Positions 1 through 64,000 of a stretch of DNA of 64,000 bases are shown here, in pieces. This DNA is from Gymnopilus junonius. Taxonomy: Eukaryota; Basidiomycota; Agaricomycetes; Agaricales; Galerinaceae. How positions within the stretch are numbered: the stretch's first letter is position 1; each line of letters begins with the position of its first letter. The notes beneath the pieces are model-generated. The model searched no databases. It worked only from the letters and a program-made list of their open reading frames with translations, and was not told the origin of the DNA. The translations under genes were made by a program, and so were the position numbers. The stretch is from positions 1-64,000 of the forward strand of contig JADNYJ010000164.1 in NCBI GenBank assembly GCA_015501075.1. The letters are read 5' to 3'.

Positions 1-1305
1 TCTGACCTCGACTCCGCATCCTCCGACACAAGCATGATCATATCCTCGCCGGACACCCTGGACAAAATAAGAGACTAGTCTTATCCTTGTGAATACACCT
101 GGCCCGGACTACGAGACTTCGTGAAGAAGTATTGCAAATCGTGTACGACATGTATGCATTCCAAACCTCAATGACACAAACCCTACGGATTGCTCAAGCA
201 GCTCCCGATCCCCGAACGTCCCTGGAATTCAATATCAATGGACTTTATCGAAATCCTTCCATGTCCGATGGACACACGTGATCCTAGTGTTGTTGACCAC
301 TCACAAGCAAGCTATATTCATTCCGACCACCTCGCTTGCACCTCCGAAGACCTTGCCATGCTTTTCGTCATTCATGTGTTCTCCAAGCACGGCATCCCCG
401 AACACGTCACCTCGACCGGACCTGAATTCGTCTCCGCTTCTTCCGATCCTTAGGAAAAGCACTCGACATGAAACTCCATTTCACTTCCGGATACCATCCT
501 GAAGGCATGGCCAGACTGAACACTAATCAGACACTAGAGCAATACCTCCAATTTATTGCAACTATCAGCAAGATAATTGGTCAAGTCTATTACCTCTTGC
601 AGAGTTTGCTTACAACAATGCTCCTAGTGCTACTACTGGCATTTCACCATTCTTCGCTAATAAAGGTTACCACCCTAACATGGCTATCCACCCAAATGCA
701 ACCTTGCCTCCACTCATGCTCACAATTTTGTTGTTGATCTAGATGAATTACACAAAGAACTCAAGAATGCTATTGCTGAATCACAAAAGTGTTATCAAGT
801 CTCTGCTGACCTCCAATGCACTCCGCCCCCCAACTTCCAAGTCGGACAGCAAGCATTTGTCAAAGCAAAGTTCTTCTGCACCACACGTCCCTCCAAGAAA
901 CTCTCCAAAAAATATTACAGTCCTTTTGATATCATTGCCAAAGCCGGCACACACTCTTTTACTTTATGACTTCCTGACTCCATGCACAGTGTTCACCCCA
1001 TTTACCATGTTTCTATGCTGGAACCATTTACTCCAAATGATATTCCAAATCAGACTCAATCTCCGCCTCTGCCTGTTGAAGTCAAAGGTGAAATCAAATA
1101 TGAAATCCCTGAAGTCCTCGACTCCAAGCTTGATCAACGACGCAAGTGCAAACTATTGTACTTGGTTCACTGGTTAGGTTATGAAGGCACCAATGAAGAA
1201 CAATCCTGGCTCCCAGCTACTGAACTTGAACATGCACCCAACCTCATCTCCAACTTTCACTCCACTTACCCTGACAAACCTGGACCTCTTTCATCTCTCA
1301 CTTAG
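1..1305 (+). pseudogene. Ty3/gypsy chromovirus pol 3' part: integrase plus chromodomain, broken
   Basis: This is the end of a retrotransposon pol gene and enters from the left edge. Translating 1-190 across frames gives an integrase HHCC zinc-binding region (HILAGHPGQNKT, then CxxC). The integrase core follows at about 190-530 (NSISMDFIE, then FSKHGIPEHV and SGYHPEGMA). The last open stretch, 982-1305, reads YLVHWLGYEGTNEEQSWLP, which is a chromodomain of the kind chromoviruses carry at the integrase C-terminus. The parts lie in at least three frames with internal stops, so the copy is dead. Catalytic residues cannot be assigned securely through the frameshifts. The reading direction agrees with the polypurine tract and LTR downstream at 2591-3078. 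Confidence 0.88.
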
Positions 1306-1584
1306 CTTACGATTCACCAAAAAATGTCATTAACAAGAAAAACAAGTATATAGGAAAAAAAAAAGAAGAAGAAAAAAAAAATTTAAAACTCTATAAAATT
1401 ACTATCTACTGATGAGCATGCTTTGCTGGCACCTCATACATCCTCATCCTTCTAATCCTCCATCATCCTCATCCTCATCCTCCTCCTTTCCTCCTCCAAT
1501 CTGACTCATCCCTTTTCCTCTTCAACACCTGACCTCTCCCTCGCTATCACTCCTCATTTCCGCATCCGACCTCTCTCCTCCTGT

Positions 1585-2474
1585 TCACCCATCACCGCTC
1601 CGACTACCTCCTCCTCCTCCGACTCCTCGACTCATCCACCTCAACCTTCTTCCCGCGTCTAAGGCTGCCATGACCCTCTCATACCTCTCGTTCAAATACT
1701 CTGCCTCTGCGTCGATTCCCTCCTGGTCCGACGGTACGTACTCCGATGCACTTGGCTCCGACAGTGCATATGGGGGATCTTGGATCCAGGACATGTCTTC
1801 CAACAAGTCCCGGATCTCCCTCAGGTATCGAGCAATGTGCTCGATACCTGGCCCTTTCTGCGCCTCCGCCGTCGTCTTGGGCTTGGTTTTCGCCCCCCAT
1901 CGCCTTGGCTGGTTGTACCACTGACTCCGCCCGACCCTCCGACCCCGTAGCTCCTCCGCCGGTCTTGCAAGCTTTGCACTGCACTCGGCAGCGGTTGCAC
2001 GATGCCGCCTTGCTGGTACCCTCCCTAAAAACAAATCACAAGTCAAAAAATAAATCATAACAAAGAAACATTAAATGGGACTTACCTTGGCCATAGGCAC
2101 TCCGCCCCCACCTGTACGCACCAGATGCAGATGACTCCGTCCACCGCCTCATACACTCCGGCCGACTCCCGCATCGCGACCACCTGCTGCTGTGCCGCAG
2201 CTGCCTTCTGCACCTTTTTCTTCCCCTTCGCAGTTTTCCTCCGCTCTGCCTCCGCCGCTTTCTCTGCCTCCGCTGCCGCCTCCGCTTCAGCTGCCTTCCG
2301 TGCTTCTTCTGCTGCCTGTTCCACCTCTGCACGCTCCTCTGCCTCCCGTCACCTCTGCTCCATCCGCTCCTGCTTCTGACGAAGCTCTTCCCTCTGGAGC
2401 GCGAGTTTCTGCTCCTGCGCTTCGAGATCTTCGAGGTTTTCGAAATCCTCTGAGTTGGAATCGGTGTGCGACAT
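1585..2474 (-). pseudogene. Antisense ORF inside the Ty3/gypsy element: coiled-coil plus Cys-rich protein, broken
   Basis: The gene lies on the strand opposite pol, between pol and the 3' LTR. The ATG at 2474 opens an acidic start (MSHTDSNSEDFENLEDLEAQ) followed by a Glu/Ala/Lys-rich helix. An in-frame TGA at about 2349-2351 interrupts the helix; CGA to TGA is the simplest origin. After it come a Cys pair plus CLWP, a GTAAGT...TTAG intron (about 2027-2086), then a second Cys cluster (SCNRCRVQCKACK). The best downstream frame (REIRDLLEDMSWIQDP, ending at 1585) is reached only through another frameshift. Proteins with paired Cys motifs around a WP are, from memory, a large uncharacterised family in Agaricomycetes. 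Function is unknown; the layout suggests element cargo or a captured host gene. Confidence 0.62.
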
Positions 2475-2590
2475 AATGATGGGGGGAGGTAGAATGATGA
2501 TATTGAAGAGAGGACCGAACGAAAATTTCAAAACAACCAAAACCAACCAGCACATGACCATTCCCATGCACAGGCCTCAAGGTTCGGCCT

Positions 2591-2600
2591 AAGGGGGAAA
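2591..2600 (+). other. Polypurine tract of the Ty3/gypsy element
   Basis: AAGGGGGAAA lies three bases before the TGTTA start of the LTR. A purine run here is the plus-strand primer expected for an LTR retrotransposon and it fixes the element's orientation. Confidence 0.75.
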
Positions 2601-2603
2601 TAC

Positions 2604-3078
2604 TGTTATATACGCACCTCCGACCAACTCCGATCTCCAACTATACAAACTCCGACCTCATGATCCCCTCGAAGTACTACAAGTCCCGGAACATGTAGAC
2701 ACTTAGATTACATGTAGCTAGTCAACTCTGAGTAGAGCAGAGTAACTTACACATCTGCCTGCTCACTAGTACACATACAGTCTCCGCTTAGTTTCCTCCA
2801 TAGTATAAAAACCTTAGAACTATTATTAGGTACCTCAGTTCGTATATTGTTCGTTAATCAATCCACGCTCTCTACTCTGCTCTCTCGTTCCGATCCGACT
2901 CCGAAATTCGAGACAACGTCCAGACAATGGAGTGCAACACACACGTTGAAGCTGAAGTCTCAACCCTACATCTACATACATTACGCTAAGACCAACTCCA
3001 ACACCGACGTACTCTGACGTAGCTCCGACGTGGATCTCCTCTGCCTACTCCACCCTTCCCTTTGATGAGAACTTAACA
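2604..3078 (+). repeat. 3' LTR of the Ty3/gypsy element
   Basis: The LTR starts TGTTATATA and ends CTTAACA, giving a 5-bp terminal inverted repeat TGTTA/TAACA over 475 bp. It directly follows the polypurine tract. A TATA-like stretch (AGTATAAAAA, about 2801) could be the internal promoter. The 5' LTR is outside the window, so the boundaries rest on the TG...CA ends and PPT only. Confidence 0.72.
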
Positions 3079-3164
3079 ATAATTTACCGGTTTAGGAGCC
3101 CCTATAGTGACCGTCCGATGGCAATATATTACCCCAATGCAAGGATCATTGGCTTCCAGGTAAT

Positions 3165-3742
3165 CAGGTCGCCACGACGTACTTCGAAAATCTGCCAGAA
3201 GGCGTAAATCAACCCTCAGCTGCTGCTTCGAAAGAGCCATCATCAAGCTCTTCTACTCTTGCAACTTCTTCAACTTCTTCAGAAAAGTGGCTTGCCGGCA
3301 TCCTTGATTTCAACTTTGTTGAGACTGACAAGCCTGCTACTGCTAGTGCCATGCCCAAGGAGTTATTTCAAGATGAGGTGAAGCAATATTTGAGATTTGA
3401 GGGAGGCCGAGGAGACCTGATGGATCCTCTCACTTGGTGGAAGGTACGTCTATAGCTCATTAATCATGTTTTATGACCAAACTCATCTTATTGCAGGTCC
3501 ATGGCACTGCCTTTCCCACTATCGCAAGAATGGCTCATGACTTTCTTGCAATCCCTGCCACCAGTGTCTCCATAGAACATACCTTCTCCAAGTCTCACCA
3601 TATTTGCAGTGACTTACATGGGTCTCAGAAAGCTGAGACGGTATGTAAGGCTTTGCTATCGAAGGTATGGATCCGCTGCGGCCTATTTGATGTAAATGAG
3701 CCCATGAAGCACAAACGGAAACACAGAGAAATCGACCCTTAG
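3165..3742 (+). pseudogene. hAT-superfamily transposase, C-terminal dimerization part
   Basis: There are two exons: 3165-3443 and 3497-3742, with a 53-nt GT...TTGCAG intron at 3444-3496. Splicing joins WWK to VHG. The joined stretch (DPLTWWK, then HDFLAIPATSVSIEHTFSK) matches the hAT dimerization region, in which LxIPATSxxxERxFS is the hallmark; here the usual Glu-Arg is EH. The protein ends at a TAG at 3740-3742. The N-terminal zinc finger and RNase H-like core are missing, and the chromovirus LTR ends only about 90 bp upstream. The LTR element may have landed in this transposon. Confidence 0.8.
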
Positions 3743-4061
3743 AAAACCCTATACTATACTCTATATATACAGTATATATACTCTAATCAATTGTATCCAT
3801 ATATATATGCCTGAGGGTCTATACATATAGTATATGGTTGGAGCCTTATCAGAGAGCATACCAGGCTAATCTGGGCTCATCTGGCCCATAAATTACCAAA
3901 AATAGCTACATAAATAAAAAAATTCTAACAGCCTGCTGGCTGGACTAACCAACCAACCCCATATGGCAGATTCAGATCCTGCACCCCCCTTGGACTGTTG
4001 CAAACATTTTTTCAATAATAACCTTGTTAACTGGGAAAAAAGTGTCAATGAGTTTATCAGT
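3743..4061. other. AT-rich stretch without a gene
   Basis: It holds TATA-rich low-complexity sequence (about 3750-3840) and no supported ORF of its own. It may be the tail of the hAT remnant. Confidence 0.5.
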
Positions 4062-4809
4062 GTCTGCAACTAGCCTGGCTCACCAGTCGATCAAATGATC
4101 AGAGAAGTAGCAAACTGACGTTCTCCGATATAATGCCTGGTCCTTGTTCCGGTTGCCATACCGCGAGCCCTCAAAAGTTTGGGCAATTTGAAACTCCGAA
4201 GGCCCTTTTGTCCGAACCCTGTGGGCACTCACCCTCATCCAAAATCCATTTTAAAAATTTATATCCATAGAATAGGAGGAAATCTATTGCCTGTGCTAAA
4301 ATTCAAGTTGAAATTTTTTGAGGAGAAGTCCTTAATGTTACCAAACTTCAGGAGGTTTTTGAGCCAAGCGAAGCCAAAGCTCGATCATGCGCCATTTGAT
4401 TGATGGCCCCTGCCTAGTGGAGTTTTAAACCCCGAACTTTTGAGGGCTCACGGTTTCGCAACCGTAACAAGGACCAGGCTAGTCTGCAACATGGGAGTGT
4501 GTGGCAAAATCACATGCAACATCTTCTTTGATGTCTGCAGCACTCTCTTTCATCATATTATAAGTCAGACCACTTCACACTGGGCACAAAGGGGAAAGGG
4601 AGCTGGACTCCCCCTTGTGTGATGCTAGACATTTGTTGCTCATAGTCAGACTGAGAGGAAAGCCAAGAAAATACCATGCTCACATATAGATATGAGGCCT
4701 TATCGAAGAACTCTTGTTTGGGATTGCAGCTGATAATGTCATGAGCATAACATATGTAGGTGGCCGCTGAGTTGGGTGCAGTGCGAACATCACATGCACA
4801 TGACTTCAA
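3972..4809 (-). pseudogene. Degenerate minus-strand ORF split by a small transposon
   Basis: An open stretch at 4558-4809 (minus) contains TYICYAHDIISCNPKQEFFD and SQSDYEQQMSS. After a one-base shift a second open stretch (NMMKESAADIKEDVACDF) runs to about 4491. The frame then continues on the far side of the 4071-4481 element: removing the element plus one target-site copy leaves it open to a TGA at 3972-3974. Similar broken coding-like sequence continues to about 5360 (for example 5022-5210, ARLDIFGWDRREIGVISMNP). I do not recognise the family. Confidence 0.35.
4071..4481. mobile_element. Non-autonomous hAT-like element with 9-bp target-site repeat
   Basis: The ends are TAGCCTGG and CCAGGCTA. 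GTCTGCAAC flanks them directly at 4062-4070 and 4482-4490; the first eight bases, GTCTGCAA, fit the hAT 8-bp TSD pattern nTnnnnAn. Internally, about 48 bp at 4135-4182 is inversely repeated at about 4432-4479 (CCTGGTCCTTGTT versus AACAAGGACCAGG). There is no transposase, and at 411 bp it is MITE-sized. Confidence 0.8.
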
Positions 4810-5971
4810 TTGATTACAGTGACCGAATCATTGAAACTGGGGACTTGAAGCAATGAATGTTTTTCTACTGCTCTGCCCTCAGGCCTACTTATCCAAGAAT
4901 CATTTATTTATTTCCAAGCGCCTGGTTCTGTCAGCCCCTTCTCAATCAATATCACAGCAGCCCTTGAGTCTGCCCATTACCTCCTTCCTTCCACTCGGCA
5001 GAATAAACTCTTGAGTCTTGATCAGTGGCAATCACTGCAGCCACTAGATGTGCTCCATTCAGGGTTCATCGAAATGACACCGATCTCGCGACGGTCCCAA
5101 CCAAAAATGTCCAGACGAGCATTTGTGTTGAAAGGAACTCGATGATCTGCACTGAAAGATTGGTCAAGCTTGAACTCAGACAGCCCAAAGTTGTAAAAAA
5201 CCAGAGCCACCGGAGACCTGTTTAGGGTGAGAAGGGAGCCCGTCCTTGAAATATTTTACTGCTCCTACTAATGTCTGAAGCGTCAGGATTGTCTGATTGC
5301 AGGCAGAAGAGAAATGAGGCTTTGAATCCCGTTTCCACATACAAATATGATTTGAACATTACATACTGGTTGGTGTCAACGCAATGTTCCTGATACTGCT
5401 ATTACTGCTCAACTTGTGAGCTTATCCGAGTTATCAATGTTAGAAATTGGCAATTGCTGATCCTGTAGACGAGCACTCCGGATGAGACCTACAGCTCTTC
5501 AGAATCTTCTTTCATAAACGCTTAAACAGTCAATTGTGGGTGGCATTAGCAGAATGAGTGGTGCTGATAATCATTGCGAGGACATTAAGCTAAAGCAGGA
5601 AATGATATTTAAAGAGAGTAGAAACCTTGGATGTAACTATAGCATAGAAAACATAAACAAAAACCAAGGAGGCGGGAAGGACAAGGATTAAGGGAAATAT
5701 GTCGGACATCACAAAGGTGCTAAAGTGTATGTCTCAGAGGTGATGTTAGGATAGTGTTGAAGGAATATAGGAGGTAGGTACAAGGCAGACGGATGAAGGC
5801 GGAAGGAACATGATACGGGTGCATTGTTAATCGAAGAGCAGATGATTTTTGGAGTAGGAGTACGAAAACAGCCAATGAAGGAGGTCCTGTCTCTCCTGGA
5901 TAAGACAGAGGGACCGGGCGAATCCTAGAAAGAAAAGCCCGTATCCCAACCAACACGCAATACCTCACAAC
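4810..5971. other. No intact gene; degraded sequence
   Basis: Minus-strand open pieces such as 5022-5210 look like remnants of the broken ORF described for 3972-4809. The stretch at 5400-5971 shows nothing recognisable beyond the presumed 3' UTR of TOM70. Confidence 0.4.
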
Positions 5972-8395
5972 TCACTGCCCGGCCATCATACCCTGTGCAA
6001 TCGCACCAAGCTGGGCTGCCGTGTCCGGATAAGTCTTCGTGAAGTCGATCTGCGCACTCGTCGCATACTGATACGTCAGCGCATTCACCAGTTCCGGTTC
6101 GCTCCTCGCTAGCTCGGCCTGTCTCTCGAACATCTTCATTGCCTCCGTGATCTTGTTCTGCTGTAAGCTAAGCTGGGCGAGCGTCGCGACGGCTGCTTCG
6201 CATTCAGGGTCGATGCGCAGGGCTTCGTTGCAACAGCGCTCGGCGGCCCCGATGTCTTGCTTCCATTGGTACAGTGCGAGTCCGCGGTTGACGAGCGGGA
6301 GGACGTTGGGTGGGGTTCTAAGTCGAGTCGTAAGAATTTTGTTGAATGATGAAAGAAGCAAGCACTGGAGCCACTTACTTTGTTTTCTCCACTTCAATGG
6401 CCTTGTCGAATTTCTCGACGGCATCTTCGAACCGCCCCTGGTCCAACAACAGTTCTCCGCTTTCAGGAATACGGTTATCAGGCCCTCCCAAGTCTATCAA
6501 CAGCCAGACAAGACTTACTAATAATTACTTGGTTCGCTTTTGTTGGGGAACAGTCTGAGGGTCTTCCTAAACGTCGCCATGCTCTTGGCAAGTTCACCCA
6601 TCTTATATTGTGCGACTGCTAGTTGAATGTGGCTGAAGACGAACGCCTCATCTAGTTCTGAAGAGGCAGTGTAGTTCGCAGCAGCATCCTTGAACTCGTT
6701 CATGATGAAGAGAACTGATCATGACGGAAAAGAGCCGTTAACACAAGACGTGTTAGGAGAGAAAAATTCATGCCTTGTCCACGGTGATACCAAATATCTG
6801 GATCTTTGGGGTTGATGTTCTCCGCTTGCGTGAACGCATCAAATGCCGCTTTGGGGTCACCCTGCTCCATGTGTACGCTGGCAATTTTCACCAAGCTCTG
6901 GGTGAACGTAGGATCGACCTTGACGGACTCCTCTAAGTCCGCCTTGGCACCAGCTATCTCGCCCATTAAGAACCTATTCGCCAACATGTCAGAATGCTTG
7001 TTTTAGTTAACAACGACGACTACCCAAACATACTTGAACGTTCCCCGTAGGTTTAACGCCTCAGCGCGTCCCTGGTCGAATGATATACCCTGTTCGAGAG
7101 ATTCGTTGATTAACGTGACAGCATGAGCATAGTCTGCAGCATCGAGGGCTTCCAAGGCGAGAAGCAAAGTCCGATCGCCTTGGCTTGGGTTTTCGGGTAA
7201 GGTCGGGTGAGGGCCTAAGGATAACGATTGAATTGAATAATGCTACGATACAAAATGCAAAGCATACGGGGTCGGAAGGCAGCGAAATAAGCTGAAATAA
7301 AGGTGAATGAAGGCAGTCTCGGCTCGCGTTCCTGTTCAACACAGTATCAGTATGTCACTCGGCCTCTTACTGTACTGGTTGTCCGACCTTCATGATCTTT
7401 TCTGCCTTGTCCGTTGACAGGGCCTTCAGTACTCTTTCTACAGCATTAGCAGTCGTTTGGTTCTGGAACCTGTCGAGAATGGCAGCTGCTGTGAAATCTA
7501 AACCCCCCACCCCCCGCATTAACATTTTTGTTCTTCCAAACGTGATAAAAACGCACCCCTTAGAGATTCCTGTAGTTGGCCAAGGCCTTCGTGAGCCATT
7601 GCCCGTCGGTTGATTGCTTTGACATATTTAGGGTCAAGCGCTAAGGCAGCATTGCAGTCTTCAACGACTTTTTCGAGTTGAGGCGGTGACATGTTCACGT
7701 AGCCTGGGATTTAAGAGACGATAAGTAACTTGAATTTGGACAACGGAAACCTACTGAAAAGAACAAAAGAAACGTACAGGCGGCACGGTTGCTGTAGAAG
7801 ACGGGTTCTGGAGTTGGGGAGACTTGAATTGCGCGCGTGTAGAGGTCGGCCGCGCCAGCGAAGTCGCGTTCCTGGTATGCTGTATTGCCCCGAGCTTTCA
7901 GAGAAGTCGCGACTTTGGATCGTTCCTAGAGATGAAGATATTACAACAATATTGAGAGACACGAGTGACAGGTTGAACGAACCTCTGCTGGAAGGGCTGC
8001 AATTTCTTCCGACGAAAGCTTGTCATAGTCTTCCTCTAGATGCAACGGTTATTGTCAATCGATAGAACGAGGAAATGTCAGTGATACTGACCCTTTGATT
8101 CTTCGACCTTGGGCTTCCTCTCCTCCAAGATGGGACCATCGGCATCACTGGCTTTCTTGCCACCCTTCTTCGCGCCCCTGCTTCCCGTCTTTTTCTTCTT
8201 CTCTCGTTTGCCTGTCTCTCCAGCGCCCCCACTCGAAGGAGGTTTTGAGGAGGAAGCATAGTAGGCTACGCCGACACCGGCTACGGCCACTGCTGCTGCA
8301 GCGATGGCAATAGTTTTCTTGTGCTCCGAGATAAAGTCGGTGACGCGCTCGACGATGGAGGATGACGGGTTTTCTGGAACTGGTACAGAGGCCAT
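5972..8395 (-). CDS. TOM70: Mitochondrial import receptor Tom70
   Basis: This is the outer-membrane receptor that binds carrier preproteins with Hsp70/Hsp90 and passes them to the TOM pore. I read 11 exons: 8395-8092, 8035-7983, 7925-7778, 7703-7557, 7497-7388, 7331-7268, 7214-7034, 6973-6774, 6714-6519, 6459-6379 and 6317-5972. They total 1,830 nt, or 609 aa, close to the usual size. Residues 28-47 (IAIAAAAVAVAGVGVAYYA) form the N-terminal anchor, followed by a Lys/Gly-rich linker. TPR repeats begin near ARGNTAYQERDFAGAADLY, and a second array covers LRGTFKFLMGEIAGAKADLE to the end. The phrase YFAAFRPRPHP is typical of fungal Tom70. All junctions keep frame. One intron (6715-6773) has a GC donor. 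The start is the first ATG before the anchor. Confidence 0.96.
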
Positions 8396-9282
8396 GGCGG
8401 CTTTTTGGAAATTGAACAAAGGAGAGAGTTGCCGGGAATGCGCGTCACTGCAGCAGTGTGAATGGTCCAAAATTTGTTTCTGACTAATATGATGTAATTA
8501 TTTTTATTTTTATTTTCAATTATTGACATGCTCGCAGCTCTTCCAATGCTCAGCTTCTCTGCACATTGTAGGACTCTGCATCATTCACACGCAGAACTTG
8601 GAAACACCTGTATTTTTGTTTGCGAGTGCTAGTTCATACTTCCCGAGTGGTTGTAGAAGGAGGAATATGCAAACTGCAATCCACTTTGCAGTGAAAATCC
8701 AACAGGAAGGGAAGGCTTGATTAGTATTACCATCCTAGCATGCAAGCAGACTCCCATGAGTAGCAAGCGAACAAATGTAGTGTGCATTGCTCACCTGAAT
8801 AAATGAGATGCTATGGCTTCCTGAGCCCAGCTGTCCGGGTCGGGTAACTCGGGTTCAGTCGTTTCGTCAAGCTTGTTTGGTTCGCCAGTCAATTTTCAAC
8901 CAATATCAAGTGAATATGCTTTCTGGTCATAGGAAACCACCACATTGTGATATGATAAATATGAAATATGATAACTCACTTCCATAGGAATCAAACTCAA
9001 AGCTTTGCAAAACATTAATAGACTAACACCTCGGCAACCGTTGATGATCGTTTTCATGGAGCACTTTTTCCTCTGCAAAGGTGAATTATCCTGAACACAT
9101 TCCTAATCTATGAGAATAAATGAAATAGTGGAACAGCATGTAAGAAGTAAAATGAAAGAGTAGATAACCAATGCCTTGTTGATAGTCAGAGGCACTCCTA
9201 GCGGTCAGACCAAGTTCACAAATTAATATATTATGCCACATGTCAGGATTATCATATAATATCTGTAAGCTCCCATTGGCCT
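8396..9282. other. Intergenic, no gene seen
   Basis: It contains the TOM70 upstream region and AT-rich sequence. Short ORFs here have no recognisable content. Confidence 0.5.
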
Positions 9283-9540
9283 TAAACTGTTGGAGTTTCT
9301 GTTTCCCAGTCAGTTTTTATTACTTTCACTGCACATGCCTCTTCATTAGTCTATGTGTCATGTCACCCCTATCATATTTGTCTGCTCTTTTCTCATGTTT
9401 GTTTGTGTAGCTTCTTTCTAGAGTATAAAATCTGGACACTCTCTTCTTTCACTCCTCAGCTGTTCACCATCATCCTGACAGTACACTGAGGTATGTTGTA
9501 TACAATTAGACTCTTATTCTTTGAACTCATCATACTACTC

Positions 9541-10993
9541 TGTTGGGGCATAGGCAGACAACCTGAGTATCTGACATTCAGTTGGAGATTGAATACTTAC
9601 CTTAGATAGTAGGTATGATCAATATTGTAGTATATAAGTAGCCATCTGAGAAGGATGGTGATAGGGTACCTACCTGGTTACCCATGAATTTTGCGATTTT
9701 ACTATATTTATGCACTAAATATATCATTAATGATCCCAGATAACACATCTAATACAAGGGTATTAAGAGTAGGCGGTATGACCTCATACTGGCCAACTAA
9801 AGATGGGGTGGCTATTATGAAACTACTATCAATAGTGCGATGGTAGTAACTGAGTAATGACCTAGGACTAGGTCTATTCAGTAAGCTCAGAGGCACCTAT
9901 AATGAAGGTTACCAAAGATCTAAATGGGACCTAGTAATACACTCGAGTCATTAACTATCAAGAGGGGCATTGCCGATACGTGATGATACCCAAGACCTGA
10001 TAATAGTGCAAACCTCTAAATACAGAGGTAGCCCAGAATATCTAAATAACTCGCATAAGGAAATATGGTGATTAGTGCAGAAACTGTAGGCATGTTCCCA
10101 GGAGCAACCTGTCCAATAATAGATATGGCTTAAGTGGGAGATAGTCCACCCACCGGCCTGGCACCACAATGGCGCAATAGCTCGAGGCCTAGCATCTAGA
10201 CTAAATAGCATGTCATTATCCCAATGATAAGACCACCAGCCAAATTAATTGGACCTAACTGAGTGGACAGTTTCTCCATCACTCAAAAGTACATTAGTAA
10301 AATAGTGCACTGATTTAGGCATAGACCTGCCAAATAGGGATAGAGTACACCCAGCAGTTTTATGCACTAATAATAAAACTCTCTCATAGGTATAAAAGCT
10401 GTAGAAAACCAGTAGAATAGGCAGGCAATCCACCCCGTAGAGCACAGATAATAGTGCGGACACATTCAGGAGGAGTACCTCGGTGATTAAACCAGATAAT
10501 TGATTGTTCCATTTCATTTCATTGAAATCAATTGAAGTTGTGGCCCATTTCATTTCGTTTCATTGAAAGCCATTTGCATTGAGAACCCTCATTTCGTTTC
10601 ATTTTGTAAAAGGGTCAGAACTTGCTAAGATACTCTACTGTGTTTAGGGCAGACAGTTAAATCAAAGCACCCTGGTTAAAAGCCAACCAAAAGACTACCA
10701 AGTCACTAAGATCTTAAAATCTATCCAAGCCTCCAAACAACTTTACCTAGAGCTTGTCTCAATAGAGGTGTTTGCGAAGACAAGAGTTGAGTTTGAAGTA
10801 GAGTGTGTTGTTGTTGTTGTAGGATGATAACTAGTGCACTAAACTAAGAGCTCTACTCTTACGTTCACCCTTAAGCAAGAACTAGCATTTCAACGGAATG
10901 TAATTGATCTTGTACCTGAATCTCTACCTCCCTCAAAAGGAAGTTAAAGTGTTTTATTAAATGCTACATACATAGACTACACCATTGCCAAAG
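9541..10993 (+). repeat. 5' LTR of the copia element, interrupted
   Basis: Bases 9541-9658 and 10893-10993 match the 215-bp 3' LTR (17326-17540) almost base for base. A few transitions separate them, for example GTTGGAG/GTCGGAG and AGCCATC/AGCTGTC. The middle is a separate insertion. Both LTR copies end CCAAAG rather than CA, yet the flanking TACTC repeat and the adjacent primer site support that border. Confidence 0.88.
9659..10892. mobile_element. 1.2-kb TG...CA insertion inside the copia 5' LTR, probably another solo LTR
   Basis: The uninterrupted 3' LTR shows that this block is foreign: the LTR text stops at 9658 and resumes at 10893. It begins TGATAGGG and ends GCATTTCA, has TG...CA termini, and has ATGG before and ACGG after as a possible imperfect target repeat. 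There is no long ORF. Length and ends fit a large solo LTR, but the class is not proven. Confidence 0.6.
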
Positions 10994-11010
10994 GGTTATG
11001 GGCCCCAGGC
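10994..11010 (+). promoter_or_regulatory. Primer-binding site, half-tRNA-iMet type
   Basis: GGTTATGGGCCCCAGGC follows the 5' LTR without a gap. Its complement (TGGGGCCCATAACC) resembles the anticodon stem-loop of initiator tRNA-Met, not the tRNA 3' end. This is the arrangement known from Drosophila copia, where a tRNA-iMet 5' half primes minus-strand synthesis. Confidence 0.65.
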
Positions 11011-11106
11011 TTTAACAACTTCAAGAGCATTTAAACCCTTGTGAATTTGAAGTGAACAGTGACATCAAATCAATCAAGTCTATATTTATCAAGATCAAGA
11101 TTTGTG

Positions 11107-12194
11107 ATGGCAATTACCAAAGTTGACACACATGTTGCACAATCAATCACGAAGCTTCTGGAATTGCTCAGAGACAGCAACTGGATAGCCTGGAGGACCA
11201 GAATTGTTACAGTGCTAAAGGTTTGCTGCATCCTAGAATACACTAAAGGGACTATTCCGAAGCCTGGGACAGATGCATCTAGGGAGGATTTAGATGCCTG
11301 GCACTTCAATGATTCTTACACTCAGTCGCTGATCCAGATGAACATATCTGATAATCAGCTTATTCATATGCAGAGTGCCCAGACTGCCAAGAAGATGTGG
11401 GATAATCTTGCATCAGTCCATGACATCAAGGGCAGTTACGTTGTGATTTCTATTCTTCACAATCTATTTAAAACTTCCACAAATGAAGGTGATGACATTG
11501 TCGCACACCTTAATGCACTCAAGAAGTTATGGGAGTGCTCTAATACTATGGACGAGAATAGTCGGATCCCTGATGATCAATTTAAAATTATCATAGCATT
11601 GTCCTTGCCTCCTTCCTGGAACATGTTTACTGATCCATATATTAGTAAGCAGAAAGACCTGGAAGAAAACAAGTCGAAGCTAAAAATAAAGTCACAAGAT
11701 TTCATTGGTATTCTAATGGAGGAATACCAACACTGCCAGGAAGCAGTCTAGCCTCAGATCAAATAAATTACATCAGTGGTCCAGGCCAAGGCCAGAAGTG
11801 CAAGCTTGTGAACCGCATTGGTGTGATGGTGCATTTGGGTGCTAACGAAGACAAATGCAAGCACTGCAGTCATGGTAATCACAAGACCATTGATTGCAAA
11901 TACCTTGGACAGGAGCATTGCTCCCTTTGTGGATGGTTCAGCCATGGCACCAGGAAATGCCGCTGCAAGGGGAAGCCAGAGGGTAGCTCAGCCGAACAAC
12001 CACAGAAGAAGTGGAAGGTTGGCCAGACCCATCAGACCATGTGCACAGAGATTCAGGATCCTCAGGAGGATGAGGCATCCAAGGACAGCACAGTAGCATT
12101 CATTAATAATATGGAAGATATTCAAGAAGACGGAATGGTAGCTTATAATTTTAGCAACTACAATCCCCATAATTACACTGGAATAGATGAGTGA
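11107..12194 (+). pseudogene. Copia gag (capsid plus two zinc knuckles), broken
   Basis: The likely start is MAITKVDTHV at 11107. The capsid region resembles the copia gag family (NWIAWRTRIVTVL, QTAKKMWDNLASVHD, LNALKKLWECS, ALSLPPSWN). A TAG at 11749-11751 and a frame change break the ORF. It resumes at about 11808 with two CCHC knuckles, CKHCSHGNHKTIDC and CSLCGWFSHGTRKC, both C-x2-C-x4-H-x4-C. Two knuckles are more than the single one common in copia gag. Confidence 0.85.
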
Positions 12195-13369
12195 GTTATC
12201 TATTATGATTGGCTTGCTGACTCGGCAATGACTTCTCATGTCATGAATCAACATGATGCATTTATTACATACAAGCCCCTGAAGAACACAGTAGTTCAAG
12301 GCATAGGAGACTTGACTACGTGCACTGTAGGGAAAGGAACTGTTGAGTTAGAATCAGCAGTCAATGGACATAAATATATTGTGAGGATTGAAGATGTCCT
12401 TCACATCCCTAATAATCACAACAATCTTATCTCACTTGGCAGATGGGATGCTGGCAGCAGCCGTTATCTTGGTGGGAATGGGGTATTATCCCTGCTTACC
12501 AAGGATGGCCAGCTGATTGCAAAGGGAACAAAAATAGATAATCATTTATATCACATGGTGGTGTGCATGTGTAAACCCATGCAACAACAAAATAATACAC
12601 ATGCATCTACAGAATGAGTAAATAATGCCATAGAGGTGGCACAGAGCTGGGAGGTATGGCATAGATGTTTTGGCCACATAGGATACAGTGGATTGCAGCA
12701 TATGATGCAAGGTCAGCTGGTTGATGGTTTCCATGTGGATGATAGAATGCTGAAGCTGGACTGCCAAGCTTGTATGGAATCAAAGCAATTTATAGTTCCA
12801 TTTCCGAAGAAGGTGCAGCAGCATGCAACAATGCCCAGAGAGCTGACCCATATCAATCTCTGGGGCAAGTGCCAGACAGCATCAATCCATGGCAATCAAT
12901 ATTACATTAGCTTTGTGGATGATCATGCAAGGCACATACATGTGCACTTTCTAAAATTAAAGTCAGATGTGGCACAAAATATTAAAGACTACATTATGAG
13001 ATTAAGGGTCAAAGGCATGCAACCCTGTGCTATTTGTATAGATGGTGGGGGAGAATTTATTAATACAGATCTTAAAGATTGGTGCAGAACTCAAGGAATA
13101 GACCTTGAGCAGACAGCACCTTATTCCCCCTTGCAGAATGGCATTGCGGAACATATGAACCACATGCTCATGGAATTAGCACATGTGATGTTGAATATGC
13201 AGCACATCCCGGAATTCCTTTGGGAATTAGCTGTGGTGCATGCAGTGTACTTACACAATCGAACCCATATAAAGGCTCTCCCAAACAAGACTCCGTTCGA
13301 GGTGTGGACATGGCAATGGCCAGATGTTTCTCATCTCTGGGAGTTTGGGGTGCCTGTATGGATACTCAA

Positions 13370-14328
13370 TAGGGTTGGGTAAAAAACCTCCTGGGGGGTT
13401 ACTTACCAGTAAGTTACCCCCAACCAGTTGAGGGGGCTGGTAATTTACCTGTAATTTACCTGTCATGTGATTATTTTTGGCCCAATCTCAATTTTTTCTT
13501 TGCCTGCAGCACTCGGGATTCTCGCTAGCATCCTCACCCTCAGCTTCAAGTCTTGTGGCAGAAGTATACGTGGGATCGTTTGGCCCTTTGTTGAGCCAAG
13601 AGTCATCTTCGTCTTTGTCATCCAAAATTTTCTCGGTCTCAGTCTCTGGTGTAGGTGAGAGATAGAATATCCTTGCTGTCAGCAAGGGCATTGTCCCTTC
13701 TTTCATGTAGTTCCATGATGTCTATAGTGGTAGGCATAGCCAATGACTGGAGGAATGCTACTTGGTCTTCTTTTTCAACCAGGCTTGCTGTTTTTGAAAA
13801 TAGTTTGTCATCAAAAAGGCTGAGTAAATTTGGTGCATTCTTCTCTGAGGGAACGGAGAATTTTGACAAGGCCAGAATGTTAAGGCTATCTTGCAGGAGC
13901 AGGACCTGGAATATGTTGGGAGGTATAGCCATAGAGGGACTCATTTTTGCTTCAAGCAGTGTTGATGATAAAGTTGATAAAAATCGGAATATCTCTTGCA
14001 GCCCAGATTTCACCACTGACAAGAGAGCCTCTGATTATCAGTTAATACCCCTCCTGTGTGGCAGTTGCCCAATTTTTGTATCAAGAAGTGTGAATACATG
14101 CACTTATTATCCTATAATCCTTTCTCATCTAAGTGCTTGAGCCCCTCAGCCTACAGCAGTTGGATATCTGACCTGGCGAGGTATACCTCCCAGAGAAGCA
14201 TGTGACCCAGGTAAATTACCACTCAAAACCTTTACCCCTCTGGCAAGGTAAATTACCAGTAAATTACCAGTTATTTACCAGTTATTTACATACTGGTAAA
14301 AAACCAAGACATTTTTTACCCAACCCTA
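13370..14328. mobile_element. hAT-like element inserted in the copia integrase
   Basis: The 17-bp terminal inverted repeats are TAGGGTTGGGTAAAAAA and its complement. The 8-bp direct repeat ATACTCAA (13362-13369 and 14329-14336) fits nTnnnnAn. Tandem subterminal motifs (TTACCAGTAA, TAATTTACCTG, AAATTACCAGT) near both ends resemble transposase-binding arrays. A minus-strand coding-like stretch (14022 to about 13640, then 13706-13488 in another frame) includes LLSLFDDKLFSKTASLVEKE; I do not recognise it and it is too short for a transposase. Confidence 0.88.
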
Positions 14329-14955
14329 ATACTCAATCAAGGTTCCCATCAAGAATCTAAATTAAGACCCAAGTCAAAACAGTTTTTGTTCATTGGATTC
14401 AATGATGGGTCAAATTCGGTATTGTATTACAATGCTCAGAGTAGGAATATATTGAAATCAAGGGACTTCCACTTCCTGATGCTTCCCGACCACCCAGCCC
14501 CCACAGAATCGATTGACATAGAGGTGCCCAATCTATGGCCTGAGGGGGAGCAGGAGGTGAATGTGCCAAAATCGAGCACAGATCCATCAGCAGAGAATAG
14601 GTCACTGGAGATAACTGATGAGCCTAGTCAGAGGAAATGAAAGAAGCCAGAAGATCCAGAAGAAGATTCTGGGAATAGTAAGCCCAGAATGCTAAGACTG
14701 TGGAGCAGAGTAGATTATGCAAGATTACATGATCTGTTCCCTGATGAGATGAATGAGGCCATACTCACATCATCAGATATTGTGAATGTGATCACAGAAG
14801 TTCCCCTCAGAGGTGATGAGCCAAAGACAATCCATAAGGCAAAGAGGTCCCCAGAGTGGGAACATTGGGAAGCAGCCATAAATGCTGAATTGGATCAATT
14901 AAAGAAGATGGGTACTTGGGAACTCACTGACCAGCTGGCAGATGCAGTCCCAATA

Positions 14956-15604
14956 CAGTCTACTGACACTCCTTGGAACAACTTCTATTAATTCGAAATT
15001 TTATTCAGCATATGACAGAATCAAGCTACAAAAATTGTACAGCTGTGTGCCTAAGGTCCTTAAGCATACATTAACAATAGAAATAGTTTGAGAGAAGGCC
15101 TGAATGCTTCGAAAAGTTGTTGCCACGAGAGAGAGCTGAAATGTCACAATTGCAGTTCCTTGGGACAGTGTGATGCAGCCAAATTTAAACTGAATTGACG
15201 GCGCGTTCTCATGCCATCAGTCAACAGACTGTGTCATGCATCTTGGACTCGACGCGACTTTGCATGTTTTAAGCCCATTTCTCTGTTAATTCCTCCCATT
15301 CGAGGTATTTTGTGAAGAGGAGATGCTTAGCTACTGACTGATCTAATTATTTTGACGAAATTTTGCCTGTATCGAGTACACCTTCATGAAAGAAAAGTAT
15401 AATGGTTAAAAATAGCCCATGTTCTCAGATAATTTTGCCCTAGACCTTCATCATATTGCCCAATGAATCTGATTTTTGGTACGAATGTAGAATACAACGA
15501 GATCTTTAATATTTCAAAAGGAAAAACCAGACGGAGAAAAATTGCAGCCGAAATACCCATTTGTCCTAAGGAACGTCAGTGTCCCATGGAGCATCAGTAG
15601 ACTG
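14956..15604. mobile_element. TA-flanked element A (Tc1/mariner-like, non-autonomous)
   Basis: It begins CAGTCTACTGACACTCC and its right end is the near-exact inverse (GGAGCATCAGTAGACTG). TA lies on each side (14954-14955 and 15605-15606), as expected for Tc1/mariner. It has no ORF of note over 649 bp. It sits in the copia RT region and abuts element B, sharing a TA. Confidence 0.75.
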
Positions 15605-15606
15605 TA

Positions 15607-15894
15607 CAGTGTCTCAAAAAACTGTCTGGATGTTTTGGCTATTCAACTTAATTTAGCTGTAACTTTATGTAATCTTGCTCAAATCACATGATTCAACTTG
15701 TGTGTTGAAGATCACATGTCATACTTTTAGATGACATATTGTTTGTCTTTGTTTGTTAACTTGTTGAAAAGTAATCAATTGACATGTGACCTTCAACACA
15801 CAAGTTGAATCATGTGATTTGAGCAAGATTACATAAAGTTACAGCTAAATTAAGTTGAATAGCCAAAACATCCAGACAGTTTTTTGAGACACTG
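15607..15894. mobile_element. TA-flanked element B: near-perfect long palindromic MITE
   Basis: The left arm (CAGTGTCTCAAAAAACTG..., about 120 bp) is repeated inverted at the right end with about one mismatch, leaving a short spacer near 15740-15770. TA flanks both ends (15605-15606 and 15895-15896). CAGTGTCTCAAAAA is a Tc1/mariner-like terminus. Its transcript would fold into a long hairpin. Confidence 0.88.
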
Positions 15895-17314
15895 TAGCTA
15901 ATAAATGGGTACTCACAAAGAAGTATAATAAATTAGGGGAACTAATTAAGTACAAAGCAAGACTAGTGGCTAAAGGGTGCGCACAGAGACCCAGACAAGA
16001 CTACAATGACACATTCTCTGCAGTTGTGCACTTAGAGATGATCTGCGCAATATTAGTACTCATTCCTGTAATGAAGTTTAAAATTCAGCAGTTGGATGTA
16101 AAGGGTGCTTACCTTAATGGAATACTGAAGGAGTGGGTCATTATGTGCCAGCCCAAAGGTTTCAGTGATAGCACTGATAGAGTTTGCTGATTGATTAAAA
16201 CCATTTATAGTTTGAAGCAGTCAGGCTGAGAGTGGAACCACAAGCTAGATTGCAGATTAAAGAATATAGGCTTTCAAGCACTATGGAGTGATCCATGTGC
16301 CTATGTCAGGGGGAGCAGTCATACTAATGACTTGGAAATTATCACAGTCTCGGTCAATGATCTATTAGTGTTCACCCTCTCTGATGAGTGCATGAAGAAG
16401 CTTAAAAGTGAATTGAATTCTATATTGGACCTTACAGATCTTGGGGAACCAACAAAGATAGTTGGTATTGAGATTACTCAAACCCTGGACTCCATTACCA
16501 TCTCACAAAGGCAATATATTGAAACTATTTTACACCATGAGGGTATGGAGAAGTGTAATCCAGTTTCTACACCATTGGATCCAAATATAGTGCTCAAACC
16601 AAACCCTGAAGGATCAGACAGAAATAAAAGCAATTCTTATGCATCATTAATTGGTTCCCTTCAATACCTGGCAACTGCCACAAGGCCCGATATAGCTTAC
16701 ACCATAAATAGATTGGCTGCCTGTACAGCAAATCTGAGCATGGCTCATTATATGGCAGCTAAGAGGGTCCTCAGATACTTAGCTGGGACCAAGAATTATG
16801 GTATCACTTATACAACTAAACCTCATGAATTTCAGGGGAACAATCTAGCCTTTGGGTACTCAGACACCAGCTTTGCAAATGCCGATGATAGAAAATCTAT
16901 TTCTGGGTATGTGTTCCTATCTCACAGAGGAGCAATTATGTGGGGATCAAAGAAGCAGTCCATGATTGCGCTTTCCTCCACAGAAGCTGAATATGTGGCA
17001 TTATCTGAAGCATCTAGGAAAGCCATGTGGCTCTGCACATTATATGAAGAATTAGGTTTTGAGCAGAAAGAACTAACTCTTGTTCTGGGAGATAATGACA
17101 GTTCTATTGCTATGGCTAAAAATCCCCAGTTTCATAAGAGGGGTAAACACATAGATATAAGATGGCATTGGGTTAGAGAGAGAGTCAAAGAAGAATCAGT
17201 GTGTATAAAGGACTGCTGAGATCCTCAACAAATGGCAGACATATTTACTAAGCCTTTACAGAGGCCCAAGTTCATTTGGCATATTGCCGAACTCAGATTA
17301 TTGGACTCCTCAGC

Positions 17315-17325
17315 TTGAGGGGGAG
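17315..17325 (+). other. Copia polypurine tract
   Basis: TTGAGGGGGAG is followed directly by the LTR start TGTTGGGG, the classical copia arrangement for plus-strand priming. Confidence 0.85.
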
Positions 17326-17540
17326 TGTTGGGGCATAGGCAGACAACCTGAGTATCTGACATTCAGTCGGAGATTGAATACTTACCTTAGATAGTAGGTA
17401 TAATCAATATTGTAGTATATAAGTAGCTGTCTGAGAAGGACGGAATGTAATTGATCTTGTACCTGAATCTCTACCTTCCTCAAAAGGAAGTTAAAGGGTT
17501 TTATTAAATGCTACATACATAGACTACACCATTGCCAAAG
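17326..17540 (+). repeat. 3' LTR of the copia element
   Basis: This 215-bp copy is uninterrupted and serves as the reference for the split 5' LTR. The TACTC target repeat follows at 17541-17545. Confidence 0.9.
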
Positions 17541-18016
17541 TACTCTACCTAGACTCTTGTATTCTAGGTATTTCAATTTAGCCATTTACCATCATCCTGA
17601 CAGTATGCTGAGACTCTTGTATTCTAGGTCTCAAACATAAACATGTTCTGCAGGCAAGAATTAGATGGTAACCATGTATGAAAAGTATAAGTGCTATGAA
17701 AAATATTGGTCTTATATTCACTGGATTTTGTAGTCTAGATTACATGTATGGCAGAATACTAACTACATGAGAGTATATATGCCCACAATGTGATCTAAGC
17801 TGCTCGTTGGATAAGATAAAATGTGGGGAATGGGTTTTTCATGACACCTAGCTCCCATCATGTTCACATGCTGATCAGGGGTAATACAGTCCTAGTATTG
17901 GCTTGTTTACTTACATGGTAATAAAGATATATTTACTGCATGGAAATTGGCTGGTGTGATGTGTTGATCATGGCCTTCAGGTATTATGGACTCCGCAGGC
18001 CTACATCTGTCAGATT

Positions 18017-18810
18017 GGCTCACTTTCTATAGGTGTGGGCCTGCCTAATATTAAATTAAATTAAATTAATTAAATCGAAGAAGGGAGGGAAGAAATAAAT
18101 AAATCACGCAGTGTCTATATAGGTGAAGGTCATCTAGCATGCTGTGATTTGATGAAATCTGCAGGGGCTGAAAGCAGTCCATTTTTTCGAGGCGCGCTTC
18201 GCACATTTGGGTATGAAATTGATCTGGTCCTTGATTTGGGTATGTCTGAGTAGCACATTATTTTTTCCTACTGCACTTCATGTGGCCCTCTCAATATGCA
18301 TATGCACCAAGAACTGTGAATTGCATAGATGCCTTTCAAATACTCCAGGGTGGGGAGGTGAACAGGGTGGATTTTTGATTTATCTACCTCAAATGACCAG
18401 GATTATTTATTTTTCTAGCGCGCTTCACGCGCCCTCCCCATCCTCTTTAAATGTTGCCCAGATTAAAAAATTTATCTTATTTTTCAAGCTCTCCAGATGC
18501 CTTCCAATCTTCGAAAGAATGTATGCAAAAGGGCCAGTTCATCACCTGACTGCACTGACCTAATGAGTTTCCTTGTACAGTGGTGTTCATTGAGTGGCCT
18601 CCCGAGCTAAGGAAAAGGTCAAATATTCTAAAATTACCCCATGTTCAGGAATCAGGCTCATCTCACTGATTTATGCTCTGGTTCTGGACTTTTGCACCCC
18701 AGAACATGTCGAAGTAGCTGCATTATTTGGCCAAGTTACTTTGTTTGTACATGATTATATTTTCAAACTCAGTTATATTGTATTTGGCCCACACCTATAG
18801 AAAGTGAGCC
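18017..18810. mobile_element. DNA element with 25-bp terminal inverted repeats
   Basis: The ends are GGCTCACTTTCTATAGGTGT and its complement, with GGGCC completing the repeat. TCAGATT is directly repeated outside (18010-18016 and 18811-18817). The 794-bp interior has no recognisable protein; the largest plus-strand ORF (18207-18563) has no motif. The superfamily is uncertain because the apparent TSD is 7 bp. Confidence 0.72.
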
Positions 18811-18892
18811 TCAGATTGCTGATCTGAATTTTCCACCTGCGGCTTGGGCCACTCGGCTGAGTCCATGCTATTTTTGGCCTGGACTGAAATAT

Positions 18893-19136
18893 GATAAGTT
18901 TAAAGGGACTTTATTCAAATCCAGTGGTTGCACTAGGCAGCGAGGTGCGAACGCAAAGCGTGCAGCCTATCCGTCACATGCCAGCAGTGACGCGCCTTCC
19001 TGGTTTCTGGCTCAGGCCGAAACCATCTCCTTTTCTGTGTCTCCCAGACACATCTCAAGGATGACAGGCAAGCTCGTCTCACCTTTGCTTTCTGCACTCA
19101 CTCCTCGCTGCCCCCGCTGTAGGAACTTTTCTGCAG
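18893..19136 (+). repeat. Left direct repeat of the DIRS-like element
   Basis: It starts GATAAGTTTAAAGGGACTTT and ends CTTTTCTGCAG. The copy at 23765-24022 is about 95% identical, apart from one ~14-bp length difference near the TGTGTCTCCCAGACA segment. Several differences are C/T or G/A. Confidence 0.88.
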
Positions 19137-19166
19137 GTATCTTATCTACATCACTACATTCAAATT

Positions 19167-20594
19167 ATGAGTGATGGAAACACCTCGAAGGCTAAAATGA
19201 CAGTGGGCGCGATTGTGACAAAAGGAAAGAATAGAGAGGGAGAAGTTGGGAGAGATGAAGGGGCCGGACCTACTGAAGAGACTGGAGGATCCTCAGCCTC
19301 AGGTGGCACAAAGCGAGCCACTGAGCACTCAGCGACTCAGTCTTCAGGAGAGGCTTCAGGATCCCAGGCCCAAGAGCGAGGAGAAGAGTCTGCAGGATCG
19401 ACTGACCAAACCATCCACATTGATGCCAACTCTTGTCGAGAGGATGATGACAGATGACAGGAGCTTGATGGTATCATCTGAGAACTCAGGAAAGGCAATC
19501 TTGGAAAGCTCGACACAACAGCTCAAATCTGTCAATTCATTGGATCGTTCAAAGGAATGTCGAAGCAAGAGAAAGAGGTCACTATTGGATCATATTTGGG
19601 AGAGATCAATGTGACTGAGAGCCGACCAGGACCAGGTGTTTCCAGGATGGAAGATGAAGCCTTGTCAGAGGGAGCCAGCAAAAGAGCGACTTCGCAAGTC
19701 TCTGCAGCTCGAAGCACCAGGACCGATTGCTACAGGGACAATGTCAATGACTTCATTGACTCAGTCACTGGGAACTCAGCTTGGGGAGGTGATGGAGATA
19801 GCAACGGAGACAATGAACCTGCCAGTAAGCATCGCAAGCTCAAACGCTCCAACATGCCCTGGTATGAGAGAGACCAATCTGACATCTTCGCCCAACGACC
19901 TAGCTGCATCAAAAGCATGGGACTCCTTGAACTCTTCAACAGAGATTTGTCAGGAGCTGAGTTCTACATCAAAACCTCAGCGTCAGCCCCTCAAGGTTTC
20001 CCTAGTTCTCAGTGGAAGCACATCCTCAAGGGAGAACCAGTCGATCTCAATCACGTCCTCTCTGCTCTCCACCACACTACATTTGATGAAGAAAGAGGTG
20101 GCCGCATTGAAGACACAGCAATCTCACTTGGCACTGCTGCTCCAGCCAAGCGAGTCAAGACTGCTTCTGAATGGTCCACAGCGTGGCATCATGCAGCGAG
20201 AGCAACCAGCTTCATGTTCAAGCACCACAAACAAGAGCTCGATGATTATGGGGAATATATCGAGCATCTCTTTGCAGCCAAGCATGACAGCGCCCATCGC
20301 GCTGTCATCCTTTATGACTCTGCCATACGCACATTTGTTGCAGGTGGCCAACAGACCCTCTTCACTGATGTTGACTGCTTCGCCCACCTCTATGCCGCTA
20401 TTGTCATGCCCGACGGTGTTGACCACGCCTCTGGACCATATCACCGAACCACTCAATCCAGTGCTAAATCCGAAATTTGCCACAAATTCAACAACAGGAC
20501 CTGCACTGTGAGAGATGGTGAGTGCCACTACCTCCATACCTGTAAAGGTTGTGGCCAAACTGGACATGGAGAGAAAAGCTGCCCCAACAAGTGA
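19167..20594 (+). pseudogene. Gag-like ORF of the DIRS-like element
   Basis: One frame runs from ATG 19167 to TGA 20594 and is broken only by two TGA codons (19455-19457 and 19488-19490), each one transition from CGA. The acidic Ser/Gly-rich N-terminus leads to a helical stretch (LDTTAQICQFIGSFKGMSKQ) and a conserved-looking core (PWYERDQSDIFAQ, SEWSTAWHHAARATSFMFKH). The C-terminus has CHKFNNRTC and a CCHC knuckle, CKGCGQTGHGEKSC. The end overlaps the RT frame by about 80 bp in the +1 frame. Confidence 0.82.
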
Positions 20595-22504
20595 AAGTGA
20601 GGTCTTTGGGATGCGGCCGAAGTATCTCAGGTATAATGTCTGGGATGAGGAAGGAGATATCACTCGTATGGCAGTGGACTGGTCTGAAATAGTGGCACCC
20701 TTACCGTCACCTTCTGCCATTGAGTTAGATGACCCAATTGTCAATAAAACTGTTAAGGATCATCCTGATCTTTTCAAAATCACAACACCCATTAAAGTAG
20801 ATGTTCTGCGTGAACTTCTTAAGGGCCATCCAAACACTCCTTTCATTGAATCCATTCTCATTGGATTGACTGACGGCTTTTGGCCATGGGCCAATACACA
20901 TAAGTTTGGTTACCCTACCACGCATGACACTCGGCAGCCAGGTATGACATCTGAGGATCCCGAGCATTGCAGTTTCTTAGAACGGCAGGCCAACACAGAG
21001 GAAGAAAAGGGGTGGTTTTCACATCCTTTTGGCTCAGACTTGTTGCCTGGCATGTATTGTATGCCTGTTCATGCTGTCCCTAAACCTGATGGCTCTGATT
21101 TCTGTCTGATCACGGACCAGAGTGTGGGTGACTTCTCTGTCAACAGCATGATATGGCGACAATGTTCCAACCTATCCTCTTGACAACCTTGCTCAGTTTA
21201 GAGATTTCCTGCTTCAGATTAGAGAGGAGTTTCCAACTGATGACCTCATTGTCTGGAAATCTGATGTCACTGAGGCCTATCACCTCATGCCCTTGCACCC
21301 CATGTGGCAAGTGAAGCAAGCTGTCTGCATCAATGGAAAAATGCGGATCGATCGCAACAACTGCTTTGGCAGAGCAGCTTCTGGGGCAATCTGGGTATCC
21401 TTTTATTGTCTCATACTCTGGATCGCCAAGAATTGCTGTGGTATTCTGGCTCTTAAAAGCTTCGTCGATGATAATTCTGGCATCTCACTTGCTTCCCACC
21501 TGGCTTATTATCCTCCTTACAATGAGCTTTTTCCTAAACATCAGGTTTGGCTATTGCAGCTTTGGGACGAACTAGGTATTCCTCACAAACGTCGCAAGCA
21601 AGTTTACAGCTCGGAGCTCACTATCATTGGCATTCTTGTAAACCCCAATGAGATGTCGTACACCTTATCTGAGGATCGGAAGACTCAGCTGATTGGGGAG
21701 CTGAATGAGTGGTGTCATCCAAATGCCCGCTTTCAGCTAAAGCATTGGCAGCAGCTCGCCGGATGGTTCAATTGGGCTCTGAACATCTACCCGCTCTTGC
21801 AACCAGCACTTAACAATGTCTATGCCAAAACTAAAGGGAAGTCTCATCACTCCAAGTTCATCTGGGTCAACAATGCCATCAAAGATGATCTTTTGTGGGC
21901 TATCGACAAAATTACCAATTCAACGGGCATCTGTTTACTCAAATCTTTGGCATGGAAGACGAAGGATGCCACCCACATTATCTATTGTGATGCATGTCTC
22001 ACGGGAATGGGTTTTTGGTACCCAAACCGAAATCTTGGCTTTTATGCCAAGTGTCCTGCAGATCCAGAGTTTGATCACTTGGACGGCTTCAATCCGACTG
22101 ACATGGAGGCCAGTCGGATTTTCTTTTATGAAGCCCTATGTGTTCTTTGCGCACTCTGTGATGCTTCTTTGGCTTCTCTTCCTGAGAGCCATTTTGTTAT
22201 TTATATGGACAATTTCAATACCATATCTATTTTCTCCTCACTCCATTGTCATCCAGCATATAATTTCATTTTACGAGAGGCCATTAATATTGTTTATGAT
22301 GGCAGTCATGATATGCATGTTCTTCATGTAGGAGGAGGAGATAATGGGGTAGCGGATGCTTTGTCCCATGGTGACATCAACCGCACTGTCGCTATTCATC
22401 CTGGACTTATAGTTGATGTGTTTGAGCCCTACCATCATGACTTGGTTGACAAGTCTCTTGTGCTTCAACCCCCTCTTTTTACATTGGGGGCTGCAAAGCA
22501 GTAA
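20515..22504 (+). pseudogene. Reverse transcriptase and RNase H of the DIRS-like element
   Basis: The N-terminal part (20515-21183) contains LPGMYCMPVHAVPKPDGSDF, the fingers region typical of these elements. A one-base frameshift near 21155 moves the protein to the frame open until 22504. That part carries IVWKSDVTEAYHLMPLHP and the catalytic FVDDNSG. RNase H follows with IIYCDACLTGMGFW, the Glu of FYEALCVLCAL, IYMDNFNT and GGGDNGVADALSHG. The palm motif is intact, so a single repair would restore an apparently full-length enzyme region. Confidence 0.85.
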
Positions 22505-22506
22505 TC

Positions 22507-23495
22507 ATGCCACCCACTCGATCCAGGCGGCCCATAAGGACGACCTGGAGCCCAGAGCAAATCACTCATAGACATGCAGTGCTCCTGGGCAATGTGATTG
22601 ACAAATCTACAGTCCATTTCTATACTTCTGCTTTGCATTCTTACCTCAACTTCTGTCATCGGCACAATCTTCCTGTTAACCCCTCCCCTGAAATTTTATC
22701 TTTATATGCTGCTTATGAAACTTTCTATATCCAACCCAAATCTGTTGATAATTATCTTTTGGGCATCTCTCACCAACTCGAAGGACAGTTTCCAAACATC
22801 CATCAAGCATGGTCTTCTCCCTTGGTCTGCCATACATTACAAGGTGCCTACAAAATCGACTCTAATGTCATGCACAGAAAATGTGCATTAACACTCGATG
22901 ACCTTGAATGTATCTTGAACCATTATAAGTCCTCTACCAACCATGATGACCTCCTATTTGTTGCCCTGCTTTTGACGGGATTCTTTGGCTTGTTGAGAGT
23001 CGAGACTAGGTGAATTAACTTTCCCAGATGACCCTGAGATTGCAAACTGGCGCAAAATTATTCGCCGTGCCTCCTTAACTCTTTTCCAAGATCGGTACCA
23101 ATTTGATCTTCCATCTCACAAAGCTGACCACCTCTTTGAGGGGAACAAGGTCATCATCAAGTCTTTCCACCCAGCATTAACCCTATGCCCTATTTCCGTC
23201 AATACCTTAACTCCGTACAAACTCATGGCATTAGCCTCACCCTTGTGGCTCTTGTCTTCAGGGAACATTCCAACGATCATTCTTTATTTGATGTGTGCGC
23301 ATGTTCTTTGATAATAATGTTGCCGGCCAATCTATGCATGCTGGTGGTGCAACTCTATTGGCAGAATTAGGAACCCCACCACAAATTATTCAAGGCATCA
23401 GTCGATGGTCTTCGGATGCCTTTAAAATCTATGTTCACAAAAATCCTGTTGTGCTACAGGGTATGCTCTATGCACGTCAAAACCTTGAGTTTTGA
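22507..23495 (+). pseudogene. Tyrosine recombinase of the DIRS-like element, broken
   Basis: The ORF opens three bases after the RT stop (MPPTRSRRPIRTTWSPEQ). The core-binding region (STVHFYTSALHSYLNFCHRH) is followed by the catalytic domain. The first Arg lies in GFFGLLRV, where about 8 extra bases break the frame before GELTFPDDPE. Another frame change occurs near 23290. The HxxR box reads GQSMHAGGAT, so both His and Arg are lost. The final block (GISRWSSDAFKIYVHKNP) keeps the Trp and Tyr. The enzyme is inactive in this copy. Confidence 0.82.
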
Positions 23496-23764
23496 CTCTA
23501 AAAGTATCAAATGGTAATCACACAGTCCTCCTCACATCTCTTCATCATCTCTTCTTTATTATTACTTTCAATGCACACCTCTCGTCTCAACCAAGCTCTT
23601 GAAAAAAAAAAAAAAAAAAAAATACACATTAGGACTCTACCTGACTGTGTTGTATATTACTTGAACATACAATTCCATTTTGGAGGGTCACGGCTGTGTG
23701 CCATGACTCGTCCATGCACTAAAAGCTTCAGCATGACAGACCATCTCTAAGCTCAAGACCATTG

Positions 23765-24022
23765 GATAAGTTTAAAGGGACTTTATTCAAATCCAGTGGT
23801 CGCACTGGTCAGCGAGGTGCAAACACAAAGCGTGCGGCCTATCCATCACATGCCAGCAGTGACGTGCCTTCCTGGTTTCTGGCTCAGGCCGAAACCATCT
23901 CCTTTTCTCCTTTCCTCGGCCTGTGTCTCCCAGACATGTCTCAAGGATGACAGGCAAGCTCATCTCACCTTTGCTTTCTGCACTCACTCCTCACTGCCCC
24001 CACTGTAGGAACTTTTCTGCAG
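23765..24022 (+). repeat. Right direct repeat of the DIRS-like element
   Basis: This is the second copy of the 18893-19136 repeat, carrying an extra CTTTCCTCGGCC-type segment. In PAT/Ngaro elements split direct repeats template replication. A second (B) pair is not evident here. Confidence 0.88.
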
Positions 24023-24100
24023 CCCACCCACCTCTCCCTGAGATTTCTTCATTTCTATTCTTGACACATTTAATTATGCTCTGGCATGATCGACGACTCA

Positions 24101-24419
24101 TAGGGAAAAGCATGGGTATGGCATACCCATATGGGTCACAGGTATGGGTACTGGCAGGTATGGGTACGGGTCATGATTCCTATACCCGTGACCTTTAAAA
24201 CAAGCCCAAGAATGTCCAAAATGGATAAGAATTGAGTGAGATATAGCTGAAATATGCAATTTTTGCTAAATCAGCCATATCTTCCTCAGTTCTTAACCGT
24301 TTTGGCTGTTCTTGGTCTTGTTTTGAAGGGTAAACCCGCGGGTTTATGGGTATGGGTCAGGATGGGTACGGGTATGGGTCACTGCCAAGATACCCATGGG
24401 TTACCCATGCTTTTCCCTA
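24101..24419. mobile_element. hAT-like MITE with internal ATGGGTA repeats
   Basis: The 18-bp ends are TAGGGAAAAGCATGGGTA and its complement. An 8-bp target repeat (ACGACTCA / ACAACTCA) differs by one G/A change. Many copies of (T)ATGGGTA on one side and TACCCAT on the other make the subterminal regions strongly repetitive. It is 319 bp long with no coding capacity. Confidence 0.85.
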
Positions 24420-24582
24420 ACAACTCAATGCTGCCATCCTTCCTAATTGGTACATCTATGATGCCCCTTCCTTTTGCCCTCCCCTTCATGTCATGAGCTT
24501 TGTATCAAGCTCTTCCCACTTGCTCCAAATGAATAAGTTATATATTTCCATCCCATGAAAAGTCATTCCTGCACATAGTGTC

Positions 24583-24631
24583 AGAGCCTGTTCAGTTGCC
24601 AGAATCTGGCAACTGAATAGCCTCAGGCTCT
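24583..24631. repeat. Hairpin-forming inverted repeat
   Basis: AGAGCCTG...CAGGCTCT encloses a second complementary pair, TTCAGTTGCCAG / CTGGCAACTGAA, round a 3-base loop. It could be a small element end or a footprint; there is no terminator context. Confidence 0.5.
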
Positions 24632-24876
24632 TAGATTCTCCAGTAGAGTACAGGATGATAAGAAAGTGGAACTTCACAAATGGATAGCTGTATGGGGAGC
24701 CAACTTAGTCTTCAAGACAACCTGATCAACTCTTCACATGGTAGGATGAGGAGTAGAGAGCAGGGCAATATATTCTATGAGGATTATTGAATGGAGGTAT
24801 GATGTAAATAGTACATATCTAGTTGACCCTTCTTTGTGGGATCTGGCCCAAGCTTGGTATGACATTAGAGGTCATT

Positions 24877-25004
24877 AGAGGTTATTTGCAACTTCTGAAT
24901 AAATGAAAAATATGCCCTCATAAGGCAAAAAGTGGGGCCTTCAGCCAATCAGAGACCCAACAGGCTCCACTTTTTCATTTGAACGGAATTTGCAAATAAC
25001 CTCT
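24877..25004. mobile_element. 128-bp MITE, AGAGGTTAT family, copy 1
   Basis: The ends are AGAGGTTATTTGCAA and TTGCAAATAACCTCT, flanked by ATT on both sides (3-bp target repeat). A second copy is at 46074-46180. A 3-bp TSD suggests PIF/Harbinger, although TWA would be usual. Confidence 0.78.
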
Positions 25005-25671
25005 ATTGGTAAAACAGGGAGTTGGGTAAGGAGGAGATATTGATTGATAGTCGAGAAGCTGGTAAAACAGTTCATGAACTGAGTGCACAATGATGTATAG
25101 TCAGAATACTGATGTTCCTGTGATAGTGATAGTGGTAGTATTATACACAGCACTGGCCCGTCCCAGGCCACTGTGTCCTGAAAGTTATCCTGATACAGGC
25201 CAACTAAGTATGTATCTTCGCTTCCAGACCCTGTACACTTGTTTTAGCGGGCCACCGCTTTGCGTGGCAGGATGATGCTTTTCCTGCTTTATGAAAGCAG
25301 TGGTAGAGCATTGGGAGAATGCTATATAGTTACTCTGTATTAATTATACTATAGTAAGATGTTGATTACAATAAAACAACACACACTTAGAGAAAAATCA
25401 GAAAATGGAGATAGTGGTGGGAGGGGCAGTGACATCAGATCCTACAACCACACCATGTACAACCATATTGTGATGAATGGGGTTGGCATTAGTAAGTCCA
25501 TTATCATAGATGCACAATACCCTGTCTTATTGAGTGATTTATTGTACTTGAACTTCTGATATCAATTGTTGCTTATCTGGGTCTGTAAAACATTTATAAT
25601 ACAAAGATGCAATCCACAATATATCTGTGCAAATGGCTACAATAGAAACCCACATCAGAGAGCTCAAGAAT

Positions 25672-26247
25672 TAGTGTTTGAGGGTTAGCTTAGTTAACTG
25701 GAAATTAACCAAGACCTAACCTGGCCCTAACTGCAAATAACTGGACTATGGTTAGTGGTTAGCCTAGTTTGAACTTCAACTAACAGGTCTTTTCGCAGTC
25801 ATGAGACTGGTAAGTGACTGATTAAGACCAGTTAATGTGCAGCCCTAATTCTACCCATCAAAACAACCCCAATATCATATTTTTAGGCCAAAAACTCATC
25901 AAGTTATGCTAAAAACTGTAAAATATCAGCCAAAAGAGTAGATTACCAGTTAAAAATTCATAACTCAGCCATTTCTTAACCAAATTTAATGTTATTGAGG
26001 TCATTTTGAAGCTTACAAAAACTACAACAAGTTATCCTGAGTGACAAAGATGCAATTGCCAATGGTTATAGCTGGTTATGACCAGTTTTTAATATTTCAG
26101 TCTTAACCTGTTAGTAACTGTGGTTAACAGTTTTTTTGCAGTTATTTTCAGTTATTTTGGGTCTGGGAAGAAAGCCTAACCAGTCTTGGTCTCAGTTAGC
26201 AACCCTGGGACCCCAAAAACCAGACCTAACTAGACCTTCAAACACTA
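25672..26247. mobile_element. Putative hAT-like element, TAGTGTTTGA ends
   Basis: The ends are TAGTGTTTGAGGGT and ACCTTCAAACACTA. Flanks AAGAAT and GAGAAT give an imperfect target repeat. Interior repeats of TTAGTTAACTG/CAGTTA kind are frequent. No ORF. Confidence 0.6.
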
Positions 26248-26687
26248 CTGAGAATTGCATCAGGGAGCTTGAGTCATCAAAGATCTTGAGAAATAAACAG
26301 CAGTGATTCACTAAGAGAATTTGACTTTGCAGTTCAAAAATTTTGCACATAATAACCACATAGTGGAGTTAGGGGACTTCACCAGAGTGCTTGAGAACCA
26401 CATCAATTTCTTTGATAACCACATATCAGTAAGTTGTTAAAAGCAAGTAACCTTCTAGTTTATTACATTGAGACACACCTATGGAATGAGGTTACCAGAA
26501 GCAAGTTTTGTCTTTCATATAACCTGAATATCAAGATTGATGAAAGAATTTCCTCATATTGTGGGTGACCTTTCCAAAATAGGCAGTGTATGGAATGGGA
26601 TGGAAGTATTCCCTGCACCTCCCAGATGCTCATACTATATTTACATGACCTAGTTGATTTGTTTATGTAATCAGTTCCAAAACCCTG

Positions 26688-26844
26688 ATTACTTAGCCAT
26701 CAACTGCTATGCTTATATAATCGGGTTTTCAGACACGATTACTTAAGCAAGCTCAATGATGAGAACAATTAAGTAATCAGGTCAAAAAACCCAATTACTT
26801 AAGCAAACCACTTGATAAATATAATTAAGCAATTGGGTACAGTG
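26688..26844. repeat. 157-bp direct repeat, copy 1
   Basis: It starts ATTACTTAGCCATCAACTGC and ends AATTGGGTACAGTG. It is nearly identical and equal in length to 27531-27687, and contains short palindromic CTTAAGTAATC motifs. Confidence 0.85.
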
Positions 26845-26989
26845 AAAAGAAAAGAGAAGCTCGAGCCAATGACTAGCAAGCTCTGAGTAAAAGAGAAATG
26901 GCTGAGTGCACAAAGGGCTAATATGACAAGCTGAGCAAGTATGGTTATAAAGAAAAGAGGGCATGAGGAACCTATCTAGGGTGGAGGTG

Positions 26990-27399
26990 TAGGGCTGCAC
27001 ACCGTACCATACCGTAATTACCCCCCATATAAAAATTTGATCCTGGATCCTCGCAACCAAAATTCCTGATTTGGCTGCCATATTTTCAAATTTGGTCCAT
27101 GACCACGTGCTCTTTGGACCCAAAGTTGCTGAATGGCAAAGGACTGGGAATTTGCGCCAAAGTAAGACCGGCTTTCCAAAAGTTTACCCATATTTGTTAC
27201 CCTGTAAAGCCACCTGTAAGGATGAACCATATTTTGCATCCCTCACCTCATCGAATCACATTTGCTCCCAAATTTTTTCAAGGCCAAATGGGGCATTTTG
27301 GGAGAGTCTCCAAGGCCATTTTTTGTGAGCTGAAACTGTTTTGAGCTCTTGCAAATCGCTCATTTCGAAAAACACCTGTAAATACAGTGCGCAGCCCTA
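26990..27399. mobile_element. hAT-like MITE, TAGGGCTG ends
   Basis: The ends are TAGGGCTGCACAC and GTGCGCAGCCCTA, with flanking octamers TGGAGGTG and GGGAGGTG. It is 410 bp, has no credible ORF, and lies between the two 157-bp direct repeats. Confidence 0.75.
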
Positions 27400-27530
27400 G
27401 GGAGGTGATCATATATATGATGATGAGATAATGAAGAGAGCAGGCCAAGGCCCAAAACCAAATGAATATAATCTATGTGAACTTTCACATGCATCTGCAT
27501 AGACCTCAGTCAAATGAGTTTGACTGCTGC

Positions 27531-27687
27531 ATTACTTAGCCATCAACTGCTATGCTTATATAATTGAGTTTTCAGACACGATTACTTAAGCAAGCTCAAT
27601 GATGAGAACAATTAAGTAATCAGGTCAAAAAACTCAATTACTTAAGCAAACCACTTGATAAATATAATTAAGCAATTGGGTACAGTG
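27531..27687. repeat. 157-bp direct repeat, copy 2
   Basis: This is the second copy of 26688-26844 with a few transitions. A further relative of its core palindrome is at 28024-28061 (GCTTAAGTAATCG ... CGATTACTTAAGC). Confidence 0.85.
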
Positions 27688-28099
27688 CTGCCACCTTGCA
27701 TGGGAGTAGCATTTCTGAATTCAAGGATGTCTGTCCATTTAAATTCATTTGACAGAAAAGTGTTTATATGCCACTCAACACTACCACAGTTCCAGTCAAG
27801 CACAGCAATGATGACCTTTGTTTTAAATTGTTCAGTTTTGTCTGCTTTGTTGCAGATGAAATGGCATCAAATACCAATCTGAGTAAAGTGTACATTTATT
27901 ATCTAGGCAAAATTTATATTTGTCAACACAATCATACTGGACAATACAATTACCAAGTATCCAATGGCTAGTTAATTATAAGTCACCCTAATTATAGATA
28001 AATCACTTAAACACCAATAAATTGCTTAAGTAATCGGGTTTTTGGACTCGATTACTTAAGCTAAATAATTGATGAACATGAATGTAGCAAAGTAATCAT

Positions 28100-29945
28100 G
28101 TTCAGCATACCAACCTACCCACCTTACCTGTAAATAGAAATGCTGAACCCAACAAGGATTGTCCACCTGACAAGAATATTTGATATGTCCACTCACTGAC
28201 ACTACATTTCCAATCAAGCACAACAAGGATGACCTTCATCTTCAATTACAGCATAGATAAAACCTATGTGCTATATAATAACACCTACTAACCCACCCCA
28301 CACTGGATTGATAGAACATTTCACTTAAACAAAAGTCAGGGTGTTACTATAACACAATTGTCCCAGAAAGCATGATTACCAAGCATTCTGGCTAATAAAA
28401 ATCCTGGCCAATTATAGCCACCTCAGTTAAACAGCCAGCAAATGCCTAGCAAGAATGTAAAAATAAAACACAAAGGAATGTAGATCAAATATAAAATACA
28501 GGAATTACACATTATAGTCATTTACAAACTAAAACTATAGTGCAAGCACACAGAATACAGTACAGCATCGCCACAGTGATCAGACTGGCCAGTTCTAAAA
28601 ATAGAAAGTACCGGATATGTCCCGCCCAAGCACGCCATTTGCTCTGATTGCAGAAATGTTGAGATGCTGCGTGACGGCCAGGCGTTTCATCAAGGTCCTC
28701 CTAAAAGAACGAAGTTTTACTTACGTAAAAGCATCGTAATTCTGACCACACCAAGCAGTCCACCCAGCATTAGCCTGGACGTCAATGTGGCCATCCTGTA
28801 CAGAGCAGTGTCTGAGACTATCCTGTCACCACCTCTACTTATTTCTACTACAGATTATTACCCAGTTTAAGGACGCTTAGAATTGAATTGTGCCAAACGC
28901 CAGAGTCACAATTGTTCGTAAATTCATTTGCTTCCATTCCAAAGAGTACAGCGAGTCCTAATCAGGGCATGTTCAACCCCGGATTTGACTCGAGCTATGT
29001 AGGACCTTTTTCTCGCAGTTTCTCTTGGTGACAGTACTTTATACGATAAAGTCTTCCAGTGTAAGCTTGGGTCGGGCCATTATTAAACCTTGAAATTTGT
29101 AGGAGATCTCTGTAAGGGGTACGTTACATCCATGTTGGCAACACTAGAGTCTCAGGAAGGTTGTCTGCCTTGGCCCCCTTCTTGGGTTATAATCCATTGT
29201 GGAAGCAGATACAGTTTCGAGTGGCTGCCTAGCTCGTCTCTAAAAGGATTGCACTCTCATTGCGTTTTCTACCAGTTTTGTTATGCATGTCGGCAGTAAC
29301 CTTATCCGCTTAGATTCAGGTGAATGTCAGAACATCTGCAACTTCTCTAGAGCTGAGAATATAAAGACTCTTTTTGGATTGAGAAGACTCGATTGCGGAA
29401 GCGCGCTATAGCCGAACCTACAGGGACGCGAAGCAAAACCATGAGAAGATGAGAAACTTCAATAGCAAAGATGCCAACGTACAAACAGTTCGGAACCAGT
29501 TTAATCCCCAGAATACACAGTGCAAAGTTCCTACAGCCAGAATGCGATATGGAACGACAGGGTGGCAAAGTCGGTAGTAGTAATGTCAGTTTTTATCACT
29601 GGAAGGCATAAACAACACCCATTCCAAATATCTATGGTTCACACATTGCTAAGGCGGCCGCCTTCGATTCCCATCTCCATGGAGCTGCCCTCTAGTTTGG
29701 CAGAAGTGACGATAGTCAGGAGTCAGACCCAAAAGTCAGCAAGTGCATGAGCAAATCAAGATCGACCGTCATCAAAACTATTGACATGCACATGACCTCG
29801 CATCCTCGGTGTGTCGACGCTGTCAAATAAATCTCGTGTCGTGCTAGTTATACAAGACAAAGATTAACAAAAATAAGCCACATACATGTGTATTCTACGT
29901 CGTCCGATCCGCAGGTACAGATAAGTAAACAGAGAGGGTTGAGGC
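28100..29945. other. No gene recognised
   Basis: Short ORFs on both strands (for example 28664-28870 +, 29347-29568 -) have no motif and no convincing splice partners. The right end probably includes the GLE1 3' UTR. Confidence 0.45.
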
Positions 29946-32070
29946 CTAATATGAGTCGTCAGACTGCACTCCTTTGACGATGTTCTCTAACGCGACCATG
30001 ACACGCGTACGCGCCGCGGCACCCTCTGCTGAGTCGCCTCCCATGAGCAAGCCGTTTTCGTAACCGGTAGTTATGCCCTGGTGAATCAGCACGAGCATCT
30101 TGACCCATTGCTGACCCCATATATCCTTGGCCTGCAGGCCCATAACGTCAAGAGCAGCTAAACAGATCATGGACACGTCAGAAAAAAGACTGCGAAAGAA
30201 ATGCAGAAAACCGTACTATATATCAGGTCAGGAGCAAGGGCCGCTTTGAGGAGTTCGGGATCGTTCAGCATTCTTGCAAACCAGGCCCAATACTTTGAAA
30301 CCCGGAAAGGACTGTCCAGTGGCTTGTTCATGGGGCGTATCTTCAATATCTGGAAATAAACCCTCATGATGGCAGATATGCGATTCGAATGGTCTTCATT
30401 GGATTCAAGCCCTTCGCCACCGGCAGTGGTTTTCCTCCAACCTGAGATCTTGGCAAATTCCTCGCGAGAGGACCAGGGCTGTCCGGTCACATCTTCCTTG
30501 GGAAGAACGATAGGAATCGCCCAGCCGCCGCACCGCTGGACCAGTTTGATAAAGAAAATGGCGGGGAAGGTGTCCAAGGCGTCGAGCAGGTTGAAAGCTA
30601 CCTGCGCAAGTGGACCAGCGCTGACTTTCTTGGCGATGACCTCTGTTTCAGCTTGTAAGATGATTGTTTTGGCGAGGGAAGAGCATAGGGAGATGTAGAC
30701 AGCGGTATGATGAGGTGGCCCTCTTGAAGGTCTGAGGATCTCGACTATTTGCTGAGACTGAAGAAATAGGTAAGAACTCGTTTCCAACCAATGAAGCCTA
30801 CTTACGATCTGTGCAATGGACTGTGCGTCATTCGTCAATTGTCCGATCTTTGGAACAATTTGTCTCGTAGTCGACCCCATTCAGATTTCAAGTCTTTCTG
30901 GGATTTCACAGCTTGCATGGCCCTGATTTTAGCGACTGAAGTAAAAGATGATAAAATCAGAGGATATTCAGATGATATCGACAAAGCACCTACAAGCAAA
31001 TCCGCTCGAGCCGACCTCCATTCCTCACTGCTGGTCACAAACTGAAGCTTCTCTCTCAGCTGTGTCTCCTCCGCTCTCGATGTTTCCTATCCTCCTCCAG
31101 CTTTATCCTCTTTTCTGCCTCCTCCTTCTCTTGCTGCGCCTTTTCTTCCTCAGCTTTCTTCCTTTCCTCCTCAGCTTTCTTTCGCGCAGCCTCCTCCTGT
31201 TGCTTCTTTTCCTCTTCAAGACGTCGCTTGAGTTCAGCTTCTTCCTCTTCCGTTCTTCTTCCTCCTTAGCCCGTCTTTCCTCTTCCAGTTCTTTGCGACC
31301 TTGTCTTCTTCCATCTTAATGACGGCCTCGATCCGTTCCCACAATTGCCGATTGCGAGTGGCCCATTCGTCTTTCATCTTCTTCTCCGATTCCAGAAGCA
31401 GCAGCCGTCGGCGTTCTACACCTGCTTGCACCTCTGCAGCATATTTGCCAAACTGAGCTGCGCGTCTCTTCTCTTCTTCAGCACGTAACTGCTCTTGACG
31501 AGCATGCAATTGAGCCTGTGTCGTTGAAAATTCTTTACGAGCGTTCTCTGCGACTTGGTAAGTACACGATAAACAATTGAGGCAGGTCGGCTTACAAAAG
31601 CCTCTTTGCGAGTCGTCCGCTCCCATTCTTCATAGGGTCGTGATATCGCTACGAAGACGTATTGATGCCACTGTCTCTTCTATTTCGCGTTCTTCTAGAG
31701 GCGTTCGTGTGATGTGTCGTGGTCGTCTAAAGCGGTGGCTTGTTCAGACCTGAAGTACTTTAAGAAACAAAAGAGACGTACATAGATATTTTATTCAAGT
31801 CGTTGACCAAGTCGTACGTGGACCCATTTGGTGAGGAAGTACTTGCTATAGACACCGCATCGTAGCCCGAGTCTGAGTTGAAACTAGACTCTAGTTCAGA
31901 GTAGTATTCGTCCGAGTCAGAATCGTCGGGCACGCCAAACGTTGAAGAGTTTCTGGCTCTCCTTGTAGAAATAAAAGAAGAGTTAGAAATAGAAAGAAAG
32001 GAATATAAAATAATTCAACGCACCCTCTGACTGGAGATGGTGACGGTGATCTCGGAGCGCTAAATCGCAT
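29946..32070 (-). CDS. GLE1: mRNA export factor / nucleoporin Gle1 (frame interrupted)
   Basis: Gle1 with IP6 activates the DEAD-box helicase Dbp5 at the cytoplasmic face of the nuclear pore. The N-terminus MRFSAPRSPSPSPVR (32070-32024) splices to an acidic segment and then PRHITRTPLEERE. A long charged coiled coil follows (ARKEFSTTQAQLHARQEQL, RRRLLLLESEKKMKDEW, EEEKKQQEEAARKK). The Gle1 domain covers QLTNDAQSIAQI to the end (RPSRGPPHHTAVYISLCSS, FIKLVQRCGGWAIPIV, KYWAWFARMLNDPEL, then QGITTGYENGLLMGGD), stopping at TAG 29946-29948. At least four apparent one-base shifts occur (near 31640, 31250, 31085 and 30875). Most are repaired by one added base next to a short homopolymer. Confidence 0.88.
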
Positions 32071-32431
32071 GGCACCGCTGACTGCTGTGTAGTTCAAAGA
32101 GAGCCTGGGTTGTTCAAGATAGATATTTGGCCTCTCTTGAGATATAATGTGAACAGAAAAGAGATATGATAAGAACGAAATTCAACGAAGAAAGGAGAGG
32201 ACAGAGACAAGGGTTGTCGACAATGAGCCGGAACATATGTCATGTGACTTCTCACAGCCTATCGCGACTGATGTTGGACCGTTCAGAATCGGCCAAAGGA
32301 TTGTGGTCCTCGTAGAATGATTATACACAGATGTATATGAAGTACACTATATAGAACGAATTTGTCGAATGGTATTTCAAATGGAAACAGACGGGTATTT
32401 CTTAGGCTCAATCTTCGTGAACCTATCGTCC

Positions 32432-33278
32432 CTACACGTAGGTGGCAAAACTAGAGTATCTGCAGCTTTTCAACCAGTCAAATTTTAAACTCCGTAAAAG
32501 GGGTATAAATACAGACCACTTCCAAAGCTGCATTACATTTTTACAGACATCCCAAAGCTCGTCGCAGCCGAAACTTTCCCTGTCGGGAGCCTGCTCCCCT
32601 GCATGGAAGTTCATATCACAACTGCAGTGGTGGCCAGGAATTGCCTTGTCAAAATCAATGAGCTTTATATCTCCGTCTTTTTCTAGAACGTTTCGTTCAG
32701 CGAAATCTCCGTGAAGAAGCCCTTGCCGGTGTATCTCTCCAAGTCGCTCCAAGATTCGCACCCTTCTCGCCGACAAATCAGTAGTTGTTAGATACGTGAG
32801 TGAATACCGGTGCGTACCTCAGCTCTAATGGTAAACAATGAAAGGGCATTGGGAGCACTTGTCCCCAATACTCCAGCACTAAACAACCAATACTCAGCCC
32901 ATCATCAATCGCACCTACATATAATCCGTAGTTGCGTGGGCATGTAGAGCCCTGCAGAGGAGCTAGTGGTCCTGTATACATTTTCGCTTCTTCAACTAGA
33001 TCATCAATAAGATCATCCCTCATCGCAAATTTCAAAGCAACGCCTGGATTGCTCGTATATAATCGTGGTTCTTGAAGTGTACCCCGAAAAACTGGCGAAT
33101 CGCTGTAGGGATCAGTGTCCACTTGAGGATCGACTTTCACTGTGATAACTTCCTTCAGAGGATCACCGTTACAATACGACGTGCTTCCTGATGAGTTGGA
33201 GTAAGCACAAGATAGACGGCATTCTCGCATATTCCACCCTGGCCAGACATCGGGAAATTTGACATTGAGGACGACCAT
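32432..33278 (-). CDS. Protein-kinase-like protein, 5' end uncertain
   Basis: The first recognised exon runs from 33278 to about 32823; a GTACGC intron of ~55 nt joins ELR to RVRILERLGEIHR. The C-terminal part carries kinase-fold signatures: HGDFAERNVL (catalytic loop, with HGD for HRD) and IKLIDFDKA (DFD for DFG). Upstream motifs include DDLIDDLVEEAKMYTGPLAP and GCLVLEYWG, a hinge-like region. These variant motifs fit small fungal kinase-like or aminoglycoside-phosphotransferase-like proteins, not classical kinases. The frame is open upstream of Met 33278 (LFGAISHGIA), so another exon probably exists. Confidence 0.68.
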
Positions 33279-34812
33279 GGCTATCCCGTGACTAATCGCT
33301 CCGAAGAGTTGTAGTTGAACACTGGCGTGTCAGAATGAATCAAACATTGTAGCAGAGTCACATACTTGTTTTGAGCCTGTGGGTTCCAAGGTCTCCTTGT
33401 TGCTGTCCCCGATATTTCTGTAACTTGTTATCAGCCAGTGGTGATTTGACGCGTTCGAGGAAAAGTCGTAGGTCTTCTCAAAATGGCATCACTCCGTCCG
33501 GACAATCGGAATGAAAGCCTCACACGTGGGATGACGTCATTAGATCGGGCCTATCTCCTTCTGCGAGCTGCTTCCCGGATGCGTCGGGGTGCTCTGACTA
33601 TATCCAAGATTATTTGCATAATGGCTCCAGCGTTTGCAGCTCAGTCACTGATGGTGCTTATGATTACCAGCAAGTAGAACAGCAACGAACTGACGGCATC
33701 GGTCAAGGTATGTACAGGCACACTTCAAGTTGCGTAATATACTGAAACACTATCCCAAATATTAGGGTCATATCATGCAAGTTTATCTACACTTACATGC
33801 ACGGGCTAATACGTAAATTGAAATGTGCCATTGTGTTCTAACTTCTCTAATCCATATATATTTGAAGTCGATGTCAAACAGTGCCTTGCTCAGTGAGACG
33901 GCCTACATATAAATGTAGGCTGCATAATAATTCTATGTAGCCCAACGCTCGAGCTTCATTCTAGCAAGGACCGAGGTAGATATTCGGGCTTTCCTAAAGG
34001 CTTTAGCTCAGTGTTTGCGCAGGGGATCCGTCCGTCCAAATTCATTCCTACGGCGACGGCAACACTGCTCTTGTGCCCCACTCATTCCATCAGTTATTGA
34101 TTCAGATGGATTAATTTCTGTCAAATAAACTTCCTAAGCCAGTCTTGGTCTGGTATAATGGCAGAAAATGGCCACCTACATCCATAAAGAATTCCGCATA
34201 GGCTAGTTGGAATTGTCACCGCCCCTCTTGCTCTCCGAGTTTATTTGTTTGCGTTATCTGCTCTAACCATAAAGAAAGCAAGGCGATTAAGAGACTTAGA
34301 TGAGGCCGTTGGTTTCTTCAAAACCTGCAAGATGATTGGTTGAATTACTTAGCTCCGCTCGGAGATCCTAAAGCGGATTTGGGCTGAACTGCTCTATCGC
34401 TGTAAACATAGTTTGATCGAAACTGTTTTGTTACTTTAAGTTGGGGCTTGAGGACCAGAAAATGAAATCATGTCAGGAACTGACAGCCCTGACATCGAAG
34501 ACCGTATCAAGGTGTCGAGTTGTAAAGGCGTCATTTATTTCAAACCAGCAGTACCTATGATCAGGTTTTGATATTGACACCGAGGTTAAATCTGAGGTGA
34601 TATTCATACGAGTACACAATACAGCGTCAACTAGGTATATAGATAGCGTATAGCAATTTAAAAAAATCTAATTGTTAAAACTACTGTGCACACTTGAAAA
34701 ATGCTAATATGGTACGTCTAGAGAATAGTAGGAATAAAATGCAAGTAGAATAGAATAAATACGTTTTCCTAAAATAAAAACCAATCAAAGGCGGTCGAAT
34801 TAGTTAGATATA
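33279..34812. other. Intergenic, possibly a 5' exon of the kinase-like gene
   Basis: A minus-strand open piece near 33370-33480 (EDLRLFLERVKSPLADNKLQ) could be an upstream exon. I see nothing else between 33.7 and 34.8 kb. Confidence 0.4.
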
Positions 34813-37065
<2,253 letters not shown>

Positions 37066-37104
37066 GTTGGTCGATGAAAAAACTGGGTCCCGAGCGTGAG
37101 GCTT

Positions 37105-37113
37105 TATAACTCC
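37105..37113 (-). promoter_or_regulatory. TATA box of the GMC oxidoreductase gene
   Basis: TATAAAGCC on the minus strand lies about 45 bp before the chosen ATG. Confidence 0.5.
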
Positions 37114-37129
37114 CAAAGATACAGCCACA

Positions 37130-38963
37130 TTCTTTCTAATAATTTATCAGAAACGTAAGTGCTCAGCACCGAGGCACCGATGTGGGATGCTGGTCAAAAG
37201 CCAAAAGGAAACAACTGTAACGAAGCGCTGATTCTGAATCAAATACACCCAATAGGAAAGCCTCAAGGGGTTTAGTAGTTCGACAACACAGCTTGTTCAG
37301 GTGATGCTCTTCGAGTGACCAAATATTTGTTACAGGAACTAAAGACGTTAGTCATACTAACATTTCATCCCGTCAGATATAGTTGTCGTTCACCATGATC
37401 TCTCTGTGCGATTTCTGTATTGAAGGCGGAGAGTGGTCTGTCACTGAACGTTCTTCAAATTACAATGCCTCAGAGGCTTTTGCGGATGTACATACATCCC
37501 TTCCTCTTTATGTTCCAGTGCTATTTCTGGAATCTGAGTAAGAGTTTTGCCTCATTTGGGATCACATCGGGAGGCTATATTTAACCTTAGGCCTGTCATT
37601 CCTCTCCGGTCCCGGAGTGGCGTACACATTCATTCCATACCGGCGGGCGGAAATGGCAGTCGCGCCTCATGAATCTATGCTCAAGTTACGGGAGTTTCGG
37701 ATGACCAGACCCCGAGTCCACTAAGGACTATATGCTATGTGCTTACATGGGCGTCTATAGATACGACCTGATATTGATAGGTTGAATGCTGTACGTTTTA
37801 GAATGTGTACTAACTTGGATCAATGGCAGAATTTGCGATCAAATTGGCATGACGTGCATGGTTTCAGGTCTTTGGAAGCAATTGATGCTAGCTACATTTG
37901 CGGGGCTCTTATTTCTGTTTCCATATTTTGCGCAGCCACATCCTACTCGTACTCTCGCGCCGACCTTATAAGCTTTGAATATTAGCTCCTATTAGAGTCC
38001 TTATCCAATATATCTGTGGTATGCCAGTGATGGTAACAAAAGCCCCTGCGGGCGGACCTTACAACAGCGCAGCTAAAGCAATGGGTGCTAGATAATAAAC
38101 TTGACTCAAGTTGTGGTTAAAATCACCAAGTTGGTGGTGGCTACACATTACCTTTGACTAAAATCTGAAGCCTGTGCAGCAACCTGAATATAATGTACTA
38201 AGGATATTCCAAATTTATAGAATGACTCGAACGCCGTTCTGCAGAACTGTATTTTAAAGAGCAAGCACCAATGCATTAGCACCTTAAGATCCTGGAATTA
38301 GATTACCCAAATAAGATATTTTTACATTTTGATGCAGAGCAATTAAATGCCGTAAGTTTCACCAGGAGATTAATCGAAAAGTTTGACAGTGTCCTGCGGA
38401 GAGATTAGATGGAGCTGGAGTAGGAAAAGATCAGTTGAATTTGGGTGCTAATGTAACTTACCCGAGTCTCTTCTGGGAGAGCCAACTATCCTGCGATTTG
38501 AATCTATATTGGCCGTAAGGAACCTTCGGTCTTTCTACGTCATGAGAGAAGAGCGCATGAAGAGTCAAAGGAGGACGCCTTTGAAGTTTCCCAAAGTGAC
38601 GGGAACAATTAAACAAAGAGTTCTTCCGTCATACAACATGACGACGTATGTCAGCCAACTCTGTATAATGGACAATGAAATGTTATTTCTACCACGCGGA
38701 CAATGAACGTATTCGTGTTGTCATAATCGAACACTAATTGCTAGTTGTCATTAATGATTGCTTAGGGGCCCAAAGACCATTATTGTGTTTCTAAGATCTA
38801 GGGTATAGTTCAAAAGGAGCGAAGTGGAAGAATTGTAACGGATCAGTATGTTGCCTGAATGTAGGGGCCAGAACAAGGAAATAGAGCAAACAAAGCAGCA
38901 ATGCACACGAGTCATACGAGTCAGCAATGAACATGTGTCAGACTCAATGATCAAAATATACTT
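37130..38963. other. No gene recognised
   Basis: No ORF here shows a motif or splice chain. It separates two GMC-family loci. Confidence 0.45.
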
Positions 38964-39559
38964 TTAGTGTTTACATGCCTTGATTATATCGGCAGCGTGT
39001 TCAGCAAGGAGGTAAGTAGGTCCTTGGGTGTGACCACTGGGGACAAATGGCTGTGATACATAAATCAGTTGGCAGCCTAACTATAAAGAATACACTCACG
39101 AAAACAGATGCATCAACAATTCGTAGGCCTGCCGCACCCTTGACTCAGAGCCACTCTACAGTTTGAATGTCTGAAAGGCCAGCTTACTGGGTGTCAGAGT
39201 TGGACCCAAGAACGAAGCAACGGCTGCCAGAACTCCTTGGTCACTGTGGCGAACAACATGCTTCGAACCTCGGTTGAGTGAAGTAGAGCGGTTTCTGATT
39301 ACCTTACACCAGCTTCCAGGACAAGGACGCTGACACTTGGATCCTCTGTAAGACGGCTCGCGACAGTAAGCCCAGCAGTTCCAGCTATTACAAGACGTGA
39401 GTATACGTGTACATGAGGATAACCGAGCTATGTGCCTCCTACAATGATATAGTCATAGGTTGAGGAAGTAAGCTGGGTAAGGGAGGTGAGGGTAGCACCC
39501 AGAGAAGAAGAGACCAGAAGTGAGGCGGTAACGAGCGAAATGAGCCTGGGCGAAAACAT
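38964..39559 (-). pseudogene. GMC oxidoreductase remnant with the middle deleted
   Basis: The ATG at 39559 gives a signal peptide (MFSPRLISLVTASLLVSS) and YDYIIVG. A GC-AG intron joins this to a GAGTAGL nucleotide-binding motif and SVSVLVLEAG. The next recognisable coding sequence is already the extreme C-terminus: GLRIVDASVF, an intron, PFVPSGHTQGPTYLLAEHAA and a TAA at 38964. About 450 residues, including the first catalytic histidine region, are missing. Both ends resemble the neighbour at 34813-37065, so it is a tandem relative reduced by an internal deletion. Confidence 0.85.
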
Positions 39560-41818
39560 CCTGCGAAACACTATCGGATTTTTTCCGTTTCGCACCTCTT
39601 TTTATGTCGGAGATCATCCATGTTAACTTGGCGGTAATTCCACGGCTAAAATAGCTGCATTAGATAGGTCTCAGAAGCACGGTCGAAGGACCCATGGGGA
39701 GCTACGCTAGGGAGGTTATAGTAGCGCCCTGCACATCAAAAAATTGAGAATTCTTCAAGGGACGTCTTGCTTCTGTTATTTTTAAGGTATACACGACCTG
39801 TGGCCGATCGTAGGCCGGGGTTGAACACTTGGGATTTATATTCATTGATAATTGACCGTGTCAGAGCGTAACGTGAAAACCTTAATCCCGCGGTGCCAGG
39901 ATCATATTTAGCGCTCTGTTGAATGATAACACTTTGAGACGGCTTCCGTGTCGTCTGAGGGAATGACTCCCATAAAGACGAGAGCCAGTCAATAGGAGAG
40001 AGGATCCGTTGTTAACAGATTTCTCTGGATGAGATGCTCGTGAACAAGCAGGAAGTACAGAACTTCATTCGCATATAAAGACCTGTCAGTCGTGGATTAG
40101 TTTCCTAGGTCACTATCTAATTCAAAGAGCAACAAAAGTAAGTTAGCAACTGCGCTGGTACTTCAAACATGTCCGGAAATATGGGCTTACCGAGGTCGAT
40201 CTTAACAGGAGCAGTAGGGTCGTAAGTGCTCAACTAATGGAAAATCCTCCTTTGGAATGGACAATATTCGTTATCAACAATCCTTGAAAGGGCCAGTACT
40301 TTAGGAATCTATTCGGCGGAGAATTGTGACGCCGAAGCAGGGCTCGCAAAGCAATGATAGGAACGCGAGCGCCACAAACGCTGGCATAAATGTGAGTATT
40401 GCGCGATCCATAAGATGGGACTTGAGAACGTTTGCCATGATTCCAATTGATTGTCGCCTGAAAGCAAGTCATGCGCTTCTGAGATATCTGACACTTACAA
40501 TAACCCTCTATTAGTAGTTGTATGCAAGGTTTGACGATTATAGCCAAAGAGGAACAGAGTGAACCCAGGCTATCTTACAATTAAGAACGTGCTAACAGTC
40601 GTGAGTACGTGGCGCCCGTAAAAGCCATGTCCTCGTGAAACACATAGGATATATAACTACGCTGCATGAAAGGAACGAAACATTAAAAAATTACACGTAA
40701 GAGAGCGCCCGGACTCACATAGCATATCTCAGAGAACCAGTACTCTAGACAGCTCTTCTGACCACTATTCCTAAGTCTGGATTGCGCAAGGGACAGAATA
40801 TGTCTCGAAGTTGCTGATAAGAAAGAAGAGAAGCCGGAAAAGTTTGAGGCTTCGAATTGACGCTGCCAGAAGGGATGACATGTGGAGGGGATCAGACTGA
40901 TCAGAGAGAAGCTTCTCCATGAAGGACATATGTGCTATGATAGTAGCCGATGGCAAACTGAGTAACCAGCTGCAGAACAGCCAGCGAAAATTGGGTGAAA
41001 AAATCGCTTCGAAGTTGGAAGCAGTGGAAGAGACAAAAGCTTGAGCTCAAAGATGGGATCATGCATCTTCTCTACCAACATCATCCTCTACCAATTTATA
41101 CTGCTTTACAAGCAATATTAGTGATAAAATGATGCAGCCAGTGGAAAAGCCAACAAGTACTCGGTGCTTGCTCGGTGCAGACCCTCAACGTGAACGAGAA
41201 AAGAAATGTGACTGCGTTACTTTATCAACGTGACATCGACACAGACAGTGACAAGCAGTTTCCAACCTCGACCACCACAACGAGTGTCTACTTTCTGAAC
41301 TGACTATGCCAATCCTAGAATATGTGGCACTTTTACCTTTCTCGGCTCTGTTCTTGCCGGACTCACCTATTTTTTGCCTGAGGCATCACTGGCCTACCCT
41401 CTGTTTCTGACATACCTGAACCCCAGGCGATTCAATATTAAATAGGAGGAGCGCTATTCTAAGTCAACTCCTCGTCGATGGCAGACAATTGTTGACTCAA
41501 TCACGGCGCACTGCATCGTGGAGTAGCCATTGGCTATGGCATAGTAAGGGCTCCAAGACACATTGTCCCGAGACATGATGCAGTCGGATCGACCGTCGTT
41601 CCATGTGGCTTTCTGAGTTCAACCAATCATGTTTCCTCGGTGTCTTGCAACATCTCCTTTCAGAGGACGATTGAGCTCCGAGGGTGATTCTACCCCGCCA
41701 TCTGGAGTCTTTAATTGAATCAGGAGATCTGGAGTCTAGATGACCTCAATTACTCATCGCACGTTTGCGCCGATCCTCCTTTCAATACACTATTTCATGT
41801 TGTTCTCCTAACCTCTGG
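39560..41818. other. No gene recognised
   Basis: Scattered short ORFs lack motifs. The right part is the upstream region of the secreted Kex2-repeat gene. Confidence 0.45.
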
Positions 41819-41820
41819 GC

Positions 41821-41829
41821 AATATAAAA
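41821..41829 (+). promoter_or_regulatory. TATA box of the Gly/His-rich secreted protein gene
   Basis: AATATAAAAAG lies about 130 bp before the ATG at 41954. Confidence 0.5.
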
Positions 41830-41953
41830 AGTGGACCTTTGGCAAAATTCTGGCAATCCGTCGAGTTCAAACTCAGCCATCAAGTCGTCTCGTTCATTCA
41901 GACTACCCAATTTCACAGCCTAATCTTATCCGATTTTTTACTCTATAAACATC

Positions 41954-42528
41954 ATGCGTTTCTCTACTCTGAGTCTTACCGTCTTGGCAGTCGTTGCCTC
42001 CACATCTGCTCTCGTAGTCGACACTCGCGGCAACGAAGGCTATGGCAAGGGTAATGGGTATGGCGGCGGCGGCAGCTATGGTCACGGCGGCGGCTATGGT
42101 GTCGATAAGCGCGGTGACGGCTATGGCGGTCATGGTTATGGTGGTGGCGGTTATGGCAATCACGGCAAGCGCGGTGGTGGCGATGGTTATGGACGCGGTT
42201 CTGGTTATGGCCACGATGGCGGTCACGGCTACGGCAACGACCACGGCTACAACAAGCGCGGCGACGGAGGCGACGGCAATGGTTATGGTCACGGCAACGG
42301 CGGCCACAATGGCGGCTACGGTCATGGTAATGGCCATGGACACAGCGGGGCTACGGTCATGGTAATGGCCATGGACACAACGGGGGCTACGGAGACCACG
42401 ACAAGAGAGGTGATGGAGGCGACGGTGGATATAGCCATGGCTATGGCGGAGGTCATGATGGCAATGGTCACGGTTATGGAGGAGGTTCCGGTCATGGATA
42501 CGGAAGCGGCGACAACAAGAAGGATTGA
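41954..42528 (+). CDS. Secreted Gly/His-rich Kex2-processed repeat protein
   Basis: Single exon. The signal peptide is MRFSTLSLTVLAVVASTSA. The mature chain is almost only Gly, Tyr, His, Asn, Asp and Lys. It is cut into units by Lys-Arg sites followed by Gly (VDKRG, HGKRG, YNKRG, HDKRG), the layout of Kex2-processed repeat proteins (KEPs). Units contain runs such as GYGHGNGHGH. In the raw sequence a one-base loss in a G run (42347-42350; the sister repeat has five Gs) shifts the frame. With it repaired the ORF ends GSGDNKKD at TGA 42526-42528. Peptides with many His residues could bind metal or act as wall or signal peptides; neither is shown. Confidence 0.82.
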
Positions 42529-43877
42529 GGGGATCACGGAGAAGGATTTGCTACTTAAGAACGCTGAACGCTGTGTATTACCATATTTTCCGCTTTCTTT
42601 CTAACTCATGAACATATTTTGTATTTTATTATCTTATCGTTACTTAAATTTCTTGCACCTTCCTGTACATTCTCATCCTGTTAACTTTCCTTGTAACACT
42701 ATATCTTTCTTCTCGTCTCATCGTCTTATTTAACCCATTATACGCAAACTTCAAAAATCATCAAGAAATTCAACCAGACATATTTACGCACTGTCATTCT
42801 TTACGCACAAACGTCTTTACAATGAGCGCAGCATAAGCATACAAGACGGCTCTCCTGGCCTCTTATTCATGTAAGTCAGGATTAAGTTGAAATTTCCGCA
42901 TATAGCAGCCAAGTTTGGCAGATTGTTGCTTCCTTCAAGTTGGACCCTACTGTTGCAGGAGACGGTTAAATTGAATTGGCACTGGCGCACTCGTACGACG
43001 AACTTTCACTGAACAATCTCCTTTTATTTTCCTACTTAAGAGGAGCAGTGTATTGCCTCAGCAGCAGGCCTCGGGACTCCTCCGTTTCCATCCGACAGCA
43101 GTTGCAAGTTTATCTAGAGACACCACCAAATACATGACAGTAAGACTAGTTTTGCACACCAAATTGAACTAGCAATTATTCTCCATGAGAAAATAAATCC
43201 AGATCTCATTCTTGGTGCAAACATTGTAAGTTTGATCTTGTCTGCGCGTGAGGAATTGAGACGAACGCTTCCCGGGGTTTTCGAGCCATCCCTTGATTAT
43301 TCCAGTCGACTTCGTTGCATAAGCAACGCTCTTTCTGTTTTGCTTCAAGGGCCTTGCTGGTGTCCGGTGTACTATAGTGATCATAAAGAAAAAGAAAGAT
43401 ATTACAAAAGCAATGTACTTAATGTACTAGGGGGTATAGAAGACATAAAAAGAGCCTTAAGCTGAGTACCATACAAACAAGGGTTCCTATAGAGCAAAAT
43501 AAACATCCAAGAAATTCACAATTGATCCGAAACTGATCTAAGGTACGATATACACATATTATGGAAGATTGAAGTCCACTGAGAGAAGATACTAGAAAGG
43601 AAAGGAATAAAGGAATACCACCTACGTATCCAGGTTGAGACCACGTGGAAGGTGGGGAATTAATTGCCAGTAAATCGTAGTCGAGTACGTCAGGATGCAG
43701 GCTGCAGAAGTGGAAGCTATCTTAGGGCTGACAAAGGGGAAGTTGAAGAAGGACTGCCCTCACGCTCTCTTGTCAACCTATTACAAACAGGCAAAACTTT
43801 AATGAGAGGGTCTGGAACCGGGAGAAACACTCTCAAGCTCCACTGAAAGAAGAGCCACCATGCAGAGAAGATTCTGC
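42529..43877. other. No gene recognised
   Basis: It includes the 3' UTR of the repeat protein. ORFs near 43169-43465 have no motif. Confidence 0.4.
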
Positions 43878-45301
43878 TCACGGCATGGGCACGACGTTCT
43901 TTGCTCGCGAGTGATGAGGCTCGTTCAGGCTGACATGAGCCCGAGTATCCGAGGCACTTGAACTGGGCGTGCCAGTTTGGAGCTGGGAGGCTGGGGTCTG
44001 TGCGCGCGCGTGCGGGTGCGGGTACGGGAGGACAGGGAGAACAGGCAAAGAAGAAGGGGATGGAGGAGTGCCGAGCGTTTGAGCGCGTGTTCTTATGATA
44101 GACCTGTAGAACCCCATCCCACACAATCAACACTTTTTTCATATTCAAAAGGAACGAAGACGAAAAGAGAAGACCTACGTTCCAGCCCTGATCAGTTCGC
44201 TCAATCTCAAGTGTTTCCTAGCCTGCGTCAAGAACAAGCCCGTTCCCAAGATACTTCCTTGTCCATGGTTCACCGACTCGAAGAGGGGGCCAGCCGGTAA
44301 GGATGCGCTAACAGGAGCAGCGTAAAAATCTGTTCCTGACCAAGTGCCACCTCTACCGGAATACCCGAGCCCATGCCCACCAGCACCCGAAGTGGAATGC
44401 CCATCCCCAAGGATGACACGTTCCAGCGCTGGATTCTCGCTCACGTGGAGGATAGTCTCGTTCCAGACGCTGGGGAGCATGGTGGAGAACGTGTGCAATT
44501 TGGGTCGGGTGCGTAGGGAGTGGGTTATAGCTGTGATGGGACCCTGCTTCGAGGATGTACGTTGGGATTGAGCGTGAAAAAGGGAGGACATGGAGTGTAA
44601 TTGTACACTAGCATGCCGGAGTCGTCGGTCAGGCGGAATGCCAGGTCCGCGAATTCCTGTTAAAATAGAATTGAGATAGGGTGAACATTACAGGAGAAAT
44701 GAAAAGGAAACGTACAAGTTCGTCCCAACTATCCATGGCCTTGGCCACTTCAGACAGAACAATCCTTGGCCTTGGCTGCGTGAGGTATACGTGGCTAGGC
44801 TTGCGAACCACCAGATGGGTCAAACCCACGAGGTCCTTCAGCCCCTCGCAGAACTCCTCGCTTCCAAATCCCGAACTTGTCCAGGCAACGCTGGCGAGAG
44901 CAGCGTCGTATCCAGCGTGATATCCAACAGCCTTATCGAGCCGTTACTCATTTGCATCAACTCCCCTCCTTCCGCCCATATGCCTCCGAAAATAACGCGA
45001 CGGATGTATGTAGCATAAGCAGGGTTGGGGCGCAAACCGAGTCGAGCAGGCGGTGCAGTTGGTTTGCAGATAAGAGGTGAACGGTGTGATAAAATAGGGG
45101 GCATGATATCCTATAAAACTGTTTGCAGACGAGGAGGAATGCTAGGCGACCGCGCACTGGGGGTGGTGTTGACGATGCTCCAACACTAGAGGGCCGATGC
45201 CACAAGGGGCGCGTTTGGGGAATGAGAGGGGCTACAACACAATAAGATAGAATGCCTTCTAGAAGCTCTTCTGGAAAGGCGGTCAGCGCGAGGGTTGGCA
45301 T
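43878..45301 (-). CDS. F-box-like protein (frame interrupted)
   Basis: The ATG at 45301 opens MPTLALTAFPEELLEGILSY, then FLLVCKQFYRISCPLFYHTV, a fungal F-box-like pattern (F-box proteins recruit substrates to SCF ubiquitin ligases). Downstream segments (YATYIRRVIFGGIW, SNGSIRLLDITLDTTLLSPA, GLTHLVVRKPSHVYLTQP, NPALERVILGDGHS) resemble the leucine-rich tails of such proteins. Two introns are clear: one after SWDEL (GTACGT...ACAG) and one after LIRAGT (GTAGGT...TACAG). The end is AKNVVPMP at 43878. Three one-base gaps (near 45033, 44885 and 44598) must be repaired to read through, each next to a short homopolymer. Confidence 0.68.
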
Positions 45302-46070
45302 GACTGGAGTTGGGGTGGTAGGCAAGAATAAAGTGCAAACGAAGAGGCGATTGATTTATGTGACGAGAATGAAGTATGGGCCGGAGTCAGAACCTTGTTG
45401 GAATGGACAGTAAACCTGGTTCTCGACGTTAAGAGTACAGGTGACACACTGTACAAGAAGAAGGCTGATAAGGCCTTTTAAAGCTGCAAAGTGCGTTTTC
45501 AACGAGGTAGATCGCACTATACAGGGTTATGGATAGGATCGAGCCGATGGATGAAACTTGAACGGGAGGATATCGGTGAGACACTGGGACGAAGGACAGT
45601 CTGAATCAACAACGCCTATGCCTGCTGTACAAGGTCATTTAGTAAGTAATATCCACTGGAAGCAAGCTACTCGAGTTTGAGGTAGCTAGACGCTTGTTGT
45701 CAGGGAACCTGAGGAAGACGAAGCTGTAAATTCCGAAGAGCTTGCAGCAATTTGACTTTAGCCAATTTGAAAAAATTATAATATACTCCTGCTCAGTTCG
45801 CCAAAGCAGAGCGTGAAAATTACAGTATCAATAGTTTGAATGAAGCAGGTGTAATGAGCTTAAAGTGTAGACAAGGTGTAGGTTCACTGAAAAGTCGGGG
45901 ACTCCGTTCATGGTGAATCAGTACCACGCTTTTGATCGATCGGTACTCTAGCTTGTTCGCTGTCGGGCTAGGCGTGAAGTTGCTTTCTTCGTCATTACGG
46001 ATGGCCTCTGAGAAAGCATTTTGTATGCTATAATTATGTTTCCCTTCGGCAGCTTGGCTTAATAGAGGTT
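45302..46070. other. Intergenic, no gene seen
   Basis: No coding or RNA signal was found before the small MITE at 46074. Confidence 0.45.
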
Positions 46071-46073
46071 ATC

Positions 46074-46180
46074 TGCAAGTTGGATTATTCCTAAGGAATT
46101 CCCATATAAGTCGAAGCCCCACTGCCCCAAGCCAATCAGAATACGCAGAATTCTCTGATCAAACCTTGCAGATAACCTCT
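46074..46180. mobile_element. 107-bp MITE, AGAGGTTAT family, copy 2
   Basis: The ends are AGAGGTTATCTGCAAG and CTTGCAGATAACCTCT, with AAT repeated directly on each side. Terminal sequence, AGCCAATCAGA-like internal text and a 3-bp TSD match copy 1 at 24877-25004, about 21 kb away. Confidence 0.8.
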
Positions 46181-46467
46181 AATCTGAAGCATTTGATGCA
46201 AATTATGTAACTGTATGTTCATATGCATTACGAATTTTAGACATTGAAAAGCATTGACATTGTTAAGGATATAATAGAGAACAAAGCTTTAAAGCATTGA
46301 TCCAAATGAAATCTGCAACATTTGCTACTTGCAAAAACCTGCATGAATTAATACGTAAGAACAGAAAAATCAACCACAAACTAAAGACCATTCCATTTGC
46401 TGAATTCGCGATCAACATCAAAAAATGCAAAGCAAGTATTCAGCAAAGAGAAGGTCCTCAGAAGAGG

Positions 46468-46655
46468 GATCCCCCGACGACACAAGCCGGGCTGCAGTAG
46501 CAAGGTCATCACGTCCAAGGGGTGCAAGCAGAGCCCAAGGAGCTGGGGCGGCAAAAATAAGATAACCAATAATGGAGGCGGTGCCTCCATAATAGTGGTT
46601 AAACTATTAAGAACAGATACTACACTTGATCTAAGCCAAAAGGCCAGAGTGGTAA
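46468..46655 (-). ncRNA. U2 spliceosomal snRNA
   Basis: The minus strand contains GGCCTTTTGGCTTAGATCA, then AGTGTAGTATCTGTTC, the nearly invariant U2 5' domain with the branch-point-recognition GTAGTA. Stem IIa/IIb candidates follow (TAATAGTTTAACCACTATTA and TGGAGGCACCGCCTCCA), then a Sm site (ATTTTTG). A 3' stem-loop IV has the loop TACTGCAGCCC, comparable to the U2B''-binding loop. About ten bases precede GGCC, as in other U2 RNAs, so the 5' end is placed near 46655. The 3' end near 46468 is approximate. Confidence 0.93.
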
Positions 46656-46680
46656 GGAAATAAATGGGTGGGTCAAGGTT

Positions 46681-46687
46681 TATATAC
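46681..46687 (-). promoter_or_regulatory. TATA-like element of the U2 gene
   Basis: GGTATATAAACC on the minus strand lies about 26-32 bp upstream of the predicted U2 5' end. Confidence 0.55.
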
Positions 46688-46689
46688 CC

Positions 46690-47330
46690 TGCAGAGGTGC
46701 GCACGGACCATAGGTATACACGTGTTGACCACAGATGTGCATGTGATTGATTTAGATCATCGCGTCTTGACACTACTAAATCTTAATTAGTAACTTTGTA
46801 TCTCTTGATCTTATCTTTGCGTGACGGTAAAGCGAAATCAAGTCATGAGCTTCAGCTACAAGAAATTTCCGAGCAACACTGTAACTCATCCTACGATGTG
46901 CAGCAAGACCTTGAAGGACATCGGACTGGCCGCACGTCACGATATGTACAGCGGTAATACGGTATATTCCATTCCCGTTTCCAAGTTAACAGTGCCGATA
47001 GTCCGGTATGGTAATCAAATGGTATCATCATTCATGGTCGCGATGAAGAAATTGAAGCTTGAAGATCTGATCAAGGAGTCATTCCACACCCTTCACCAGT
47101 AGCAAAATTCACTGGAATGGCGATGAAATGGCGAACATTCAAATCATCATTGTACACGCCATCCAAGATCCTTCCCCCGCAGCCTCGCAGGCCAAGGCAC
47201 CCCGCCGTCAGCGGTATGTGTATCGATAGGACCCTTCCGACCCAATTGAGGTCCTGAATGGGATGGATGCGTCAATTGATCATCGCAAATTGATCATCGC
47301 AACGGATGAGCTATTTTAAGCACATCGCGT
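46690..47330. other. No supported gene
   Basis: A plus-strand ORF at 46821-47102 lacks a recognisable motif. The right end is the CipC promoter, with a TATA-like TATAAGAG near 47334. Confidence 0.4.
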
Positions 47331-47424
47331 CGGTATAAGAGCCCCTTCCCCTCCTTATCTGATCTCCATCTCCCCCTCTCTCCCTTTCAACACCAGTCTT
47401 TAATCCTTCAGCGTATATATCATC

Positions 47425-48038
47425 ATGGGTTGGTTCGGCGATGACTCTGATCAAGCTCAGGCTTACAACACCGTCGGTATTCTTCCCATTCCTGAGGCCA
47501 TTGTAGCTGATCATCCCGCTTTTCATTTCAGTACAACGAGCTCCCCGAGAAGCACGAAGCGTCCCTGTCCCATGAGCTGATCGCCGGTGCTGCTGCTTTC
47601 GAGGTGAATACCTATCCCTTAGTGTTATCTTGATATTATCTGATCCCAATCGTACTAGGCCGCTAAGGCATACGAGAAGCACGTCGCTGACAACGGTCAA
47701 CCCGAATCTCATGCCAAGGCAAAGGAGCTCCTGTAAGCTATCCATCTCATCTTACACCAACCAACATGCTCATAGCCTGCAGGGCTGGTTTCGCCGGCGC
47801 CTTCATCGACAGGGAGGTCGAGACCCGCGGTGTAAGTCCAATCCCCCCTGAATAGTAATTCTTTCGACGTGAGCTGATCCATTGCATTTAGCTCGACTTC
47901 GTCGACAAAGAGAAGGCCAAGCATCATGGTATGTCGACTGTATCGTTTAGTCAGTTCTCCGAGCCTGACTCCTATCCAACAGCTCGTGAACAAATCAACG
48001 AATACGTGACTGAGGAGAACTACCAGATCAACTACTGA
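47425..48038 (+). CDS. CipC-like protein (DUF3759)
   Basis: Six exons: 47425-47472, 47532-47603, 47659-47732, 47783-47831, 47892-47928 and 47983-48038. They give 111 aa with every junction in frame. The sequence is diagnostic of the CipC (concanamycin-induced protein C) family: MGWFGDDSDQAQAY at the start, then HELIAGAAAFEAAKAYE and AGFAGAFIDREVETRGLDF. The protein is small, soluble and helical, with no signal peptide. Family members are abundant stress- or substrate-responsive proteins of filamentous fungi with unknown biochemistry. The first intron requires the GTCGGT donor to keep frame, which makes the start of intron 1 slightly unusual. Confidence 0.94.
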
Positions 48039-48819
48039 TTCAAATCCAAAGTCAAGAAGAGATTGTAGTTATACCTAAGTCGACGGTCATTTATAAGAAT
48101 ATGTAAAGAAGTGAATTGTTAAATTGAAATCGGAAACACTTGAATTACACCTTTGTGAGCGCGGATATCTTAAATCGCTTGCGCTTGATTCAGCTATTTT
48201 CACCACATCTGAGGTCAACATTGCTAAGTGTAGACACTGAAATGATAGGGTATTTCCTGAAGCATGTCATCTGTCCGGGTAAGACGGCGAGGAAGAGTAG
48301 GTTAACGCACAAGACTCGACCTGCTTAGCCAAGTTGCCATAGGTCGATTGCATTGCAGGAAGAATTTCGTCTGACGACTATTCATTTTAGCTTCCATTTC
48401 TTGTCAGTGTTTGTACTGCTTCTTCATCGAAGAGGTGCAATTCATTCATTCCCATTATGGGAAGAAAATGGAAACGAATTCTGCCCACTGAGTCCCCTTG
48501 CTATCGATGGTGTGTGTTGTTTGAAAGAGGTGGCAAAAAGGGTGAAAAGTTAGCTCAAGTAGATGCTGTTCAAACCAAGTCTAAACGGCCCTGTATCCTT
48601 GTCTCTCTGCCTCGAGGCTTTGGTGCATGCATACCCATAGGCTATGTGGAAGTAAAAAAGCTTATTTTTTCTTCTGCGGAATTTCCACGCCGGGTCTCTT
48701 GCGCTGGGGAGAAAGACATGGCCATGCTAGTGGACAGATATCCTTCTTGACAAATAGATTAGCAAAAATATATTCTATTGAAATCAATCAGCGAAATACT
48801 CTAAGGCCAACTATATCAT
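48039..48819. other. Intergenic, no gene seen
   Basis: Plus-strand ORFs at 48353-48905 have no motif and overlap the 3' end of the lactonase-like gene. Confidence 0.4.
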
Positions 48820-50292
48820 TCAAACAAAAACAAAACTCGTCCGATTCGCAACTTCAGTATTCCTGGCTACCAGGGTCAAATTGTGACCACCATCGACCCT
48901 TCTGAACATAGCCACTCCACCGTCCAAGTTGGCTCCAGCAATCAGGTACTCATCTCCTCCATCATCCACGCGGCCAAGAGTCATGCTCCTGATTTGCCTC
49001 AGCCCAGTGAAGACTTGCGTTTGGAGTATCAAGTCACCGGATACCTGAGCCTGAGCAGTTGGGCCAACGGGTTGGGGTGTATCGTCCTCTCGGATCTGCC
49101 ATTGTCGTGCATGGGCCCGAAGAATCGGAGACGACGAAGCCTGTGCTGATGGCGTAGCTCCTGTTGTCGTTGACCCGTAGAATTCATATCCATCGTGATG
49201 TTCTTGACAAATTCAAAGATAGCGATCGAGTCCCCGCGAGGGTCAAAGTTGGGTCCGGTATTCCGATTGCTGACATAAATAAGAGAATCGGGGAATTTCT
49301 GAGTAGGCTTTGAGATGAGGATCTCAGCGCCGGCAAAGGAGCTCTTGCTCTTGAAGTCTTCGGGTATGATGGAGACGTTCGCGATGAGGGGTAGTGTAGT
49401 TCCGTTGGGAGCTTCAGGAATATGTTGGGCGGTCAATGTGGACGTGAGTTCGTTGACCACAAATAGAATGCCATCTGAATGGGTGATAGATTAGAAAAGG
49501 TTTTTCAAGGCGGAATGATTTAGACGACATACCGTGAATGGCCATGCGTCGTGGTCCGTTACCAGGAACAACGTCGATTTGGCCTTGCACTTTGAAATGT
49601 CCAGCAGCTCCGTCATGCGCAAGGCGCCAAATTTTATCAGCACCCTAAGTGTGAAGGAAGATATCTCAGTTGTGTTTCCGAAGGGGCGAATGGGAAATAC
49701 GTACAAAATCAGAGACGAGAACTTCCTCCTTGTGTTCTAACGACATATGGGGGTTAGAAGGACCGCCGTTCACAGGAAATTCAACAACAGGCGAGTCCGT
49801 CTGGAAATGCAAAGGATCATTTGGCATGGTCGCGACAAGGGAGCAGTTTGGTGAGCCAAACTAGACACGAATTATTAGAGCCTGGTACGATCAGAAGAAG
49901 GTGGACGTAAAGACTCACATTCATGGCTGTAACCTCGCCTGTGGAAAGAGGGTTCGTAAAAGTAGGTCCAGCACCGCGGCTGGTGACGGTGTCAGCCAAG
50001 GTGAGGCCACCATCTGGGTTCATTAGGAACGATTGTAGACTCCCGACAGGGTAATTTTCATTCACGGCACTGTAAGGCGAAAGAACATCACTGGTCAGCC
50101 TTGTTCAAACATATTGGATCCATAAATTGACGCACTAGAGAACACTAATATTCTGAGGATGAGAGGCTATCCAAGAAGGGTTGTCCCCGGTTGTAGTCTG
50201 CTTCGTAAGAGAGAGCGCGGAAGTATGGAATTGAAGACATAGGTGGCGACGAAAGTGGAAAAGCCACCTGCAAGGATCGTGAAGTTGACCAT
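48820..50292 (-). CDS. Lactonase-family seven-bladed beta-propeller protein
   Basis: The start MVNFTILAGGFSTFVATYVF at 50292 and the later blades fit the 6-phosphogluconolactonase / carboxy-muconate cyclase-like (Lactonase, PF10282) family. Landmarks are NPSWIASHPQNISVL, AVNENYPVGSLQSF, GGPSNPHMSLEHKEEVLVSD, DKIWRLAHDG, PDSLIYVSNRN and DEYLIAGANLDGGVAMFRR. Introns are short; one joins VL-Y to AVNENY across a GTGCGT...ACAG intron. Two one-base losses (near 50220, and near 49175 in a G run) interrupt the frame. No signal peptide or anchor is evident. The substrate is not predictable. Confidence 0.85.
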
Positions 50293-50299
50293 TGGCCGT

Positions 50300-50731
50300 G
50301 AGAATAAAATACTATATTCGTTTGAAGGGGAAAGAAAGTCGTTAAAGCTGCCTAAAAGAAAGGATAGAAAGAGGTTGATCAAAATGGACTCAATGCCAGA
50401 GGTTTAAATATATGCCTTGCGGGGCCAAGGCGAATTAAACAATAATGCCCGAAGGAACGACGCCACCTAAACCCGTAAAGGCACAATGGAGGAGAAAAGC
50501 GCTTATTGTCAAGGTAGTAATGACGAAAGAAAAAAAGCTTTCACAAAGACTAAGACTGAGATTTTTCAAGTACGAAAATGCAATGCTTATTCAATAAACG
50601 ATAACAAAATACTACAGGCATATGTATACAGTAATTCTACAAGAGTCAATGTTCAAGGAATATCCATAAAATTGGAAACAAGCGATATAAAAAAGCAAGT
50701 CTATGTGAAGCATAACTCAAAAGCGAATCGA
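50300..50731. other. Intergenic
   Basis: It holds the lactonase promoter (TATATTTAAA on the minus strand, about 50403-50413) and the 3' flank of the Kex2-repeat/CFEM gene. Confidence 0.45.
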
Positions 50732-53036
50732 TTACCAAGAAAGAGGCGAGGCCTAAAAGAAGAGACGCATTAGACGAAGGCCGAAATAGTCAAGAGAAAA
50801 AAACATACAGTCTTGTCGCAGCGGCGCTCCATGATTTGCTTGACCTTCTCGTACTCGTTGCCGTGATCGCAGTGCTGCTGGAAGCATTGCTTGTTATCGT
50901 TGAGCCATTGCTGATCGGCGCAGAGGCAATTCCAGTCGGACGGCTTGCACTCGGTGACGGTTCCGGAGCAATGCTGAGAGCAGTCTATGAAGGCAAGAAG
51001 GTCAGCAAAAACGTAAAAATAAATAACAAAACTAGGAAAGACATACGAGGCCAAGTATTGGAGTGCGTGGAAGACTCGCTGGGTGCGTTGGCACCAGTGC
51101 GACCATTAGGTCCGCTAGTGTTGTAGGGAGAAGAGCGACTACCGGTAGGAGTAGCGGTGACATTGAATGGAGAACCAGAAGAGTTAGTGCCACTAGGGAT
51201 AGGAGAGCCGGTGATGTTGCCTGCCCGTCGACTGTAAGCGCGAAGGGGCTCGGAACGAGGACCATAAGAACCATAGCCCTTGCCCCTGCCATAGCCGCGC
51301 TTGTGAACGTCGCCGTACACGCCGTTATCGTGCTTCTCCTGTCCGTAGCCGTCGTTCTTGCGGGAGTGGTCGTCATCGTCGTGAATGTGGATGTGAGCAT
51401 GGATGTTGTCATTGGAGTCAGAACGATGTTGATCCTTGTCGTGGTCATCCTTGCCATAGCCGTCCTTGTTATTGCCATCCTTGCCGTAGCCATCCTGGCC
51501 ATCGTCATCCTTGCCATAGCCGTCCTTGTTATTGCCATCCTTGCCGTAGCCATCCTGGCCATCCTGGCCATCGTCTCCGCGCTTGTGAACGTCGCCGTAC
51601 ACGCCGTTATCGTGCTTCTCCTGTCCGTAGCCGTCGTTCTTGCGGGAGTGGTCGTCATCGTCGTGAATGTGGATGTGAGCATGGATGTTGTCATTGGAGT
51701 CAGAACGATGTTGATCCTTGTCGTGGTCATCCTTGCCATAGCCGTCCTTGTTATTGCCATCCTTGCCGTAGCCATCCTTGCCATAGCCGTCCTTGTTATT
51801 GCCATCCTTGCCGTAGCCATCCTGGCCATCCTGGCCATCGTCATCCTTGCCATAGCCGTCCTTGTTATTGCCATCCTTGCCGTAGCCATCCTGGTCATCC
51901 TGGGCATCGTCTCCGCGCTTGTGAACGTCGCTGTACCCGCCGTTGTCGTGCTTATCCTGTCCGTAGCCGTGGTTCTTGCGGGAGTGGTCACCATTGTCGT
52001 GGATGTGGATGTGAGCGTGGATGTTGTCGTTGGAGTTAGAACGATGGTGATCCTTGTCCTTGCCATAACCGTCCTTGCCATAGCCACTCTTGTTGTCATC
52101 ATCCTTCTTGCCGTAGCCATCCTTGCCGTAGCCATCCTCATCATCGTCTCCGCGCTTGTGGATGTCGCCGTACGCGCCGTTGTCGTGCTTCTCCTGTCCA
52201 TAGCCGTGGTTCTTGCGAGAGTGGTCGTCGTCGTGGATGTGGATGTGGGCATGGATGTTGTCATTAGAACGATGATGGTCCTTGTCGTGGTCGTCCTTGC
52301 CATAGCCGTCCTTGTTGCCGTCCTTGCCATAGCCTCCTTGTTGCCATCCTTGCCATAACCATCCTTGTTGTCGCCATTCTCGTTGCCGTCGTCGCCGCGC
52401 CTATGGACGTCGCTGTACCCGCCGTCGTGGAGCTTGTCCTCGTGGTCCTTGCGGGAGCGATCGTCGTCATGGATGTGGATGTGAGCGTGGATTTGTCATT
52501 AGAGTCAGCCGATAATGATCCTTGTCATTGTTGTCCTTGCCATCGCCGTCCTTGCCATAGCCGTCCTTGCCATCGCCATCCTTGCCATAGCCGTCATTGC
52601 CATCGCCGTCCTTGCCATAGCCGTCCTTGCCATCGCCGTCCTTGCCATCGCCGTCACCGCGCCTACGAACGTCACCGTAACCGCTGCCGTGGTGGTCCTT
52701 CTGACCATAGCCCTTTCCACGATGGTGATCCTTGCCATGGCTATAGCCCTTGCCATAACCCTTGCCATAGCTGTCACCGCGCTTGTGGACGCCGATATAC
52801 CCGTCGTTGCCGTCGTGCTTCTCGTCCTTTCCGTTGCCGTAGCCCTTGCGAGAGCGATCGTCGTCGTCGATGTGGGCGTGAGCGTGGATGTGGATGTTGT
52901 CGTTGGACTTCTGACCGTAGCCGGAGACGTCGTCGTGGCCGTACCCTGGGGCGTCGCCGCGGATCTCAAGAGTGAGAGCGGAGGCAGAAGCGATGGCGAC
53001 GGCGACGAGGCCGACGGAAACAGTGAAGAAACGCAT
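50732..53036 (-). CDS. Secreted Kex2-processed His/Asp-rich repeat precursor with C-terminal CFEM domain
   Basis: The ATG at 53036 gives a signal peptide (MRFFTVSVGLVAVAIASASA). Seven units follow, each ending in a dibasic site (VHKR, DVRRR, DVHRR, DIHKR, DVHKR three times). Five share the core NDNIHAHIHIHDDD-HSRK-GYGQEKHDNG and have a Gly/Lys/Asp spacer (GYGKDGNNKD). A variant core, NDNIHIHAHAHIDDDD, is in unit 1. After GYGRGKGYGSYG and a Ser/Thr/Gly/Asn linker with N-glycosylation sites, an intron (50985-51046) leads to a Cys domain. Its spacing is C-x3-C-x6-C-x6-C-x-C-x11-C-x4-C-x16-C, with Asp three residues before CLC, which fits CFEM. A last intron (50753-50808) gives the end ASPLSW. 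Three one-base losses (near 52492, 52509 and 52334) interrupt the raw frame. Confidence 0.83.
51300..52990 (-). repeat. Tandem repeat array coding the His/Asp-rich units
   Basis: Coding repeats of roughly 240-330 bp share nearly identical DNA in the two units nearest the C-terminus (about 51297-51610 and 51600-51910). Shorter GGCTATGGCAAGGAT-type repeats are nested inside. High identity of the terminal units implies recent expansion or gene conversion. Confidence 0.85.
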
Positions 53037-53146
53037 GTTGATGTTGATTTAGAGTGCGATAAAGACTGGAAGAATGCAAAAGATGAGGATGTGTAGAGTT
53101 GTAAAAGCTTGAGGAATGAAGACAACAATTCGCCCAGAGAGCTGCC

Positions 53147-53153
53147 TTTATAC
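53147..53153 (-). promoter_or_regulatory. TATA box of the Kex2-repeat/CFEM gene
   Basis: TATAAAGG on the minus strand lies about 110 bp before the ATG, a normal distance for a fungal gene with a short 5' UTR. Confidence 0.5.
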
Positions 53154-53522
53154 CAATGAACTTAGGAGAACAGTACGCCGATGCTAAACGCATAGTGCGA
53201 AACAGAAGGCGAGCAAAGTCTCAGTCCGAGTCAACCTTCAGTCAGGCGAATGGTTAGGAGCCTCAGCCTCCTAAGCAAGTGGGGTCGAGACATGACTCTT
53301 TGGCGCACAGAGCGTCACCATGACGGTTAGAGCAGAATGCAGTGACGAAAGACAGCGTAGCATGGGCCCACAGTTCTAAGTTGTCGGAGCAGTTCAGTTC
53401 ATAGGCGGTTGTTTACTGCTATTTATAGGTCACCTGGCTAGCGCTGGTAAGTTCAACCTTAGCAGCCCATACAACAGGAATTCGGGCTACATACCAATAG
53501 CAAGACTTGAAAAATATGGCAC

Positions 53523-55043
53523 TTACGGATTATGAAATGCAAATTTAGCGAAAAAGAGTAAACGAGAGCTCATTTGCGTCGTAGCCGACACATTAGAGCT
53601 TCTCATTACGCTCTGCATAACAACCCGCTGAGCCTGCGTCAAAATGAGTATGACCTGCCTTAACGTAAGAAGTTAAAAAAAATTTCACGAACCTGTGCAT
53701 AATCCACCTCTGCCGATCGAAGTGCTGCTGTAGGCGTTCGAACTGGTCGGCCGCGAGCTGCAGGCTCACCATATTCTTCCATCATTCGAGGTTCTTCAAT
53801 CTATGAAAGTGTTCGGTTATCAGAAAAGTCACTTTAAAATTTTAGGAAAGCCTATAAAACCAAACCTACCTCCTCGATCAACAATCGTCAGCTATACATC
53901 CTGCCGTAGTCCATATTTACATTATTATCCGCCAGAGCGAATAGTATACACATCCTCAACAGTCAATGAATTGATCTGTTTCCCTTTTGCCTTCATCTGC
54001 GCGTGTACTTCCTTCACGACGTCTTCGATGAGCATAGACTGCTCGTATACATTGTCCACGATTTCTCTGCTATACTCGCTTATCAACTTTTCCGTTTCGA
54101 TAGTCTATATAGCTGTTCCGGCGGTAGTCTCCTAGCTTATCAGCCAGAGTGAGAGGGATCATTTTGCCGCAGAGAGATGATTGATTTAATTATGCGTTCA
54201 AATTAGCATACGTTGGGGTTAAGGCCCGACCTTGTAATCTCCGTCAATGCCCTGTAGAAATCCACGGCATGCTAGTTTAGATGACATTATGAATCACCAG
54301 AAACATAGAAAAATAAGGCGCCAAATTCATACATACCTTGTATCGGCTTAAGATAGGCTCGAAGCAATAACATACTAATCAGAGATTTAAATATATGTAA
54401 TTCTGTTATGATAATGAGTATATAAAACAAAAAGCGTTCTTACTTACCAGTGTAATTCCCCGCTCAGCCATTTGTCAAGCAACACGTAATGGATCATTTT
54501 CTATGCCTCAACCATGCCATGAAAAGCTAAGCAAAGATTTTGTAATGTCCCAGTTACGATCAGGAGATACATCGAATCCATCCTTATTCTCCCCAATTCC
54601 ATGAGGCGGAGCATCCGTAATAAGCAACACCATCTTCACCGCGTCCTCCCTCCACTCCATATTCAACCCCTCCGCCAGCGCAGCCGTCTGTGCCTCGGGA
54701 CCATCACCACTTCCCTCTGCCTTGAGCTTCTTCAGGTTCTTTTCCATAACTCTAATATTTGAAGTGAACCCAAAGTTCTTCGTGACGTACATTTTATCTT
54801 GAGGAGGGTGATCGCAGGAAGCGATGAGCCCGAACGGATGTTCTGCGGGGACATATTGGACGTGGTTGCGATTTTGGTGCAGATGGAGCGGACGGCGGTT
54901 TTGGGAGAGTCGATGTAGGGTTCTTGGCTGGCAGTTGTGTCTTGCAGAAAGAGTACATCACTGCATTTGTTTAATGTTTTGAAGCAGTAGAATGCGAGAG
55001 GCTTCGGAGCGTACATTTGATCCTTGGAAGCTGCCCCATCCAT
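53523..55043 (-). pseudogene. vWA-domain protein gene, decayed paralogue
   Basis: The start MDGAASKDQ (55043) splices to [20 protein letters not shown], a vWA strand with the D-x-T-x-S MIDAS form. Next come [37 protein letters not shown] and [15 protein letters not shown]. All match the intact gene at 61542-63223 closely. A one-base loss near 54832 and an in-frame TGA (about 54462, where the relative has Arg in DIARQM) break it. The C-terminal pieces (EEYGEPAARGRPV, then AQRVVMQSVMRSSNV) also align with the relative. A real pseudogene is likelier than sequencing error alone because of the nonsense codon. Confidence 0.75.
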
Positions 55044-56109
55044 GGCACTAGGGTCCTCTTTCTTCTCAGTCTTGCTAGGCTCCTACCTGCAGCCCTTTTT
55101 CGACTTCACAGTTGTCTTTCTGCAAAGCAGCCATGACAACATAGCGGGCAAGATGACTGGGAACGCTTTTTCTTCGTCCCTAATCTCACGTTTTATACAC
55201 CAGTACAAGGGTTGACGTGCTGCGCCACAGATTCACAAGATCCTCATGGCATGTAGTCGGGACATGCAAGTGATTGCCAGATGAGCGTCGGGTAATGTGC
55301 TTGTGCAATTAACAAAGATACGGTACTCGTATCAAATGCTGTGTATCCCGTCCAACGTGGTGAGATCTGTATATGTGAGCAACCGAAATAAAGAAAAGGT
55401 CGAACTCACGGTATCAGCTCGACAAGCTATGCATGGCCTTGGAAGGCTGTGCGTTCTCTCATGTTATTTTTGCTTGAGGCCAATATGTGTACCTGGATGT
55501 TGCACTGAATTCTTGTGAACAAATTCCTTTCCATGGGCGAATTACCTCGAATTTATCTGTAGATTGCAGAAAGAAGCAGAAATTGGTGCTGCGACTCCAA
55601 GGATTTCTAAACACGTGATACAATTCGACGCGTCGCGTCGCCCAATCTTACCGGGCCGACGAAAACCAGAATCCACTGCATGCATGCTATGTTCCATTCT
55701 GATTTCGAGAGCTGGCAAGGTGCTTACGAGTACATAATACCTGAGTTATCATTAGCGTATCAGCCAAATTACCAATTACAATTATCCAAAGAAGCAAGAT
55801 TCTTCAATCGCGCTAGAAGTACAAGGATAGCAATGAATACCTAAGGTACACCTGAGATAAATTATCTTCGTAAGGATATCTCACTCATATATCGAGATTA
55901 TAACAAGGTATCTTCCTCTTGAGAGCAGAACAGGATTTCAGAAGGGTTGGTAAGTAAACGATAACGACATGTTGTGATTTTTGAATATCGTCGCTATGGA
56001 TGCAATATTGTGAATCGAGGACGGGTGTATAAAAGGGTTGCAGACAAGGAGGCAAATCTTAGGCAGGAAGCCGTATTTTCTTGACTGCGGGCGATGATGG
56101 GGTTATACA
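55044..56109. other. Intergenic, no gene seen
   Basis: Short ORFs lack motifs. Confidence 0.45.
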
Positions 56110-57257
56110 TCATTGCACCTTTTTCTTCGCCTTCTTGCTCGGCGACGTGATAGCAGTGGGCTTGGAAGGCACCTGAGCCGGGCTTAAAGGTATCAACCAG
56201 TGTTGCTTGATGACACGCGCAGCAAAAAAGAGTCCTAGAACGACTCCTGCCAGCGATTTGGCCTCAAGAGAGTTGAGCGGAGGAAAGTCTGAATCCGCAT
56301 GAGGTTTGCGGGTTCCAGAAAGCAAAGGAGAAGATAAGATGAGCGTGGTATAGGTATGGAGAGACGTGAACGCTGGATGATGTGTGGTGCTGCTATAAAT
56401 TAAAGCTGAAGAAATTTACTGGCATGTTCAGGGAAAGTTGAATGGGAAGAAAAAGCAGCACTGACCGACGAGAGAACCTCCCCATATATCTAAAGTACCT
56501 GCCCATCCTGCACCGGCACGAAGTGGTGGAGGCGTTGAGAATGTCCAATTTGGGCTCCATAGGCTGAATGTGGCAGCAGAAAGACCTCCGCCAGAGGAAG
56601 CAATAGCCCCGAGCAAGAAATGTGCTAACGGCGAGTTTCGGTAATCTGGGTGGACGTTAGGTGATGCAAATAGTCCGAGAGTAAGGGTGACTGCATTAGC
56701 ACGCAGAAGAGCATCGACCGGCCAGAAAACGGTATCGAGAATAGGAGGGTATAGCAGCTAATAGGATTGTTAGTCAAGTAATAAGGTAGTGGAGTGGGGG
56801 GGTGGAACGGCTTACATCTGGGAACGCCTGGAACAGCAGTGTAAAAAATAGGTGGACAGAGATATAGTTGATGGCCGGGTGGAAAGAATAGAGCATAGGA
56901 GGAGGTAAGCCCAACCAAAAATGTGAAAGAAGCCCTCCACCCCACGCCTGCAATATGAATGATTGACGAATCTGGAATCAGCGCAGCACTTGTTCCCCTT
57001 TCCGAGACGAATCGGAAGCAATCCACTGGATTTCATCCACGCACCATAATCAGGAATCCGAATATATAAGTACCCCATGAAAGTGGTGTTGGTGACTTGC
57101 GTGCGTTGGACTGGAAAACCATGGAAATACGCGCTGCGTGCAGAGTTGGCGCCAAAGCATACGGAAACCAGATTGGGTGGACCTTGGTGGTGTTGATAAA
57201 GACAAACGCATCTGCTACTGGACGCAGATATTCCGTTACTGATGATGCCAATTCCAT
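56110..57257 (-). CDS. Multi-pass membrane protein, TRIC-channel-like candidate
   Basis: The frame is intact across four exons. The start MELASSVTEYLRPVADAF (57257) is followed by several hydrophobic segments: HPIWFPYALAPTLHAARIS, WGTYIFGFLIM-AWGGGLLSHF, HPAINYISVHLFFTLLFQAF, DTVFWPVDALLRANAVTLTL, HFLLGAIASSGGGLSAATF, and SLAGVVLGLFFAARVIKQHW near the C-terminus. The tail is Lys-rich (KKAKKK), an ER-retention-like context. Two glycine-rich turns (GGGLL and SGGGLSAATF) in a roughly 300-residue, about seven-helix protein recall trimeric intracellular cation channels. That assignment is my inference from layout and is not certain. Confidence 0.72.
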
Positions 57258-57443
57258 GGCGTCAAGGTGTGCTAGAGAGGAGGATGAGTTGGGCGTGATT
57301 ACATCACTAATGACTTATGTAAGAATGGTCACGTTCAAAGAAAATAGGGGCTTTACCGGGTAACCTTCATCCGGTGCTTTCTGTCATCTGAACGAAATGA
57401 TACCATCCTACGTTTGCTTCTGCTCATCCACAATCTATCTCAT
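57258..57443. promoter_or_regulatory. Bidirectional promoter region
   Basis: The two start codons, 57257 on the minus strand and 57444 on the plus strand, are only 186 bp apart and diverge, so the genes share this upstream region. No clear TATA box is seen. Confidence 0.5.
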
Positions 57444-59361
57444 ATGTCGCCAGCTGAATTTCCGCTAGGAACATCGCGCGTCGTCCCAGGACGCTATCCA
57501 CCTCCTGGCATCGATCCTCATGCCGATGCCATTCGCGAACGTCGTGGCGCGCGAGGCATCACACCTCTTGACGCTAATCTTCTGCATGTACCGCCGATCG
57601 CTGGCGGGTTTAACTCCCTACTGGGTGCAGTCAGGACAAAAGGCAATCTCCCAGCCGATGTTCGTGAAGCCATAGTGAGTTAGTTTGTCTTCACAGTTGC
57701 TTTTGCTTGAACAAATCTACAGATTCTTCGGGTAGCAGCCATAAATCATGCTACTTTTGAGTGGATCCATCATGAGATCGTTGGTCGTAACGAAGGCCTC
57801 ACTACTGGCCAGCTTTACATTATCCGGGACACAGAAACACCTTTACCTCCCATTCAAAATGTTCTCAATCCTCTTCTCACAGCTGCCATCGGTTTCACGG
57901 ACCACAGCACTCGCAATGTACGCGTTCCGGCGGATGTTATCCAAGAGCTGAAAAAGCAAATTAAAGATTGGATCATTATCAAATACCCATCCTTGACAGC
58001 GGACGAAGTTACTGCCAAGACGGACGATCTATATGTCGAGAGTTCAATGGTTGTAGCCTCCTACAACATGGTCTCTCGCTTCTTACTTGCTACAGACGTG
58101 GCTGGAATCTCAGACGTCGAGGTTCCTTGGCCTGTGGATAAGAAAGAGGTAAGCACTTGAATCAAGTTTCCCGCATTGTAGATCTCGATCCATGGCTTGA
58201 TTCTCCTTAGGAATCAACATCTTGAATATAAACATAACATTGATTTTCAATTCTGCACTCCTTCTGAATCAAGTAAATTTACCATTTATTAACTCTCTTT
58301 TCCAGCACTTTGTGTCTGTGCCTTCCTTCCCGCCTGCGTCCACACCCTCTCATACAATTCATGCCGTGACGTTGACTACGTCCCCTTCGGCTCCTTGGCT
58401 GGTCTTTGCAAACTCCCTGCTTACAGATTGGGCAATGTGGAGTTATATTGTGCCTTACTTTCTGGACCTTGCTTCTTGTTCCAATGCCTCTGATAATGAT
58501 CACACTGAGCAAAAGGAAACATACAACATTTTATTGCATTCTCAACGCGGTCATGGAAAATCTACGCTTCCTCCTCCATCCGATGGACACGACCGCCTCG
58601 CAACCATTCCTCTGCTAGCCACTGACATTGCGAACTTACTTTCCGCTCTGTCCATTCCTACGCCCGTTCAATCCGTTATCGGTGTTTCCCAAGGCGGCGC
58701 AGCTGCACTCGCTTTCGCTGCTTTATATGGCGGCACCGATGAAAGTCCTGCAAAGACAAAGAGTGTAATAGCTTGCGATACTGGTCCTCGCACTCCAGCG
58801 GGTAATAAGGAAGCTTGGGAAGATAGGATAAGTCTTGTCTACGGCAGCCTTGTCCCTCCCAATTCGCCGGATATAAGTCTTCACTTTGCCAAGAAAATAG
58901 GAATGAGTAATCTCGCGGAAATCACTGTTCCGCGCTGGTTCCCTCCTGGTTCTATACTCAACAGCGGAGAGCGAGGAGGCGACAAACGGGCAAAATGGGT
59001 GGAAAAGATGATTAAGGATACCGACGTCGATGGATTTGTCCATGGTGCGAGGGCGCTTAGCGATTATAACCTCATCAACCCTTCCGATTTGGAGGCCAAT
59101 GAGAATGCGACTCCAGGGCTTTTCAACAGTCACGTTGGACGTGTTCTTCTGCTTGCTGGGAGCTTGGATGGAGGTGGGAAAGTGGCCAAGGGTCTTCAAG
59201 ACCTGCGCACTAAGTGGAATGAGAAACGCCTGAATGATTCACAAATATCACTTATGCACGAGGTTGAATATTTGGAGATAGAAAAATCCGGCCATCTGCC
59301 TATGATTGATTCTCCCGAGATCTTTTGCGAGAACGTGGGTCAGTGGTTGGGGAAAGTTTGA
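57444..59361 (+). CDS. Carboxymuconolactone decarboxylase-like domain fused to alpha/beta hydrolase
   Basis: Three exons (57444-57674, 57723-58148, 58306-59361) keep phase 0 and give 570 aa. The N-terminal ~200 residues resemble the CMD/AhpD-like fold: GGFNSLLGAVRTKGNLPADV, ILRVAAINHATFEWIHHE and GLTTGQLYIIRD, without a CxxC pair. The second half is an alpha/beta hydrolase: WLVFANSLLTDWAMW, HGKSTLPP, nucleophile elbow GVSQGG, and the His of KSGHLPMIDSP. A likely acid is the Asp of LLAGSLDGG. This is the pair of activities of the beta-ketoadipate pathway. An alternative two-gene reading (stop at GTAAGCACTTGA, second start 58222) is possible but less likely. Confidence 0.85.
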
Positions 59362-59943
59362 CTAGTAAAGGGATTCCAAGTTTGATCATGTTCTCTGCGC
59401 TGCTCCTTACGCGCCACAGTAGGCCCGACACAGCATTTTTATCTCATTCAAATGGTTGCCTTTCAGCCCACCTTAGTTTCCGCAGGTAGTGATTGTTCTA
59501 CGCGGGGTTTTCAGTGGAACTAAAGTTCGCTATTGGGTCCCCTAGCATGTGCCATTATGTATATAAATTTAGAGATTTTCCCAAGTTCAAGTTTATGTGG
59601 CAGGCTCAAGCAGCGTTGACATCAATAATAACACTTCTATTTCGTGTTACACATATGTACACGATACTGCATTTTTAGCAAAGTCGTAAATCAGGAAAAA
59701 TCTATTTTTTTAATCTTCCGTCCTAGCTCCCGAACGAACGGTGAGACGTCGCTATAGGTTTCTTTCACGGTTATTATTAATTCTTTCTCCCCCCGGACTT
59801 TGTGCTCACTAAGACGGATATGTGCCAGTGAAACGGAGATACGCAGTTATGATATAATATTTATGGGGTTTTATTGATTTTCTTCACCTTTTCTTGATCC
59901 CCTTAGGTACCCTCTCGACTTAGTAGCTTGCGCATTCAAAGAA

Positions 59944-60631
59944 ATGAGCGTCCGAAAATGCATGAAGAGAGTAGCTCTTAACCTCCTGTCATTGTTCACT
60001 GTTTATGATGCTGTGCTACAAGCTATCGAATCGCCGACGACTGGTGGTGCTCTACTCCTCAAAACGTTAGCATATCGCCAGCGCAAGGCGCTGGAAATTG
60101 TATGCTATCGATTATTGTCCAATATACCAATTGCTCCTGACGGTAAAGTTTAACAGCTTGTTCCAATGGCATGTATGTCCGTCCGGCATATGTGCCCCGT
60201 TTGAGTCTCTCGTTGACGGTGCGCTAATTTTAGGTGGTATATTTACACAGCAAAAATCCCTTTCGTGAGCTGGAGCTTTAGTCTTATCCTCGTTGCCAGA
60301 CAGGCCCTACATGGAGTAGATGAAGAAGTCATCTTAGTACGCTTCTATATTCCTAGCAATACGGTCTCATCTAATGTTATTACCTCCATAATGACAGGAG
60401 CGCGTTCATGCCGTGGGACCAGCTGTCTTCTCATTGGCCTATTCTCTTCCCATACTCTCAGTACATGTGCTCTATTTCATAGAGGTGGCATATTCCACGA
60501 ACTCCAGTATTGAAGCGGTAGTGCAAGCACTGCTTCTTCTATTGCCGGATATTCTGTCCATCCTCTCGAAGATACGAGAAATGTCTGGTTGTATAGCTGG
60601 TCTGCCCGTGAGGTGTGTAAAGGGCAGCTAA
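59944..60631 (+). CDS. Hypothetical small helical protein
   Basis: Three exons splice without frame conflict: 59944-60142, 60251-60336 and 60398-60631, giving 172 aa. Introns are GGTAAAG...ACACAG and GTACGC...ACAG. The sequence includes ALLLKTLAYRQRKALEIVCY, SWSFSLILVARQALHGVDEE and hydrophobic C-terminal helices (LSVHVLYFIEVAYS, ALLLLLPDILSILSKIREM). I do not recognise the family. There is no clear signal peptide; the C-terminal half could be membrane-associated. Confidence 0.5.
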
Positions 60632-61453
60632 AGTAATGTGTTACATATTAACGAATTTATTTTTACCAGAGGACAATTATCTTTGACCGCAAGCGTTGAT
60701 TGAGGCCAGCAGGTCGTCGACCTCACTATTTTGGCTCATCCAGTGATGTACAAATGATATTGGTATGGCAGAGAGTCACCTGCAATTACTATCCCACTAC
60801 ATAATTAAGTAGATACGTAAATTTTTTAATTTTGGTTTTATATGGCGAATCCTTGGGTATCTCAAATTTTGAACACTGCCTCTCGCCAATGACTTTGTCA
60901 TTCAGATTGCAACAGGTATCTGGTAAGATCAGATAAGTAATTACACCTGTAAATTAGATTTCTATCTTTAAGTAACAGTGGCCAACCTCCATGAGTTCTG
61001 AATCTGAGTGGGCGCAAGGTACCCTCCAATTGCCAGTTTGACACTGATGAGCTGTGTACATACATAGTGCGCCACAATGGCGCTAAAAATAGATGTGGCA
61101 GTACAATGTACCATCCAATTCTCACGTGACGACTAAGCCTGTAGGGGGAAAGGTGTGCATCGTAAAACTCTTCCAAGTTCTCTATGATCCATGAAAATGG
61201 CGATCATGGAACGTAAACAAAATATGTTCTCAAGTGCGTGCAGAGAGCCAGGCCAGTCGGATCCGCTCTTTGTGAGTTGCAGCCGCAGTGCAGGCCAAGC
61301 AGGGGCATGTAATGGCGCTGCACAGCATCAACATGTATTGAACACCTGACAGCCTTGTTTCCCTGCTATGTTCTGGATTTTCCTTGAGTCATCCATGTCT
61401 CCTAGTTATCATCTCCCACGCAGCATGGGCGGAGCCGCATACCCGTGTATGCG
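60632..61453. other. Intergenic, no gene seen
   Basis: Short ORFs without motifs; the right end is the promoter of the vWA gene. Confidence 0.45.
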
Positions 61454-61460
61454 TATAAAA
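61454..61460 (+). promoter_or_regulatory. TATA box of the vWA gene
   Basis: TATAAAAGGC lies 88 bp upstream of the ATG and is followed by a pyrimidine-rich leader. Confidence 0.6.
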
Positions 61461-61541
61461 GGCAAGGCAACTCACTGTTTGTAGGCAGATTATCTCCCAC
61501 TTCTCTCACTTGCTTCACTCTCTTATTACTTAAACCAGAAA

Positions 61542-63223
61542 ATGTTCTCGGTTTTCTCAAGAGTTTCCGAGCCCACTGCTAGTACCTCGAGCGCCCCCGC
61601 TGATGCTGGGATGCAGGATGGTGCGGATCCTTCTGCCACAACCACCAAACCTCTGTATGTGTGCCTCCGGTGTGTATTTGTATTGGAGCTAACGTGCTGT
61701 ACAGTGACGTTGTGTTTCTGCAAGACACAACAGGCAGCCAAGGCCCTTATATACAATCAGCCCGAAAGGCCATTCGCGACATCTGTGACAAGATCGCCGC
61801 CTCCGGTGGCCTATCAAGGGACCTCATAAGATTTGGATTAATTGCCTTTCGAGATCATCCTCCTCAAGATACCTCTTATGTTACAAAATCATTTGGCTTT
61901 ACCTCAGATGTAGAGGTCATGCAAAAGAATCTTGCTTCACTCATTGCGTCTGGAGGGGGGGATGGCCCTGAAGCACAGACGGCTGCTTTGGCTGATGCAT
62001 TAAATTTGGAGTGGCAGGAAAATGCGATTAAGATGGCCATTCTTATCACTGATGCTCCTCCCCATGGTATTGGCGAGAATGGCGACGGTTTCACCGAATC
62101 CCCTGATCGTAAGTTGTTCCTCAATGCATTTTAAACGTCTCTGACCTACGAACCCACTGTAGAAAATGATCCACTCGATATAGCTCGACAGATGGCAGAA
62201 CGAGGAATTACTTTGGTAAAGTCTCGAATTTACTTATCAATCGTAGGAAGCTAACCTGATATCCATGTCAGTTTGTTATTGCCTGCGAGCCAACTCTCAG
62301 CAGGTATCGGGTATGTTGATGTCCAGATGTCAATTAATGTGCTCAACCCTGACATGGCACATCTATAGAACGCTGTTGATTTCTATAATGCCTTGGTCCA
62401 AATCGCGAGGTAAGGTTTGCTTGACGCGAAAATACGCTACATATATGTTGACTTTTCTATCTCAATTATAGCGGAAGGATGTTCCCACTTCTCATGGCTG
62501 ATAAACTGGGCGATTATATCGTCGGAACTGCCCTCGAGACAATCGAAACAGAGAAATTAATTGGCGAATTTGAACAAGTCATTGTAAGCGAAGTGTACGA
62601 CAACAACAACTCAATCGACGTTGTTACCGAGAATTTGCAAAAAAAAATGCAAGAAAGAGGGGCAAAAGTCAACACCATGAACATAGAAAATGTTTACAAT
62701 GAGACAGCAACTTCCAAGGCAAATGTAGCCATGTGGCAAGCCGCCAAGAGTATCCGATCTATTAGTGGAAGAACGCAAACAGTAAGTTACATTTCTGTTT
62801 AGTGTAATCGACAACAAACCACTTATCAATAACGGAACAGAGCTCTGTACCACGCATGCAGGCTGAATATATGGCGAGGGGGAGGAGAGAAGCAAGGGCG
62901 CCGGCCGTTAGTATGGCTCCTCAGGCATGGTCTCAAGCGCAGGTAAGTTTGCCGTGCTTCTTCTGCCAATCCGAATGCACACTGACTGGTTTTTTACTTG
63001 CCTTCAACAGGTACAGCGAGTAGTGCAACAATCTATGGCAAGAAACTCTGCTGTAACCCCAACAGGATATGTATCAAAATCGAGTGGGAAAGTCGTTTCC
63101 AACAGTTTCATCCCTGCTGGTCCCCCCCATCTTAATTATATTGTTTTAAAATATATCGAAGTGTACCCATATTCTCTGTCAATTTATGGTTTACCGGTCC
63201 TATTGATTGCACGCTGCAAATAA
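61542..63223 (+). CDS. von Willebrand factor A-domain protein
   Basis: Exon 1 ([17 protein letters not shown]) joins [20 protein letters not shown], the first vWA strand with its MIDAS D-x-T-x-S. Later blocks are [93 protein letters not shown] and [19 protein letters not shown]. The C-terminal region ([32 protein letters not shown]) is low in known motifs. Some fungal proteins of this type carry an alpha-kinase domain; none is visible here. Introns are short and frame-consistent. No signal peptide is present, so it is probably intracellular. The exact 3' exon is uncertain. Confidence 0.86.
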
Positions 63224-63270
63224 ATCATTTGCGTTTCCAACTGTAGAGTCGAGGTCTGAAATCAAAGAAG

Positions 63271-64000
63271 TCAGCCAAAATGACAAGCCAAGTAAGCAAA
63301 GAAAGACAAACAGGAAAAGAAGTTAGAAAGAGGGACCATGTCAAGGGTACCCAGTGGGTTGAAGTCTTCATTGGCTGGCCTCCCCAAAGGACGCGAATGA
63401 AATAACTTTTTGATCGCCCTCCAGCGCTATATAACTCAAATACAACCTGGTGGAAATTTGAGTCAACCATTTACGTAAAGTGAATGGGTCATTGGCCACA
63501 AATTACCTCGGAGCCCCTGTGGGTTGATTGGATGAATAACCATGCCGGATGATTTCAAGGGAACACACTTACATGCCTGGCCATACCATTTGATCGACTT
63601 GCAACAACCCCAATAGAGGAGCCATTGATCCGTCATGAGCAATCTGGAAGATAGTTCGATTGGCGAAGGTAAAGGAAGGACGAGCAGCGTACATTGTGGA
63701 AGTACTTGAGCTTAAAAATTTTTGAGCTAAGCTTTTGTGGTCTTCTTTCGCTGAGGAAATTTTACAACGTACCTCAGATGTACCGTCTAATTTTGCTTGC
63801 AAGTGGGCTTTGAGCTCCAAAGCCCATGCGCCGTATCGCATAGCAGAATATTGAGCTGATTGAGGCGCATCTCGGAATTCGTATGAGTATTCCCAGTTTC
63901 CGAGTCGATACACAGTGTTGCCTACAGATAACGGAAGAAGTATAGTCAGGTATAGAAAAAGAGGCAGAATTTTTCTTTGAGCCAACCTCTTCCTGGGTGA
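63271..64000 (-). CDS. Histidine phosphatase superfamily protein, 3' part
   Basis: The gene enters from the right edge and its N-terminal RHG motif is outside the window. Visible blocks are QYSAMRYGAWALELKAHLQA, TFANRTIFQIAHDGSMAPLL, VDQMVWPG, VFELYSAGGRSKSYFIRV and WGGQPMKTST. AHDGSMAP carries the second catalytic His with the HD proton-donor pair of acid phosphatases in this superfamily. At least two introns interrupt it. A one-base loss in a C run (about 63355) shifts the raw frame. Repairing it gives LGTLDMVPLSNFF and a TGA at 63271-63273. It converges with the vWA gene, 47 bp apart. Confidence 0.8.

Follow-up and report, generated by a model that had tools for sequence, protein, structure and literature searches.

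A candidate Kex2-processed repeat precursor ending in a CFEM domain, from the mushroom Gymnopilus junonius

Background

KEP proteins of fungi are defined by repeated units separated by Kex2 sites (PMC7329392), and their functions are largely unknown (PMC9769878). A gene of Gymnopilus junonius raises the question of what the peptides of such a precursor might be for, when the same gene appears to end in a CFEM domain. Since direct assays exist for metal and heme binding alike, the combination offers a concrete handle on KEP peptide function: a CFEM domain with a heme-ligand Asp, carried on a KEP, is a biochemical way in to the possible purpose of the peptides. The window analyzed here is the whole stretch of 64,000 nucleotides from contig JADNYJ010000164.1 (assembly GCA_015501075.1).

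Gene structure

The gene lies on the minus strand, with its ATG at 53036 and its stop codon at 50734-50732 (Table 1). An earlier note on this DNA, made from the letters only, had given coordinates, an exon model with two 3' introns and a domain call, and all of these agree with the start and stop codons, the canonical intron ends and the Pfam score reported below. Its count of seven units bounded by KR or RR also holds, as 7 of 7 end in one or the other. The N-terminal start, MRFFTVSVGLVAVAIASASA, is hydrophobic and ends in ASA, as judged by eye. The spliced C-terminus, DKTASPLSW, resembles the NRTITSLD of P0001, a protein from Gymnopilus dilepis described below. Retention of intron 2 (50753-50808) could give an alternative C-terminus, in which the protein closes with a brief hydrophobic segment, VCFFLLTISAFV.

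Table 1. Positions of the gene's features in the window, with the observations attached to each.
Feature	Position	Strand	Remarks
Whole KEP-CFEM gene	50732..53036	minus	Exons 53036-51047, 50984-50809, 50752-50732; from ORFs and the relative P0001
Signal-peptide-like start, 20 aa	52977..53036	minus	Judged by eye; near-identical in G. dilepis P0001
Unit 1	52779..52958	minus	HIHAHAH core and DDDD; KR end
Unit 2	52659..52778	minus	Without alternating-His core; RR end
Unit 3	52397..52658	minus	HAHIHIH core and DDD; RR end; core with two single-base gaps (about 52487-52515)
Unit 4	52152..52396	minus	HAHIHIH core and DDD; KR end; single-base gap near 52340
Unit 5	51915..52151	minus	HAHIHIH core without adjacent Asp run; KR end
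Unit 6	51579..51914	minus	HAHIHIH core and DDDD; KR end
Unit 7	51297..51578	minus	HAHIHIH core and DDDD; KR end
Spacer, 24 aa, SRR at end	51225..51296	minus	Junction GPRSExLRAYSRRAG common to G. dilepis P0001
Linker rich in Ser/Thr/Pro/Asn	51047..51224	minus	Begins AG; four N-glycosylation sequons
Intron 1, 62 nt, GTATGT...CATAG	50985..51046	minus	GT-AG; from sequence alone
CFEM exon, eight cysteines	50809..50984	minus	Asp between C3 and C4 at 50937-50935
Intron 2, 56 nt, GTATGT...TTTTAG	50753..50808	minus	GT-AG; from sequence alone
TATAAA	53147..53152	minus	116 nt 5' of ATG; consensus match only; TATA-type motifs in 900 bp: 3 seen vs 1.5 expected

Elsewhere in the window, a second KEP-like gene at 41954-42528 (+) encodes Gly/Tyr/His-rich units that end in KR, has a similar start and has no CFEM domain; it is single copy in the genome and shows one gap of a single base, within a run of G. 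The downstream neighbor on the same strand, 49032-49490 (-), matches the 7-bladed lactonase family PF10282 at 30.6 bits. Family matches to GLE1, GMC oxidoreductase, alpha/beta hydrolase and VWA fall at 30170-30880 (-), 34905-35888 (-), 58201-59358 (+) and 61604-62131 (+). Pieces of mobile elements lie at 970-1302, 3464-3739, 12618-13379 and 16230-17216 (all +), with matches to a chromodomain, a hAT dimerisation region, gag pre-integrase and a Ty1/copia-type reverse transcriptase.

The repeat units

The units are rich in Gly, Tyr and Asp, highly charged, hydrophilic and acidic in composition, and vary in length from 40 to 112 residues. A motif, GY(G/S)DVHKRGD, flanks most unit ends here and in P0001. 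Judged by repeats parted by KR or RR, there are seven units in this gene, and four in P0001 together with a spacer ending in SRR. The earlier note had listed five units with a His-x-His-x-His core and an Asp run; five do carry the Asp run directly behind the core, but the alternating-His core itself is found in 6 of the 7 units (1 and 3-7). All eight cores found (six here, two in P0001) contain four or more alternating His, and the residues between them are A, I and V by turns, with D once. The joined frame-A pieces, with the unit 3 core left out, contain five runs in which at least four His alternate; residue shuffles of the same pieces gave a mean of 0.05 such runs and a maximum of 2, and none of 10000 shuffles reached five.

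Frame breaks in units 3 and 4

As assembled, the frame is open from 53036 to about 52470, passes to another frame (an ORF from 52495), and then returns to the first (ORF 52400-50985). The breaks, which are absent from the earlier note, are three single-base gaps relative to sibling units that together restore the frame, and the stretch in the other frame keeps clean unit coding. Short introns were rejected as the source of the frame changes, since the gaps against the sibling units are of single bases.

To judge assembly error against decay, gap openings were compared with substitutions in seven contig pairs of the same genome. Gap openings outnumber substitutions in three of the pairs, all near-identical contigs (C288/C546 7:3, C29/C113 9:1 and C445/C797 3:2; L037-L043). 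Substitutions prevail in three others (C59/C681 116:8, C734/C716 11:1, and the diverged pair C104/C190), and C682/C113 are identical. An HSP70 exon on C442 also switches frame across about one base. The gap-rich contig pairs and the HSP70 frame switch point to residual indel errors in the assembly, and error is therefore the more likely cause of the breaks. That the gene is instead a decaying pseudogene in this species, its frame breaks real, we consider improbable. Such a reading could draw on the concentration of three gaps in one gene with one more in the neighboring KEP-like gene, on a GMC oxidoreductase of the same contig that shows no clear frameshift by eye, and on the 4 of 7 contig pairs in which gap openings do not exceed substitutions. 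It would have to accommodate three gaps that jointly restore the frame around clean unit coding, as well as the pairs and HSP70 exons in which indels or frame switches do occur.

The CFEM domain

The Pfam model for CFEM (PF05730, cut-off 22 bits) scores the spliced tail at 36.1 bits and the unspliced tail at 33.1 bits, placing the Cys domain inside CFEM, which settles a doubt raised in the earlier note that an HMM might score it elsewhere. The cysteine spacing, 3-6-6-1-11-4-16, is identical in P0001. The CFEM consensus has 8-12 residues between C2 and C3. The spacing claimed earlier therefore stands in part: the eight cysteines are present and a relaxed pattern passes, but the strict pattern fails on the 6 residues between C2 and C3 and on the Ser after C1, a residue off the consensus.

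A profile built from five CFEM sequences (this gene, P0001 and three other CFEM genes of the same genome) finds Csa2 (4y7s) with an E of 1.7e-6 over the first 45 of its 60 positions. Alignment to the Csa2 sequence, read with the published description, equates the Asp before the C-x-C with Csa2 D80; C-x3-D-x2-C-L-C is in register with 4y7s, so the Asp does sit at the heme-ligand place, as the earlier note had proposed. In Csa2 this Asp coordinates the heme iron, and a D80A mutant is unable to bind heme (PMC7175094, PMC9635878). From this register we infer that the CFEM module would bind ferric heme. A structure model of the module, with a mean pLDDT of 70 and helices only, is too poor for a test of the heme pocket, and fold searches with this low-quality model found nothing at E 0.001. 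With no hydrophobic tail at the spliced C-terminus, the module is probably soluble and free of a membrane anchor.

A relative in Gymnopilus dilepis, and one gene or two

Units 4-7 to the end, the unbroken part of the protein, served as query against about 5.8 billion proteins, of which 7985 candidates, limited to those sharing most words, were scored. Nine proteins among those scored reach E <= 0.01. The best match, P0001, is CVT26_002985 of Gymnopilus dilepis, a hypothetical protein of 361 aa (E 1.1e-63; the next is 1.7e-10), and the other eight have GYGKD-like low-complexity stretches in common with the query, with no CFEM found in them. P0001 resembles this gene in its start, its KR/RR units, its alternating-His cores, the SRR/AG junction and the linker, and its CFEM domain, with cysteines spaced alike, shows 66% identity. 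It differs in having four KR/RR units rather than seven and two His cores rather than six (two of its four units are without one), and in being one unbroken predicted protein. Five N-glycosylation sequons lie in its linker and CFEM domain, three of them in the linker.

P0001 is the only relative to appear in the protein searches; a search with its tail returned only P0001 itself among 84 candidates. G. junonius has no second copy or allele in its 58 Mb genome of 898 contigs, where one of the searches skips simple repeats, and the only other matches of P0001 in that genome, beyond this gene, are a faint one on C390 (E 0.08) and one to the second KEP-like gene (E 0.13). The earlier note had held that absence of the pairing from all relatives would speak for an annotation accident. 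P0001 carries the pairing as one predicted protein, and the design looks real because its arrangement recurs in a second mushroom.

A KEP-type layout with a C-terminal CFEM predicted in one gene is thus well supported, and the fusion proposed in the earlier note is borne out by the profile score and by P0001. For the CFEM exon to be a separate gene, and the fusion an accident of annotation, is very improbable. The domain does sit in an exon of its own, and P0001 may be a bare gene prediction. Against this, the repeat frame, linker and CFEM join free of stops through an intron with canonical ends, neither linker nor CFEM has a start of its own and the linker has no signal peptide, and the same fusion with the same junction recurs in G. 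dilepis; a separate CFEM gene was rejected on these grounds.

The genome holds seven more CFEM matches, two allele-like contig pairs among them. The idea that this genome fuses CFEM domains habitually was considered and dismissed: no KR-unit array or HxHxH was seen by eye in about 1.5 kb upstream of 6 of these 7 loci, the seventh (L008) being at a contig end with no upstream sequence. At L005 one HxHxH occurs about 1.2 kb downstream of the CFEM, in a different frame.

Possible function

What is read from the DNA itself is the predicted layout and the fact that another species conserves it, an Asp in register with that of Csa2, and 7 exons on 3 contigs of this genome that match a Kex2-type P-domain. 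We tentatively propose, as a reading that is quite possible though short of probable, a secreted Kex2-processed repeat precursor whose peptides bind metal and whose C-terminal CFEM binds ferric heme. The precursor would enter the secretory pathway, Kex2-type proteases would cleave after KR and RR, and a carboxypeptidase would remove the basic ends, setting free several acidic, disordered His/Asp/Gly-Tyr peptides; cleavage at SRR/AG would yield a CFEM protein that is glycosylated and lacks a membrane anchor. We infer secretion and cleavage here from the predicted protein, and agarics do make peptides from their KEPs in vivo (PMC9769878). The alternating-His strand and Asp run of each peptide may then bind divalent metal, while the Asp of the CFEM would hold ferric heme. 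That the peptides bind metal is a guess based on composition, as is the biological purpose; a study of arbuscular fungi mentions a proposal that His-rich motifs of secreted proteins bind metal (PMC5293756).

Release of peptides and CFEM from one gene would supply extracellular binders of metal and of heme in a fixed ratio. That the gene is a single-gene metallophore polyprotein in the full sense, its metal-chelating peptides and soluble heme-binding protein made in fixed ratio for combined extracellular capture, is somewhat unlikely. If true, it would be a fungal route to ribosomal metal chelators, and in mushrooms a precursor that releases peptides would carry a CFEM; the literature searched describes such combined metal and heme capture neither for KEPs nor for CFEM proteins. 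A scan for metal control in 900 bp of promoter (motifs HGATAR, SreA, HapX, zinc and copper) gave no signal: SreA, HapX and zinc elements number 0, HGATAR is seen twice against 3.2 expected, and copper-type motifs twice against 0.8 expected, a count that 87 of 500 shuffles reach.

Other uses for the same layout must be weighed. The peptides, rich in Gly and Tyr, might be surface material that coats hyphae or fruiting bodies (compare attachment by Ustilago Rep1), with a CFEM that is wall-associated and no hemophore. The abundance of G, Y and D in the units would suit this, and in yeast the cell wall is served by a CFEM protein, CCW14 (PMC4530338). We judge it unlikely, as the units are highly charged and hydrophilic, and conserved His cores and a conserved heme-type Asp would be needless for a coat. 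Action on rival microbes or animals, for example by metal withholding or as His-rich antimicrobials, appears distinctly unlikely, given peptides that are acidic where most membrane-active peptides are not. It draws support from the narrow distribution in protein searches and from six KEP knockouts of Coprinopsis cinerea that gave no axenic phenotype, for which the authors suggest roles in the biotic environment (PMC9769878).

The precursor might also stay whole, or be cut only at SRR/AG, leaving the repeats to act as scaffolding for the CFEM or as a pro-region that is discarded. Unit lengths that vary so widely, and a unit number that differs between the two species, would be easier to understand on such terms. 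This is quite improbable, however, with KR or RR at every unit end in both proteins, the conserved flank around most of them, and Kex2-type P-domains in the genome.

Comparison with known systems

The tentatively favored reading, a processed precursor whose peptides and CFEM bind metal and heme, has likenesses among several known systems. A dikaritin-type RiPP (ustiloxin type) was considered and given little weight: no DUF3328 (UstYa) was found among 30 ORFs chosen for a Pfam scan from the 144 of at least 90 aa in the window. The earlier note knew of no described protein with the repeat-CFEM combination, and this fits the literature searched (most subscription journals lie outside it), in which no link between CFEM and Kex2 was found; the main texts of the KEP studies searched make no mention of CFEM.

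Like the KEPs of fungi, the protein has a signal-peptide-like start and repeats delimited by KR or RR (PMC7329392), and it differs from them in its folded C-terminal CFEM. Its units, at 40-112 aa, are also longer than the commonest class in Dikarya KEPs, 9-24 aa (PMC6339444). With the Candida hemophores Csa2, Rbt5 and Pga7 it shares an eight-Cys CFEM with an Asp at the same place, and Csa2 is likewise soluble. The spacing between C2 and C3 differs (6 residues here, 9 in Csa2), and the hemophores as described in the papers searched have no Kex2 repeat array, unlike this protein. In the literature searched, the nearest precedent for a peptide and a domain from one precursor is protein 365456 of Coprinopsis cinerea, which yields a C-terminal domain as well as a Kex2-cut peptide that mass spectrometry detected (PMC9769878). 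There the peptide is single, short and non-repeated and the domain is a GH128 glycoside hydrolase, and its authors do not class it as a KEP; here the candidate peptides come from an array of repeats and the domain is a CFEM.
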